Shown: positions 1 through 64,000 of the stretch, one piece after another
How the letters are laid out: every line of letters begins with the position of its first letter
Position numbering within the stretch: the stretch's first letter is position 1
Source: Naegleria lovaniensis
Taxonomy: Eukaryota; Heterolobosea; Eutetramitea; Acrasida; Naegleriidae
Assembly (NCBI RefSeq): GCF_003324165.1
Contig: NW_025407854.1
Location: 426,766 to 490,765, forward strand
Length of the DNA stretch: 64,000 nucleotides
Reading direction: 5' to 3'
Translations under genes and position numbers: made by a program
Notes under the pieces: generated by a model
What the model saw: only the letters and a program-made list of their open reading frames with translations
What the model was told of the DNA's origin: nothing
The model's database searches: none

Positions 1-3000
1 CCTTTGTCTTTATGCTTTCTAGTTGCTTTCGTTGTTGAGAAATGTACTCCATCTCGACTTCTATTTGGTTCTTTTCTGTCTCCTTTTGAGCTAGCTCACG
101 TTTGAGAATGTCAAGTTTCTGATATTCTTCCTTGATCGCTAATTGTTCTCTATGAAGTGTTTCTAAATCCAAATGCTGCTCTTTGAGAAGGGTAAGTTCA
201 TTTCTCAACACACTATTTTCTTGGGCTTTTTTCTGTATCAGATCTGTTACTTCATACAAATAATTCTCTTCTTCCTCTAGTTGCTTCTTGAGTGTTTGAA
301 TAACACTCTGATTAGACTCTTTTTGCATAGAAATACTTTCCTGAGTGTTTTTGAATTCTTCATCCTCTTTTTGTATCAATTGTTGGAGATTGGTCAACTG
401 TTCCAATAGTTTTGCATGACGTTCTTCCAATACTGATACCTCTTTTTCTTTGAGAGTAAGGGAGTGTTGAAGCTCATTAATTTTAGCGGTTTGGTTATGA
501 ATATCTACTTGTAATCTAGACGCTTGGTTATTTAAGTCTTTAAGAGTCTTTTCGTTCAGTATTTTCTGGTTTTCAATCCGTTGAATTTCGTCTCTGAGTA
601 ACTGCTCCAAGAACAGTCGTTCCTCCTCTTGTTTCTTACATTGTTCTTTAAGTGAGTTGATTTGTACATTCTCCTCTTCAAATCTCTCTTCTAGATTGGA
701 TTTCAACGCTTGCTCCAGGTTGTACTTTTCTTGTTGTCTTACCCTTGCCTGCTCTTCCTTTTCATTGCGAATCTGTTCTAATTGTAACACCTCTTGATGC
801 AATATTTCACAAAGCTTGATCTCTTCAGTGAGCTTTTGTTCCTCTGAGTTTCGTAATTCTTCTAGCTTCTCTCGTTGTTTCAAGTGTTCTTGCAGTGACA
901 GTTGCTTGTCATTAAGAGCCAGCTGCTCTTGTTGAATTAATGCTTCCAATTCCATACACTCTGTGCTTCTAGCATGAGTCTTTTCCCTCAAATCTTCCAG
1001 TTGATGCCGCTGTAGCTCCATGGAGTTTTGTATTGCAGACAAACTTTCAAAGCAGTTTTTAAGCTCTAAATTCAAAGCCTCTTTCTCCAAGTCCATGTTT
1101 GTCCTCTCTTTTTCCAACCTTCTAATTTCATTTTTCAGCATGTCAATATCTTGTAATTGGATAGCACAAATAGCTTGGATTGATTCTAACTGTTTCCTGG
1201 TATTAATTTCCTCATTACGTAAGGTTTCTTTTTCCAATAAGAGATTGCTCAATTCTTCATTCAAACGGTTACTTGTTTTTTGTAATTGTGCAACACATTC
1301 CATGAGTGTGTTCTTTTCATTTTTCTGCGATATCACCTCCAGCTCCTTGTGCTTCAATTCCTCTCTAAGAATATCCATACTAGACTTCTCGTTTTGAAGC
1401 TGTTTTATGACAATATCCAAATTAGCTTGAATTGACAGAAATTCGTCTTTCAGAGACGTCATTTGCTTTTGCACGTTCTCATGCTCTTTTTCGTACTCTC
1501 TGATTTTTATGACTTGATCCTCAATACGTTTGCTATTAACCAAAATTTCATCCTCTTGATGTGTTAATTGTTGTTCAGTATCTCGAATTCTATCGTGCTG
1601 TTCTTGCAATAGGCGTATATTTTCTAATTTCAGCTGCTCAATGTGATTTCTTTTTAGAGTGGCTTCCAATGCTTTTTGTTTTAGAGATTCGCATTCTTGG
1701 TTCAACCGTTGAATCTCGAGATCCAATGACGTGCTGGACTCAAGAATACACTCCTTTTCTCGCTGCTTCTCTTCCAAGATGGTTTTCAATGATTGCAATT
1801 GATTTTCATGCTCTTGAATTTGTTCCTTAATTTCGTTTTCCATGATATTCGTTAATTGTTCCTGTTCTTGATTTTGCTGACATATTTTCAACGCCATCTC
1901 TTTTAGTGCGTTAATATCTTTCTCAGGAAGAACATCTTTGAACTTGAGATACTCCTTTTCATCGATGTGCTTCAATTCAACAAATCGTTTTGTGAGGGCC
2001 AATAGGTCTTCCTTGGCATGTTTTTGCTGTGCAAGTACCAGATCGATTTGCTTTCGATACTCCTCCAAGAGGTTAGAATATTTTCCTCTCTCACGACAAT
2101 ATTGAAGAGAAAAAATGTCCTTGTCGTGCAATGCTTTTTCGATGTCTTGCTTCAACAGCTCTTCATCAGTCAACCGCTGCTTAAGCGAGCAAAGTGATTT
2201 CCACGTCGTGCCATCCAATGTTTGCCAAGAGTGCGCTTGTTGCAAGATGTTATCAACATCTTTCAATACAGGTCTTGGATTGTCAAGTATTTGTCTTGCA
2301 TACATGAATAACTGGACCCTGTTTTGGGCTGTTGTACGTTCTTCTTCGAGGCAATTCATTTCGGACGCCTTTTGTATGGCCTTCTTGATACTTTCCAAAT
2401 TTTGATCATTCAATATCTCAGTAGACAGTACATTTTTCAACGACTCTAATTGTGTCATTAATTCTTGAGCTTGTTGCAGTTTGATTAATAAAATATCCTT
2501 ATTTTCAAAATGAGGTTCTTCTCCAATGTCTGAAAGAAAATCTTTGGTATGGTCTATGGTTTTCTGAAGGCTGAGGATGTTGCACAGCTGACTATCGTGA
2601 ATCAGATCGTCCATCATCTTCTTACTTGTGCTGCGTGTCCATTCCTGACGTAGTAACATCTTATCTTGTTTGGAAATGGTTTTACTTCTCAAATAATCCT
2701 CCAGCTCTTTCTTTGTACAGTATGTGCCCGAAATATAATTACGTACATACAGTACGCTCTCATTACACTGTCTGATCAAGTTATCACACTCGTTCAACAC
2801 CTGTTCCGCAGATATGTGTCGAAGATGTTGGCATTTCTCTCTCAAGTCAAGAATTTTATCCATGTCCTTACTTTGAACAAGTGATTCCAAATCCTCCACA
2901 AGTTGGTACTCACGTTCCAGTTCATCCAAGAGCGTATTGGCTTGCTGGCGAAGAGTGTGTAGTCTATCGGAAGAGTTGTGAGCAGTGTTTTCATTTTGAA

Positions 3001-6000
3001 GGCATCTCCTCAGTACGAGCGGATTTTTCGATTTCATGGCTCGTTCTAACATGTATAAATCGTTAAACTCTTCACTAATCGTATTCAATATGTTTTCTGC
3101 TTGGAAAATCTCCTCACGTAAGGACTTGAATCGGCGTGCCTTAATGATTGCTGTTTCAATTTCTTTCTGCTCTCTTCGTTCGATTGCCTCTTGTAATTCT
3201 TTTCTGCATTCAGAAATACTGCCAGCCCGCTTGTGCAATGAGTCCACCAACTCCGACAGTGTGTCATTCCTTTCAAAAATAGTTCCTTTGTTAGATTTGA
3301 AATAAACACAGAGCCGGAGCATTTCTTGCTCATTGTCTTCTTGGAGAGCGATGTTGATTTCGCTTTCAAAAAGCTCCACACGGTGTTTTCTCCACCGTCT
3401 TAAAAAATTATCATATTGTTCTCGGGACAAATACTCTCTCAGTTGTGACAGAGTGTTCATTATTTGCTTGTAGTCACTATTACCGCTCAGTATTATTACA
3501 TTCATTTGGTGAATGGCCTTTTCTTGTTGCTCCTTTAAGGTACACACCTTGTCCCACAACAGCGACACTTCATGGTCATCCACGTATTGAACAAACTCTT
3601 GTTCAAGTAAATCAAGATGAGATAAATTTCTCGTGTCAATAACTTTCGTTAGGCGTGTGGAAAAATTATGGGCTGATTTCTCAATGGTATCGGCATTATC
3701 GAATTTAGAACTGTTGCCACAGGCCTTGTCATCGATAAAATGATCGTCATATTGTTTTGATATGTTTTCTTCAGAGGAACCTTCCATGTGTAGTTTTTTC
3801 CTTGAAATAAGAATTCTTGCTTTTCTCTTAAGAACTCTTAGCTCTTCTGTAATTGGCTCAAAACAATCTTTAGATTCAAGCAATGTCTCGATACTTGAAA
3901 TTTGTTCCTCTTCAATGTATTTCTCGAGCATTTTACAAATTCTATTTTCATTAAGTTTCGTCTTTTTCTCCTCCCACGCCAAACGAAGCTCCTTGAGCAC
4001 GGTTGCATCTCTGATCCCAGATTTTAAGAGTAATTGTGTAAACTTGTTCTGCTTTTCGGCACTAAAATTGTCTGACTTTTCAATGATGTTTTTGATTCTC
4101 TCAATTACTTCTCGTTTTCTCTTTTCCTTATCATCCATCTCTGTCTCCAATTCAGGCAATTCTGAATTTTGTTCCAAAAATATGTGTGCATGTCGAAGCG
4201 AGGATTTAAGGAAAATATTTTCAACGCCTGGAGAAGGCAACTCCTTTGCCATTCGAAGTACATAGTGCCTTACTTGTTCAATGTCCTTTTTGAAAATTGC
4301 ATCTTTGATATTTTTCTTTGTTTCATACGCATGCTGCATAATATTGATTAAATATTGTGTAGTTTTTACAAGTCTAACTTGATCAGAAGAAATTTTCCTC
4401 TTGAATATCTCCACTTCAAAAAATGATTCTCTGGCCAGGTCGCTCAATACTATGGTTAATAGCTCCATCAATGAATGGCTTTCATCGAGTAGGGTCCTTA
4501 TCTTATTCACCTTGCATGATGTTTCTTTGCCAAAGGTTTCCGAATAATGCTTAAGACAATTGTTATAAGTTGTTTCGTTCTTCTCTAAAGCTTTGACATG
4601 ATCGTCAATGTTCTTTCGTTGCTCCGCCTCTACAATAACGAGCTCAATATTTTCATAAATATTGTTAAGAAATGATGAAACTTCTGTTTCTGTTGATTCT
4701 AAATCTTGTAAAAATTTAAGTTTGTGTTCGAATGTTTTCGCACTCTTTTCTACACAACTCCTCAAATATACGTCTGTATAATCAAAAACATTTTGTTTTA
4801 ACCCAGCTCTATACACTTTCAACAAATTGTACAAATCTTCTAACCGCTCATTGCGTGTGAATGTTTCCAGAAGCACTAGAAAATCTTCTTTTCGTTTGAA
4901 TTTCCATTTACTTTAGTGGTTAACGAGAGGCATCACGTCGATAGCGTTAAAAATTTGGAATAATAATATCAACTTACGATTTTTCCGAGTCGACAGCAAA
5001 ATCTGACGAGCCACAAAACAAATCCAATGATTTGTGAATGTTGACCACTTTCTCATTCACTGAAAATTAGTACAATATATCCAAAATTAAGCATAGTATT
5101 AAATTAATTGTTGCAAATCAATGACCCTCTCAAAAAAGAACGTACATTTTTCTTGGAACTTGGCAAATTGAGAGCGTATCATTCTCAAATCCTCTTCAAT
5201 ATTTTCTGCATTGATCCTTAACGTGTCAATGGTATTTCCCATATCCTTTTGATCAATGAGTACAAAGTTGGTTGTTAACTGTTTTTCTGGAATCCCCACT
5301 TCAATGCATTTCAAGGATTGTGTTTCATGTGACGATAAAATGGCATCTTCTGCCTCAAAAGACTTGTTAAAAATGCTGATAGAAGAGAGAGTGTCAGTGG
5401 AGGGACTGGATGGTGACTTTGGGGAGCTCTGTAAACATGTACCTGTACTACCCGTATTGACCTGTAAATTGTAAGTTGATGGTTGTGTTGTGTTATTGGC
5501 ATCTGAAGATGATCGAAATGAACGATCTGAAATTGAAGAGGTATGGTTTGACGAGCCTTCCACACGACTAGTTGAAGGTGTACTTGTACATTTGGGAGGA
5601 GTTGAATTGGATCTTCTACTGCCAGTAGCAGTTGTGCTGATGGTGCTATTGGAAACTTTCGAAGAATTGGGAAATATATTACGAGAATATGATACAGGCG
5701 TGCTAAATGATAATGACGAATCGATGATTTCTTCCATGAGAAGAGAGGATGAAGAGGTTTTGCTCGGAGTGTTGATGGTGATCGTGTGATTTGATGGCAA
5801 TGCCATATCATCCTCGTTTGCTGTGGTGGTAATGTTGCTTGAAGATGTCAGCTCCACAGGACCCATTGGTAAATCATCGTTGTCTTCGACTTGATTATAC
5901 TGAGTTGAGGTACGCTTATTGTTGCTACGAGCCAAGGCTCTCAGCTTTAACTTGTCCAATAGTGTCAATTTTGTAGCTCCTTCATACTCGCGAGAACCAC

Positions 6001-6355
6001 TGATGGCTGTTGTTGTACTACTAGCATTGATGGCAGAAGAAGGCTGAGTTGAGCTATTACCATTGCTCGCAACTGTGATAGTACTACCACTACTACTACT
6101 ACTACTAATATGACTTGTTGTTGTTGAGTAAGGCTGTGATTGCCTACTAGATCCTCCGTCCGCTCGCCCAATTAAGGGTGATGTTATTGAGGTTGATTGT
6201 TGTGCTGCTCGTCTACTACTCATCATTGAGGACGATACTATCGGTGTTGTTATATATGATGAAGTGGATTGAGGCTGTACGGGGTGATTCTCTTCCTCGT
6301 CATCATCACAGCTCGGAGAGATGGGTGAAGAAAACCTCAAACGATGAAGCTCCAT
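1..6355 (-). CDS. giant coiled-coil protein, 3' end outside window
   Basis: Three exons join in frame: 6355-5146, 5059-4978 and 4910 to beyond position 1. The introns are GT-AG (donors GTACGT and GTAAGT; acceptors TTTTCAG and CTAAAG). At least 2067 residues are visible. The first ~370 residues are Ser/Thr/Asn-rich and probably disordered; the rest is almost continuous charged helix rich in Leu, Glu, Lys and Gln with heptad patterning, typical of a long coiled coil. No motor head, pleckstrin-like or enzymatic domain is seen, so the role is unknown; scaffold, Golgi tether or centrosomal/basal-body protein are possibilities by inference. The start at 6355 is chosen because the ATG follows a run of A; in-frame ATGs at 6364 and 6388 are alternatives. 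Without the two introns the serine-rich part and the coil would look like separate genes. Confidence 0.85.
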
Positions 6356-6540
6356 TTTTTTCATGTTATACCCAATTGGGATATTCAAAGTACCAACCCT
6401 TCATACCTCTCTATCATAGATCAAATAAAGATCATAATGACATTGCATTCTGGAAGGTCCTTATGTTGTCGTCGATGACGATGAGACCTTGATGAACTTC
6501 TCAATGTCTCTCGCCTTCTGGAATTTTCAAAACAGAAAAA

Positions 6541-7899
6541 ATGTCTTCGAGTGTGCTAGGTGAAACCAATTTCCGATCATCATCATCAATGCTTTCCTCA
6601 TTCTTCTCCAATGAAAACTATGCTCTAAAGGCCTATCCACAACATGCCATCATGACTATGGTGGGCTCTATTATTTTTCATACATTCCTTGTTTTTGTAT
6701 TTTACGGAATGAGTTCAGTGTTATCCTCAACGTTCCGTTCCATGACTTTTCCGAAGAAGATTAATTGGGTATCTAGGCTTGTTTCCAACGTTCATGCAAT
6801 TATATCGTTTGGAGGAGCTTTATGGGCCATCATCATGACTGCCGAGTGTTATAAGAGATGGGACGTTGTTGCAAGTTGTTTTGATTATGAAGCTGGCTAC
6901 TTGACTTTGCAATATACCATTGGCTACTTTACGTATGACTTGGTTTTCATGTTGTTATTTTACAAAGAGTTGGGAGGCATCGGATTGGTATTGCATCATT
7001 TCTTTGGAATTGTTGGTGAGTAGTAGTTGTGTGGTTGTTTCAACTCCGTGATGATGTATATATCATTTCTGAATTGCATAATGTCTCATTTTGATTTGGT
7101 TGTTCTTCAAAATATTATTGTTGAATTTGATCCAAATGGTCATATTACGGTTCATATTTCTAAACGATGAACAATAATCAAATCATTCATGTGGTTGACA
7201 ATCCTAAAAATTCACACACATGACCAGGATGGGGCTTGATTTTGAGTTATGAAAATTTCTCCTTCTTTGCCTTGTTGTTCACATTGACCGAGGCAACAAC
7301 TCCGTTCGTCAAGTAAGTTTTACATCATGAGATGAAAGGCATATAGTGTCAAATGTTCGATTATTATTACTATTGCGGTATCACACATTGGTGATATGAT
7401 TACTCCACCAAATCCAATATCTCCTCAATGATTACTATTGTTGTTCCTAATCACACATGATCACAGTCAAAGATGGTTCCTGTATGAAAGCGGAATGAAG
7501 GACAAACCAATTTACAGTGTGTTTGGATTTTTGTTGTGGTTAAGCTGGTCTTTGGTGAGAATGCCTTTAGTTCCATTTACTTTCATGTACATCATGTACA
7601 ATTGGGAAGGTAAGTCTTCGTATGTTAGTTGGAACGCAAGAGAAATATGTTCATGACTTTTTTTCTGAAATTTGTCTCGCTTGATTCAAAAATTTCCGTG
7701 GGCTAAAAATCCGATGACCTTATTCTGGCCAGATCTTGCAAAAGCACCGTTTGCAGTGCCTTTTGTGTGCATCTTCAATTACATACTCATTACAGCTCTC
7801 AACACGTATTGGTATTATTTAATATCAAAGGGCTTGTTGAGTGTCTTGTTTGGCAAGAAAAAGACAGCCACTTCCACGATGGAAAAGAAAGATCAATAG
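6541..7899 (+). CDS. TLC-domain multi-pass membrane protein (TLCD4/TMEM56-like)
   Basis: Exons 6541-7015, 7228-7312, 7467-7609 and 7733-7899 join in frame to about 289 residues. Introns have donors GTGAGT, GTAAGT, GTAAGT and acceptors ending CAG. Hydrophobic helices fill the protein. The His-His pair in LHHFFGIVG at the exon 1-2 border is the hallmark of the TRAM/LAG1/CLN8 (TLC) fold. The length fits TLCD4/TMEM56-type proteins rather than ceramide synthases, which are longer and often carry a Hox-like domain. TLC proteins act in the ER or other membranes in lipid synthesis, sensing or trafficking; the substrate cannot be named here. The C-terminal tail is Lys-rich and may be an ER-retrieval or cytosolic tail. 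The gene is divergent from the coiled-coil gene, sharing a ~185 bp promoter region. Confidence 0.82.
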
Positions 7900-8059
7900 T
7901 GAACACATGGTTCATGCATACATTGTGTTTTATTGCTATTCTGTTTAATTATAGCTACATAAAACAAAATTTTAACTTATTGACAACTCGTACCATTCAT
8001 TTTGAGGAAATTGAAACGAGAATTGACATGATAGTGAAACAACAAATTTATGTACAGGT

Positions 8060-9468
8060 TTAATGCTGGCTATGGAAATACAAAAACAGCATTCCAAGAG
8101 GTGAATCTGGGTCATCGACAGCTTGAACAAATTCGTCAAACTCTATTGTTCCATTCTGATCCAAATCAGTAGATGTAAAAGTTCTACTCAGATAATCTTC
8201 CAGAGTCTTCCATCTTTGAGCTGTGAGTTTGTATCCATTCATTTTAGCTTGACCAACTGCTCGCAATAATAAGAATTGCAGTATGAATACAAAAGAGACA
8301 AGCTTGGTATTTATACTTACTGAAAAACTTTCTAAAGAAATCAATCATTTCTTCTTGTTGGACTGATCCGTCATTATTCACGTCAATTAGACCAAAAACA
8401 ACTAGATGAAGAAAGGCAATCAAAGATGTCGTCCGTGACACAAAAACAGAGCCAACAGCATTAGATCATAACACTCATTGTTATACTTACATCTGAGAAT
8501 ATCTTTTTCTTCTCCATATAATAAGGTACTCAATCCCGTTGCAAGTTCAACAAAATCAATGGCACCATTTCCGTCCAAGTCAAATGCTTCATAAATTCTA
8601 TGAAATGCTGGCATTGAATTTTGAATATCAAATTTTTGAGAGAGCGTGGTCTTGACTACACGAAAGAAGTTTTCCTTCTCGAGCAGTCCTTCTTCGTTAC
8701 TGGCATTTCTAAATTCCTCAAGCAAGATTTTGAGTTCCAATTCACTCACTAGCGTTTTTTCAAGGTGATGTATTTGGTTTTCATTGTAGTTAGATTCAGC
8801 ATGATGAATGTATTATATTGAGGTAGTGTTTGTGAATGGTGTTGAGGACACCGATGATGTATTATTAGAATGAGGAGTTGAAAGGGAGATAATAAGGAAT
8901 GGTTGGAGAGAAGACATGAGAGAGAATTTGTTGTTGAGCAAAGATGGCATCATTAGAAGTGAGTTGAGATACCGAGGAACGAATGATGAAAGAATCAATG
9001 TTGTTGTATACATTTGATGGATGTTTGAATACAATTTCATTGTAAATGCGAGGGATTTGAGGATGTTGTTGGGTTGAATTGTATCAAAGAGTCATACAAA
9101 GTTGTTTGGATTGGCCCAATTATATTGTGAGCGAGGTAATTACGTTATTACATGATGAATTCTAATAAAACTCACAACAGTAATTACTTACTCCTCAATG
9201 TTTTTGTCAGATCCTTAGTTAGACTTGTAGTTGAAGCCGAACACGATGAGCCAGTCTCACTCATGGTATCTGCCGCTAGATTGCTATCCTCTAAAAACGT
9301 ATTTGCTGCATTAACAGCTGATGATAGTTTTGGTTTTTGCTTCTTTTTGCTATTCATCAAATCAGCCAACAACATTTCTGAGGAAACATCCTCTCCCTGA
9401 TGATGATGCAATGGCTGCTCGATCATGGAATGAGCACGCGAGGAACGAGAAACGTTGGAGCGAGGCAT
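8060..9468 (-). CDS. EF-hand Ca2+-binding protein, calaxin/EFCAB1-like
   Basis: Exons 9468-9192, 8748-8491, 8401-8321 and 8256-8060 join in frame to about 270 residues. Three canonical EF-hand loops are visible: DLDGNGAIDFVE, DVNNDGSVQQEE and DLDQNGTIEFDE. An amphipathic segment LTKTLRMSELELKILLEEF precedes them and, with the spacing of the loops, resembles calaxin (EFCAB1), a Ca2+ sensor of outer dynein arms in cilia; other neuronal-calcium-sensor-like proteins remain possible. The N-terminal ~90 residues are His/Ser-rich and variable. The first intron is long for this window (443 nt) and holds an open but probably non-coding frame. The start is uncertain: ATG at 9468 is used, with 9543 upstream. 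The junction of exons 1 and 2 itself makes an ATG (A|TG), so a shorter form starting at MSELEL is possible if exon 1 is untranslated. Confidence 0.75.
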
Positions 9469-9543
9469 CCTGGAGCACGAGAGATGGTGGTTGTTGAGGA
9501 ATTTTTTATTGTAGAGCCAATTCCAAATTTGTACTTGATTCAT

Positions 9544-10647
9544 TCCTTTTATTATTCATTCTCTTGGAACAATGGAAAACAAAACACACACAGGTCACAG
9601 CACATAACCATTGGGATGCCGTCTCTCCTCAACATTCAAAAAGATGGTTACATGAAAAGTAAGAGAAGTAGAGGTCGAATATAACATTAACACTTTAACA
9701 TACAACCTGAAGTTTGTTTCAACTCAATATTGAGAGATAAAACCAAGTTGAGATTTTCATCTCCTTGTTTTTGGGTCTTGATTGAGCGAATATGCAAAAT
9801 AGATGAAATAATGTATTACTGTTCATAATATTGAAGTTGTTGTGTTCATAAACTTGTCAGATGGTTTGTCAATACGACCTAAGGTGCTTCTGGTCATTGA
9901 AACAAAGCTCAGGATCTAACAAGTGAAAAACATATTTTGTTCCTCTTCAAGGAAAATCCAATGACCGAAACGTCAACTGTTTAGAGATAAACCAAGATTG
10001 TATTTTCTTAATGATGACGACAAAGTAAACTTTTCAAAACACAATTCATAGAGTCCAACACTCTCTGTTCATTCCATTTTCTTGTTGTTTTTTAAAACTT
10101 GAAACTATCTTTCAAAAACCCTCTAACCACTCACACAACCACGCGCTCACTACCCTCATCTTTCATTCCTTATTTGAAAATCATTCATCCTCAAACATCA
10201 TCAGAAAAAAAAAAGTTTTTCGTTTTGCAACAAGTCTTGGATCATCATCATCATTGGTGGTTGAAAAAAACACTAGATCCAGCTCCCGATTATCACACTG
10301 ATCTACCTCGTAAAAGTAGCAGTTGTAACTGTTACATTCTCTTCCACTATTAGTAGTAGCTACTTGCAACGTTGTTTTTAAAATTGTTCTCAACGTTTCC
10401 TCCGAGTTGAGTCATTGAATCAATCATCATCATCAGTTATAAAAAACGAACACCACACACTCCGTGTCGTTGAGACTCAACCTCCTCCTCATCCTATTTA
10501 TAACAACAACAACACCGAAAATCGATCTAATTGAACAGTTATTGGATCATCACATATCATCACAACAAGGCTACAACAACAGCCAATAATATTATTATTA
10601 CATATACAAATCAATTCCAAACTACTATTCAAATTCAACCCCTATAC
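9544..10647. other. intergenic region, two divergent 5' flanks
   Basis: This 1.1 kb stretch separates the EF-hand gene (minus) from the kinase gene (plus). Frames here are short, lack good starts or are rich in CAN repeats. A TATA-like TTATAAAAAA at about 10438 and CA/CAT-rich DNA just before the kinase ATG suggest core promoter and 5' leader. No RNA gene is seen. Confidence 0.5.
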
Positions 10648-13005
10648 ATGCCTCTCAACGTTACAAGGAGTCCACGACTCGTTTCCATGCTTTGTCATTC
10701 CTGTTATGGTGCCGAACAAGAAAATGAATTACTCGAACACTATGAAAAGGAAGAGAAAGTCATTTCAAAACAAGGAGCAAGCAGTACATCGACGAATGGG
10801 CTTTTAACAAACGGTACTATTGCTACTATGGATATTGCCAATGTTGAAATAAGTAAACCCACAAATTTCAAACGGGGAATACATATTGCCATTGATGAGG
10901 AACAAGGAGTGTTAAAAGGTGAGTTGTTGTATGGAAGAGTGATGATATATCATTTGAAATGAATTGAAATATGGTGATGACCGTTGTGTGACGCACGCAC
11001 TATTGCAATATGGATTCATGTTTATTGATTTATTAATTTAACAACATGTATTTGGACACTACTGCTTGAAAATTGTTGAATGTTGTATATCATCTATACC
11101 TGAATCATGGATATTCAAAATTCATGCCATCATGATGATGATGATAATACTGTGTGTTTCACTTGACCCAACATCTTGTTACCGTTATGACTTTTTCGCT
11201 ATGACACTTGACATGTGTTACCTATTTCACATTTATGGTACTGTATTTTCCTTCGGGCCGTGTCATGCACAATTTGCGCATTGAAATGGTCCATTCTTGA
11301 ACATGTTTAACACTCCTCTTGCAACGTAGGCGTTCCTGAACAATGGAGAACCATGGTCGGTGAAGCTCACTCCTATGACAATTATCGTAAAATGACTGAA
11401 GAAGATATTGCACCATATTTAATACCTGAATTAGGACACGAGAACGATCATCATGACCGTGCACATTCTCACGAAGAGGAAGGTTTTTCTGGACTCGTGA
11501 TAACTCGACCTACAGAATTCACACATCACATTCATGTCGATTACGATCCAGAACGAGGATTTACTGGATTACCTGATACTTGGAAAGAGATTCTTGAAAA
11601 GGGAGTCAATAAGGGAGATATTACCATTGATGAAGTGATGAATCACAAAGAAGATGCAGCAAGAATTGCAGGGGTATGTATTTTGTGTTGCTCATGAATT
11701 TAGTCAATGATGACTCATTGATGTGTCCAATATTGACCATTACTTCTTAACCTTTCACAACACGATATATTTCACAAAATGATCTATCGAAACAAATTGA
11801 ACATGCTCTTGAATTCGATATATTTAATTTTTGTGACTTGCAATGTTGACACCATTTGCCATGTATTTTCATTGCAATCACATTCTTCAAACCAGTTCAT
11901 TGATGGAGGTTTAACATTGGCTCCTCTCAAAATTCCAACCTCAGCATCCAAACCTAAAAAACGACTTCCAGATTTCATCTCACAAGAAGATCCCACTAAA
12001 ATCTTCTCCCATCTCAAACCCATCGATGAAGGCAGCACAGGAGTGGTCATGCTCGGCACTCACATCAAATCCAATATCAAATGTGCCGTAAAAAAGATTG
12101 AAATTCAACAAACGACCAAATTGGAAACTCTGGAAAATGAATTGGCCATGATGGAATCGTGTTCACATTCAAACATTGTACAATATATGGGAGCGTATCA
12201 TCATGATCATCATTTGTGGATTTCGATGGAATTTATGGATGGAGGAAAATTGACAGATATCTTGTACAAGACCATTCTTCGAGAGGATGAGATTGCCTAT
12301 GTCTTGAGAGAATGTCTCAAAGCTTTGAAATATTTACACGATAGTAACAAGATGCATCGTGATATTAAGAGTGATAATGTACTTGTAAATTCGAAAGGAG
12401 AAGTGAAATTGGCAGATTTTGGATTTTGTGTGGAATTGACGACACGAAAAGAGAAACGTAAATCTACGGTATGTTTTTTGTTTTTAATGATTTTGAATAT
12501 ATTCTATATTCTATGGATCCTCATTTGACATTGTTGTTTTCCTTGGATATGGATTGAATTAATAATGAATGAATAATTTTAATGAACAATTTTAATGAAC
12601 AATTTTAATGAACAATTTTAATGAATAATTTTAATATGAAATTTACAGGTTGGAACTCCTTACTGGATGGCTCCTGAAGTGATTCGAGCCATTGAATATG
12701 GACCCAATGTCGACATTTGGAGTTTGGGAATTATGGCATTGGAAATGGCTGAGGGAGAACCTCCATTGATTGAACTACCCGTGTTGAGAGCTTTATTCAT
12801 TATTGCGACACAACCTCCTCCAACTCTAAGAGAACCTCATCGATGGTCCAGTAATTTCAGTGACTTTTTATCGAGATGTTTGGTCAAGGATCCAGCAGAG
12901 AGAGCTTCTGCTACCGAGTTATTGGAACATCCATTCTTACAAAATGCATGTGCCCCATCGAGAATGTCTGATTTATTGAAAAAGTATCACTTGTTGAAAC
13001 ATTAA
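10648..13005 (+). CDS. PAK/STE20-family Ser/Thr kinase with two CRIB motifs
   Basis: Exons 10648-10918, 11330-11673, 11896-12468 and 12649-13005 join in frame to about 514 residues. Two p21-binding (CRIB) motifs occur: ISKPTNFKRGIHI near residue 66 and ITRPTEFTHHIHV near residue 150. The second keeps both consensus His; in the first one is replaced. The kinase domain starts near residue 240 with the Gly-rich loop DEGSTGVV, Lys in AVKKIE, catalytic MHRDIKSDN (~359), Mg-binding DFG (~379), and a PAK-type activation segment VGTPYWMAPE at the last exon. All catalytic residues are present, so an active kinase controlled by Rac/Cdc42-type GTPases is expected, acting on actin and motility (family knowledge). 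The kinase domain is at the C-terminus as in PAKs. The start at 10648 is the first ATG in frame. Confidence 0.9.
12571..12635 (+). repeat. 13-bp tandem repeat inside intron 3 of the CRIB kinase
   Basis: Five head-to-tail copies of GAACAATTTTAAT (first and last with T for C at the fourth position) end about 13 nt before the AG acceptor at 12648. It is a microsatellite-like array within the intron. Confidence 0.9.
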
Positions 13006-13285
13006 TGTGTTGGAATCGACTCGATTCTTTTTTTGATGTATTTATTTTCACATGTAATTTAGAATTTGTTTTAGGAACATTTGAAACTTGTATCATCATT
13101 ATACATTTGTACAGATACATTTTCTCTCATTACTATTCTCTGTATCCCCGTCACTACTGCGTTATGACCCATTCTACATTCAAAAGAAGAAGAAATAAAT
13201 TATTTATTTAGGTAACAATGGTGACATATTTACATAAACTTGTTGTTCATAAGGTTGTTGTTTCAGATTGACGTCACAAAATTCG

Positions 13286-13966
13286 CTAATCTCCCAAATT
13301 CCAAGGATCGAAATTATTCAACACATCCTCAACACCCTCCAGTCCCGACTTGAAAATTGCCATTTTCGCCAATTTTCTTCCTTCCTCATCTCTTGTATAT
13401 GCAAATGGATTAAACATGGTATGAATGACACGTTCCATATAATGAAAATGATCTTCTCGATTCATTTCCAATGCAGCCACACTATGTCCATGAAATATAT
13501 TAAGAAATAAAGGTAAATTTCGAATCACAATTCCATCCTTATTCTCTCCACAACAATGAATTCGCTTTTCAACAAGATCCATTACTTCAGTATGAGCCAC
13601 TAATTCCACATATTGCGATTCCGGTGTTGGATAATTATATTCAACAAAACCAATTTGTAATTCATCTAATTTTGCTTTGACTTGATTCCGAACTAATTCC
13701 GAACTAAACCGAATTATAATTTCAGGTTCATAAAAGAAATGAAAGAGTGGATCATGTTTTAATCCATTGGGTTCTAAATGATAGAGATCATGTAAGAGTT
13801 GGCGTCTTGTTTCTGCTCCGAGTTGATAATCTTGTTCCGTTAATGACATGGATGATTTTCGTTGTTGTAATTCTTTCCATGGATAACCCGATGGCCATTC
13901 ATGAATGTGGAGGGTTTTCATGTGGGTGTTGCTGATCGAGTGGCTTGAGCTTGGTTGTGATGACAT
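13286..13966 (-). CDS. hypothetical protein, 226 residues
   Basis: A single-exon frame whose ATG at 13966 follows a run of A, the favoured start context here. I do not recognise the family. It has a Ser/His-rich N-terminus of ~20 residues, then a mixed alpha/beta-looking globular part with segments such as LFHFFYEPEIIIRF and HYMERVIHTMFNPFAY. No signal peptide or membrane span is seen. The carboxyl half (His-rich helix with an ERVIH pattern) recalls the C-terminal domain of lantibiotic-dehydratase-like proteins only vaguely; I do not claim that. It lies tail-to-tail with the CRIB kinase gene, 280 bp away. Confidence 0.7.
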   Translation of the reverse strand: MSSQPSSSHSISNTHMKTLHIHEWPSGYPWKELQQRKSSMSLTEQDYQLGAETRRQLLHDLYHLEPNGLKHDPLFHFFYEPEIIIRFSSELVRNQVKAKLDELQIGFVEYNYPTPESQYVELVAHTEVMDLVEKRIHCCGENKDGIVIRNLPLFLNIFHGHSVAALEMNREDHFHYMERVIHTMFNPFAYTRDEEGRKLAKMAIFKSGLEGVEDVLNNFDPWNLGD

Positions 13967-14167
13967 TTTTTTTGTAAAACTGGTCAACCAAAATTTATTT
14001 TTACAATTCTTTTACCTGTGGCTATTTTCTCAAAGATTTAAGAGTAAGCTTAATTGCACATGAGAATTCTCTCTTGGAAGTCCCTCTTTGAAAATATTGG
14101 CCAAATATAATTACAATTCCAACAATTGAAAAAAAAAAACACTAAAAAACATTTCATCCAACCACAC

Positions 14168-14392
14168 ATGAGCGATCAAGCACTCAGCACTGTCCCGATG
14201 ATGAATGAGATTCATTTTGAAAATGCATCATTACCAACAACACCTCCCATCTTAGACGATGAAGAGGAAGATGTAAATACTATTTTTGAAGCTTTGACGG
14301 ATGCTGAAATGGCAATCCTGAAACAATTAGCGGACATGACGGGGGGTACCATTAGGAGAAGAACACTGAAAGAAATATATGAAATGGATTAA
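14168..14392 (+). CDS. small acidic protein, 74 residues
   Basis: The frame starts at the ATG after CCACACC and is divergent from the 13.3 kb gene. The N-terminal half is probably disordered with an acidic patch DDEEEDVN. The C-terminal half can form an amphipathic helix (IFEALTDAEMAILKQLA) followed by a basic segment. No family is recognised. Support is the clean start, the sensible composition and the position between two genes with normal spacing; there is no homology argument. Confidence 0.5.
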   Translation: MSDQALSTVPMMNEIHFENASLPTTPPILDDEEEDVNTIFEALTDAEMAILKQLADMTGGTIRRRTLKEIYEMD

Positions 14393-14596
14393 TTGAATGA
14401 TGTACACTTGTCCTTCTTTCCATTAATTATTCCAAATGGATTTATGTAAATTATATTTAAAAGGATTTTCTGTGTCTTAATTTTAAGGGAATATCATAAA
14501 ATTATATATGCTAACAAGTGATTTGGAATATCACTTATACTCACCTGCATGAAATTGTTTTCCAATGAGTAAAATTCAATTCCCTCACAAGAATAA

Positions 14597-15736
14597 TTAT
14601 TTATAAATTCGCACGGCTGCACGATTATTTCCACACACGTAGAGCTCTCCAGTTAATTCATTCAAACAAATTCCAATCGGTGACCATGATGGAGTGTCTA
14701 TTTTGCATGATTTTACAAAAGTTCCATCATTTGTGAACACTTGTAATTCATTGTCGTCACATGCACTCACAATGATGTGATCCGTCTCCTTCTCGTGGTG
14801 CAAATAAAAGGCATTGACAAAACATGTTTCTGCGCCCTTGTTTTGAAGTGTTTTGATACATTTCCAATTCGCAGAATTTTCATTCTTTCGAAAGAGTTCA
14901 ATTCGATTGGCTTCGCTTCCTTGACTTATCAATAAATCACCTTGATTGGTGAAAAGTAGTCCATAAGGATGATGAATAGGAGTTTCAAATGACAGCGTAG
15001 AAAGTGTAGTTCCAGAATTGGCACTGATCACTCGAACACAAGTACTTCCACTATCACACACATAGATCATGTTCTCTGAATGTATGGAATATACGACTAT
15101 GGCTTGTTCTGGAAATTCAAGTCCATCAGCTTTCCAAATCCATGAGCGATTATATTGAGAATTGGTCATGGTTTGTTGTAGTTCTAACAAACTCTCTAAA
15201 TCATACTTGCATAGATAACCATTACAATAATGCGATTCACATTCATTTAACAACAATGCATCGCTATATTTTCTGTTTTTAGAGCTAGTGCTATAATTTT
15301 CCTCAATGGCCATATAACACGGATTCAAGTAACCAGTAGAAATTGAAAATTGAAGTTTTCTTGTTTGTAAATCAAACACTTGAATACTCTGCGCTTCATG
15401 AGCACTCACTAAAATACACTGATGATTATAGGATATTTTTACATCGAAAGGATCATAGCATTCCTTTCCTCGTTGCAACCCGTTCGTGATTGCGACATCT
15501 TCCACTTGTGTAAAATTGAAAGAGAATGGTTGAACTTTTCTGAGTGCAGGATTGAGCCTCCGACGCATTCGGTCTCTTAATTTCTCAAATAATAAATTAT
15601 TTTTCATTGGCTCTAGAGAATGGTTCGTGAATGATGATGCTGATGAATTGTTCATCTCTGCTGAAATGAAAGAAATATCCAATTCAAACCGGACATTTCC
15701 GAGATGATGATCATCCACAGAGTCTTTTGTTTGCAT
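14597..15736 (-). CDS. NHL/beta-propeller-like repeat protein
   Basis: A single-exon protein of about 379 residues from the ATG at 15736, which follows a run of A; an ATG at 15766 would add 10. After ~70 variable residues it shows repeated blades of the NHL type, each with a pattern like DPFDVKISYNHQCILVSA, then an IQVFD strand. The last blades read SPIGICLNELTGELYVCG and NNRAAVRIYK. Its segment VKISYNHQCILV is nearly identical to one in the 55.3-56.8 kb gene, so these are paralogues. NHL propellers bind proteins, RNA or ligands; no catalytic residues can be named. No signal peptide is evident, so it is probably cytosolic. Confidence 0.8.
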   Translation of the reverse strand: MQTKDSVDDHHLGNVRFELDISFISAEMNNSSASSFTNHSLEPMKNNLLFEKLRDRMRRRLNPALRKVQPFSFNFTQVEDVAITNGLQRGKECYDPFDVKISYNHQCILVSAHEAQSIQVFDLQTRKLQFSISTGYLNPCYMAIEENYSTSSKNRKYSDALLLNECESHYCNGYLCKYDLESLLELQQTMTNSQYNRSWIWKADGLEFPEQAIVVYSIHSENMIYVCDSGSTCVRVISANSGTTLSTLSFETPIHHPYGLLFTNQGDLLISQGSEANRIELFRKNENSANWKCIKTLQNKGAETCFVNAFYLHHEKETDHIIVSACDDNELQVFTNDGTFVKSCKIDTPSWSPIGICLNELTGELYVCGNNRAAVRIYK

Positions 15737-15766
15737 TTTTTTGTAAATTTCTAAATTGATCTTCAT

Positions 15767-16121
15767 CAATAGTTCGTTCTAGTTCAACAACCAAGTCTCA
15801 CTCTTAAATTTTGAAATCTGAATTTCGCTAGCGAGGACCTGCATCAAGTTGTCTTTGAATGACAAATATTTTCGTTTGTCGATCTCAACAAATTCTGATT
15901 TTGGTGCTGGAAGAACAGTTCCAGATAATCAAGGATTTTTTATTTAAAAAAAAATACTAAAAATTGTTAACGGTTTTTTCGAATAGCAGTGGCTGCTCCA
16001 ACAATCGAGTGAATCCATGTTATATTAATTTTGCAGGCCAACTATTCCATCGGAAGAGAGCGATTGTATTTTATATTTTGTTGTTGTTAATTACAACAAG
16101 TTCCCGGCCTACATCAACATC
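15767..16121. other. divergent intergenic region
   Basis: Separates the NHL gene (minus) from the SNM1-type nuclease gene (plus). A-rich and T-rich tracts occur, including a run of A near 15945. No coding frame or RNA gene is seen; it probably holds both promoters. Confidence 0.5.
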
Positions 16122-19100
16122 ATGGTCCGATTAACCAATACTCCCATCATTGTGGACGAGTTTAAATACATTCCTGGATGTTTTATTTATTTATTGACTC
16201 ACCTTCATACAGACCATACAGGTGGTCTTACTCCGAGTTGGAATAACGGAATTATATTTTGCAGTGAAATTACAAAACGAATGTTGTTGAAAAAGTTTCA
16301 ATTACAAGAACCCGAAAGAGTGATTGCTTTGGAAGAGGGACTCACATATTACATTCCTCTTGTGCCTCCGAATCCACTGCAGGATCATCATCAAACAGCA
16401 CACGATCATGACGATCATGCATCATCATCATCGGATCCATCATTGGGTTTTCGTTCTGGCATCACATCAACAAGCAACAATATTCATAGTGACATTAATG
16501 TGTGGAGGGATCCTTCATATTGGGTCAAGATTTCAAATGCATCCTCAGCAGCAACACCAACGAGACAGCAATTGCCATCATCATCTCAATCTGAAGCTAG
16601 TACTACTTCGAATGCAGCAAACAATTCCGATCAACAATCCAAGCTATCATCTCAAAATTCTGCCCACTCACTCTCACAAAATAATGTCACTACTAGTAGT
16701 ATCCAAAACAAGACCATTCAAGCTTTCAATTCGTATGATCGTGATGCTTCCTACATGCAAGTAAATGTTGTAGATGCTAATCACTGTCTTGGAGGAATTA
16801 TGTTTTTACTTGAGGGCTATTTTGGAACTGTCCTTTTTACTGGAGATTTTAGATATGACCCTAGAATTTTACAAACTCCCTGTTTTACAGACAAGAAAAT
16901 TGATCACTTGTATTTGGATGACACATTTCTTGATCCTGTCTATGATTTTCCGTCACGACAAGAGGCAGGTCAAGAAATTATTCAAATCATCAAATCTCTT
17001 CCTGAGGACACTAGAATTTTGATAGCTGTAGATCATTTGGGAAAGGAAGAGTTGCTGATTGCTCTCGCAAAAACTTTTGAAACTTTAATCGTAGTTCCGG
17101 AAGAGCGATTAGAACTGTTGGAATGTATGAATGACATTATTCCTGTCCAGTTATTCACTCACAATCCTGAAAAAGGTCGTATCATTGTCAAGTCCAAGAA
17201 GGAAGTTAGTTTTAATTCTATCATGTTCTACAGAAAATCGTATCCCAAAGTTGTGGGAATCATTCCATCCGGATGGTCCACGAAACAACTCAAAGAAGTC
17301 AAGCATTCGGACTCACCATTGATTTATCGAGTACCATATTCTCTTCACTCTTCGTATAAGGAACTGATAGAATTTGTGACACAAGTCAAACCCAAGATTG
17401 TATATAGTTCTTCTCGTGGTGACAATGTATCACTTCGTGACGAAGTCAAGCACTTGTGTGACAACGTTACACCAATGAAGCAAGTGGTAATACCTAGGTC
17501 AGTTCTCTCGCACATGGAGAGAAGCACAAATTTAATCGACCATCGCAATAGTACGAGCGTCTCCTCAAATGCTCATTCCTTAGCGAGGCAAAAAAGTATT
17601 GGAACCAATCTCATCACACCCAATGGAAAATTACTGACTCCAAACACTTCAGCTGCCGGACGTAAACGAAAGTCCTTTCCTCCTTCCCACAGAAATCTAC
17701 CCACCAAACTCTATGCACTTCCAACTCAAACTCTTAATCCATTCTCAAACCTCCCAAGCTCTTCTTCTTCGAAAGGAACAAAAAACCATGATGGTGACGT
17801 GGTCGATTTGACAGACTCCACACTTAATAATCAAAGTATAGTGACATCTCATCAAGGGACGACAGTTTTCGAGAACACGCAAGATTTGTTGACCAACATG
17901 ATCTTTTCTACTAATCACCCACCAAACAACAAATTGACAGATAAGAATACGTCCATTCTTTCATTGGAGTCGTCATTTTCTAAATCGCCGTCGTCATCGA
18001 AACGACATTTTCCCTCTGCAACATCCATCTCATCATTGGAAGCTCTCAATATTTTGGACGATTTGCATTTTTCTCCCTTACGAAAAAACTCTACACACCA
18101 ACCTCAATCACCAGCTCATCATCGAGTTGTAGCTCAATCATCATCACCCAAGGTTTCTCCAATACCCAAATTGAAACGGAAAAAATCTGCAGAAATTGAT
18201 AAGGTACTTGTGGACAAGACCACAGGAATACAAATTCTGTTGCCTAAAAACATGTACCATAAAGAAACGAAGATCAATGAAATGAATGAAGAATTCAATG
18301 ATGACGAATATAGACTCTCATTGTCTCCTCACAGTGGAGATGAACAGAATATAATGGTAGACGAGAGTGATATTTTACAAAATATTGAGCTAGAATCGGA
18401 TGAGGAGGAGAGTATCATTTTACATACACGGCCAATCCACTCAAGCAATGTCAAGAAGAATCATACACCTCCTGAAAATAAGCGAAAATTTGATCATGAC
18501 GACCATTATGTTCAAGAATTATCAAGTGATGATGAAGATGTGGTCTTTACTGGAAGTTTTACTAGTGTGGCAGGCAGAAGAGATTCACAAAATCATTCTG
18601 TCTCTAGGAATAAGCATTCGCAAACAAATGACATTGTCACACCCTTGTCTAAAAAGATGAAACAAAGTTCTTCAACTACTGCTACCACGACGATAATGAT
18701 GCCAGAAAACATTTCAGATACATGCGACTTGTTGGATATTGGTTTTTCTATGGAAATGCCATCGAACCTTAATACTAATCACGAGGAAGAAAATTTATAT
18801 CCAAAAGGATATTCACAAATATCATGGGATGACGATGATGATGAACATGAGAAGAAGACAAAAGATGAACCTGAAAGGATTCTGACCACAGTAGAAGCCT
18901 CTCAACCACAAACTAGTTTTGGTGCTGCTGAGGTGACAACCTCGAATATCGTCATGAACCTCTCAAACAAAGGTACTGAGCAACCAACAATGACAACCAA
19001 TCAATTATTAATACCGCAAAACAATCTTAGAGCCAAAACAAAAATACCTTTCAAGTTTGATTCCTCGGGTGGAAGTCAAAACACTGGTTCTCCTCATTCT

Positions 19101-19166
19101 TCGCTCTCATCCTTAGAGTCACCTTGTACCATTCAGAGTATTTTCTTTTCGAAAAGTAAGAAATAA
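16122..19166 (+). CDS. SNM1/Apollo-type beta-CASP metallo-beta-lactamase nuclease
   Basis: A 1014-residue single-exon protein. Metal-binding motifs are intact: HLHTDH (H27, H29, D31, H32), DANHCLGG near residue 220, and GDFRYD near 241. The region TVLFTGDFRYDP followed by LYLDDTF and FPSRQEA is closest to Apollo (SNM1B/DCLRE1B) among Pso2/Artemis/Apollo proteins as I recall them, and YSLHSSYKEL matches a C-terminal beta-CASP motif. Such enzymes are 5' exonucleases for interstrand crosslink repair and, for Apollo, telomere ends. Two oddities: a ~120-residue Ser/Gln/Asn/His-rich insert between the first two motifs (about residues 85-205), and a disordered tail of ~550 residues after the catalytic core rich in Ser, Asp and Lys. 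The tail may carry partner-binding motifs (inference). Confidence 0.88.
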   Translation: MVRLTNTPIIVDEFKYIPGCFIYLLTHLHTDHTGGLTPSWNNGIIFCSEITKRMLLKKFQLQEPERVIALEEGLTYYIPLVPPNPLQDHHQTAHDHDDHASSSSDPSLGFRSGITSTSNNIHSDINVWRDPSYWVKISNASSAATPTRQQLPSSSQSEASTTSNAANNSDQQSKLSSQNSAHSLSQNNVTTSSIQNKTIQAFNSYDRDASYMQVNVVDANHCLGGIMFLLEGYFGTVLFTGDFRYDPRILQTPCFTDKKIDHLYLDDTFLDPVYDFPSRQEAGQEIIQIIKSLPEDTRILIAVDHLGKEELLIALAKTFETLIVVPEERLELLECMNDIIPVQLFTHNPEKGRIIVKSKKEVSFNSIMFYRKSYPKVVGIIPSGWSTKQLKEVKHSDSPLIYRVPYSLHSSYKELIEFVTQVKPKIVYSSSRGDNVSLRDEVKHLCDNVTPMKQVVIPRSVLSHMERSTNLIDHRNSTSVSSNAHSLARQKSIGTNLITPNGKLLTPNTSAAGRKRKSFPPSHRNLPTKLYALPTQTLNPFSNLPSSSSSKGTKNHDGDVVDLTDSTLNNQSIVTSHQGTTVFENTQDLLTNMIFSTNHPPNNKLTDKNTSILSLESSFSKSPSSSKRHFPSATSISSLEALNILDDLHFSPLRKNSTHQPQSPAHHRVVAQSSSPKVSPIPKLKRKKSAEIDKVLVDKTTGIQILLPKNMYHKETKINEMNEEFNDDEYRLSLSPHSGDEQNIMVDESDILQNIELESDEEESIILHTRPIHSSNVKKNHTPPENKRKFDHDDHYVQELSSDDEDVVFTGSFTSVAGRRDSQNHSVSRNKHSQTNDIVTPLSKKMKQSSSTTATTTIMMPENISDTCDLLDIGFSMEMPSNLNTNHEEENLYPKGYSQISWDDDDDEHEKKTKDEPERILTTVEASQPQTSFGAAEVTTSNIVMNLSNKGTEQPTMTTNQLLIPQNNLRAKTKIPFKFDSSGGSQNTGSPHSSLSSLESPCTIQSIFFSKSKK

Positions 19167-19334
19167 GTCACACTAACATGTTACACTAAGCTGATAGAAT
19201 TTAATGTTTCAAAATTTGGCTCATTAAATATCAAGGGCCATTACGAAGTACATTTGTGAAAAATATGCGTTGCAAATTCGAGCGTCTGAGGGAAAAATGT
19301 GGGTCGATACAAATGTGATTAATGGCAAGAATTA

Positions 19335-20588
19335 CTACTCTTCCTTCTCCAAAATTTGGCTTACAATGTCAATATCGTTATTGAGATTCTTCACACAATA
19401 CAGCATTTGTCTCTTAAAATGTTCTTCCATTCTCGATTCAAATTTGGTATCTTTCAAAATTACGACTCGGCATCTGTGACAGAAAAGGACAGAAAAAGGA
19501 AATTTTTTTGGATTAACAACAAAAGTCACAGATTCTGACAACCCTTACCTTGAATATTCTGAGACCAGCAAGTCTCCGTTTTTGGCATTCAGAGAAATTC
19601 CCAAAGGATAATCCAATCCACCCTCAATACATTCAATATAATCTCCATTAGAGCTGAAAACCTGAATTCTATCATTAAATGAATCACTCACATAGATATT
19701 ACCAGTTTTCGGTTCCACCAACACTGAACATGGTTCATTAAATTGACCATGACCACAACCGTAACTTCCAAATGTTTTCACAAATTGACCATTCTTTGTG
19801 AAAATTTGCACACGATGATTGTTTCGATCAGTGATGATTAATTGTCCATCGAGAGAGGCTGTAATATTACGAGGGCCATTGAATTGCCCAGGTGCACGGC
19901 CATACACTCCAAATTGGCGAACATACTCTCCATGAGAGTTCAGTACCTGAATTCTATGGTTGTCTTGATCACATAAATAAATTAATTTCTCTTTGCTGTC
20001 AATATACACTCCTGATGGCAGTGAAAACTCTCCATTACCATCTCCATATTTTCCTACTTTCCAAATCAACTTGCCAAACACTGAATACTTGTACAAACAG
20101 TGGCTATTACTTCCAAAAACAATTGCAGATTCTATAGGATCATAATCAATATAAAACGGAGTATCACTTGCAAGGTCAATACTTTTCAAAAACTTGTAAG
20201 TGGACAGATCATATACTTGAATGGCGTGATGTCCAGAATCACAAATAAAAATCAATTCTTGATGTTGATCCACGACCATATCATAGGGATGGTAAAATTC
20301 AGATCTATTATTTCCTAATATAAATTTTTGAATATATCTTCGTGGATGTTGATCTTGATACAATGATTCTTCATGATCTTCATGATGATCATTGTGATTG
20401 GACCAGTCGGTATCCATATCCAATAATTCATCATCACTGATGGATGAGCAATCCGTATCGTTTATTACTTGTTCTTGGTTCATATCTTCGGTATTGATGG
20501 TATCCATGTTGTGGTTGGTCTCATGCGGTTGATCGGATCCTTGATCATCATGATCCTTCATGCCTTCCAAAGAGTTGTTGTTGAGCAT
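19335..20588 (-). CDS. NHL-repeat beta-propeller protein
   Basis: Exons 20588-19549 and 19473-19335 join in frame (donor GTAAGG, acceptor CACAG) to about 392 residues. The first ~90 residues are acidic and His/Asp-rich. Then come at least five classical NHL blades, with pattern GxFxxPxxIxVD and ending DxxNHRIQVF; examples are DQDNHRIQVLNSHGEY and DRNNHRVQIFTKNGQF. The intron-separated C-terminus (RCRVVILKDTKFESRM and a helical Glu/Lys tail) completes the last blade. The start ATG follows a long A run. This is the most regular propeller of the three NHL proteins in the window. The ligand is unknown; NHL propellers commonly bind RNA or protein partners. Confidence 0.88.
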
Positions 20589-20648
20589 TTTTTTTTGTAA
20601 TCTCGAGTATTGTTCAATAATTAATAATAATTATTATACATCATTTAA

Positions 20649-22331
20649 CTACACTTGATAAATGTAATCGGTGAGTGGATTGGCATGGGCCATTTCGTCA
20701 AATAATGAAATGGAATAGGTTCTTAATTTTGGATCGGCAGTGCAAAGGGAGAAACATTTTGCTACTTGATATTCAAATTCCTTATTGGTGTTGACAACAT
20801 CACTCTGATACGTCAAAAAACAAAAATCGGTATCATTGAATGATATAACAATGGGTCATAGAAATAATACATAGTTGAATGAATCGAAAAACAATAATAA
20901 TCAATCACACAAACCTACCTTTCCAATGCCAATCACAAATGAAAAGTCAACATTTTTCCGTTGTCTAATTTTCCTCAAAAATTGTTCCAAATTGTCAAAG
21001 ATCACTCGATCACCATAATTCATACCAGTAAATGTTGAACCATTGTAATATGGAGGAGGCACTGATAAAACTCCCACATCCGAATTTGTAGACATTTTCA
21101 CGATATCAATATGCAGTGAATTGGTTGAATTTTGAAGAAGTCTTTCTAATTCGTACATGATGAGTTGAGATATTGATACACGAGTATTCGCTTTTTCGAG
21201 ATAGCAAGTCATGATATTAATGTCACAAACAGGTAAACTTTTCAAAATGAATTGAGCAAGTTGATCTAAATTTACAATATCTTGATAGTCTTCATAGGGA
21301 TTTGAGTTCATAATAAAATTAGAATTATTATCTAAATATTCGCAACAATCAATAACGTTCTTTGGACTCAAGAAATATTGTGGATTTAAAGTTTTGAAAT
21401 TTTCAGGTCGAATCATTCCTTGCATGTAATGCAATTCAAATAATTTTTCATTGTCAGAGGTCCACAAAGGTTGAATGGAATTCTTGTTAATGCCCATAAT
21501 CGTGAGAGTGACAATATTTCCTTCTGTTTCAAATTTTGAATCATTGGCACCACTACCCTCAGAGCCCATATTCCAATTCGATTGATTTTTTGTGTGAATA
21601 TATGACATGTATGCCTTCTTGACATTATTGTACACATCTGGTGAATCCATAAATGAGAAATCAATGATGAAAATATATTTTTGTACGTGAAGAGTTTCTT
21701 TTCGCGTTCTTTGCTTGTACGAGATGGCTAATAAATCTTCTAATTGTAGCCGCACAGTATGAGGAGGTTGTGGTTTCTTGTTGAAAACCATTACATGATT
21801 TGGTTGTTGTTGTTGTACCAGTTGACTATTATTGCCAACTCTCGGAGTAGGAGATTGACGAGGTGAAGTCGATGATGATGATACAGAAGCATTCTTTGGT
21901 GTGAGAAATACATTTCTAGGCGATGTTATGGTTTTTTGAGAAGAACGATTGTTATTAGGAATGGATAAAGTTGGTACACCTTTTTGAACTCCTCCTGACG
22001 ATGATGCCGACGTTTCTACATTCGTGGTTGATGGAGATACAGCAGCCGATGATGACGATGAAGAGGGAGAAATACTCACAGCATTTGATGCACTATTCGG
22101 AATGGAAGCCAAATTCAATGAAAGAGTCGGAGTATGATTTTCAGCAGCTTCTGAAGAGGAAGACTGTGGATTAGCAGGAGTAATACTAATATTATGATGT
22201 TCATGATGATGATGGGAAGAAGAAGAAGATGATTGTGGATCTTGTGGATCTACTTCTTTGGAATGTTGGCTTTGATCCGTTTGAGAGGATTGCATGGCAT
22301 TCTTGGAGCGTTTTCGAAAAAACGATTTCAT
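20649..22331 (-). CDS. serine-rich protein with a conserved C-terminal domain of unknown type
   Basis: Exons 22331-20919 and 20804-20649 join in frame (donor GTAGGT, acceptor TATCAG) to about 522 residues. The ATG follows eight A. Residues 1-190 are Ser/Gln/Pro/His-rich and probably disordered. The rest is a globular domain; a hydrophobic strand YIFIIDFSFM followed by a helix, and a late strand FSFVIGIGK, give a Rossmann-like look that could be a von Willebrand A or copine-like fold, but the MIDAS DxSxS motif is not clearly kept. The second exon supplies the last 51 residues, including YSISLFDEMAHANPL. I do not assign a function. Confidence 0.75.
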
Positions 22332-22832
22332 TTTTTTTGAAGTTGAGAATGAAATGATGATTCTGTTTTAATTGGATGATCATCTTTTATCATTGGTCTG
22401 ATTGGTGTGATCAAAACAAGTTGGGATTCATCAACCATGATTTCTTTGGCAAGACCTTCAAGGTCAGAGAAGCGAGCAACAAGAAAAAAAATTATAAAAA
22501 CGCTATTCGCTCACCCACTCACTTTCCGAAGATATTTTGGATTCATCAAGATATATATCTCAACAATAAGCCAGTGTGTTTCAAACGAAATTCAAAGAAC
22601 AACAATCATCCAATCTGTTATTTCTTTCATTATTGGTTTCAGTCCTCTGATCAGTTCAGAGTTGGAAATTATTGAAATCATTCATCATCATCATCATACG
22701 GATTAAAAAGCCTTTTTCTTCATCATTCTTTTTTCTCTCTTCGTAACGAGTCTGAACTGATTCAGAACGGAGTATATTAGTATCTTTTTGTACTATAAAT
22801 TAACTAGTATTACTGTAATAATCGGAATAATC
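22332..22832. other. divergent intergenic region
   Basis: A 500-bp gap between the Ser-rich gene (minus) and the membrane-protein gene (plus). Frames present are short and of unnatural composition (ending in a run of His codons from CAT repeats near 22680). Both promoters must lie here. No RNA gene was seen. Confidence 0.5.
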
Positions 22833-24430
22833 ATGAGTTTACGTGTACGCATTCCAAAACCATTACGGTTTGCTTTTGGTCATCATGCAGAATTCAACAA
22901 ATTTTCAATAGCCTTCTTAATATTTACGTTATTACAAACCATGACAATTATTGGAACATCTATTGCGACAATGGTGTTAAATTCTCAAGACAAGGATCCT
23001 TCTACAGCAGTGTACTTTTTAGCTTCGGTCGCTATTTTGGCCATGTTTTGTTTGTGCTATTTTGCGGTAGACGCAATTTTGAACGAAAACAAAATGATGA
23101 TTTATTCATATATTGTGATAAGTTTGTTTTTGATGGGACGATTAATTTATGGATTGGCATGGGGAGGAGAAGCTGATGAATTGATTGTAATGATTCCGAG
23201 TTTATTAATTTTATTTTTTGAAGGTTTGTTTTGAAATTGATTGTCATCCTAGCTCAATAACGGATTGTTTGTTAAAAATTAATTCGATTGAATGTGAAAT
23301 GGGAAATGCAACTTGTACAGTCTGTCAAATAGTTCTTTCCATTCCATTGATCAACTCATTTGGATGGAAGTTATATCGAAAAATTGGATCGAGTAAGACT
23401 CTTCATCAACTCTATAACATGTATCATGCTTTTATTGCAGTTTTGAAAATTGATTTTGTGTGTTCATTGCACGTTGGCATGTTAGGGTAAGTAGTTGTGA
23501 CATATCGTCACACACGTTTTACCATGATGAAATTTCCAAATGCAATAGATTCTTTTTTGTAGTTTTTGATTTTTGGTGGGTGTACACGATTTTCGGAGTT
23601 GGATTGTTGATTTCACTGGGTGAGTTGTTACACATTGTCGATTTTAAATTTTTATGGAATCAAATAATTTCACATTTTGCTACATGGTAACGAAAATTTC
23701 CACAAATCAGCCAGGTAAGTACCACAAGTCTTGTGTGCACTTTTTACATCATGTACCTGACTATTTTATTTCCAGTGAACCACTCATTGTTTATTTTGGT
23801 ATTCGACAAGAACACAAATTATTATGTATTATATTTCTCCTCATCTCTCTCCTTATACCTTCCTTTTTATTGTACAAAGTGATCATATTGTGGTTACCTG
23901 GCACACATGAAATTGTGACAGAATGGGGCGGCTCGTCCATGAGCCAACTCGAAATCAAAATTGGGCTTAGTTTATTAGCTGCTTTTGCATTTCTTGTAAG
24001 AATCATTCTCATGGCCATGACTTGTGTTTGCATGTTCAATTTTGGGAAAGGACTGAAAGAAGTATTTTCTAGAGCGAGCAAGAAGAAGAAGAATGTCACA
24101 AAAGAGGCAGACAAGCCCTTCTTGTCTTCACAAAAAAGTCAAAATTATTATACAGCAACTGATGATCATAGCACGTGCACCACTTCGACAGCAGGCCACG
24201 CATTATTTGCTGTCAACTCCTCTGGTGAAATTATTCAACATGGAAATGTTTCCACTACTAAGGTGAATGTTGCTCTTACGAGAAGTATATCCGATGATAG
24301 TGGGTTTATGGGCTCGTCAAGTAATACCTTATCAGACGACGACGATGATATTGTGGTACCTATAACGGGTAATTTTAATAATCAAGGATATCATCACCAA
24401 CATCATGTACACCATAGTCATCATCATTAA
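22833..24430 (+). CDS. multi-pass membrane protein, about 7 spans, unknown family
   Basis: Exons 22833-23223, 23321-23486, 23549-23619, a possible 4-nt exon 23711-23714, and 23776-24430 give about 428 residues in frame. Hydrophobic segments are spread over residues ~24-330, seven or so, ending near VRIILMAMTCVCMF; a cytosolic tail of ~110 residues follows, rich in Ser, Thr, Asp and His. The layout resembles a 7TM receptor or transporter, but I recognise no family signature. Phase demands two extra bases between exons 3 and 5. Either a 4-nt exon with consensus sites on both sides, or a longer exon 3 ending at 23686 (weak donor GTAACG), satisfies this. Start at 22833 follows AATAATC. Confidence 0.72.
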
Positions 24431-24489
24431 AATGCAGAATTGGTTAGGGTGATTATTAAAGCAAGGATGTTTGGGTTGAGTGAAAGTAA

Positions 24490-26049
24490 TTATTGCATTC
24501 TCTTTTTAAACGCTCCAACATGAAAAGGTTGGTCTGTTCTTTTTGCTTGATATAAATTATCGTTACAGACAAGGTTAGATTCCTTTTTGCAATCATTGAA
24601 GGCTTTTTGAAGAATATCCTTCTCTTGAGCTCTTTTGTCGTCTAGCGGGTTGGCCTTATTAATACTACCCTTATTATTCGCTGTCAAATAAGCACCACAA
24701 TAACAATAATCCATTCTTTGTCGATACAATTCATCACTATAGTTTAACACGTAACCGTTGCATTTAAGAGCTTCTGTCACAAGTTCCTTGTCCAACTTCA
24801 ATTCATCACTAGCGTGATATAACGCATATCCATTATTTTTCACGGCAGCCAACATTACTTGTTTGTCCCTACGAAAATCTCTAGCTAATTCTACACAGAG
24901 ACCATTTCTCTGAACTGCTTTCAACACAAATTGTTCGTCAGAAATCCTATAAAGAATCTTGTAACATCCTTCTTCAAGAGCTCTTAACAAGAATTCTTTG
25001 TTTTCCTTAAGATCGTTTGAAGCGTACATAATTGCAGCTCTGTTTTGTTTAACTGCCTCCAAAACAATTTCTGGGTTGCGTTGGATAGATTTTGAAGCAT
25101 ATTGAAGTGCATTTCCGTTTTGTCTAACTGCTGTCAATACGATTTGTGGATACTGTTTCGGATAAGATGCGTATTGCAACGCTCTTCCGTCTTGTTCAAC
25201 AGCCATCAATACAATTTCTTCACATTTCTTCAGATCTTCAGAAGCATATTGGAGTGACAAGGCATCATTTCTGATAGCATTACAAACAACTTCCTTGTCA
25301 CATTTCAGTTCATTAGATGCAAATTTTAACAAAAATCCAAATTCTTGGACCACTTTGAGCATGATTTCTTTGTTAGAACAATCAAAACATGTTAGTTCAG
25401 GAAATACTGTTTGAAGTGCTTTCAACATGAAATCTTTGTTTGTAAGCAACTCACATGATGCCCAACGCAGTGCTTTCTTGCTTTGCCTAACAGCTTCAAG
25501 AACTAGTTGCCAGTTATTTCGTTCGTGTTCATCGACGTATTGCAACGCTTCACCATTTTGTCTCACAGCAGCTAACACAACCTCGCTATCTCGTTGATGG
25601 TTGCACAAAGCAAATTCAAGCGCCTTTCCTTGTTGTTGAACGACTTTCATAACAAAACTCTTATCGTTTTGCAATTCTTCTGCCACATGAGAGAGGTTGA
25701 GAGGTTTTACTTGCAACAAAAAATCTCGGTTCCTTCTCAACGCATCCGAAGCGTATTTCAAGCCATATCCGAACTTGGCAATGTGATTCAAAACGAATGA
25801 TTGATCATTCTGAAATTCAATGGGAAAGAAATGTGGATATTCCAATTCCCGATTTTCCAACCACTTCTTGGTTCCTTGTTGCTGCAGTGTAAATTTTTGT
25901 TTCAATAAATTTTCAACAGTCCGGACTTGTTTAGCCATCATCATTTGCTCTTGATCATCATCATCATGATGAGAAGCATTGAAAAACGGACAGACAGAAC
26001 AATTCACAAGCATCACTCTCACAGCACCTTCGTGTGGATGGTTGGCCAT
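24490..26049 (-). CDS. DUF4116-repeat protein
   Basis: A single-exon protein of 519 residues with an A-rich start context. It is built from about ten ~45-residue helical repeats with the pattern VxxNGxALQYAS.. LKxxKEIVLxAV, the DUF4116 repeat, a family that is greatly expanded in Naegleria and occurs in other protists and some bacteria and large viruses. Repeats run from about residue 70 to 440. The C-terminus has a Cys/Lys-rich tail. Repeats of this kind probably form a solenoid for protein contacts; function is unknown. No signal peptide or catalytic domain is visible. The repeat family is one of the main reasons for suggesting Naegleria. Confidence 0.88.
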   Translation of the reverse strand: MANHPHEGAVRVMLVNCSVCPFFNASHHDDDDQEQMMMAKQVRTVENLLKQKFTLQQQGTKKWLENRELEYPHFFPIEFQNDQSFVLNHIAKFGYGLKYASDALRRNRDFLLQVKPLNLSHVAEELQNDKSFVMKVVQQQGKALEFALCNHQRDSEVVLAAVRQNGEALQYVDEHERNNWQLVLEAVRQSKKALRWASCELLTNKDFMLKALQTVFPELTCFDCSNKEIMLKVVQEFGFLLKFASNELKCDKEVVCNAIRNDALSLQYASEDLKKCEEIVLMAVEQDGRALQYASYPKQYPQIVLTAVRQNGNALQYASKSIQRNPEIVLEAVKQNRAAIMYASNDLKENKEFLLRALEEGCYKILYRISDEQFVLKAVQRNGLCVELARDFRRDKQVMLAAVKNNGYALYHASDELKLDKELVTEALKCNGYVLNYSDELYRQRMDYCYCGAYLTANNKGSINKANPLDDKRAQEKDILQKAFNDCKKESNLVCNDNLYQAKRTDQPFHVGAFKKRMQ

Positions 26050-26224
26050 TTTTTTAAATTTTTTATGAACCTATTTATACTGCAAACAATTGAACCTTAA
26101 TCACACTTTTTAAGATTTCAGACCTTCTTCAACGACCTTCAATGCCTCAACATAAATTCCGTTCTGGATGATCCAAGGTTATATTCTTTTCAAGCTGTGT
26201 TAGATCACTTGAAAAAAATAAGAA

Positions 26225-28131
26225 ATGTCCAGCAAAGTCCCCAGAGACGAGTACGAACCGACTGCAAGAGAGGACGAGAATGGGAACTCTCAATCTGAAA
26301 GCTTGAACAAGGAAAAACTCAATCGGAAAGCAAAAAACAAAAATCATCCTTGATGGAACAAACAACAGAAGAGCTTCTTGATGTCGTTGCTTTTTATTTA
26401 AGAACGAACACACTTCCATCCAGGACAATCTCCGATTATACTAAAACATTACTCCTAAAAACTAAATTTCCAGGTGAAAATGAATGTAAAAACCCAGCTC
26501 CTATCAAGTGCTTACTCTCTGCCCTGGATATTGAATTTATTTATTACAAGAATATGGAATGAGTAGATCACTCGAAAATCTGCGGGCCGTTGAGAAGCAT
26601 TTTGAACTGAAGCAAGATGAAAGAGGCTTGATATTGAATGCCCTATCACCCCTTCCATATCCTTCATTGCATCAAGCTACTGAAATGTTTCTCACTCACA
26701 CTCATCTATTCACAGCTACCTATCTTTGCAATGCAACGCTTTGTGCAAATAGTAACTGCGAGGTTCCAAACTATTTGTATACCTCTAATTTGACTAAATC
26801 TTTGCAGAAAGTGTTGTTAGATTTTAGGGTGTACGGTATAATAGCTCAGAAATTCAGTGATGCAACGATTACAAAAATACTAAGGGAAGACAAGTGTGAA
26901 CTTTATCCGTTCCATTTAGATCATCCAGATTTTGTCAAATTGGTTTTTTCAATGCGTCTGGCTCTTGCGAAAAACGTTCGAATGCTCATCAAGGATCAGC
27001 TCTATAATGAAATTCATTCAAAGCTGTTTGTGCTTGGAATCACCAATGATATGGAGAAGAGTAACATGTATGCTCTTCATTGCAAAGTCTCCACCACCTT
27101 TGCCCTCAAGTATGACTTGTATTATATGGGGTGTTTTCAACACTATTCAAGTTCAGATCGAGCTAACATCATGTCACTCCTTTTAACGTCTTTATAGAGC
27201 TGATCTAGTACCGAACACCAAAGATGTGGAGCAGTATTTAAAAACTATATCACCTTTGAGTATGGCACCTTCAACATCCAGAAAAAAGACTGACCAACCT
27301 AACACAGCTATTCTTAATTTAGATTATCATCTTACCTCACAGATAACAAAAGGAGTCAGCAACACAACAGTTGAACTATGGCTTGGAGAAATTGTGGCCA
27401 ATTCACAAACTTGGAAAATATTTCACAAGACATGTAAACACAGAAATGAGCTTAACACTTTCTTTGCTTTATCTAGCAATGAAAACACCGTCATTACTCT
27501 TGCTGGGACGGTTATTGAACATATGACAAGCAGGGATGAAATTATAAAAGCATTATGTGATTTAATAGTGCAAGTAGCAATGTTGGAACAAAAACAAGTC
27601 ATACATAACGACATTAAGCCAAGTAATATTGTAGAATACAGATCGCATTATTATCTTATTGATTATGGAATTGCTACTCGTTTTAGCTCATGTACAGATG
27701 GCAAGTATTACGATAAACATGGACAGGAGGTAATATGTAAGTCTGGCACCCCCGGATATAATGCTCCTGAACGTGAAGAAAATTTCATTGTATCACCCAA
27801 AAGTGACATATGTTCCTTGGGGCTGTCGATGTAAGAACTGATGGTTGGTGATGATTGTGAAATACTTGACAGTTCGCTAGGACACAACCGCACTACCAAG
27901 GATGAACAGAAATCACTCTGGAATTTAGTAACACAGAAAACAAATAAGACCATTGCTGAGCTGATTGAGAATATGGTTAAACAAAACGTAGAAGAGAGAT
28001 ATAGTCCAGTACAGTGCCTAAACGTGTTGAAAACACATTTTCCTAATGAGGTGACTACATCCATTCAGCACTTCACACAACCCAAATACTTCATAAACCA
28101 GCTCAAACCTGAGGTCGGCTTTACTTTCTAA
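26225..28131 (+). pseudogene. decayed protein-kinase-like gene (CK1/VRK-like tail)
   Basis: Successive frames continue one protein but are broken. The N-terminus opens at ATG 26225 and must shift frame near 26340 (A-run). It shifts again near 26545 and once more near 27190 (T-run), and meets an in-frame TAA at 27832-27834, after which the same frame stays open to 28131. The kinase part is clear: VIHNDIKPSNI (catalytic loop, HND in place of HRD), LIDYGIATRF (DYG as in CK1/VRK-type kinases), GTPGYNAPE, and SDICSLGLSM just before the stop, where ELMVG follows as expected. No GT-AG intron repairs the lesions in frame. Either a pseudogene or several assembly errors in homopolymers. The upstream ~300 residues match no known domain. 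Confidence 0.65.
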
Positions 28132-28298
28132 GCACTATAAGGTTTTGTGAATTTCCTGTGTGCAAGCAAAAAAGATCAAAATTGTTCGGTAGTTATTGAT
28201 GTTCGATAGAACAATTCCTTTGTGTTGATGATTGGACAGTTTTAATTAAACGAATTGTAGTGTTGTAAACAGTTGAAATTATTGTAAAATGTTGAACC

Positions 28299-30180
28299 TT
28301 ATTCATCCTTAATCACGTGTTCGTAATCTTTTCTATGATCATATTCATAATCCATATGGACATAACATCGTTCTACATCGGGCAATGATTCAATCTTCTT
28401 TTGTAGAGACTCTCCGACGTCATGACTTTCCTTTAAAGGAGTATCTTCTGGCAAGACAATATCAATTTCAACAATGATATTCGAGCCACTGTAATAGGCG
28501 AGGACTGTGTCGACTTTGGTAATGAGAGGACTGTGATTGAGAGCGATGAAAGTCAGTTTTTGATGATATTCTGAATCGGCAGCTAGTCCTACAAGTTTTG
28601 TAACTTTTTTGGATTTAAAAATGTAAATATTCAAAAATGGAAAATTGGTGTGAAATTATTGAAAAGTGTGATAATGACTTACTATGTTCCATCGATTCTT
28701 CAATCCAACTCTTAATAATGTAAACACTCAAAATAGTAGCACCCAGTGAATCAAACCACCACAACATTTTGCTCAAAAATACAGAAATGACAAGGACAGT
28801 ATTCGACAAGACATCATTTCGATGATCAAAGGCATAGGCAATAACACTTGGAGAGTGCTTCACTTGTCGACAAATCAAAAAGAGAATAAATTTCACAGTA
28901 ATGGTTAAAAGTAAAACTCCCAAACCATAGTAATAGAAAATTGTGGAAACTCGTTGTGAAATCATTATACCAAACATCCATTCAACGTTGGCATTTCCTG
29001 AAGAATCGTCACGAATGAGATAGGGCTCTCCTGTAATGAGTCCAGTCTATTTTTGTTCAACAAACAAGTAATTAATAACGTTACGTGTGACAACAATTGG
29101 TAACCAATCAATTAAATTGACAATAAAAAAGATTCAAAAAAAATGAAAAGAAAGGAATGTGTAAAATGATGCTACCATTCCCTTCTAGTGCCATGAATGA
29201 CTTACCACAATTTGTGTCAAACCTTCCTTAATAATTTGCAACGATGCTGTGCACATACAGGTCGCAAAAATTACAAATCCCAATGGCTCCAAACGATTCC
29301 TTCCAATGGGGTACTGATAAATATTGTTCTTCTTTTTTCGAATAATCGATGTAATGTAAATAATTAATCCACTCAATAAATCCAAAGCAGAGTCAATCGC
29401 TGAAGTGATCACACTCAATGAAACGCTCAATAAACTTGCTGAACATTTCAACAAGAACAAGCACACATTCACCCAAAACGACAAGTGAATACAAATATTT
29501 TCTAATTTCTTCATGGCAGGTGACACTGTTTCTTCTGTTTCAAACATGTGTTCTTCATTTCCAAATTGAGGCGACTGAACTGGATTTCTTCTCTTGATCG
29601 AATCGTCACCATCGCTTGAAACTTCGAAATGAGTTGTTCCTCCTGTTTCATTTCCTTCTTCATTGTCCTGAGTTTCTGCTTCTTCAGTATTTCTACTTTC
29701 TAATTTCGTCTTGTAGAGTTTTGCATATTCATCAACCATTTCATTTTGTTTTTCATAAAATTCAAGTAATTCCTTATTTTGAATATTTGAAGTATCGACA
29801 AGTGCAAAATTATTAAAATCCACTTGCCAATTCTTGGTATTCAAATGTGTCAAGTATTTGACTTGAAGTTGATTGGAAGAGGAATAATTTCGAGTCAATG
29901 TTGTTGGAGAAGAGGACGATGGCAAGGACGAATCAGCAACCGATGAATTCTGTTGTTGCTGTTGTTGATTCACTCCTGTTACTTCAAGTACTTGCGGAAT
30001 AGTTGTCATTGGGTTCGTATTGGATGAAGATTGGTTTGTTGTAATCATGATTGTGTTTTCTTCTTCTTCTTCTTCATCTTTCAGTTTGGTTCGTTTTTTA
30101 TCTTCTTCATGATGATGACGAGAGACAAACGACGAAGAGCCTTCGAAGAGCGGAGGGGAAGAAGTGTTGGTAGTGTCCAT
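28299..30180 (-). CDS. cation diffusion facilitator, Mn2+-type (MTP8-11 group)
   Basis: Exons 30180-29206, 29046-28683 and 28603-28299 join in frame to about 547 residues. The first ~215 residues are cytosolic and rich in Ser/Asn/Glu. The transmembrane region has the CDF metal sites as DxxxD in span 2 (SAIDSALDLLSG, D near 260 and 264) and DxxxD in span 5 (AFDHRNDVLSN); in known families DxxxD/DxxxD marks the manganese group, whereas zinc CDFs use HxxxD. YPIGRNRLEPLG after span 3 and the C-terminal ferredoxin-like domain (LPEDTPLKESHDVGESL, ending VERCYVHMDYEYDH) are also typical of plant MTP8-11 proteins. It likely moves Mn2+ out of the cytosol into Golgi or vacuoles by proton exchange. It is divergent from the thiamin kinase gene. 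Confidence 0.9.
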
Positions 30181-30454
30181 TTTCTTGATGCTTCTTGTTG
30201 TTGTGGTTCAGCTCGACGACGACAACAGCGGATCTTTCAGTTGAGGAGTTTGGGTATTTTTTTGAAGCGTTCTTAAACTCCGAAAAAGGAAAACCCTACA
30301 AGTTTAAAAAACCACGTTTCAATAAGGTGAGGCAAAAAAATGAAGCATGGGGCCTTTAAGGGAATGCATTGTATTGTACAACATGCACTTGTTGTTGAAT
30401 GCACTGAATTGCTGCGAATTTCAAAGTGATGCCTTTTTCAATCAAAATTAAAAA

Positions 30455-31774
30455 ATGAAAAAACTCACATCGTCTCATCGGAAAGCATTGTTTTCTAAAT
30501 TTCGGTGGTGGTTGGTGCACCACAAGCAAAATCTCATCAAGTTGTACCAAGCCACTCCTCATTGCCGTGCAATGAATGGCCATCGTGATGATAAAAATAA
30601 TTGTACTCATTCATCGGCATTAATTTCTTATAGGTCATTCTCACGATCACTCCGATTCATGGATTCCGAAAAAACTGCAACTTCCTCCTCTTACAGACAG
30701 ATTCAATCACCAACCAACATTGTACATTTTGCCTTCTCTCAAGAAGAGGATTTGCTTACAGAATCTCCCAAGGATGGAGTTTATTATAAGGATCATCTCA
30801 TTGTATTGAATACGCCGTATTTGGACCAAAAGTTATTTCCGAGAGAATTATTTGAAGGTTTATGGAACTCGTGTCGATGGAAGTTTTGTGCAGATGGAGG
30901 AGCCAATCGATTGTTTAAATATACGGATTGGAAAGTGGACAATTTGATGAGTGTTGGTTGGTCAGAGACAACAAATTCCCAAAAACAATACGTTCCAGAT
31001 GTGATTTGTGGAGATTTAGATTCTTTGGATCCAATTATTGGACAGTTTTATTCAAAATTAGGAACAAGTCTTATGAAAATCTCAGAACAAGATTCCAATG
31101 ATTTACAGAAATGTGTCAGCATTTTGAAAGAAAAAATATTGAATGATGCCATTAGTAGTGGAACCACATGCAAGAATGCAGAGGAAAAATCCAATATTCT
31201 AAAACAACCGCCAACACAACCACCCATGCGTACCATATTTCATAGAGTTTTTATCATTGGAGGCGGTGGTAGGCTCGATCAAGAAATGTGTGACCTCAAT
31301 ACACTATATATTGAGGCAATGGCAGGGATGTGCTCGTCATCAGCTTCGGTCTCGCCTGAGAACAACTCACCATCTCTCACCATCAGGAAGGAAGAGGTGG
31401 TGGCTCAGGAGGAACATCATTATCATCATCAAACCACCACTCGTTCCATTATCACAACTAGTACAGAAAAACATGCACTCCAATTCATTTTGGTTACACC
31501 ATACAGTTTGGTTCATGTTCTCACACCAGGAAGGCATGAAATTTACAGAAATTCAAAATGGGAGCGATCTACTTGTGCCTTGGTTCCAATTGGAATTCCC
31601 TGTCGGCAGGTAGTTACAAGCGGCTTGAAATGGAATTTAAAAGGAGAAAGTCTTGAGTTCGGGGGACTTGTCTCTACTTCGAATCGTATGCTAACAGATT
31701 GCGTCACTGTTCAAAATTCTCATCCATTATTGTGGATTACAAGTTTAAATAATCGAACGGAAGAAGAGTGCTGA
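30455..31774 (+). CDS. TPK1: thiamin pyrophosphokinase
   Basis: A 439-residue single-exon protein. It carries the TPK signature motifs: CADGGANRLFKY (~145), PDVICGDLDSLDP (~181), GGGGRLDQ with the Asp used in catalysis (~268), and the C-terminal thiamin-binding domain (TSGLKWNLKGESLEFGG, LVSTSNRM, PLLWIT). It transfers pyrophosphate from ATP to thiamin to give ThDP, the cofactor of pyruvate dehydrogenase, transketolase and others. The protein is longer than the usual ~240-270 residues: a Lys/Arg/His/Ser-rich extension of ~75 residues comes first, which could be an organelle-targeting segment, and a ~40-residue low-complexity insert sits near residue 290-325. The ATG at 30455 follows AAAAA; an internal ATG at the MDSEK segment would give a cytosolic form. 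Confidence 0.93.
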   Translation: MKKLTSSHRKALFSKFRWWLVHHKQNLIKLYQATPHCRAMNGHRDDKNNCTHSSALISYRSFSRSLRFMDSEKTATSSSYRQIQSPTNIVHFAFSQEEDLLTESPKDGVYYKDHLIVLNTPYLDQKLFPRELFEGLWNSCRWKFCADGGANRLFKYTDWKVDNLMSVGWSETTNSQKQYVPDVICGDLDSLDPIIGQFYSKLGTSLMKISEQDSNDLQKCVSILKEKILNDAISSGTTCKNAEEKSNILKQPPTQPPMRTIFHRVFIIGGGGRLDQEMCDLNTLYIEAMAGMCSSSASVSPENNSPSLTIRKEEVVAQEEHHYHHQTTTRSIITTSTEKHALQFILVTPYSLVHVLTPGRHEIYRNSKWERSTCALVPIGIPCRQVVTSGLKWNLKGESLEFGGLVSTSNRMLTDCVTVQNSHPLLWITSLNNRTEEEC

Positions 31775-32047
31775 TTCCAATGATGCTACTTTTTTATTAA
31801 TATTGGTTCAGAGGTTTACTGTGCGTTCGATAACATCGCTTTCCCTTCATGGAAAGTTCCAGATTATCCCAATTAATGTCGAGGACAAGTGAAACCCTTT
31901 ATAATTTGGGTAATTTCAAAGGGTTTCAAAGGCAACAAGTAAATCCAAAACAGTGGTCGATTGAATCTCATGGAGCTCTTCTATTTGTCCACAACGATCC
32001 GTTGCCTAGCCCGGACGCAGGTTGACCACAAGACGCAAAAAAAAAAA

Positions 32048-33760
32048 ATGTTTCCATCCAATCAAGATGACACCAACAACGAGAACAAGGTCAATCAGTC
32101 TTTTGGAATCCAACATGAACTTGGCATGAAAAATTGGAACTTCCTCTCAGGTGAGCCGTCCTCAACGACACTACCTTTGCAATCGAGCGGTCTTCCTTCA
32201 CCATCACATTGGGATGAACAATTACTACAACGCAGAAGAGATGACCATACCAGAAAACCCAAAACTGACACCTCTCAAATGACATTTTCTGAAATATATA
32301 TGTTTCACATGGAAAAGGAAAAACGTGAGGCAGAAGAGCCACTTTTTCCCATTGAGGAAAATCCATATTATGGCCCATTGGCTTCCAAGTTCTTGATTCT
32401 ACAACAAGTCGAATCACAAAGCAACCGATTCGAGACAAGTGAACTCGAAGAATTGGCTTTAGAAATTGTCAAACTCAACTCACTTTTGAAATTGAGAATG
32501 GATACGGCACGGGAGAGACGTGAAAAAAGTCGACGAAGATCGTTGCAGCAATATTTACTCTTTTCCAAGATGGATGTGTATTTGATGGATGTTTGTGTAT
32601 GGCTGTATGACGTGTTGAAAAAACATCAATTTGAGCAACAATTGCAACATTCAAAGAAATTGTTAGAACACGTTCGAAATGGCATGATTCATGTGTTTTT
32701 TAACCTCGGGGAATTATGTTACTTTATTTGGGAAGAAAAGAAGTCTGCTCTTTGCATGAAACAATGCATGACATTGTTGAACCAAAAGAAAGAGGAAGCA
32801 AGTGGTGTTCTCTCTGATCAAGATCTTGCTCTTTTAGTGGAATGTCTCATTTATTGCATGATTGACACGATAAATCATGACAAGTATGCCACAAGTTCTT
32901 CTGATTTGGAAATGAAATTTGTGAAACCCATGCAAGAATGTCTTTCACAATGTTGTCAAGTCGAAAATATGGATGAATTGATGACATCGAAGACCACTCA
33001 ATGTGATATGCCCACCATAGCTAAATGTATTTTACGTACTCGAGTGAATGGTATGGAATCTCTGATCCATTACAAGTATGGAAGTTCCAACGGTATGGAG
33101 AAGATTGTGACTCAAGCCATTCAATTTGTGGAGACACAATCAAGCTTTGATCGATCACTTCTCGAGTTGCAACAATATCTGAATATCGATGAATTTTATT
33201 GTCGACTTGGGGCCTTAGGTACTGCAAGACGGCAATTATTAGAGGCAGTCAAGAATTACAACCATGCTTTGAACATTCGAAGAAAGTTTTACATTCGAAC
33301 TTTAATCAACAAGAATATCGCCATCCACAATCTTTCAAGTGACAGCACATTATTGAAAATACTTACAGTTTATTACAATTTGTTGTCACAATGGGAATGC
33401 TCCAAGTTTAAGAAGATCACAGAAAAACACTGGAAAGTACAACCTTTTTGTTTTTTACAAAATAACATGAGAAATTGTAACTTTGAAACAATATTTGGAG
33501 AAGATGATCCAACGTCAATCATCCAACAACAAGATTTGGAAGAACACACAATTCCAAAGTGGCTGTTGAATATTGAAAATGTACTCAATGAGAGAAAGGA
33601 CCAAGAGAGCACATACAAGGAATTGATTGAAGATGAATTGAAATGGATTGCCAAGTTTCATGAAATGGCACAGGAAGAGCTCTATTTGAAATTGTCCATT
33701 CCTAAACTCGATCGATTTCATTATGTGGATGTTGAAATTACAACCACAATAGCTAAATAA
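32048..33760 (+). CDS. hypothetical helical protein, 570 residues, TPR-like
   Basis: Single exon; the ATG at 32048 follows a run of nine A and is preferred to the upstream ATG at 31961. I do not recognise the family. The first ~90 residues are polar and variable; the rest is nearly all helical, with an Arg-rich stretch RERREKSRRRSLQQY near residue 160 and TPR-like pairs such as LGTARRQLLEAVKNYNHALN near 395-415. Two or three degenerate tetratricopeptide units would explain it, which suggests a scaffold for protein contacts, but this is inference. No membrane span or signal peptide is seen. Confidence 0.72.
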   Translation: MFPSNQDDTNNENKVNQSFGIQHELGMKNWNFLSGEPSSTTLPLQSSGLPSPSHWDEQLLQRRRDDHTRKPKTDTSQMTFSEIYMFHMEKEKREAEEPLFPIEENPYYGPLASKFLILQQVESQSNRFETSELEELALEIVKLNSLLKLRMDTARERREKSRRRSLQQYLLFSKMDVYLMDVCVWLYDVLKKHQFEQQLQHSKKLLEHVRNGMIHVFFNLGELCYFIWEEKKSALCMKQCMTLLNQKKEEASGVLSDQDLALLVECLIYCMIDTINHDKYATSSSDLEMKFVKPMQECLSQCCQVENMDELMTSKTTQCDMPTIAKCILRTRVNGMESLIHYKYGSSNGMEKIVTQAIQFVETQSSFDRSLLELQQYLNIDEFYCRLGALGTARRQLLEAVKNYNHALNIRRKFYIRTLINKNIAIHNLSSDSTLLKILTVYYNLLSQWECSKFKKITEKHWKVQPFCFLQNNMRNCNFETIFGEDDPTSIIQQQDLEEHTIPKWLLNIENVLNERKDQESTYKELIEDELKWIAKFHEMAQEELYLKLSIPKLDRFHYVDVEITTTIAK

Positions 33761-33953
33761 TGGTTTTCTCAAACTACGGATATGTCGAAATCTGTTTATT
33801 TATTGGAATAAGTTAAACTACATAATTTAGTGAACTTCAATAAAAGAAAGTTACGCATAAAGAAACTAGTTCATGTTATATGGACGAGATGGGGTGGTAG
33901 CAGGTTGTGTAGTTTACACCACCATATTCTAAAGACAGCCTGATTCAGTAATT

Positions 33954-34358
33954 TTAATCCTCCACACCATCATCTTCATCACCATGATGATCTACTGGCA
34001 AATCATATGGCATATAATCGGGATTAATTTCCTTCACACTTTGAAGGAAATCTCTTTTCATTTGATTATAACTTCGAATCAATGATGCAATACTCTCCAT
34101 CAAGGCTTCTCTTGGTTCGCTATCTTCTGTGGTTTGGATTTTAATTTCAATGTGGTGTTCTAGTGGATGCGGAATTTTATATCCAGCAAATAACACTCTC
34201 CTATCTTCATGTAAACGCATCCGAATAATATTTCCTAGTGTATGATCTTCCTTGTTGACGATAAAATTGGCAGCGTTGGGCATCTTTTCAATCTTCTCTG
34301 CCTTGACTTTGATTTCTCCTTCGAGATCAAAAAGTTCATAGGTTTCTGGTTTGTTCAT
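33954..34358 (-). CDS. RPB11: RNA polymerase II subunit RPB11
   Basis: A 134-residue protein matching RPB11 along its whole length: NFIVNKEDHTLGNIIRMRL, VLFAGYKIPHPLEHHIEI, and a long C-terminal helix. HTLGN and GYKIPHPLEH are the family hallmarks. RPB11 pairs with RPB3 to start polymerase assembly, like the alpha dimer of bacterial enzymes. Length is usual (~115-120) plus a ~15-residue acidic His/Asp tail. RPAC2, the Pol I/III paralogue, is less similar in these motifs. The ATG is preceded by CAGAA and lies in a divergent region with the MYND gene. Single exon. Confidence 0.95.
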   Translation of the reverse strand: MNKPETYELFDLEGEIKVKAEKIEKMPNAANFIVNKEDHTLGNIIRMRLHEDRRVLFAGYKIPHPLEHHIEIKIQTTEDSEPREALMESIASLIRSYNQMKRDFLQSVKEINPDYMPYDLPVDHHGDEDDGVED

Positions 34359-34644
34359 TTCTGATGATTACTTTGTGAGTTGGGTGTGTTCAAAAATCAG
34401 ATCCCGAAGTTGATGATAACGCAATGGCAAAACAACGGTTTTGGAATTTAATATTTTTTTTTGTTTGAAATATTATAAAATTCATTAATTTCACCATCAA
34501 CTTGTTTTCATGAAATAATTATTATTACTAATTTTTTTAATACACATATATATATCCGATGATCTGATTACTGACCATGTGTATGATTGTCCTTCTTTAA
34601 TTGTTTGCCTTCGGACCATGCAAGCCTTGAATCATGACAAAAAA

Positions 34645-37600
34645 ATGTTCGATTTTGGTGATATACCCTTCATGAGTCCGGCTGGTGGTGGATTGTTTCA
34701 ATCCTTGTCTTGCAACAATCCCTCACAGCCTTTGATTTTTGAAAGATATGATCAACGACTCGGAAAGTTGTTTGATTTTACGTTGCCTTTAAAAACAAAT
34801 ACAAGTGTTGTTGACGATAATGAAGAAGGAGGAACAACAACAACTCCCAATGTGGATGATGAACAAAATGTTCTAGGTGAAGATACAAAAATTGGATCTT
34901 CTTCCGACAATAATATCATTGGAAATGAAACACCAACAACAACTTCCATGAATGCTTCTACTACTTTAAACAGCCACTCACAAACTCAAATTATAAACGT
35001 GTATCAAACTTTGCAAAAGTGCAACCCATCCTTTCCACAGGAACCGTGTGTGATTCCTGAAAAGTGCCGAAAGGAAATTGAAAAGTTTTATTCGACACAT
35101 GATGAAGAAGACGAAACGTATTTGTTCAAGTTGCTTGTGGATATGAATTTGATATCATCGGGCCCCATTGTCTTCAACATTGCTGGTAATTTTGCAGGGT
35201 TTAATGGAGGTAGGTTGTGATGAACGATTGAAAAATCGATGAATTGACTGATCGGATCAACTGGTAAATGAACTACGTGTCATAATAATTGACATTCTTT
35301 TTCATGTTGTTCATGCACATGAAAACATGAAAATGTTGACGATGATTCCATCTGATATCATGCTATTGTTGATATTGTTGATGATGATTCCATCTGATAT
35401 CATGGTTTAATGCGCACCATGTTTACAGGTCCTCACACAGATCTCATGCAAGAAGATTTTAAAAAAGAATATTTCAAAACAAGAGAGTGCTATGAGGCCT
35501 CAAGAAGAGCACACAAATTGTACAAATATGATGAATTTGATGTACAAGACAAATCAAATCCAAAATGCATTAACACATCATTGCAAAAGAAATTGATTCA
35601 AAAGGCGGAAGATGCACTCGCAATTACTGAGCATTGTATTGAAGCCTACAATGCTCTAGCCTTGTATAAAGCGACAAGTTTTGAAGAAGCGCTCGAATTG
35701 TACAGACAAGCTCAATCTCATTACAAGGAGTACTACAGTGAAAAATTGGAAAAGAAGAGGAAAGAAGTTTTGAAATATAACAGGAAGGGACAAACTTGGT
35801 ACAATCACGAATTGAGACAATTTATGAGAGCAATTATTGGTGAAGCGAATTGCTTGAGAAAGATGGGTCGATACAAAGAAGCTCTTGATAATTATCAGAG
35901 GTGCCTCGTGTTGGATGATGAGATTCATGATACATGGATTTCTTGGATTAACTACATGTATCACATTCCAGAGTGGTAAGTATGGAGTTTTGAATTGTTC
36001 ACGTGCGACAACACTGATCATACATGTACTCCATAACAACGATTGATATACACTATATTTTGTTATAACATTATTACCACATGAATGAATTGCAGCCTTA
36101 TGAGACTAGGACGATGGAAGGAAGCGTACGACTTTTTAAAAAAGCACAAAAGTTTGCTGAATGCGCCACCAACTCGTACCTTGTTATGGAGTTTAGCTCT
36201 CTGTGAATATGTAATCAAAAAGTTTACACCAGACACTGTGGCAATGGCTCGTGCAGAAGTTTCTGGTACCGTCAATCCATTTAAAGATCCCATTTTTCAT
36301 GCTTCAATTACGGCTCCTTTGGTATACGAGTATCTTGTTGGTGTCAGAAAATTAACACCGGTGAGAATTTCCAAGAGTTGGAGAAATGCACCTTCTGGTT
36401 TCTGTGCGCCATCCTCTCAAGCGAGTTATGTTATGGATCATTTGGATTTATGGCTTGCTGTACCAGGTGCACTGGATTGGGCACTTCGAAATGCAAATAC
36501 GGTCTATGGTTTTTGTTCAATCACAAAGACAGAGGAAAACTTGGAGAGAAAACATTTCTATCCAAATGATCCTTATAAGAATTTTTATAATTTTTATTCT
36601 CGACATTGGTTTGTGAATGTGCAAAGTCAAGTCTCAAGAGAACCGATGCTGCAAATAGCTGTGTCCATCAATAATTTACAAATTGTACAATTTTTGGTTG
36701 AAAAAGGAGCCGACATTACCACGTCACTTGTACGTGCATGCGAAAAGGAGAGAGATGTTATTTTACAGTATTTTTGTGAAAAGGTTGGCACTCTTCCACT
36801 CGATACACTCTTCGAGCCTTTCAGAATTTCCGTCACTCTCGGTCATTGGAAATGTCTAAAAGTGTTGTTTTTAAGCGTTCTCAATGCATCGAATTCTGTT
36901 CCAGGATTACTGTTAAACAAGTGCATGAGTTGGCTGGTAGAATCGAAAGAATATGATTGTGTGAATGGTGGACCTACGTGCCCTCGTTGCTTGTCTGGAC
37001 GTTTTCAACATTCATTATCCAATAATTATTTACATTGTCTAGACTTGATCCTAATGATGGGATGGAAAGATGTTTCAAATACTGCGGCCACTCTTGAGAG
37101 CAGCAATAAGAAGAAGCTTCAACATCGTTTAAAACAAATTACACGTGGATGTGTCGCATTGGACCCGCGCAATTATGGAATTGTGGATATGCGAAGCGTT
37201 CATCTTGTTGATAATGTCAATAGATACAAGGAAGTGAAACCATTTACAGAAATGTCATCTGACCTCATGAAAGACATTGGAAATGATGAATTTCAGGTAT
37301 GTTTTTTTGGAGAACGTCTAGGAGAGTATTTACAATATTGTTATTTATTAACTTGATCATTCTGAAATTGTGTGGCAATCAATGTTCATTGGCATTTTCA
37401 TTACAATTAATGTTCATGACGGGTCCGTAAATTCACAACACGATCATGACGACCTTTGACGATATCAGCAAGGAAATTTCAACGATGCCCTCGATTGGTA
37501 CGGAAGAGCTTTGCAAAAGAATGACAATCCCGAGCTCAAACATGTGCTGCATTCCAATATGGCACAGTGTCATATCAACATGAAGCAGTATAAACTTGCC

Positions 37601-38137
37601 ATAGAACAAGCTCAGAATTGTATTGAAGCCAATCCTTCCTTTGTAAAAGGTTATTACAGGAAAGCAGTGGCTTTAGAATTGATGGGCAAAAGACAACAAG
37701 CTCTTGACACTTTGGAAATGGCTCTCAAGAAGGAACCCAATAATGACATGATTTTGAAGCTCAAACAAAAGATTTTGAAAGATTTGGAAAAGCCATCCAC
37801 TGCAACCTCATCATCCTCCTCTCGTAGACCCAATTCTGGCAGGGCAAGTACTCGAGGACGCAATCCACGTGATCTTGACGAGGAAGAAGAAGATTCCGAA
37901 AACGACACAGATCATGATGAGGACGAAGAATCTGATCACGAAGAGAACCCTCGTGGAAGAGTGTGTCCAAATTGTGGTGGCGAAAGACTTCCTTACATCT
38001 GTGCACAATGTGGAAAAGAAGCGAAAAAGAGATGTGGTGCTTGTCATGAGGTCAGGTATTGCTCGAAACACTGTCAAATCAAGCATTGGCCTGTTCACAA
38101 ACAGAATTGTTGTTGGGTTGACATGCACACACGATAA
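34645..38137 (+). CDS. TPR/ankyrin/MYND zinc-finger protein
   Basis: Exons 34645-35209, 35429-35975, 36096-37296 and 37469-38137 join in frame to about 993 residues. Order: variable Ser/Thr-rich part; helical pairs in exon 2 (EDALAITEHCIEAYNALALYK; FEEALELYRQAQSHYKEYY); ankyrin-like unit in exon 3 (QIAVSINNLQIVQFLVEKGAD); two or three clear TPR units in exon 4 (NMAQCHINMKQYKLAIEQA, GYYRKAVALELMGKRQQAL), as in co-chaperone TPRs; an acidic Glu/Asp linker; and a MYND zinc finger, with CGKEAKKRCGACHEV and YCSKHCQIKHW. MYND fingers bind proline-rich peptides; TPRs often hold Hsp90/Hsp70 tails. The start at 34645 follows seven A; 34618 is an in-frame alternative. A SET domain is not seen. Confidence 0.85.
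35341..35404 (+). repeat. 22-bp direct repeat in intron 1 of the MYND gene
   Basis: GATGATTCCATCTGATATCATG occurs at 35341-35362 and again, identically, at 35383-35404, separated by 20 bp. Both copies lie in the intron ending at 35428. No coding meaning. Confidence 0.85.
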
Positions 38138-38757
38138 TGTCCATTGGCATGTTCATAGAGTGTTACAGGAGAGATCATTGATTTGTACGCTTTCCAACAA
38201 TTACTACCTTTCCTTTTTGTGATAGATGAACTCTCGCGTTTCTATTCTACTCTTCCTTAAATCCTTCTAATTATTCCTTAATTGACCAACGGTAATTTTT
38301 CTCTGGCTAGATCTGACCAATTCAACTCAATAACAGGGTTGTCTGATTAGCGACACAAACAAAAAACCACACAATGATGATGACTAAGGTTACAGTGTTG
38401 ACTCTTGTGTGTACTTGGGCATTATTTCAATAAGGAAAATGAAAACAATTTCGACTTGTTGAAGAATATAAATGGTCACTATCCTCAGAATTTTGCTAAC
38501 TGGAACGTGAATGGAAATGTAATTTTGGAACAATTCATTGATTCTCTCAATATTCCACAAATTTCATTTACCCCAAGTTGCAGCACAAGCTCAGCAGTCT
38601 TTCATGGCCATGATTCAATATGGCTACACTTGGAAAGACTTGCAATAAATTTTATCGTCCGATTCCAACATTCGGAGGAAGTGCTTATTTGTTCGTTGTT
38701 AAAAAAACGAAAAAAAAATTGAAATCCAATCCACTCTGACATGCCAAAAACATCATC
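38138..38757. other. intergenic region, no gene seen
   Basis: A 620-bp gap between two plus-strand genes. A frame of about 105 codons at 38405-38722 begins at TTG with no ATG and shows no domain; I treat it as leader or chance. Long A runs occur near 38700-38720. Confidence 0.5.
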
Positions 38758-40962
38758 ATGAACAACACGCAACTCGATGAAGACGAACCTATCAACAACA
38801 ATACAAGTTTAAATTCAATTACCACAACAACGGAATCACAAAACAGTACAAGCTCTTTGGAATATCTGACTCAATCACAACAGCCCTCCGATTCTGATTC
38901 CGATGAATTTCTTTGTCCAGAATGTAAGAAGGGATTTACTTCTCATAAAGGCACCAACAAAACCATTCAACAATTAATTCGGAATAATATGATTGCTTGC
39001 GATATTTGTAATCGGTGGTATCATTTATTGTGTTGTTCCGATCAGTTATACAATTCTGCACAAACGGGCGATTTGAAAGAACGTGTTGAATTAATTTTCA
39101 GAAAATCTGTAAAGGCTGTTGCATTGAATCATCATGATGAAAATGGTACAATAGAAAATGACGAGGAAATGCATTCAAATCCAAACTCACAAATTGAAAA
39201 AGATATTACTGTAAATAGTGCGGATGATGCTAATCGTTCAATATCATGGAATGAGAATGAACATTCATCATCTAATTTTGATATGGAATTGGAATTACGA
39301 AAAATTGAATCACAAATTCAATCCATACCATTTTTCATTTGTTCACGATGTTTGGAAACAAGAAATTTGTACAACATTGCGAATACTATACTGCATTCGT
39401 CAGAAGAAGACCACTCGGTGAAAACAATACCTTATTTTCAAGATGAAATACGTGATCCTTTTCTGTTTTTTGAAAAGTATTCGTTGCAAGATGAGTTAGA
39501 ACAAGATACATCCTCAACTGAAAAAAAATCCTCAAATGTGTATTATATCATTACCAAAGCCAACAACGAAGATCAAATTCGAAGATTTTCATATTGTAAT
39601 TTTTTAGCGACACGAGAAGATGCTCGATTTATTGCAACGTCGAAAGTCACTTTCCAACAAATGGTAGAATGTTCCAAAAGAAATATTCAAAACTCTATTA
39701 AGAAGAGTTTGGAGCTTCTATTGTCCCATTACTACAATGGCACCATGGAGGATGAAAATAGTTTCAATAGTCAAAGCAGTGAGTTAGCTTCGCCGTCTCC
39801 CTCTTCTAGCGCTACAACAACGATTACGGAAACCCCTAACAACACAAAATTTTCTCCCATGAGCTATCAACATCATTTGTTAGATATCATCAAAGAAAAG
39901 GCCTTAGAGAGTTGTATTCGACCTGAGAATGAAGCATTTATTTTACTGAGAGTACAAGTCCAAAATGGTACACAGCATTCGTCTGACAAGGAAGGTCACC
40001 AACAAAATGTCAACCACTCGTCAATAACGAACAACAACACATGTGAATGTATTGGATACTTTACATGTTATTTCGAATTTTTGTCCAAGACAGTGAAAAA
40101 GTACACGTTGACGGATGTGCATTCCACTTTCAAGCAGCTATTCATCACTCCCAAATATCGAAAGAAAGGTCATGCACAACGAATGGTCAAATTTTTCTTA
40201 ACCCTCAGCTCCTTATTACTGGACACCTCGAAAATTGAGGGCTATCGATATTTTTCATCTCATACCAGTATTGAATATCCGAATTATTCCATGTGCTCTC
40301 TTCTTGAACGATTGGATATGAATGTAGTGAAAAGGATTCAACTATTTTTTGATTGGAATGATTTGGATCGAGTGAAAGAACAAAAAAACATGTCAGCATT
40401 CACTCGAAGAAAATCCAAAAGCAATTTGGATGAAATACTCATCGAGGAGGCCCAATCAAATTCCTCATCAGAACACTCCTACATGTCAGATTCTGACGAA
40501 GATCATTCACACGAACATTCTTCACCACTCAAACGTAAGCTTGAAACTTTTGTCAACTCATCTGGATCAGAAAACGAAATCCAACAAGATGAAATAGCCA
40601 TGAAAAAACGAAAATTTCATGCTTCATGTGAAGAATTTGAGGAACACGGTCATACTGATCATGAGAGACAGCCAATTTCTTCTGATTCCATAATCAAGAA
40701 GAATAAGACAAAACGAAATATTCGACATCGTAAAAGAGATATCATACTTCTCGCAAAGGAACATTTGGAGAAAATGACCGGCTTGCATAATACCAAAAAG
40801 TCCATCATTGCATTTTTATTTAAAACAAAACGTTCAGAACAAGAAGAAAGCGTTACAAATGTTGCCATTACACCAACCTTTCGATTAGAGATTTTTCTTC
40901 CTTTGCATTCTTTCAATTTTGATTTAATTGATGAGAAAGAGTTCAAGGTAGAATTTATGTGA
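38758..40962 (+). CDS. zinc-finger (PHD-like) and GNAT acetyltransferase protein
   Basis: A 734-residue single-exon protein. A zinc-binding module is seen in pieces: LCPECKKGF (~52), CDICNRWYHLLCC (~81-93) and FICSRCLETRN (~195), the Cys4-His-Cys3 layout of a PHD finger split by a long acidic insert. A GNAT N-acetyltransferase fold follows: an early strand with ILLRVQVQNG (~400), then CECIGYFTCYFEFL, and the acetyl-CoA motif LFITPKYRKKGHAQRM (~460-475) with the R-x-x-G-x-G/A pattern. The C-terminal ~200 residues are basic and disordered with nuclear-localisation-like KKRKFH and KTKRNIRHRKR. A chromatin or transcription-linked lysine acetyltransferase is the simplest reading (inference); the substrate is unknown. 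It is convergent with the next gene. Confidence 0.75.
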   Translation: MNNTQLDEDEPINNNTSLNSITTTTESQNSTSSLEYLTQSQQPSDSDSDEFLCPECKKGFTSHKGTNKTIQQLIRNNMIACDICNRWYHLLCCSDQLYNSAQTGDLKERVELIFRKSVKAVALNHHDENGTIENDEEMHSNPNSQIEKDITVNSADDANRSISWNENEHSSSNFDMELELRKIESQIQSIPFFICSRCLETRNLYNIANTILHSSEEDHSVKTIPYFQDEIRDPFLFFEKYSLQDELEQDTSSTEKKSSNVYYIITKANNEDQIRRFSYCNFLATREDARFIATSKVTFQQMVECSKRNIQNSIKKSLELLLSHYYNGTMEDENSFNSQSSELASPSPSSSATTTITETPNNTKFSPMSYQHHLLDIIKEKALESCIRPENEAFILLRVQVQNGTQHSSDKEGHQQNVNHSSITNNNTCECIGYFTCYFEFLSKTVKKYTLTDVHSTFKQLFITPKYRKKGHAQRMVKFFLTLSSLLLDTSKIEGYRYFSSHTSIEYPNYSMCSLLERLDMNVVKRIQLFFDWNDLDRVKEQKNMSAFTRRKSKSNLDEILIEEAQSNSSSEHSYMSDSDEDHSHEHSSPLKRKLETFVNSSGSENEIQQDEIAMKKRKFHASCEEFEEHGHTDHERQPISSDSIIKKNKTKRNIRHRKRDIILLAKEHLEKMTGLHNTKKSIIAFLFKTKRSEQEESVTNVAITPTFRLEIFLPLHSFNFDLIDEKEFKVEFM

Positions 40963-41079
40963 CAAAATTTCAGACCTATTTCTAAAAAAGTGATTACCAA
41001 GATGGTTAACCTACCAAGCATCTTATCGCATCGATGGTAGAATAGTAAACAATCGGCTTTACTCGCTATTATGTTGCTT

Positions 41080-44000
41080 TTATTTTCTTTCTGAATACAT
41101 GGTAGATAGTGAATCAAACGATTTCACACTTTTCATCATTGATTTTTGCTGCTCTTCAACTGTCGAAGTATTATTCATTCCATTGTTCATTGCTGGAAAA
41201 AAATTGGAAGTGACTGGTAGAGGAGAATAAATGCTCAAATCTTCAGTCATTGAAGGTGTGTTATTCCCATAATGTCCATAATGATGATGACTAGATAAAA
41301 GTAAGGGTGTAAAGACAGGTTTCCTTGGAGATTCGCCTCCATGCATTACATTATGTTGCATGAATGGATAAAATTCGTGTTGAATATTTCCTAATGAAGC
41401 TTTTCTTGGTGATGCTGTCCTCATTGTATGACTGGTGGTAGATGGTGTTGTCGTCGTGCCATGATGATTGTTGCTCGTATTCATATGTTGTGTCGACGAT
41501 GACGGATTGGCATGTTGCGAAAAATCGACCATACTACTCTTTTCCAATCTCCGCAAAATAATTCGATGAAATTCCTCAACAAATTTAGCTTGTCTTGAAT
41601 TTTCAATCACTCTAGGGCCTCTCACAAGTTTGACAGCATTCATTGAAGTTTTTGCATCCATTGCCAATGGTTGACGTAATAGTAATAGGCATGAAGCAAG
41701 TGTTCCAGAGCGACCTAAACCAGATACTGAGACAATGACGACATCTTCTAAATTCACATCAATGGCTTCTCGCATCCATTCACATAATAATATGGTATAA
41801 TTCATTGGAGGAGGATGCCTTTGCTGAACAGGTATAAATTTCGTTTCAATGCCCATGTGAGCGGCTTCTTGAATTAAATCTCCAGAAAGTCTTTCGAGTT
41901 CTTCTTGTGTCGCTAAAATGACAAGTTTTTTTACATTATTCTTTTGAAGTACTCGCAAATCATTTTGCATGACACCGCCGTGAGAAGGTCTACCTGGTAA
42001 AATGGAAATTCCTAACCGACCATGTTTACGTTTTTTGCTGGTTGCATGACTTTCTTCGCTGTTAACACATGGATCAGATGCTGTTGTTGAGTTTGTGGCG
42101 GTCACCTGTTCATGATGTGGTGACTTTTCCGCTGGATGAGGAGTCCATATCGAATCAACGCTTTTCAAATTAATCCAATCAATATGATACTTGTCATTGC
42201 GGAAGGCCTTTCGTTCAATCTTTTGTGCCAATGCACAAGCAGTAGCAACCGCCCATGCTCTCTGATAGATACTGAGAGAGCTCAATGTTGCGCTATGCAG
42301 TGCATATCTCAATAACACGATATCGAGTTGAACTGGATTACGGTCACCCCTCACCAGTCGTTTCGTAATGCTGCGTAATTCAACAACAGCTTCCCAGGCT
42401 CGTTTCAATTTTTCAGATTTCAAACCAACAAGCGTGATGGGCAAAGGTTCAGCTAAATCCTTCACTGAAATCAGTTCCTTAGTAATGATGAGAGCCTCTT
42501 CAAGTTCCTTCTCGCTATCAATGGGCGTATATTCAAAGACAATATCGTTTTCTAATTTTGCTACATCTTTCAAAATGTGAGTTCTTTCTGTGTATTCAAA
42601 ATCAATGAGCCACACATTTTCATTGGTATCTAAAATTATATTTCTGCCATTCAAATCTCCATGAACGTAGGAGACATAGTGGAACGATTTTGCCAAATAA
42701 CCTTGTTTGATTTTCGGAAGTGAGTCACGAAGGAAATGAACAATATTTTTCACTCGAAAACCACCTGGAAATATTAAATACTTTTCTTCGCCATGTTGTT
42801 GCTGTGTTGGTGGAATTATGTAGATAGTGGTGGTGCTACCACCGTTTGGAATCATTGAGGAAGGACTTTGAGAATTGGATGGAGAGTGCGAAGTCGTTTG
42901 ACTCGTGCTTGAAGTCGACGAAGAGCTTGTAGTACTACTACTTGTCGAGTTTTTCAAATTTTGTTGAGAATTCTGTTGTTCCTGTGTGAATCTATCCCAC
43001 TCTTCTGGTGATATTTCAAAAATACTTCCTTGAGCTGATGAGGGCTCAATAGATGATGTGGGAGTTGAAGTGACAGAGGTTGTTGGAGTAGTAGCAGTAG
43101 TGGTTGATAGGATCTGTGATTTTGGAATTTGTCTTGGCTCAAAGAAGGAACAATCTCGCAATTCAGAAAATATGGAAACGATTCGACCTCGTACGGCATC
43201 TGGATTGTCAGTTCCACCTGTATGCCAGGCCCAGCCCTTTCCATCAAAATCATACGTCTCAAACAAGTCAATTTGTTCAGACACGGCTGCATCATAAAAT
43301 CTTCCCAAGACTCCATAAAATACACGGTGAAGAATGGATTTGATGGTCGACATGCTTCCTCCACTCATGTACAATTCTCGAAATGATGATGGCGATCGTT
43401 TCATGCTCGCTGCTGCAATGTGAGGTGAGGTTGGACTTTTGGGAGACATTAAATCTGAATCTGACGATGCAAATTGAAAATCATCCTCAATCATGCTGGC
43501 GTAGGCAAATTTAATGCCTGCTCGATCTTTCAATTCACAAAATCCACGAATTTGAGGTGCGTTATTTCCCAAAATTTCCTCAACCTTTTCGAAATTAACA
43601 CGTTCTCTTGTAATGGGACCTCTTCTTCCAATCTTGAGAATGGACGTAGCTTGTACGTGTCCCATCAAATCTTTGGAACGAACTTTGAAAACCCAAGATC
43701 CAGAGTGACCTCCAGACAATCGTGAAAAAACAACATCTGTACTATCATGATATAATAAACAAATGATTTCCTTATCCACATCTGAAAGTTTGTTCAAATC
43801 ATCACCTATTGATTTCCAATGAAAACAAGGCATTATTTGATGTGCTACATTCTCATCGTTACTAGTGCCAAGTTGTGAGCCGCATTCTTCACTATCCAGC
43901 ATATCCAGAATGGGTATTGGAGAGACTTCAGAAACAGCGCTCAAATCTTGTGGCGTACTGGGCGAACGAACTAATTGTTTAAATAAAAATCTGCCGCTAC

Positions 44001-45480
44001 TAACTATTGAACTACTTGGGGTTTTCTTCCACCAGAATGGTATGAGCCATTCCTGGAAGTCACACAAGCTATAAAATATTGAAACATTGAAATATCGTTC
44101 TAATTGTTGGAGACTGGAAAAGTGTTGATGTCGTGATCGGCTTGCAGTCAAAGCTGAGCATGTGGAAAGAAGCTTGGAAAAATGTGAAAATCTCGTTGAA
44201 AGCTCATAAAATAAATATTGAATCGTGGATTCGGTCCAAACACCAATCACACCAATTTTAACATTGAGCTTTTTGTGAGTGCCATTGGTTAAATTTTCTG
44301 CATCGAGTTGTTTTTGCTTTCTCTCGATGGCTTTTGCAATTTTTGTCTCTAAATCCGTGCCATGGAATGCATTGACATTGGTAATATTTACGTAGGACTC
44401 ATTGTCTCTGTTCGGTATGTCCTTATCGAGATTCAAAACTAAATTTGCTCCTGAGGTGCCTTTCACTGAGAACAAGCCGTTGCAAATATATGGTACTTCA
44501 GGAGTTGTTGGAGAAGTTGCATTAGCACTGGAAGGATGGTGTTTTTTGTTCTGACTTTCGCTACTGCTATTATTGTGATGACTTGACATTTTACACTTGT
44601 TTTGATCAATTTCATTCCAAAATCTCACATGAATAATTTCCAAATGATTTGAGGATTGTCTTCGAGCCCAGCTCATGAATGATTTCAATGGACCACTCTT
44701 ATAGTCACTTCCGAGTAGACGTTGTGACTCGGGTTTTCCAACGTGCATGAACGTGCTCGAGTCGTAATCTAATGAGCTCGAATAATTGGTACCAACAGAC
44801 CCTGGAAACTTTCCAATGAAATCATTTTGTAAACAGCATGTAATAAGTATTCCAAAATCTTCTACTTGATTTTCCGAGTTGGATGCAATACCATGGTTTT
44901 GACTCGAGGTATCACCTGAAGACAAAATATTACTAGCAGAAGGATTATTCACGGGAGTGAGAGGAGAAGAATTTTGACCAGTATTGGTTGCATTCAATGT
45001 TGGTGATGAAACGGAACTGCTCAACAATGGAGAGGAGGATGGATAGGTGGCAGAAGTCGACGATCCCGAATGCACTGATGCTGAGGCTGAACTTTTTATC
45101 GGGTACGGAAGAGCACTACTACTCGAGGTGGTACGAGGACTTCCATAATGATGATGAAAATGATTGGGCCCACCACTGCTGCTATTACTGCTACTGCTGC
45201 TAGATGAATTTGAGAGGTGGTTGTTGTTATTATTGTTAAAGATCAGATGAGTAGAGGCGAGAGATGTGGTTGATGAAGGATTTAAAGATGGAACAGATAT
45301 GAAAAGGCCTTTCGGGTTTGAATTTTGAGAGGCCATAATGACTGAGGCTGGTGTTTGGGGATCTGGAATTTGTGATAACAACGAGGGTGAAGAAATGGAA
45401 TGATGTGGTGATATGATGGATTCAATTTGCTGATGTTGTGCCTGCTCTTCGTTGTTGAGGGTTGTATTGATCAACGACAT
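41080..45480 (-). CDS. isochorismatase-like / APH-like kinase / phosphatase-like three-domain protein
   Basis: A 1466-residue single-exon protein; the ATG at 45480 is preferred, 45627 being an in-frame alternative. After ~200 Ser/Asn-rich residues there is an isochorismatase-type hydrolase fold (~206-475): ILITCCLQNDFI at the DxQND motif, with the first Asp replaced by Cys, and GVWTEST where the family has its Cys. Next (~585-1000) is an aminoglycoside-phosphotransferase-like kinase fold with SILKIGRRG (Lys), HGDLNGRNIIL and LIDFEY, all apparently functional. The C-terminus (~1160-1360) is a dual-specificity/tyrosine-phosphatase fold; the P-loop VIVSVSGLGRSGT has Ser where the nucleophile Cys belongs. 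This resembles bacterial predicted conflict/ternary-complex proteins. A GTGAGC donor-like site on the coding strand near 45628 hints at a 5' UTR intron. Confidence 0.75.
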   Translation of the reverse strand: MSLINTTLNNEEQAQHQQIESIISPHHSISSPSLLSQIPDPQTPASVIMASQNSNPKGLFISVPSLNPSSTTSLASTHLIFNNNNNNHLSNSSSSSSSNSSSGGPNHFHHHYGSPRTTSSSSALPYPIKSSASASVHSGSSTSATYPSSSPLLSSSVSSPTLNATNTGQNSSPLTPVNNPSASNILSSGDTSSQNHGIASNSENQVEDFGILITCCLQNDFIGKFPGSVGTNYSSSLDYDSSTFMHVGKPESQRLLGSDYKSGPLKSFMSWARRQSSNHLEIIHVRFWNEIDQNKCKMSSHHNNSSSESQNKKHHPSSANATSPTTPEVPYICNGLFSVKGTSGANLVLNLDKDIPNRDNESYVNITNVNAFHGTDLETKIAKAIERKQKQLDAENLTNGTHKKLNVKIGVIGVWTESTIQYLFYELSTRFSHFSKLLSTCSALTASRSRHQHFSSLQQLERYFNVSIFYSLCDFQEWLIPFWWKKTPSSSIVSSGRFLFKQLVRSPSTPQDLSAVSEVSPIPILDMLDSEECGSQLGTSNDENVAHQIMPCFHWKSIGDDLNKLSDVDKEIICLLYHDSTDVVFSRLSGGHSGSWVFKVRSKDLMGHVQATSILKIGRRGPITRERVNFEKVEEILGNNAPQIRGFCELKDRAGIKFAYASMIEDDFQFASSDSDLMSPKSPTSPHIAAASMKRSPSSFRELYMSGGSMSTIKSILHRVFYGVLGRFYDAAVSEQIDLFETYDFDGKGWAWHTGGTDNPDAVRGRIVSIFSELRDCSFFEPRQIPKSQILSTTTATTPTTSVTSTPTSSIEPSSAQGSIFEISPEEWDRFTQEQQNSQQNLKNSTSSSTTSSSSTSSTSQTTSHSPSNSQSPSSMIPNGGSTTTIYIIPPTQQQHGEEKYLIFPGGFRVKNIVHFLRDSLPKIKQGYLAKSFHYVSYVHGDLNGRNIILDTNENVWLIDFEYTERTHILKDVAKLENDIVFEYTPIDSEKELEEALIITKELISVKDLAEPLPITLVGLKSEKLKRAWEAVVELRSITKRLVRGDRNPVQLDIVLLRYALHSATLSSLSIYQRAWAVATACALAQKIERKAFRNDKYHIDWINLKSVDSIWTPHPAEKSPHHEQVTATNSTTASDPCVNSEESHATSKKRKHGRLGISILPGRPSHGGVMQNDLRVLQKNNVKKLVILATQEELERLSGDLIQEAAHMGIETKFIPVQQRHPPPMNYTILLCEWMREAIDVNLEDVVIVSVSGLGRSGTLASCLLLLRQPLAMDAKTSMNAVKLVRGPRVIENSRQAKFVEEFHRIILRRLEKSSMVDFSQHANPSSSTQHMNTSNNHHGTTTTPSTTSHTMRTASPRKASLGNIQHEFYPFMQHNVMHGGESPRKPVFTPLLLSSHHHYGHYGNNTPSMTEDLSIYSPLPVTSNFFPAMNNGMNNTSTVEEQQKSMMKSVKSFDSLSTMYSERK

Positions 45481-46004
45481 TAAAGATTTTAGAAATAAAC
45501 AATTGAAAAAGTGTTGTGTGGGGTGATGGGAGATTGCCGTTATGGTTCCGATCCGAATCAAGAGGACACAAAACAGATTGAAAATTCTGCACAGTACCGG
45601 TCTTAATGGATAAAATATAATGCTCACCTTTTCTTCGGTATGAGCTGTTTGTGATGATAAATAATATAAAGATGAATGATCAGAGGAGTGTTTGAACGAT
45701 GGAGATGAATAGGAAGATATGTTGTTGACGATTTATGATGGTTCAACAATTGGACATTTTTTTCTTTTTTCATGTTCATGCGCAATTTTATTATTGTGCG
45801 AAATGGAATTGCAATCTTAAGGAGCTTGATTTATTATGATGAGTTTGATTTGAAAATAACGACCCTGATCGATTTTTTCAAACATGCATTGAGTGGTGAG
45901 CTTGGTCCGTTTCAAAATATTGCTCAATTCTTATCGAAATATGGCATTAATTAGATAGCTCAGTTATAGCATCAATAGTTGAAACGATGAAACATTTCGA
46001 ATGC
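45481..46004. other. intergenic region and 5' leader of the three-domain gene
   Basis: A 524-bp gap. It holds the 5' leader of the three-domain gene and the 3' flank of the SLC1 gene. Frames seen (up to 60 codons) have no convincing start or domain. T-rich near 45770. Confidence 0.5.
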
Positions 46005-48279
46005 TTATACCAATTTAGTATTTTCAGAAATGTTATAGAGTGGAATTTCACTGTTTCGATTCGAATTGTTTTCTCCATGGTGAGAATTGTCCAGCTCTTT
46101 GGTTGATGACAATCGATCAAATCGAACATACTTGTCCACAATTGCTACACAAACAGTATCTCCATAAACATTGACACAAGTTCTGAAACGATCTAAAAAC
46201 CAATCAACAGCCAAAATGAGAGAAACAGCTTCCTTTGGTAATCCAACAGATTCAATTACGAGAATAAGTGTGACGAGTCCAGCCTCTGGTATTCCTGCAG
46301 CTCCAATACTAGCAAGTGTTGCAGTGACTATTGAAAAATGTTCATCGATTCGTTAATATTATTATTGTCAACATATGAATTCATAACAAAATGAAACTTG
46401 AAAAAAAATGAAACTTACTTGCCACAACAAACATATCTCCAATTCCAAGACTGACTTGCAAGGATTGTGCAATGAAAATTGCAGCAACCGCTTCATACAA
46501 GGCAGTACCATCCATATTCACAGTAGAGCCTAATGGTAATACAAATGAAGCGACTTCTTTTTGAGCTCCAATTTTCTCTTCACAACATTTCATGGTCAAT
46601 GGAAGAGTTGCAGAACTGCTGGACGTTCCGAGCTGAACATTAAATCACACAAAGTAGTTCACAATTCAATAAACGTTTGCATGTAATAAAATTACATGTC
46701 TTGTTCATGAGTCCGCTTTGAAAAAACTTACAGCTGTCAAAAGAGCAGGAAAAACACTCCAAACATGTCTCAAAATATTCTTTCTCACCAATGCTAAATA
46801 AATTATGGTTAATGTAACGAATGAGTGAATCACCAAACCACTCAGCACTGTGAGCATATAAATTAACAATTGACTCAAAGATTGAAGTAAATATTTTTCT
46901 TTCACACACCGCCAAATAATTAAGAACATAATACCAATAGGTGCATAACAAATAATAAACGCAACCATTTTCAAAATAATCTCATTCAACGATTTGAAAA
47001 ATTTGATCACTGGTTTGGCAGGCTCTCCAATTTGAATCATTACAATTGCCATAAATATTGAAAATACAATGAGTCCAAGGACATTGACACTTCCTCCATT
47101 TTCGGCCGATGCTGCGTCAATGAGATTGGATGGAATAAAACTTTCAATAATAGAAACAATTTGCTTGTAGGATGATGATGAATTTGTGTGTGAATTATTT
47201 CCTGTTGACATAATTTCACTGGAAACAATTTCTTGCCTTTTCAATAATAGCCCTCTCAGAGGATACAATTCTCCATTCAATGAAATCATATTGGAAGGCG
47301 AGAGTGGGGTGGTGACAACTTGTGGAGACGTCGAAACTGCTGTTCTTGTTGATGAGATGGCAGTAGAATTTGTAGTTGGATCATTGTTAATCACAACTTG
47401 TCCTGGCTTGATGACATTGACCATGATTAAACCTGTAATGACTGCAATAATGGTAGTCACTAAATAGGTGGATAATGTTAGTAAGGCCATTTTCAATAGT
47501 GCTTTGTGTTTTTGCTTCCTGAAATTGGCCATATCACTTGTATGTTGTGTGAGAGATGTTGCCGAAACTGTCTCTTCTCTCGCATTTACACTATCGACAA
47601 TTGATGTAATTGAACTAATCATACTCGATACAATTAATGGTACAATTAAACAATTCAAAGCTCTCAATAATAAGTCTCCTGGTAATTTCACATACGCAAC
47701 GACTTCAGGAGTAATTTCAATAGTTGAATTTTCTTCACTCGCTGCTACATTGACACTGACTCCTATAATCAATCCCAACACCACTCCAATCAATGTAAAA
47801 ATTAACAATAAATTATGAAAGAGACAATTAGCTAAACTTTTCACTCGAGTTTTCCAATTTTTTATCGACTCCAAACGATGAGATTGAATCGGATTTGAAT
47901 GTTCATGATGATCGTCATCATTTTGTTGTTGATCCAACTGTGTTCCGTCATGTCGAGAAGTGAGACTATCATTCCGAGCATCCAAATTCCCTTCGTGCTC
48001 TAGAGGTTGCACATTTTCTTCCAAATCTTGTTCATTCTCTAACAAAATTTTATGTCTTCGTAATCGACTGGTCGAGTGCTGATGATGATGATGAACAGTA
48101 GCAGACATGATCGTGGTGGGCATTGATGATGATTGTTGAGATAGCTCGATATCCTCCATAAATGTGGGATTTGAAAAAGTTTCATAACTCGTCATCGGAG
48201 AAGTATGAGGTGGTTGTTGAGAATTTGTTGTTGTCGTCATGATGATGTTGGAGGATGGAGAAGCCTCCTGTGGTTCCAT
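46005..48279 (-). CDS. SLC1/EAAT-type dicarboxylate/amino-acid:cation symporter
   Basis: Exons 48279-46732, 46632-46419 and 46327-46005 join in frame to about 694 residues (donors GTAAGT twice, acceptors TTCAG and AATAG). The ATG follows a run of A. After a ~140-residue His/Ser/Gln-rich cytosolic N-terminus come multiple spans and the SLC1 hallmark motifs: [10 protein letters not shown] (hairpin 1, ~519), [11 protein letters not shown] (~555, the NMDGT Na+ site) and [14 protein letters not shown] with [18 protein letters not shown] in the last exon. This Asp and Arg pair binds dicarboxylic amino acids in EAATs. It imports glutamate/aspartate or neutral amino acids with Na+ or H+. An extended loop after the second span, rich in Ser/Thr/Asn, is likely glycosylated and extracellular. 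Confidence 0.92.
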
Positions 48280-48408
48280 TTTTTTGAGATGAGAATTAAT
48301 TGGATTAGACAGTAGGGAGGATGTTTTTTGATAATACAATAGGATAAGAATTAGAAAAAGCAGTCTACGATATATATAGCTCAGAAAATTAGATTTATTA
48401 AACATACA

Positions 48409-49287
48409 TTAAGCAACAACACTCTTCTTGATGGTTCTCGCAAGTTTTTTCAATCCTCTTTCCTTGAGCTCTTCCTTCAATACACATCCATTTCTATGCA
48501 TACACACCGCAATCATGGCCTCAATATGTGAAACAGCAGCAGTTTGCAAACTAAAACATGGCTTTGACAATTTACATCCATAATAATGGAATTGAGTTTC
48601 ACACTTTTCAAACAAGGTCGTTTCCTTATCCAATTTAGCATTGGCACAATCCACCTCACAAGCCACACATTTCAATCCATTAAAAGGTGCTCTTTTATAT
48701 CCAGTTTTAGCAACTTTTGGTCCAACAGCTCCATCATATTTCCTTACAGTTCTTCCACAAATTCTTCTTGCTTGAGGTGTGAGAGGCATTTGGAAATTCG
48801 ACCAATAACGATTTCCATGATAATGACCTCCTCCATGACCACCATGACCTCCTCCACGACCACCTCCACGACCGCCACGAACTCTAGCACGTCCTCCGGG
48901 ACCCATTCTTCTTCTAGCAGCAGCAGCACCTTGACGTGCGACACGAATAGGAGTTGAAGAACGACCTTGTGCTCTTCTTGGACCAGCACCAGCAGCGGCT
49001 CCAAATCTTCTTCTGATAAAGAGTGTCGATGATGATGAAGACTCATCGGTGATCACTGAATTTTCCAACGACGAGCTGGCATCCAATGTAACAGCAGCAG
49101 CAGTGGATGAAACAACAAGTTGAGCTCGATTTTCAGCACATGAGGAAACAGCGGCGTGAGAAGAGTGAGAGAAGAAGAAGAGAAGGAGAAGGAGACTGGT
49201 GATGGTGAATAATGTGAGAAAATAATGATGATGGCGGTGGCGAGGATTGTTGTTGGAACGAATTTCCTGGCCAGCGAATTTTGACAT
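48409..49287 (-). CDS. secreted Gly/Arg-rich protein with Cys-rich C-terminus
   Basis: A 292-residue single exon protein whose ATG follows five A. A basic start and a hydrophobic run LLLLLFFFSHSSHA (~36-48) look like a signal peptide or anchor. Residues ~90-160 are Arg/Gly/Ala-rich, with RGGRGGGRGGGHGGHGGG, unusual in an AT-rich genome. The rest (~175-285) has about nine Cys (CGRT, CVACEVDCANA, CETQFHYYGC, CFS, CMHRNGC) consistent with disulfides in a secreted domain. The function is unknown; a surface or matrix protein is possible. It lies tail-to-head after the SLC1 gene on the same strand, 130 bp away. Confidence 0.75.
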   Translation of the reverse strand: MSKFAGQEIRSNNNPRHRHHHYFLTLFTITSLLLLLFFFSHSSHAAVSSCAENRAQLVVSSTAAAVTLDASSSLENSVITDESSSSSTLFIRRRFGAAAGAGPRRAQGRSSTPIRVARQGAAAARRRMGPGGRARVRGGRGGGRGGGHGGHGGGHYHGNRYWSNFQMPLTPQARRICGRTVRKYDGAVGPKVAKTGYKRAPFNGLKCVACEVDCANAKLDKETTLFEKCETQFHYYGCKLSKPCFSLQTAAVSHIEAMIAVCMHRNGCVLKEELKERGLKKLARTIKKSVVA

Positions 49288-49574
49288 TTTTTGTTGTGTG
49301 ATGAGAACGGGTCACAAGTCAAATGTCAAATAATAAGAACTGGGACAAAATTGTAGTGATTAGCAAATTTATGTGGCGAAACCAATGAGATGTTGCACGA
49401 GCAGAAATAATTGGCGTTGTGTCCAACATTGAACTAGAAAATATTTTGGTCATGTTTTGTTAAACCACTTATTGAACTCGTCCAGCACACCTAATCGATC
49501 ATCTATCCATCCAGTGCTCAAAATGAGTAATTGTTGAACTGGCTTTTAGACATGTCATTAAAAAATCACAAAAA

Positions 49575-52231
49575 ATGGCTTCTCAGCATCAACACGTTCC
49601 TCCAGACCAACACAAGACATCACTTTCAACAACCTTGCACCGACCTTCATCGAGAAGAAGAAACTCAACAACAATCCTGAAACGTCCAATGTCCTATTCA
49701 TTGCTCGTGAATATTCACAGTCGTGTGAAATCACATCGGTGTTGCTCTATTGTGTTGTTGTTGTTGTGTTTATTATGTTTTTTATTGATGCAAACAACAA
49801 CAAGTAGTAGTTTCATCACACTAGCACAAACAATTGATAACGATGACGGGAATCGATCCAATGACGTTTCTCCATTCGATTCCAAGAGCATGACTCGACA
49901 AACATCAATGCTGCCATATCCGAAACTCAATTCGACCATTCCGTATGCAAGTGCGTTTATGAATTGGGATGTGAATTCGTATTCGGATAAGGACTATCGA
50001 TCTAATAATTCACTCATTACAAATATTGGTTCGAGGTCGATTGTGATGGTTTCCAATTACATGTCTGCGTTTATTTGGAAAAATGTCAGTTCCGAGTATA
50101 ATGTGACTAGTACGAAGGGTTTTGTCGAGTGGTTGAAAAACATGTCTCAAAGTGGAAAATTGGCAAATTTGAAAATTGGAGTTGAGAGAGTGTACATGAA
50201 TTATTTCCGAGTCATCTTGCAATATTATGGACTGTCAGAAGTCATGCCAATGGTTTCTTCGTTTGTATTTTATTCGAGAAATTGTCGACCAAGACATGTT
50301 TTTGAGGTAAGTTTTTTCTTGACACAATTTCACACAACCAAAACGTCACAAATCATGATTTTCACTCAATCAATACGTATATTTAAATTCTCGTGTCATT
50401 GATTTCATCATAGGACTTTGATGTCATCATTACAGTTCCAATAATCTTTTTTCAATATATTCGATTCTATCGAGATGGTATAGGACTACGAAAACCAATC
50501 ATGAGCAATGATAAAATTGCCAGTTATATCAATCCTCAAGATTTCGTTCCAATTCGATTAGCTCCGTACACAGTTGCTTATTATTCTCCATACCTTCCTT
50601 GGTTTATGGTTACAAATTCCTATGCTTTGGGTGTCACTGCACATTTGCAATATTATGCCAATGATGCCGATCTTGCGAATTATCACAATTTTGGAAATGT
50701 CACTGATGAAGATCTTAAATTCATTGCCTATGTCACTGGTTCGACTCCAAATGTTGACCGAGCTGCATTCGAAACAATGATTCGCAATACTGAAGCTCGA
50801 TTTGGTGTCACACTCACAGGATCATGGACATTACAAGATTATTTAGCTTCTCTCTATTCATCGGCTTATCATCGATGTGTTGATACAAATTGCAACGATT
50901 ACAAATTTGAAGAAACAGACTTTTGGAACATACCTGTGATAATTTTACTGGTCACCTATTTTGCATTACTTTTTGGAACGAAATCTTTTCTCAAGCCAAC
51001 CTTAAAAAGAAGATTAATCATTCCTTACTTGCCAGTATTGATCATCTTCTTTGAATTTGGAGCCGGATCCGAATATTTTGCAAATTCTTGTGCTCCTGCA
51101 TTGGGTTACGTTCGAATGTTTGTTTGTTGTTTTTGGGTTGTGTGTTATGCTTGCATGGTCATTCGATTTTACTATTTGAGAAATTTATACAAGATGATTT
51201 CGAAAGGCAAGAAAGATATTTCCCTAGTGAAACGATTCTCATCAGCCATCATTGGACTTGTATTAATGTGTGGTGTATCACTTCTAGTTTCAGCAGTATT
51301 CTCGATTCAAGGAGTGACCATGTTTTTTGATATATTCGACAATGAGAATGCCACTATTAGTGTCATTAATATCAGTTTTGCTCTCTATCTATTAATTGGA
51401 ACCTTCGCTGCAGTGATGGTCATTGCGATTGATTTGATTGTGAATCGTAGAATGGTGTCACAACGAGGTGGTTTTCGAAAATATCTCTTTTTCGATGATC
51501 CATTCTATGTGAGATTGGATTTAATATTTTGCACGTTGATTTTTGCGACCATTTTAATTGTTATAATCATTCAGGGTTCTGTGAGCAATTTCAGAGTGGG
51601 AGGAGTGGCTCATTTCAACAGATTCTTAGTATTGCTCATCTATTTGTGGGCAATTTTAATTTGTGGAGGAACTGTTATTTTGTCCGAGATCATTTCCTTG
51701 TTTAGAAAGAAAAAACCCAACTCGACACTCATGTCAGAACTTGAACGATATTTGAAAGTTCCAGAATTTAAAGCTCTCTTTGCAGAATATACTGAAAAGG
51801 AACTCTCTCTTGAAAATTATTTATGTTTCAAAGATTTGGAAGACTTGGAAGCAATAGGACTTGGCAAGATATTGGATTTGCAATTCTTGATTGAAATGGA
51901 GCGAGATTTCATTCGAGACAATTCCATCTATGAGTTGAACTTGTCATCTGTAACCAGACATCAATTTTACTTGCTACTCGAGAGATGTAAGAAATCATCA
52001 GGTTCGAATGGAGTTGAACTGGTCGATGAGAACCGAAATGGAAATTCGAATACTGCTAAATCCACATCCTCTCCTTCATCTACAACTCCAACCAATGGAG
52101 ATTTGTATTCATTGTTACGTGACACCATCATGTCAAATCTTGCAGACACTCACAGTCGATTTATTGAAACTGTGGAATTTAGAAATTGGTATGCTGTGTA
52201 CGAAATTCAGCAAAAGAACAATATTGTGTAA
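49575..52231 (+). CDS. 7TM receptor with C-terminal RGS domain
   Basis: Exons 49575-50306 and 50414-52231 join in frame (donor GTAAGT, acceptor ATCATAG) to about 849 residues. After a cytosolic Ser/Arg-rich start, a hydrophobic span LLLLCLLCFLL precedes an extracellular part of ~350 residues with several N-glycosylation sites. Seven spans follow (~420-655): WNIPVIILLVTYFALLFG, then others to LVLLIYLWAILICGG. A cytosolic RGS domain occupies ~670-845: ELERYLKVPEFKALFAEY, ELSLENYLCFKDL, and the C-terminal helix TIMSNLADTHSRFI. RGS domains speed GTP hydrolysis by G-alpha. Such 7TM-RGS proteins are known from plants and protists and couple external cues to heterotrimeric G proteins. Confidence 0.88.
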
Positions 52232-52290
52232 TTTTAAGGCGTTTACTAATTTTGGAAATTAGAAATTTAACATTTTTGAATTCTGACGTC

Positions 52291-53040
52291 CTACTTTTTC
52301 TGTTTGTTGTAAAGTTTTTTGGCTGTCTTTTCAGCATACTCAATAATCTTGTGTTTATGCTGTTTTAAAAATTTTCCAAAGAAGTTTCTGTATTCCGTTT
52401 CTTCCATTTGCAAGTCGTCCCATTTGAACTCTGAAATTTCCTTAAAAAAACGACTCTGTGGCTTTTCCATATTTGTGGCGAATTGATCCAAGCTTGGGCA
52501 TTGATTCCAACAAACCAAATAAATCACTTGCTTGGAATGTTTGAGGTAATAGCGTTTGCAAAATCCTTTGTCTATATTGTTTTTCATTCTGTCAATATCC
52601 TTTTTTGATAAGGTACCATAGGTTTCTTCATTAAACTCTCTGACTGCAGTTTCAGAAATTGAAGAATCTTCTAATTCAACTTTTCCTCCAAAATGACACC
52701 ACCCATTTTCGTATTCCTTTCCCAATAGAAAGAGAGTCTTGTTCAAATCTTCATGATATTTGAATAGCAACACTCCAGCTGCAGTCGTTGGTTGTTGTTC
52801 ATCTAAATTATGAAAAAAGATCTTTCTTCCTCGTGTAATTGTATAGCTTCGACGTTGAGAGTTATTTGGAGTCAATGATTGGCTCACTAAATTGATCGAA
52901 GAAGAGGATGAACCCCATGGTGTGTCCTGGATGGACAGACGTTGTATTCCGTTGATGACAGTCTCCTCATCGAGGCGTGCTGGGTCAGTTGTTGTGGGAG
53001 ACTCTGATGCAATTACAGATGATGTGGTGCCGTCTGACAT
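52291..53040 (-). CDS. Nudix hydrolase
   Basis: A 249-residue protein; the ATG at 53040 follows a run of A. A Nudix box lies near residues 112-137: FGGKVELEDSSISETAVREFNEET, in which the REFNEET part with its metal-binding Glu is intact; relative to the consensus G-x5-E-x7-R-E-x2-E-E, two residues are inserted before the Arg. Strands before and after (GVLLFKYHEDLNKTLFLLG; SKQVIYLVCWN) fit the alpha/beta/alpha Nudix sandwich. It cleaves a nucleoside-diphosphate-linked substrate; which one (NDP-sugar, diadenosine, diphosphoinositol) cannot be told. The N-terminal ~75 residues are disordered. It lies between two RGS genes, tail to tail with the 7TM-RGS gene. Confidence 0.87.
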   Translation of the reverse strand: MSDGTTSSVIASESPTTTDPARLDEETVINGIQRLSIQDTPWGSSSSSINLVSQSLTPNNSQRRSYTITRGRKIFFHNLDEQQPTTAAGVLLFKYHEDLNKTLFLLGKEYENGWCHFGGKVELEDSSISETAVREFNEETYGTLSKKDIDRMKNNIDKGFCKRYYLKHSKQVIYLVCWNQCPSLDQFATNMEKPQSRFFKEISEFKWDDLQMEETEYRNFFGKFLKQHKHKIIEYAEKTAKKLYNKQKK

Positions 53041-53205
53041 TTTTTTGTTTTTTGATTCACGAATTCGTTGACATGTTGATGAGTTCATGAAGAAAACGTG
53101 ATTTCACGTTCAGTCCAAAAATAACTCCCAAGTTGATGAATTTTCAAAGCGGACCAAATAAATCAATTTCTATCTATTACTTGGGAACCCTGAGTTTAAT
53201 GATTC

Positions 53206-54858
53206 TTAGTCATTTACTGTGGTAGTAGATGTGTTAAAATTCACAACAGTGTTTTGTTGTTGAACAGAATTGGAAGGAGGAGGGCTGATTACGTTTGCTG
53301 TTGTTGGATTCGATGACGATGCTCCCTTTTGTTGTTGTTTCAACTTGGTTTGGATGTTATGAATTTTCATTTGTTTTTGGAATTCCAAACTCAATTTAAA
53401 TCGATGATGGGTGTCAATCATGACAATGGCAATTTCATTTTCCAATTCATCGAAAAGGCGTTCAGATAAAGTTTTTTCTTCCCAATCAAAGATACCAACA
53501 CTGGGGCGTTCTTGATCGGTGGAGGATGAGGTTGTGTTGGGAGATGTGACTTCTTTTTCTGTAGAGCTGCCACTTGTCGTTGTAGAAATTCGTTCCAATT
53601 CCAACTTGACTGTGTCAGCCATCTTTTTTGAAATATTCACAGAATGAGCTCCTTCAATTCTTAAAAATTCAGAATAAATCAGAGTTGCGAGTTCGAACTT
53701 TTTCTTTTCAACTTCTTTCAAATCTTGTTCTGTGTACTGATGAGGACTCTTTTTCTTCTTTTTACCATTTTCAGAAAGATCTGAATTGTTGGTTATTGCC
53801 GTGGTCACAGACATGGAATCATCATTCATGTCGCTTGAACTGTAATCAAACAACACAGATTTGATTTCAAAACTTTTCGCACACAAATTCTTGTACTCTC
53901 CAATTCTCTCCAAAAATAAGTAATTATCTAAAGAATGTTCCTTTTCACAATGTTTTCTAAATAATTCTCGTAATTGAGAATCTTGCATGGTATCGATCAA
54001 CATGACTGCATTGGCTCGTTGTAATCTCTTTCGATATAAGGCGTCTCGATTCAATGCACACACCAGAGTTAATACAACCACAGGTATGACTATAGCCATG
54101 GACACACAAACAATGACTAATCCGGCCAATGCTCCCGAGGATAATTTAGTATTGGTTGCAAGTTCCTTGTCGTTGACATATTTGACAATTGGTTCCAATT
54201 TGTTCGCAGTGGATGAAATATTCAAGTATTCGTCTGTAAGTAAGAGTTTGAGAGCTTCCAACGATTGACCTTTTTTCAATAAAGATGCAGCTTGAGCTTC
54301 CAATTGAATCGAAGAACTATTGACATACAAGGAAGTGTCATTGAGTTGCAACAATTGAATTTCTTCTTGTGTGAGATTTGAAATTACTCGATTCAAGAAC
54401 ACTGGAAATCGATCCATGAATCGGTTATAGTTATTGAGCTGAGTCGTCACCAATGATGATGTCATGACAGCTGTCGTTGTATTGATGCCTTTTGACATGA
54501 CCGAAATATTGAGCACAGGCAAACACGCTGCATACAGAGTTGCTGTTTTGACACTATTCGTAATGATATCCCTAAATCGAGCAGCATCCACAGTATATTC
54601 AACAATAAGAAAATTATGATTGGATTGCAAGTAATAAACTTGAACCAAAATTGCTAACAAGACACAAAATGCGGCAATGTTGACGAACATGGAAAAGAGG
54701 GAAATGCATCGAAGACCTGATAATTCAATCTTTCCAAAACAAGTTGGAATGGAAAGGAGTGATTTTTCAGTGGAGAGGAGATCATGAGAGGTGTTTCGAA
54801 AACGACCGAGAATGAATGCTTTTGTTGGTTGTTTTTGAGTTTTGGCTGTTGATGACAT
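53206..54858 (-). CDS. membrane sensor with split RGS domain
   Basis: A 550-residue single exon protein. Span 1 (~50-75, ISLFSMFVNIAAFCVLLAILV) and span 2 (~245-270, LAGLVIVCVSMAIVIPVVVLTLV) enclose an extracellular helical part of ~170 residues with glycosylation-type NTT/NLT/NDT sites, a receptor-like layout. The cytosolic part is an RGS domain starting at DSQLRELFRKHCEKEHSLDNYLFL (~295) and interrupted by a ~70-residue Ser/Asp/Lys-rich insert before its second half (ELATLIYSEFLRIEGAH, then FDELENEIAIVMIDTHHRF near ~500). It probably regulates G-alpha downstream of an extracellular signal. The C-terminal ~45 residues are Gln/Ser/Thr-rich. Confidence 0.85.
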   Translation of the reverse strand: MSSTAKTQKQPTKAFILGRFRNTSHDLLSTEKSLLSIPTCFGKIELSGLRCISLFSMFVNIAAFCVLLAILVQVYYLQSNHNFLIVEYTVDAARFRDIITNSVKTATLYAACLPVLNISVMSKGINTTTAVMTSSLVTTQLNNYNRFMDRFPVFLNRVISNLTQEEIQLLQLNDTSLYVNSSSIQLEAQAASLLKKGQSLEALKLLLTDEYLNISSTANKLEPIVKYVNDKELATNTKLSSGALAGLVIVCVSMAIVIPVVVLTLVCALNRDALYRKRLQRANAVMLIDTMQDSQLRELFRKHCEKEHSLDNYLFLERIGEYKNLCAKSFEIKSVLFDYSSSDMNDDSMSVTTAITNNSDLSENGKKKKKSPHQYTEQDLKEVEKKKFELATLIYSEFLRIEGAHSVNISKKMADTVKLELERISTTTSGSSTEKEVTSPNTTSSSTDQERPSVGIFDWEEKTLSERLFDELENEIAIVMIDTHHRFKLSLEFQKQMKIHNIQTKLKQQQKGASSSNPTTANVISPPPSNSVQQQNTVVNFNTSTTTVND

Positions 54859-55320
54859 TTGGCAGTGAGAGAGTGCGAGAAGATGGATGGCTGGCGCTAA
54901 AGTGTGAGCTGTTGTTGAAAGAGAGATTTTGGACTAGGGGATGGTGATTTTTTGTTTGAGAGTTGAGAGATTGACGAAATGTATGAGCGATACAGTTTGC
55001 CATTCTGTTGATGTCAAACTTCATCTAAAAAGGATAGCTCGAATAAAACAGTATTTGTTATGCTGCCAACCAATGGACATGTTTTTGTTCATGTCTATCT
55101 GCACTAAATTATGGTTACGGTCATAAAGACAACCATTTAGGTTCTGAATGTTGGTTTGTCTTGCAGTATACAGCATTGCGAGGGAGCTCGATTTTCGGAT
55201 TAATGTTGGTGTGCAGCTTCTAATTTCATCCAAATAGTATTGCACCCATCCATCAAACCATTCTCTTGATCTTCTCATTGGACAAATATGTAAAAATCCA
55301 AGACGAATCCTTTGAAAAAA
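54859..55320. other. divergent intergenic region
   Basis: A 460-bp gap between the RGS sensor gene (minus) and the third NHL gene (plus). Short frames on both strands look like chance. A run of A immediately precedes the NHL start at 55321. No RNA gene found. Confidence 0.5.
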
Positions 55321-56751
55321 ATGCAAACAACAACAATGAGCATTCTCATGACTCGTCATCGGAAGCCTCAACAACAACATCACTCACCCGATATTTCTTT
55401 AGTGTCGGAACAATTATTGACTAGTCGTTTGAAACCCTTGCTTGATATTGGTTACTTGAAAGAGAGTAAGAAGGACGGAGAAAGAAATATTGGCACCAAC
55501 GTAGTTGCAATAACACCACCGTTAAGACATGAGATGTATTTGTCTGATGAGGGTCAAGTCTGTGATTTTCATAGTGAGACCTGTGTAATGAATTCGTTGA
55601 AAAACGAAATCATGGAAATTCGGAAGCATGACAATAAGCCTTGTAATAATATTTCATCACGTTCAATACATGGCGAATTCATGGTGAATGATGCTCCTAC
55701 ACCCATTTCTACAAACTGTACAATCATTTTAATTAATTTTGACTTGTGTTTGGAAACATGTAACAACAGTCATGTTGGAAAATTATTTTCCAAATTGAAG
55801 GAACAAATGTTAGTGAATTGCAAAAAGAGAAACAGAAGCTTTGAAATGAGATTTGATTTGACCTATTCGATAGGAGAGTATGGTGTATATGGAAAATCTC
55901 AAAACCAACTTCATCTTCCTCATGATGTAAAAATCTCGTACAATCATCACTGTATACTAGTTGCTGATTATAACAATAGAAGAATCCAAGTGTTTGATTT
56001 GTATAGCAGACAATTTAAGGCAACAATTCCAACACCTTCCAAGTATCCAATGTATTTATGTGTCGAGGAAAATCATGATGGCAATCAAAATGACGCTCTG
56101 ATTTTTGGAAGTAATGGTGACAATAGTGTTTACAAGTTTGAGTTACGGCCATTGCTGTGTAAAGCGTATTTAGGTCAAGTCGAAAGAGATGAGTTGAAAA
56201 AAGAATACATTTGGAAAACCGATTTTGATACTCCACAAGCAATTGCAGTGAAGTATGGATCTCAGTATTGCAGGAATGAAATTTTTGTGTGCAATGGTAC
56301 CAATATTACTATTTTGAGTTCAATCTTTGGTTATGCCATCGATAGTATTCAGCTCAGCAACAGAGTTTATGGTGTTGGATTTACGAACAAGAATGATTTG
56401 ATTGTGAGTGAAGCTCTACTCTCTCATAGAATTGTAATAATGCGGAAAGATCAAGATGGTAAATGGCAAACAATGACCACTATTGGTGACAGGGTTGGAG
56501 AAGAATTGGGTGCTTTTAATTGTCCCTATTCTTTGATATTCGACAGAGTTTCTCACAAAATAATCGTGTGTGATTCACAAAACCACCGAATACAAATTTT
56601 TACCCAGGATGGAGAACTTGTGAAATGTTGGGGAAGTACTGAACAGCACGACGATCAAATTTACCATCCTTCTGGTATGTGTTTGAATGAAATGACTGGA
56701 GAGTTACTTGTTTGTGATGAAGGCAATCATAGAGTGCTCATTTTCAAGTGA
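55321..56751 (+). CDS. NHL/beta-propeller-like repeat protein
   Basis: A 476-residue single exon protein; the ATG at 55321 follows six A. After ~190 residues of variable, Cys/Asn-rich sequence it shows propeller blades: LPHDVKISYNHHCILVA with DYNNRRIQVFDLYSRQF; a later LIFDRVSHKIIVCDSQNHRIQIFTQDG; and a last HPSGMCLNEMTGELLVCDEGNHRVLIF. The NHRIQIF signature marks NHL repeats, clearer than in the 14.6-15.7 kb paralogue, with which it shares whole segments (VKISYNH; ICLNE/MCLNE-TGEL). Function unknown; cytosolic by lack of a signal peptide. Confidence 0.85.
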   Translation: MQTTTMSILMTRHRKPQQQHHSPDISLVSEQLLTSRLKPLLDIGYLKESKKDGERNIGTNVVAITPPLRHEMYLSDEGQVCDFHSETCVMNSLKNEIMEIRKHDNKPCNNISSRSIHGEFMVNDAPTPISTNCTIILINFDLCLETCNNSHVGKLFSKLKEQMLVNCKKRNRSFEMRFDLTYSIGEYGVYGKSQNQLHLPHDVKISYNHHCILVADYNNRRIQVFDLYSRQFKATIPTPSKYPMYLCVEENHDGNQNDALIFGSNGDNSVYKFELRPLLCKAYLGQVERDELKKEYIWKTDFDTPQAIAVKYGSQYCRNEIFVCNGTNITILSSIFGYAIDSIQLSNRVYGVGFTNKNDLIVSEALLSHRIVIMRKDQDGKWQTMTTIGDRVGEELGAFNCPYSLIFDRVSHKIIVCDSQNHRIQIFTQDGELVKCWGSTEQHDDQIYHPSGMCLNEMTGELLVCDEGNHRVLIFK

Positions 56752-57238
56752 ATTGATGAATTTGCAAAATGTATCGTCATGGATGTCCAGTTTTATTGAT
56801 CCCACTAAACCCCATCATCCAGATCTAAAATAAGTATTTTGTTAGAGCTCGAATTGCCGTGTGAGAGAGAAACTGGAACTTCTTCTGATCAGATAGCTGA
56901 GTTTCCATTCATGATTATTTAATGGATTTGGAGTGCTTCTCAATTTTCGGAAATGATTATTTTTCTAGTAGTGTTTCTCTATTTGTTGAGTTGACACATT
57001 TCACAAACTCTTGGTTTTCTGGTTCCGTATGTGGCTGTCATGCAGGAAGAGCTAATAGTTCTGGTTTAGGGTTAAGCAATCTGTCTCCCGTTCGATGAAG
57101 AACGTTCGTTTGAAAGTATTTGGTTGCTTCAATTTCAAGATTTTTCTTTGCCAGCGTTAAGCCGGTTCTCTACAGAAACTTTTTTTTTCGAGGGACATGC
57201 ATCAGAACAATTGTTGAACTCTTTTCTCTAAAAGTGGA
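56752..57238. other. intergenic region, no gene seen
   Basis: A 487-bp gap after the third NHL gene. It carries a single TTAGGGTTA near 57066, which resembles one and a half telomere repeats, but alone is not evidence of a telomere. No coding frame or RNA gene is recognised. Confidence 0.45.
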
Positions 57239-58169
57239 ATGTCTGTCCAACAACATGTAACATTCAAGTTGGTATCTACTTGCTCTCTCATAAGAATTAA
57301 TCACCTTTTTGTGGCATTTTGCCTTTGCGAAAAAAAAACTCAGCATTATTATGTTCAATTTTCAACTCACAGTGTTGCGTCAGTCTCCTTGTTGTTGGTG
57401 TTATTGTGCGGTGCAGCTATGGCCGTGGTAGATTTCGCAGCCACCACATCCACCATAAAAACCATTGCTGGTTTACCCAATCAGCTTGTACCTTTCAAGT
57501 ACAAGTCTTTTTACCAAAGTCTTCAATGTTTGCAAATGGTATCGGAGAAGGACCAATCATTTGTCTTTTTAGATTCCTTTCCGTCTAACTATCCTGTAAT
57601 TCTTTCTGACCCATCCACAAACACTGTACAACGTCTGTTTGATTATGGATGGAACAATGTGATTAATAGAGCAACTGGTGAAATCTATTCCCATTCCATT
57701 AGCTCAACAAGTGAGAGTCATGCTGTGATTAGAGCTTGGAGGAGGTGGAAATGATGATTACGACAATGGTATTCCAGCAACACAGGCACGCTTTTACTCA
57801 ATCCGTGGTATGGACTATGATGAAAGTGTTAATATGATCTTTTTTGCAGATGATGGAAACGATGATTTTGGAACTTCTCTTCGAAATATTGATATGAAAA
57901 CTGGCTTGGTATACACATTGGTAAAAAGAGGGTTTTTTAAGAGGGTATCCAGTGTAGTTGCTGCGAAAGGAGCTGTTTTTGTTAAGGATGATTTGCTTCA
58001 AAGAGTGTTCAGAGTATCTCCAGACGGAAATGTTACACCAGTTGCTGGAAATGGTGATTATCGTAGAGGAGGAATGAAAGATAATACTCCTGCGTCTGGA
58101 CCACTTGGTGCTGATGATTGTTTGATGGCGGTGTCAAAAGTCACATATGACATTTTCTTGAGGAGGTAG
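57239..58169 (+). pseudogene. broken NHL-family secreted-type protein gene
   Basis: Two frames, 57239-57754 and 57810-58169, are pieces of one protein. The first has a hydrophobic run ASVSLLLVLLCGAAMA followed by TIKTIAGLPNQL, the usual start of the secreted NHL-type repeat proteins of Naegleria. It then runs off frame near 57740; shifting frame restores GGGGNDDYDNGIPATQARF, a typical blade linker, and the second piece ends early at DIFLRR with only a few blades. A 55-nt GT-AG intron (57680 to about 57734, donor GTGAAA) could also restore frame, so the upstream break is arguable; the early end and weak 5' start still suggest a decayed or truncated copy. Confidence 0.5.
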
Positions 58170-58186
58170 ATTTTGGCGACTAGCGA

Positions 58187-58285
58187 CTGGCGATTTTCGC
58201 CAGGTGCAATTGGCGAGCACGCCAAATACCAAGCATTGAATTGGCGAACTCGCCAGGTCCTCAATTTGAATTGGCGAAATCGCCA
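58187..58285. repeat. cluster of four short hairpins with TGGCGA/TCGCCA arms
   Basis: Four inverted repeats lie within 100 bp: 58187-58203 (CTGGCGA, loop TTT, TCGCCAG), 58210-58225 (TTGGCG, loop AGCA, CGCCAA), 58242-58255 (TGGCGA, AC, TCGCCA) and 58272-58285 (TGGCGA, AA, TCGCCA), about 23-32 bp apart, with half sites before and after. Arms are GC-rich in AT-rich DNA. Nature unknown. Confidence 0.75.
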
Positions 58286-58350
58286 CCCTTAAAAATTGAA
58301 TTTGGCGAAATGACAGTTTTATTCTTCAAAAAAATATCTGAACATCACAC

Positions 58351-58848
58351 TCAAAACGACGCTGATTTACGTCCGTAATTACATGCTTCTTTGAACTGCT
58401 TGCTCAACGAGCGGTTATTGAATTGGTTTAACGCGCCCCGTCTCAATCTTCCAGATGCTGGTGAAGGAGGAACATTGTTCTCTGGCTCTGACTCAGAGTG
58501 ACTGTCCGATGAGTCCTCGATGACTCGTTTTCTCTTGGTACTTCCGTTGCGTTTAGTATGATTTGTTCTGAACGTAGTGAAGGGCAGGAATGTTTCGATT
58601 GTAAACAATAAAAGAGTTTGGGTTGAGTATTCGAAATAATTTTCATGCTCAAAAAATTTTCTGCATACTAGTACTTCGTCTCCCTTTGCTTTGCTTACTG
58701 ACTTGCTGTCATCATCCGTGGTTCTATTATTCTTTACTCTCATATTCAACCATATCATCTCATCAACGATACCACATATTACATAAAAGCAACTCAAATA
58801 GCTGTCATCACGTGAAATATGTTCTCGTTGTCTAACAACTCCATTCAT
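58351..58848 (-). CDS. doubtful hypothetical protein, 165 residues
   Basis: A frame opening at ATG 58848. The last ~60 residues look protein-like: basic KRKRVIEDSSDSHSESEPE, then Pro/Ser, then GRLRRGALNQFNN. The earlier part is less convincing. It might be the last exon of a longer gene or a fragment. It ends 66 bp from the hairpin cluster. No domain is recognised. Confidence 0.35.
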   Translation of the reverse strand: MNGVVRQREHISRDDSYLSCFYVICGIVDEMIWLNMRVKNNRTTDDDSKSVSKAKGDEVLVCRKFFEHENYFEYSTQTLLLFTIETFLPFTTFRTNHTKRNGSTKRKRVIEDSSDSHSESEPENNVPPSPASGRLRRGALNQFNNRSLSKQFKEACNYGRKSASF

Positions 58849-61800
58849 CAATTATTCACCACGGAACTCTTTTTTATCCCGAGCCAATGACAACTGTTCT
58901 CGCATCATTCGAATTTGATTACTTTCAGTTTGTTTTACACACTTTAGCATCGAACTCCATTAGCTATAGTACCTACAGCATTAACGTAATCTTAGCAACG
59001 AGATGAATAGCTCTTCCATTGGAGTATCAACTTCATTCGTTCTCAGCACTTGCCTGTTTATTTATTTATTTTAATATTAATTCGGAATGGTTGAACGAAC
59101 GTTATAGCATTCTCAACGTGAACTGACCAAGCCATGATATTATCTAATCTCTTCACAGAAATATCGTTATCCTATTCAGAAATTATGAAGAAAGTGTTGA
59201 ACGATTGAACTAGTTTGCTGGATCTTGAGACGTAAATTTTGTGGAAAGAACTACATTAGATTGGATTTCTAACGATATGTCAACACCATTCCAGTTTTTT
59301 CCTCAGAGTGAAACAATATCAAAACGATAAGAAGAGCAATGGACAATATCAAGTTGCAACAAGAGTGTACAAGTAATCCACAACATTGGTCAACATGTAA
59401 TCCTTATTCACGACACAAGTTGTTGTAGTGATTTTGAAGTGTTTCAATATTCTTTGGCATCTATTTTAAAAAAGGACTGTATGGATGAGACAAGATTTCA
59501 TCATAGTTTGTTTGTTTCGTTGTGACAACAATTATCACTTGACGAACTTAATTGGGAATACTAATTAATCATTAATGCTTTTGATAATGAGAAGCTTGGC
59601 GTCATCATAGTACTATGAGTCCTTGACACAACCTTGAACAATAATTTTCCTCTTGCAATTGCCACTGATGCCTTAAATGTCAAACGAGGACTTCTTGTCA
59701 TACTCTACTGATAGCCACCCAGATGATAGCCATGAACCCTATCTTGTAATTGTTATCACTAAGACTCACGATTCGACCAATTCAAATATCAAAAAATCGT
59801 AGCACAGCCTAGTAGTGTCCCTATTCATCACTCATTATTTTTCACACAACTAACTCAAAACAAAGGTGATGAAAACCATTGATGCATTTTTCAGGTGGAA
59901 AGTCAAATACTGGATTTCTATGAATTTTTTAGAAGTCAGTTGTAGAAAGTAACAACTGGAGCATTCTATATGGTCGTTACAAATGCGGGTTTATCAAGAC
60001 CATCATTTCGATTCATCCTCGATTTTCGAATGGTGGAATATAAGTTTTTCTCTCATATTAGACACGTTGCTCACTACTTGAAACTTTTTAAGAAAGAAAG
60101 ACGTTCGAATTTCGCTTCCTCCTATTAAGTCTCGTTCCAAGACCAGTCTCTCTCCCAAGTATACTCTAGGACAAATTTAATTTGGAATGTTGGTTTACAT
60201 TTACACTTGCGTGGTTGATGTGTTGACGTTAGCTTTCTCTCTATTTGGGATCACATTGTGACTATAATTATGGATTTCCTTAATGTTTCCTAGGTGGCCA
60301 TTTGTATTAGAAAAATGCAGTCTCATTCCGCTCAAACCGTAGAACTCTATAATACATCTCTCGTATTCGTTTTACAACAATGTGAATCCCAACCGGTTAA
60401 ATCGAGAGTCAAACAGAAAATCGAGAAAATTTAAGTTACCATTTCGAAGCCAAGTTTAATAAGGACTGGATTTCTTGACGTAGTCAACTCTGGTATTACA
60501 CCATTCCTACACCGTTAAGATGTACAACTCGTCAATGATGAATATGTAAGATTGAAACACATCATCAATGATGATCTACAGATATGCCAATAGGGACCTC
60601 AAAACTCTCCAGAAAATTGAACAAGAGAATATTGGAAGCTCTCTCGGTTGAGACACACCAGCCCCAATCATCGTCAACCCAAATATTTCTCGTCAATGTT
60701 TATGGAATGCATGTTAGCTCTAACGTCCTAGTCAGCAAATTCAATCATAACTGTGAAACAGGTCTCATATTAGTTAGAAGTTGCGATTTTCTCTTCCCAG
60801 TCAACAACGCAACACAGATATACCTTTACAACCCCAACATCGAGTTCAGATGAGGCATTACAGCACAGCACTCAGTTCTTTAAGGACAGATGACGGAATA
60901 TTTGATCATCTAATTACAATTTCAACTCTTTGATCTGTCAAACAGATGTAAAGAATGCCAAAGATCCGACAAGTTTACAAAATCTGAAATGTTGATTTGG
61001 TACGAAAATGAATTATGATGGACATTTTGGTTTTGGAAGAAATAGCGAAGGTATTGAATAGATTTAACTTCGATTCTCCTTCGAAATTTACTCAAACAGT
61101 AGGCGATTTGAGCAATCCTACTCAGGAGACAATTGATCGAATTTTAAGGTTATATTCCACCCCTACGAAGTGTCGGAGACTGGTTGATTAGCCTTGAAGA
61201 TGGATGTCCCTCATTATTTCCTCTCAGTCTCGTCCTGCTAGTATTATCATATGGTAAACAAATTTGCGACTATAGGTTCAGCTGTCACAATTCACTCCAC
61301 AGTTCATTAGAACAATCATTGCAGTTTCGGACGATGTGAGAAACAACTCAATCAGCTGTTGTGTCTTTATATTGAAGCTGATCCCAACCAATAATTGACA
61401 TTATTTTGTCGTAAGCTTGAGGGATATTACTACCTCCCGATTAGCCCTCCTCTCACTGGTTCTCAATACGGCTCAGAGTAATTGGTATTCGTGTTCCAAG
61501 ACGTTTATTTATATGCGGGCCTTAGACACAATTATTCAACTAGTTCCGATTATTTGGAGATGATTGTCTTCAAAGTGTAAACAATCTGCTTCCCCTTTGT
61601 ACAGTTTTAAGTGTGATTGTTTCTCCACGTCCTTCAGCCCGCAAGAGGGATTTCGATATCTTATGATCTCTACTCGTGATTGGTCGTGGTATTCAGTTTC
61701 AAATGGTGGTCGACTCAATCCAAATACCTTGCTAGACTAGTAGAAACCGTATTGTTCAGAACCATTCAGTTCTTTTCGCTGAGATGGAAAGAGGGTGGCT

Positions 61801-62820
61801 AAATTAACTAGTTGATTTGGAGGAATAGTTTATAGTTTCTACAAAGATCTGATCTTTTGTATACAGCAAGTAGCGACCTCATTAGCTCCTCTCGCATCTT
61901 TAATTTGATCACCACACTAATCCACAACAGTCTCCAGAAGACCGTTTTTACATTCCCACGCTTCGGCTTTTTGAGTTTAATTTAAGTTTATTGGCTCGTC
62001 TTTGTGAATTGAGGTGGTCAAAGGTGAAATGGTCAAACCAAATCAGGTTGGAATGATTCTAATTTCAGTGATCACACGACAAGGTTTTTTCTTTAATGAT
62101 CAACCTTGCCTAATTAATCCTGGTCAAGGTTTCAACACCTTTTTGTCCTATTCGGATCTTAGCCACCTGACAGTCAATATCTTACGTCAACTCAAATATC
62201 CGAATTAATTTGCAACACAATAGACAAATTGACAACACTTTGAAGATCTCCGGTCATAACTAGCGATTTGGTGCATCCACCAATAATTTTCCTCTAAGGG
62301 TTTGGCTCCACCTACTCTTTTTTTTGAGCCATTTTAACGACTTTACTATCAAAAAAAAATTTTGTTTTCAATAAGTCCTGTCCACGGTCCGAAGTTAACT
62401 GGTGAGGACGAGATATACTCAAATCCTAGGCTAATTTTCATTTGCTTTCTATGGTGTTGAAATTTCTAAGAGATGTGAAGTGGTTGTTGAGTTATTTCAC
62501 TCTGAATTTTGAAGGTAAATTGGCCCAAAAAAAAATTTAATGTTGTAAATGAAGAGAGGATGATTATTTATTATCGGACTGGTATTTCAAACTGTAAAAC
62601 CAGAGAGAAGCAATGAAATTGGAACACAAGGTTTTTGAGGACTTGTAAATTTTTTTAAAAATATTTTGGAGTTCAAAATGATAGAGAGGTCCAGCGAAAA
62701 TATGAAATATAGCTCTTTTTCAATAAATACTGATCAGCTGTATCTCAAATTGATATATGAAGTGTTACTCACCATGTAGAACACTAATATTATGGTTGTG
62801 TGCTGATGACTGACTCCTGA
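58849..62820. other. 4-kb region without a convincing gene
   Basis: Frames are all short (the largest 89 codons, 60584-60853) and lack domains, splice-consistent partners or the low-complexity linkers seen in all neighbours. No tRNA, rRNA or repeat array was recognised. It may be intergenic or a decayed element. Junk or regulatory content cannot be told apart by eye. Confidence 0.45.
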
Positions 62821-62840
62821 CGCGGAAATGTGGTACTCCT

Positions 62841-62890
62841 AACCTCAGAGTGTGTCCGTGAGGGTTGGGTTTGGATAGGTGACCGCCTTG
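62841..62890 (+). other. 5S-rRNA-like stretch (box C resemblance)
   Basis: TTGGATAGGTGACCGCCT at 62871-62888 differs by one base from the 5S rRNA segment TTGGATGGGTGACCGCCT that carries internal promoter box C. A small hairpin AACCTCA...TGAGGGTT lies just before. The box A half of 5S is not recognised, so a complete 5S gene is not present. It may be a remnant or chance. Confidence 0.3.
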
Positions 62891-63396
62891 ACTTGTAATC
62901 TTAATTTTTCGACATGCTTAATCATGGGATTTTTAATTTTTATGAAATCGTCGGGGATGGAGGTATATCTATGTGTTGATATGACTTTCATCCATTAATT
63001 ATGGGTAATTATTGAACTGTATTCGCTTAAAGTAGACCTCTCGTGCATGGTCGGGGTTTTCGTCATCTTTGATGTTGAGCTTGATCCAAGCATTTCATTC
63101 GATAGATTTTGAAGAGTAGTATATTCGTGCTAGCGACATCATTGGATAGTGAGCTAAGTTGGTTGAGTCGTTCAACAAATGGTAACAGGTGTCAAATTTT
63201 TGATAGAATTTAAGCGACACCATTTTTGTAGATCTCACGAAAATAATGGGGGTCATGATAGAGCGTTCGATCAGGTTTAGGGTAGTTTTCGAGAAAATCA
63301 AGTTTAAAGGAGTTTCAACGAGGTCAAAAATGACATGAAAATTTTTCAAAAAAAAATTAAAAAAAAATGAAGCCAAACTTCCCTGCATTTTTGAGG

Positions 63397-63994
63397 TGAT
63401 CATCATCAACATCGGGTCATGTTTCCATTCATCATCATGACATATTCATATTGATCACATCAAATGTGCACATCATGATCAACATTCATCAGGAATATTT
63501 TGTGTGTATGAATACACATGGAAATGATAATCATCAAATAGTAATGGTTGGAATTGTTGTGAACTGCTCCCGTTGGATGTGATGATCATGGAATGAATCT
63601 GATGATCGGAATGTTGTTACAGTGATCAGAAACCATAGAATTGATCGTTGGTTCAATTCAAAATGATGGTCATTTCATGACTTTGTGTGATGTGAAGTGT
63701 GATGGTGGCTCTAGGGTAGAGCTGAAAAGTACGATCGAGACAAGTACTTCACAGAACTTCATGAAATTGATGTGGATGGTTGTTATGATCATTCAAACAA
63801 CAAATCATCAGTTTTATTGATTGACATGATTGTTTCATGGAATGGGAGCACTGCGCTTTTCTCGGAAATGATCATTTCTTGAGGAAGGGTACAACTCTCC
63901 TCTCTTATTCATGTCATTCATTCTATCATCAATACACGTTGGGACCATCATTGTGGAAGTGTTTCATGTGATTGTGAGTGTTTGAAAGTGATCA
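63397..63994. repeat. cluster of TGATCA palindromes
   Basis: Eight exact TGATCA sites lie at 63397, 63452, 63476, 63583, 63623, 63786, 63869 and 63989. By base composition about 0.2 would be expected in 600 bp. The DNA is CAT/ATG-rich and has no gene. It runs to the window edge. Confidence 0.7.
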
Positions 63995-64000
63995 TGATGA

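Follow-up and report, generated by a model that had tools for sequence, protein, structure and literature searches.

The gene and its domains

In the 64,000-nucleotide stretch of Naegleria lovaniensis DNA analysed here (the window), a reverse-strand gene encodes an isochorismatase/nicotinamidase-fold domain, a kinase domain and a phosphatase-fold domain in one chain (Table 1). Its start methionine coincides with that of the orthologue P0003. It is located in a contig of ~490 kb and flanked by a gene whose PHD-finger match is weak (22.9 bits, cut-off 24) and by one for an SDF transporter. Among its relatives are proteins labelled N. fowleri, Willaertia and Acrasis; on grounds of location and relatives, contamination was set aside.

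Table 1. Features of the three-domain gene, in positions of the window
Feature	Position	Strand	Remarks
Whole gene	41080..45480	-	single uninterrupted frame 41083-45480, 1466 aa; stop codon 41080-41082
N-terminal Ser/Asn-rich tail, residues 1-204	44869..45480	-	poorly conserved, 53% to N. fowleri
Isochorismatase/nicotinamidase-fold domain, residues ~206-482	44035..44865	-	without Asp-Lys-Cys triad and without bacterial D/H/H site
Thr419, place of the isochorismatase catalytic Cys	44224..44226	-	Lys in 161/161 bacterial rows
TCAD9/APH-like kinase domain, residues ~555-1096	42193..43818	-	includes two low-complexity inserts
Lys616, predicted ATP-anchoring lysine	43633..43635	-	invariant in 169/169 rows
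Low-complexity insert in kinase, residues 669-697	43390..43476	-	
Eukaryote-specific insertion DGKGWAWHTGGTDNP, residues 746-760	43201..43245	-	contains GKGW
Low-complexity Ser/Thr-rich insert in kinase, residues ~785-895	42796..43128	-	model confidence low over most
Kinase catalytic loop HGDLNGRN, residues 940-947	42640..42663	-	
Asp960, predicted metal-binding aspartate of LIDFEY	42601..42603	-	
KAP-like dual-specificity-phosphatase-fold domain, residues ~1096-1314	41539..42195	-	linker included
Ser1251 replacing the phosphatase catalytic Cys, loop VSVSGLGRSG	41728..41730	-	
C-terminal low-complexity tail	41083..41538	-	

The first and third domains were assigned by structure and the kinase by sequence. 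Structures were predicted for the bacterial protein L014 and for the core of the window protein, and the 50 structural matches listed for each were filled by the first and third domains, with no kinase-fold match among them. This comparison revealed the isochorismatase fold in the window protein as well as the dual-specificity phosphatase (DSP) fold, the latter with its catalytic Cys replaced according to the residue table. The kinase matched the Pfam family PF19974, named 'Ternary complex associated domain 9' (TCAD9), with 137.7 bits (curated cut-off 40; E 8e-40), and one TCAD9 gene was found in the genome. The preliminary description was therefore right in placing three folds in one eukaryotic protein, as the isochorismatase and APH-type folds both match and the phosphatase fold does too. 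However, its wording of three enzymes in a row is misleading, because catalytic residues are retained in the kinase alone.

Bacterial homologues and origin of the gene

Complete bacterial three-domain proteins of ~760 aa are present in Spirochaetota, Myxococcota, Bacteroidota and Sericytochromatia, among other groups. Eleven bacterial loci were confirmed from 130 pattern matches, with 30-34% identity in the best segment; seven of these match essentially the whole query, L008 is truncated by a contig end in the phosphatase loop, and L010, L011 and L016 end earlier. A bacterial profile search scored 7995 proteins and returned 1265 at E <= 1e-5, and the 120 of them that were listed cover 95-100% of the query. 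In samples of genomes from each phylum, the full-length gene was detected in 22 of 198 Spirochaetota (seed included; one further gene is split over two contigs), 14 of 235 in the Myxococcota group (four seeds among them; one gene truncated at the end of its contig), 5 of 194 in the Sericytochromatia/Cyanobacteria group (one seed; one further gene in pieces) and 1 of 296 Bacteroidota, namely the seed. Databases name the members 'isochorismatase family protein' or 'protein-tyrosine phosphatase/nicotinamidase-related amidase', and no description of the family as a three-part protein was found in the literature searched. Among other TCAD9 proteins, two combine the kinase with a Nudix domain and have a gene for inositol monophosphatase next to them (L142, L143), and two carry a STAS domain (L144, L145).

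Few eukaryotes with the architecture appeared among the ~8000 candidates scored in each protein search, so that the broad eukaryotic spread which would have spoken against the preliminary description was not seen; at this depth, and with 120 of the 1265 profile matches listed, further eukaryotes may be hidden. The eight eukaryotic rows formed one clade in a 61-row tree of the full-length alignment (SH-aLRT 100) and again in a 45-row tree (bootstrap 99, SH-aLRT 93); P0008 and P0009 are treated as heterolobosean-like on the strength of the tree and shared traits. Furthermore, GKGW occurs in all nine eukaryotic proteins P0002-P0010, and in none of the 120 bacterial proteins listed or the 42 bacterial loci. 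Rooting with an outgroup of isochorismatase-TCAD9-Nudix proteins failed (outgroup at ~10 changes per column), leaving the place of the eukaryotes among bacteria unfixed; since the rooted tree does not place them, the direction of transfer is deduced from the far wider bacterial distribution.

The best reading of these results is that the whole gene came from bacteria by one lateral transfer, most likely a single entry into an ancestor shared by Heterolobosea and the organism behind transcript P0010. Lateral transfer had been suggested before, and the full-length bacterial homologues, the single eukaryotic clade and the common GKGW insertion speak for it. The other suggestion, convergent assembly in which a eukaryote joined three separately acquired genes, is virtually negligible: it could draw only on the rarity of the architecture among the eukaryotes seen, but the bacterial homologues are collinear from one end to the other, with 30-34% identity, and the tree of the full-length alignment groups all eukaryotic rows. 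Because the complete three-part protein already exists in bacteria, it was dropped once those homologues had appeared. A scan of viral contigs for a viral source yielded 0 relatives from 130 pattern matches, and in a viral structure library the best 50 rows consisted largely of phosphatases and proteins without a name, one row being labelled NADAR. The accessible parts of the Acrasis genome paper (PMC11589745) discuss HGT and do not name the three-domain protein.

Active sites and proposed function

The active-site pattern of the three domains in bacteria versus eukaryotes, derived from a residue table of 161 bacterial and eight eukaryotic rows, is new here. The kinase residues (Gly-rich loop, Lys, HGD...N and the D of the DFG position) are kept in 169/169 rows, an invariance which, like others in this table, may be overstated because the bacterial rows were chosen by similarity. 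In the first domain, where the place of the triad Cys was taken from the alignment and those of Asp and Lys from motif reading, the window protein has Cys, Ile and Thr instead of Asp, Lys and Cys. Bacterial rows carry Cys at the Asp place (158/161), Ala, Ser, Thr or Cys at the Lys place and Lys at the Cys place; D121 of this domain is invariant in all 161. A D/H/H site, which we take to be the metal site of nicotinamidase type, is kept in 161/161 bacterial rows and in the eukaryotic P0010. In the window protein it reads F/N/F.

In the phosphatase-fold domain, the catalytic Cys of CX5R is present in 159/159 bacterial rows covering the position and is Ser in all seven eukaryotic rows covering it, the window included. 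The eighth eukaryotic row, P0010, stops before the phosphatase loop, and the loss of the Cys is thus left undated by it. The general-acid Asp is found in 159/159 bacterial rows versus one of the seven eukaryotic rows (P0009), and both the Arg of the P-loop and the glycines of GLGR are retained. Loss of the Cys does not prove the absence of all activity; Ser at this position is the standard trapping substitution.

Both altered domains remain conserved, though in more distant relatives the kinase is clearly better preserved than they are. Compared with N. fowleri, they are 93-99% identical (kinase 94-100%; tails, linkers and inserts 49-93%); the values are 68-76% for Willaertia (kinase 82-91%; tails, linkers and inserts 13-46%) and 38-44% for Acrasis (kinase 50-65%).

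Loss of the D/H/H site and of the nucleophile, with folds and kinase residues kept, argues for a one-way kinase with binding-only domains. We consider it probable that a bacterial three-domain gene was acquired once and that its amoeba form is a one-way kinase set by two such pseudoenzyme domains; kinase activity, ligand binding, binding of a phosphorylated partner and direction of transfer are the parts that we infer. The bacterial protein would then be a reversible phospho-switch in one chain: its first domain, the hydrolase triad gone and the D/H/H site kept, would bind a ligand, its kinase would phosphorylate a target, and the phosphatase in cis would take the phosphate off. In the heterolobosean lineage, D/H/H and nucleophile would have been lost with both folds remaining under constraint. 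The resulting ATP-dependent kinase would have its target or activity set by the two pseudoenzyme domains, of which the KAP-like one would most likely bind a partner in its phosphorylated form. More tentatively, the family's first domain may have a permuted active site, which would serve catalysis or ligand sensing in a new way and drive the in-cis kinase-phosphatase switch; heterolobosean amoebae would have taken over the whole device and decommissioned sensor site and phosphatase to leave the one-way kinase.

If the first and third domains were instead still enzymes with altered chemistry, using Ser1251 as nucleophile and a remodelled first site, the protein would be trifunctional. The conserved folds, P-loop Arg and GLGR Gly residues fit this; nevertheless, it is unlikely, given that Ser replaces Cys, that the general-acid Asp is lost in 6/7 rows and that the first domain of the window protein lacks Asp, Lys and Cys in place as well as the D/H/H site. 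A serious possibility, if not our first choice, is a metabolic kinase: the first domain would bind a soluble metabolite (sugar, inositol, nucleoside, amide-like) and TCAD9 would phosphorylate it. APH, choline-kinase and Kdo-kinase-like motif scores, the inositol monophosphatase gene beside the TCAD9-Nudix proteins and the nicotinamidase-like first domain point in this direction, as opposed to the STAS domains of L144 and L145 and the lack of a recurring single-pathway enzyme among the neighbours scanned. STAS domains are often targets of protein phosphorylation. The target of KAP, moreover, is a protein kinase (cf. the title of structure 1fq1), which also counts against a metabolite substrate. 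The accessible part of a paper on Plasmodium choline kinase (PMC11195610) mentions TCAD9 once, for a motif that overlaps with the choline-kinase domain.

Under the favoured one-way kinase, the amoeba branch would be a natural experiment in which a whole device was transferred and two active sites were then lost, the third and all folds persisting. It offers a clean test case for transferred enzymes becoming regulatory pseudoenzymes, alongside a large bacterial family (at least 120 near-full-length proteins; 1265 matches) that links a putative hydrolase-derived sensor to a kinase and a phosphatase within a single chain.

Gene neighbourhoods and known systems

TCAD9 is linked to vWA-MoxR-VMAP systems in a figure legend in Science 2023 (PMC10910872). 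In three related Spirochaetota of the 42 mapped loci, the three-domain gene is followed by one of MoxR type, and these loci have further genes in common; MoxR was confirmed by Pfam for L112 only, and vWA/DUF58-type calls for the others are sequence readings. At L014, a YfbK-type vWA gene adjoins on the opposite strand. Beyond small sets of related genomes, no partner gene common to the bacterial loci was found (44 loci clustered, 42 mapped), and several of the largest neighbour clusters resemble shadows of one gene, read from its reverse strand or in a shifted frame. Pfam showed no repeated neighbour family pattern in 30 neighbour proteins from 21 loci, and neighbours were varied, including ThiC, histidine biosynthesis, Cpn60, enoyl-CoA hydratase, ArsA-like ATPase, methyltransferase and protein kinases. 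PADLOC assigned no family to the window protein at E <= 0.01 and gave weak matches (E 0.001-0.007) at the kinase motif in three of four relatives scanned.

The association with bacterial ternary-complex systems mentioned in the preliminary description is supported by the Pfam name; in gene context, the MoxR-type genes at the three related loci and the vWA gene at L014 would speak for it. Its further proposal of an immune or effector-type role found no support in the varied neighbours, the absence of a general partner gene and the blank PADLOC result for the window protein. That the gene is a domesticated piece of a vWA-MoxR 'ternary' system, serving as a sensor in antiviral or antibacterial amoeba defence, could appeal to the TCAD9 name and its published tie and to the MoxR-type and vWA neighbours just described. 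We regard it as quite improbable, since, besides neighbourhoods and PADLOC, a single TCAD9 gene and high between-species conservation instead of arms-race divergence stand against it.

Compared with known systems, the window kinase is a clear member of the TCAD9 family (E 8e-40), but Pfam found no VMAP, vWA or MoxR domains in the window protein, and a genomic link to vWA-MoxR-VMAP systems was seen only at the three related loci plus one vWA neighbour. The first domain shares its fold with nicotinamidase/isochorismatase hydrolases (3hb7, 1ilw, PncA), and bacterial members of the family also share the RDWH...HC motif with them; in contrast to these hydrolases, all three triad residues are replaced in nearly every row, and the D/H/H residues are additionally gone in 7/8 eukaryotic rows. 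Unlike KAP/CDKN3 and archaeal PTPs, the window-type phosphatase fold has Ser for the catalytic Cys, has mostly lost the general acid and is fused to a kinase. In the structural ranking, active DSPs such as KAP and the archaeal PTPs came ahead of the STYX-type pseudophosphatase (2r0b), which also differs in architecture. The bacterial PF00857-PF19974-DSP proteins are homologous to the window protein end to end, with the same three domains in the same order and the same kinase residues, but they retain both the D/H/H site and the catalytic Cys of the phosphatase, are ~760 aa long and have neither the GKGW insertion nor Ser-rich tails and inserts.

The gene and its relatives in eukaryotes

The window protein is read from one open frame without interruption, and its relative in Naegleria fowleri has the identical start methionine; the two proteins are 82% identical in the multiple alignment and 86% in the local alignment of the search. 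In this genome of 97 contigs and 30.7 Mb, the TCAD9 kinase model matched the window gene alone, and the isochorismatase model matched three other places. Besides the window's own protein, a first protein search returned six relatives, from N. fowleri, Willaertia magna and Acrasis kona, two further close proteins and one 818-aa protein. A profile built on these relatives added P0009 and P0010, the latter a EukProt transcript which stops ahead of the phosphatase loop. GKGW...GG(S/T)D is present in all nine eukaryotic proteins (P0002-P0010), and GKGW in none of 120 listed bacterial proteins and 42 bacterial loci.

Features of the window and of bacterial loci discussed in the text
Location	Positions	Strand	Feature
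Window	ATG 45480, stop 41080-41082	-	three-domain gene, 1466 residues
Window	46005-48405	-	SDF sodium:dicarboxylate symporter-like gene; second exon apparently 46005-46352 (sequence reading)
L011, Planctomycetota	9989-11860		copy stopping past the kinase, no in-frame phosphatase; real loss or assembly fault
L016, Planctomycetota	6847-8706		as L011
L012, Spirochaetales MAG	8252-9892		Cpn60/TCP-1-family gene immediately upstream of three-domain gene
L142, Myxococcota group	4353-6992		TCAD9-Nudix gene
L143, Myxococcota group	3549-6092		TCAD9-Nudix gene
L144, Bacteroidota group	4757-7045		STAS-TCAD9 gene
L145, Bacteroidota group	4741-7026		STAS-TCAD9 gene

Bacterial distribution and probable transfer

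The three-domain family is patchy yet widespread in bacteria. When species genomes of bacteria and archaea were scanned, 11 of 130 pattern matches were confirmed loci, all titled bacteria; in seven of these the match spans essentially the whole query, L008 is truncated by the contig end, and L010, L011 and L016 stop earlier than the query. A bacterial profile matched 1265 proteins at E <= 1e-5; the 120 listed have a coverage of 95-100%, and among their names are Spirochaetales, Leptospira, Bacteroidia, Cytophagaceae, Anaerolineae, Polyangiaceae, Sericytochromatia and Blackallbacteria. Full-length genes numbered 22 (plus one split; seed counted) per 198 sampled genomes of Spirochaetota (phylum of genome G007), 14 per 235 of Myxococcota (G004; four are seeds, one truncated by a contig end), five (plus one in pieces; one seed) per 194 of Sericytochromatia/Cyanobacteria (G008), and one per 296 of Bacteroidota (G009), which is the seed itself. 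The remaining matches in these four samples are partial, mainly the phosphatase portion. In one genome of the Sericytochromatia/Cyanobacteria group (G784), the family is split into several pieces on separate contigs; the copy may be broken or duplicated.

In a quick, midpoint-rooted tree of 53 bacterial and eight eukaryotic rows, the eukaryotes form one group (SH-aLRT 100) with P0010 as its first branch, attached on the Myxococcota and Planctomycetota side. When a careful tree search was run with 45 rows of the first two domains, the group was retained with support 99/93; its position among the bacteria is not resolved there, and the outgroup is too distant for rooting. A single transfer of the entire gene is the simplest reading, and the family's distribution argues for the direction from bacteria to eukaryotes.

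Active sites and conservation of the domains

The residue alignment comprised eight eukaryotic rows and 161 bacterial ones, the latter from 120 proteins and 41 loci. Both glycines of GG, Lys288, Glu303, His449, Asp451, Asn456 and Asp469 of the kinase (numbering of the bacterial locus L014) are kept in all 169 rows, and the kinase domain is expected to be active. At the triad places of the isochorismatase domain, of which those of Asp and Lys were assigned through motif reading, the bacterial rows have Cys (158 of 161; Ser in two, a gap in one) for Asp, Ala/Ser/Thr/Cys for Lys (all 161) and Lys for Cys (all 161); judged by these residues, the Asp-Lys-Cys triad is lost. D71, H73 and H90, which we take to be metal ligands, align with RDWH...HC of a pyrazinamidase; they are kept in all 161 bacterial rows and P0010, and all three are replaced or deleted in the other seven eukaryotic rows. 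Among rows covering the column, the phosphatase catalytic Cys is present in 159/159 bacterial rows and is Ser in 7/7 eukaryotic ones; the Asp which, by analogy, is presumably the general acid is kept in 159/159 bacterial versus 1/7 eukaryotic rows.

Identities to the window protein by part were as follows. With N. fowleri, the isochorismatase-like parts reach 99% and 93%, the kinase parts 100, 95 and 94% and the phosphatase-like domain 94%; tails have 53% and 65%, linkers 88% and 49%, inserts 93% and 67%. With Willaertia, the values are 76 and 69%, 91, 82 and 82%, and 68% for the domains in the same order, and 13-46% for tails and the measurable linker and insert. With Acrasis, they are 41-44%, 50-65% and 38% for the domains. 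Therefore, the altered domains are conserved, though below the kinase at distance. The isochorismatase-like domain may bind a ligand and tune the kinase, whose reaction the DSP would reverse in bacteria; in the amoebae, the nucleophile-less DSP fold would most likely bind a phosphorylated partner.

Neighbouring genes and other partners of TCAD9

No recurring bacterial neighbour was found outside related genomes, neither in 30 proteins from 21 loci nor by clustering 44 loci. Within the Spirochaetota group, a MoxR-type gene directly follows the three-domain gene in L111, L112 and L121 (confirmed by Pfam in L112 only). The MoxR-type gene, together with additional genes common to these three loci, is a hint of a ternary-system link. 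A vWA gene lies on the opposite strand beside the three-domain gene in L014, and protein-kinase genes adjoin it in L006 and L013. Three related genomes of the Spirochaetota group (L125, L126, L128) have ArsA-type ATPase genes downstream and, upstream, a protein of 472 aa in which sequence reading shows a P-loop of the GEKGQAKS type; that of L125 had no Pfam match at 1e-5.

PADLOC models gave zero matches to the window protein at E <= 0.01, and the literature titles found on TCAD9/PF19974/PTP-SAK, the domain combination and Naegleria transfers included none describing this three-domain protein. Ternary systems include a few APH-type kinases (Kaur et al., 2020; PMC7159879), the words "isochorismatase" and "TCAD" being absent from its main text; TCAD9 is named in a figure legend of PMC10910872, and PMC8195603 mentions small-molecule kinases as effectors.

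A sister architecture (L142, L143) combines an isochorismatase-like N-terminus, called via an A4 profile match, with TCAD9 and a C-terminal Nudix domain, above the cut-off in L142 only; an inositol monophosphatase gene directly precedes both genes. A Band 7 protein gene lies upstream in L142. In L144 and L145, an N-terminal STAS domain is joined to the kinase, which suggests a phosphorylated STAS partner. The Nudix and inositol monophosphatase partners of TCAD9 elsewhere point to a small-molecule substrate of the kinase, and the STAS partner to a protein.
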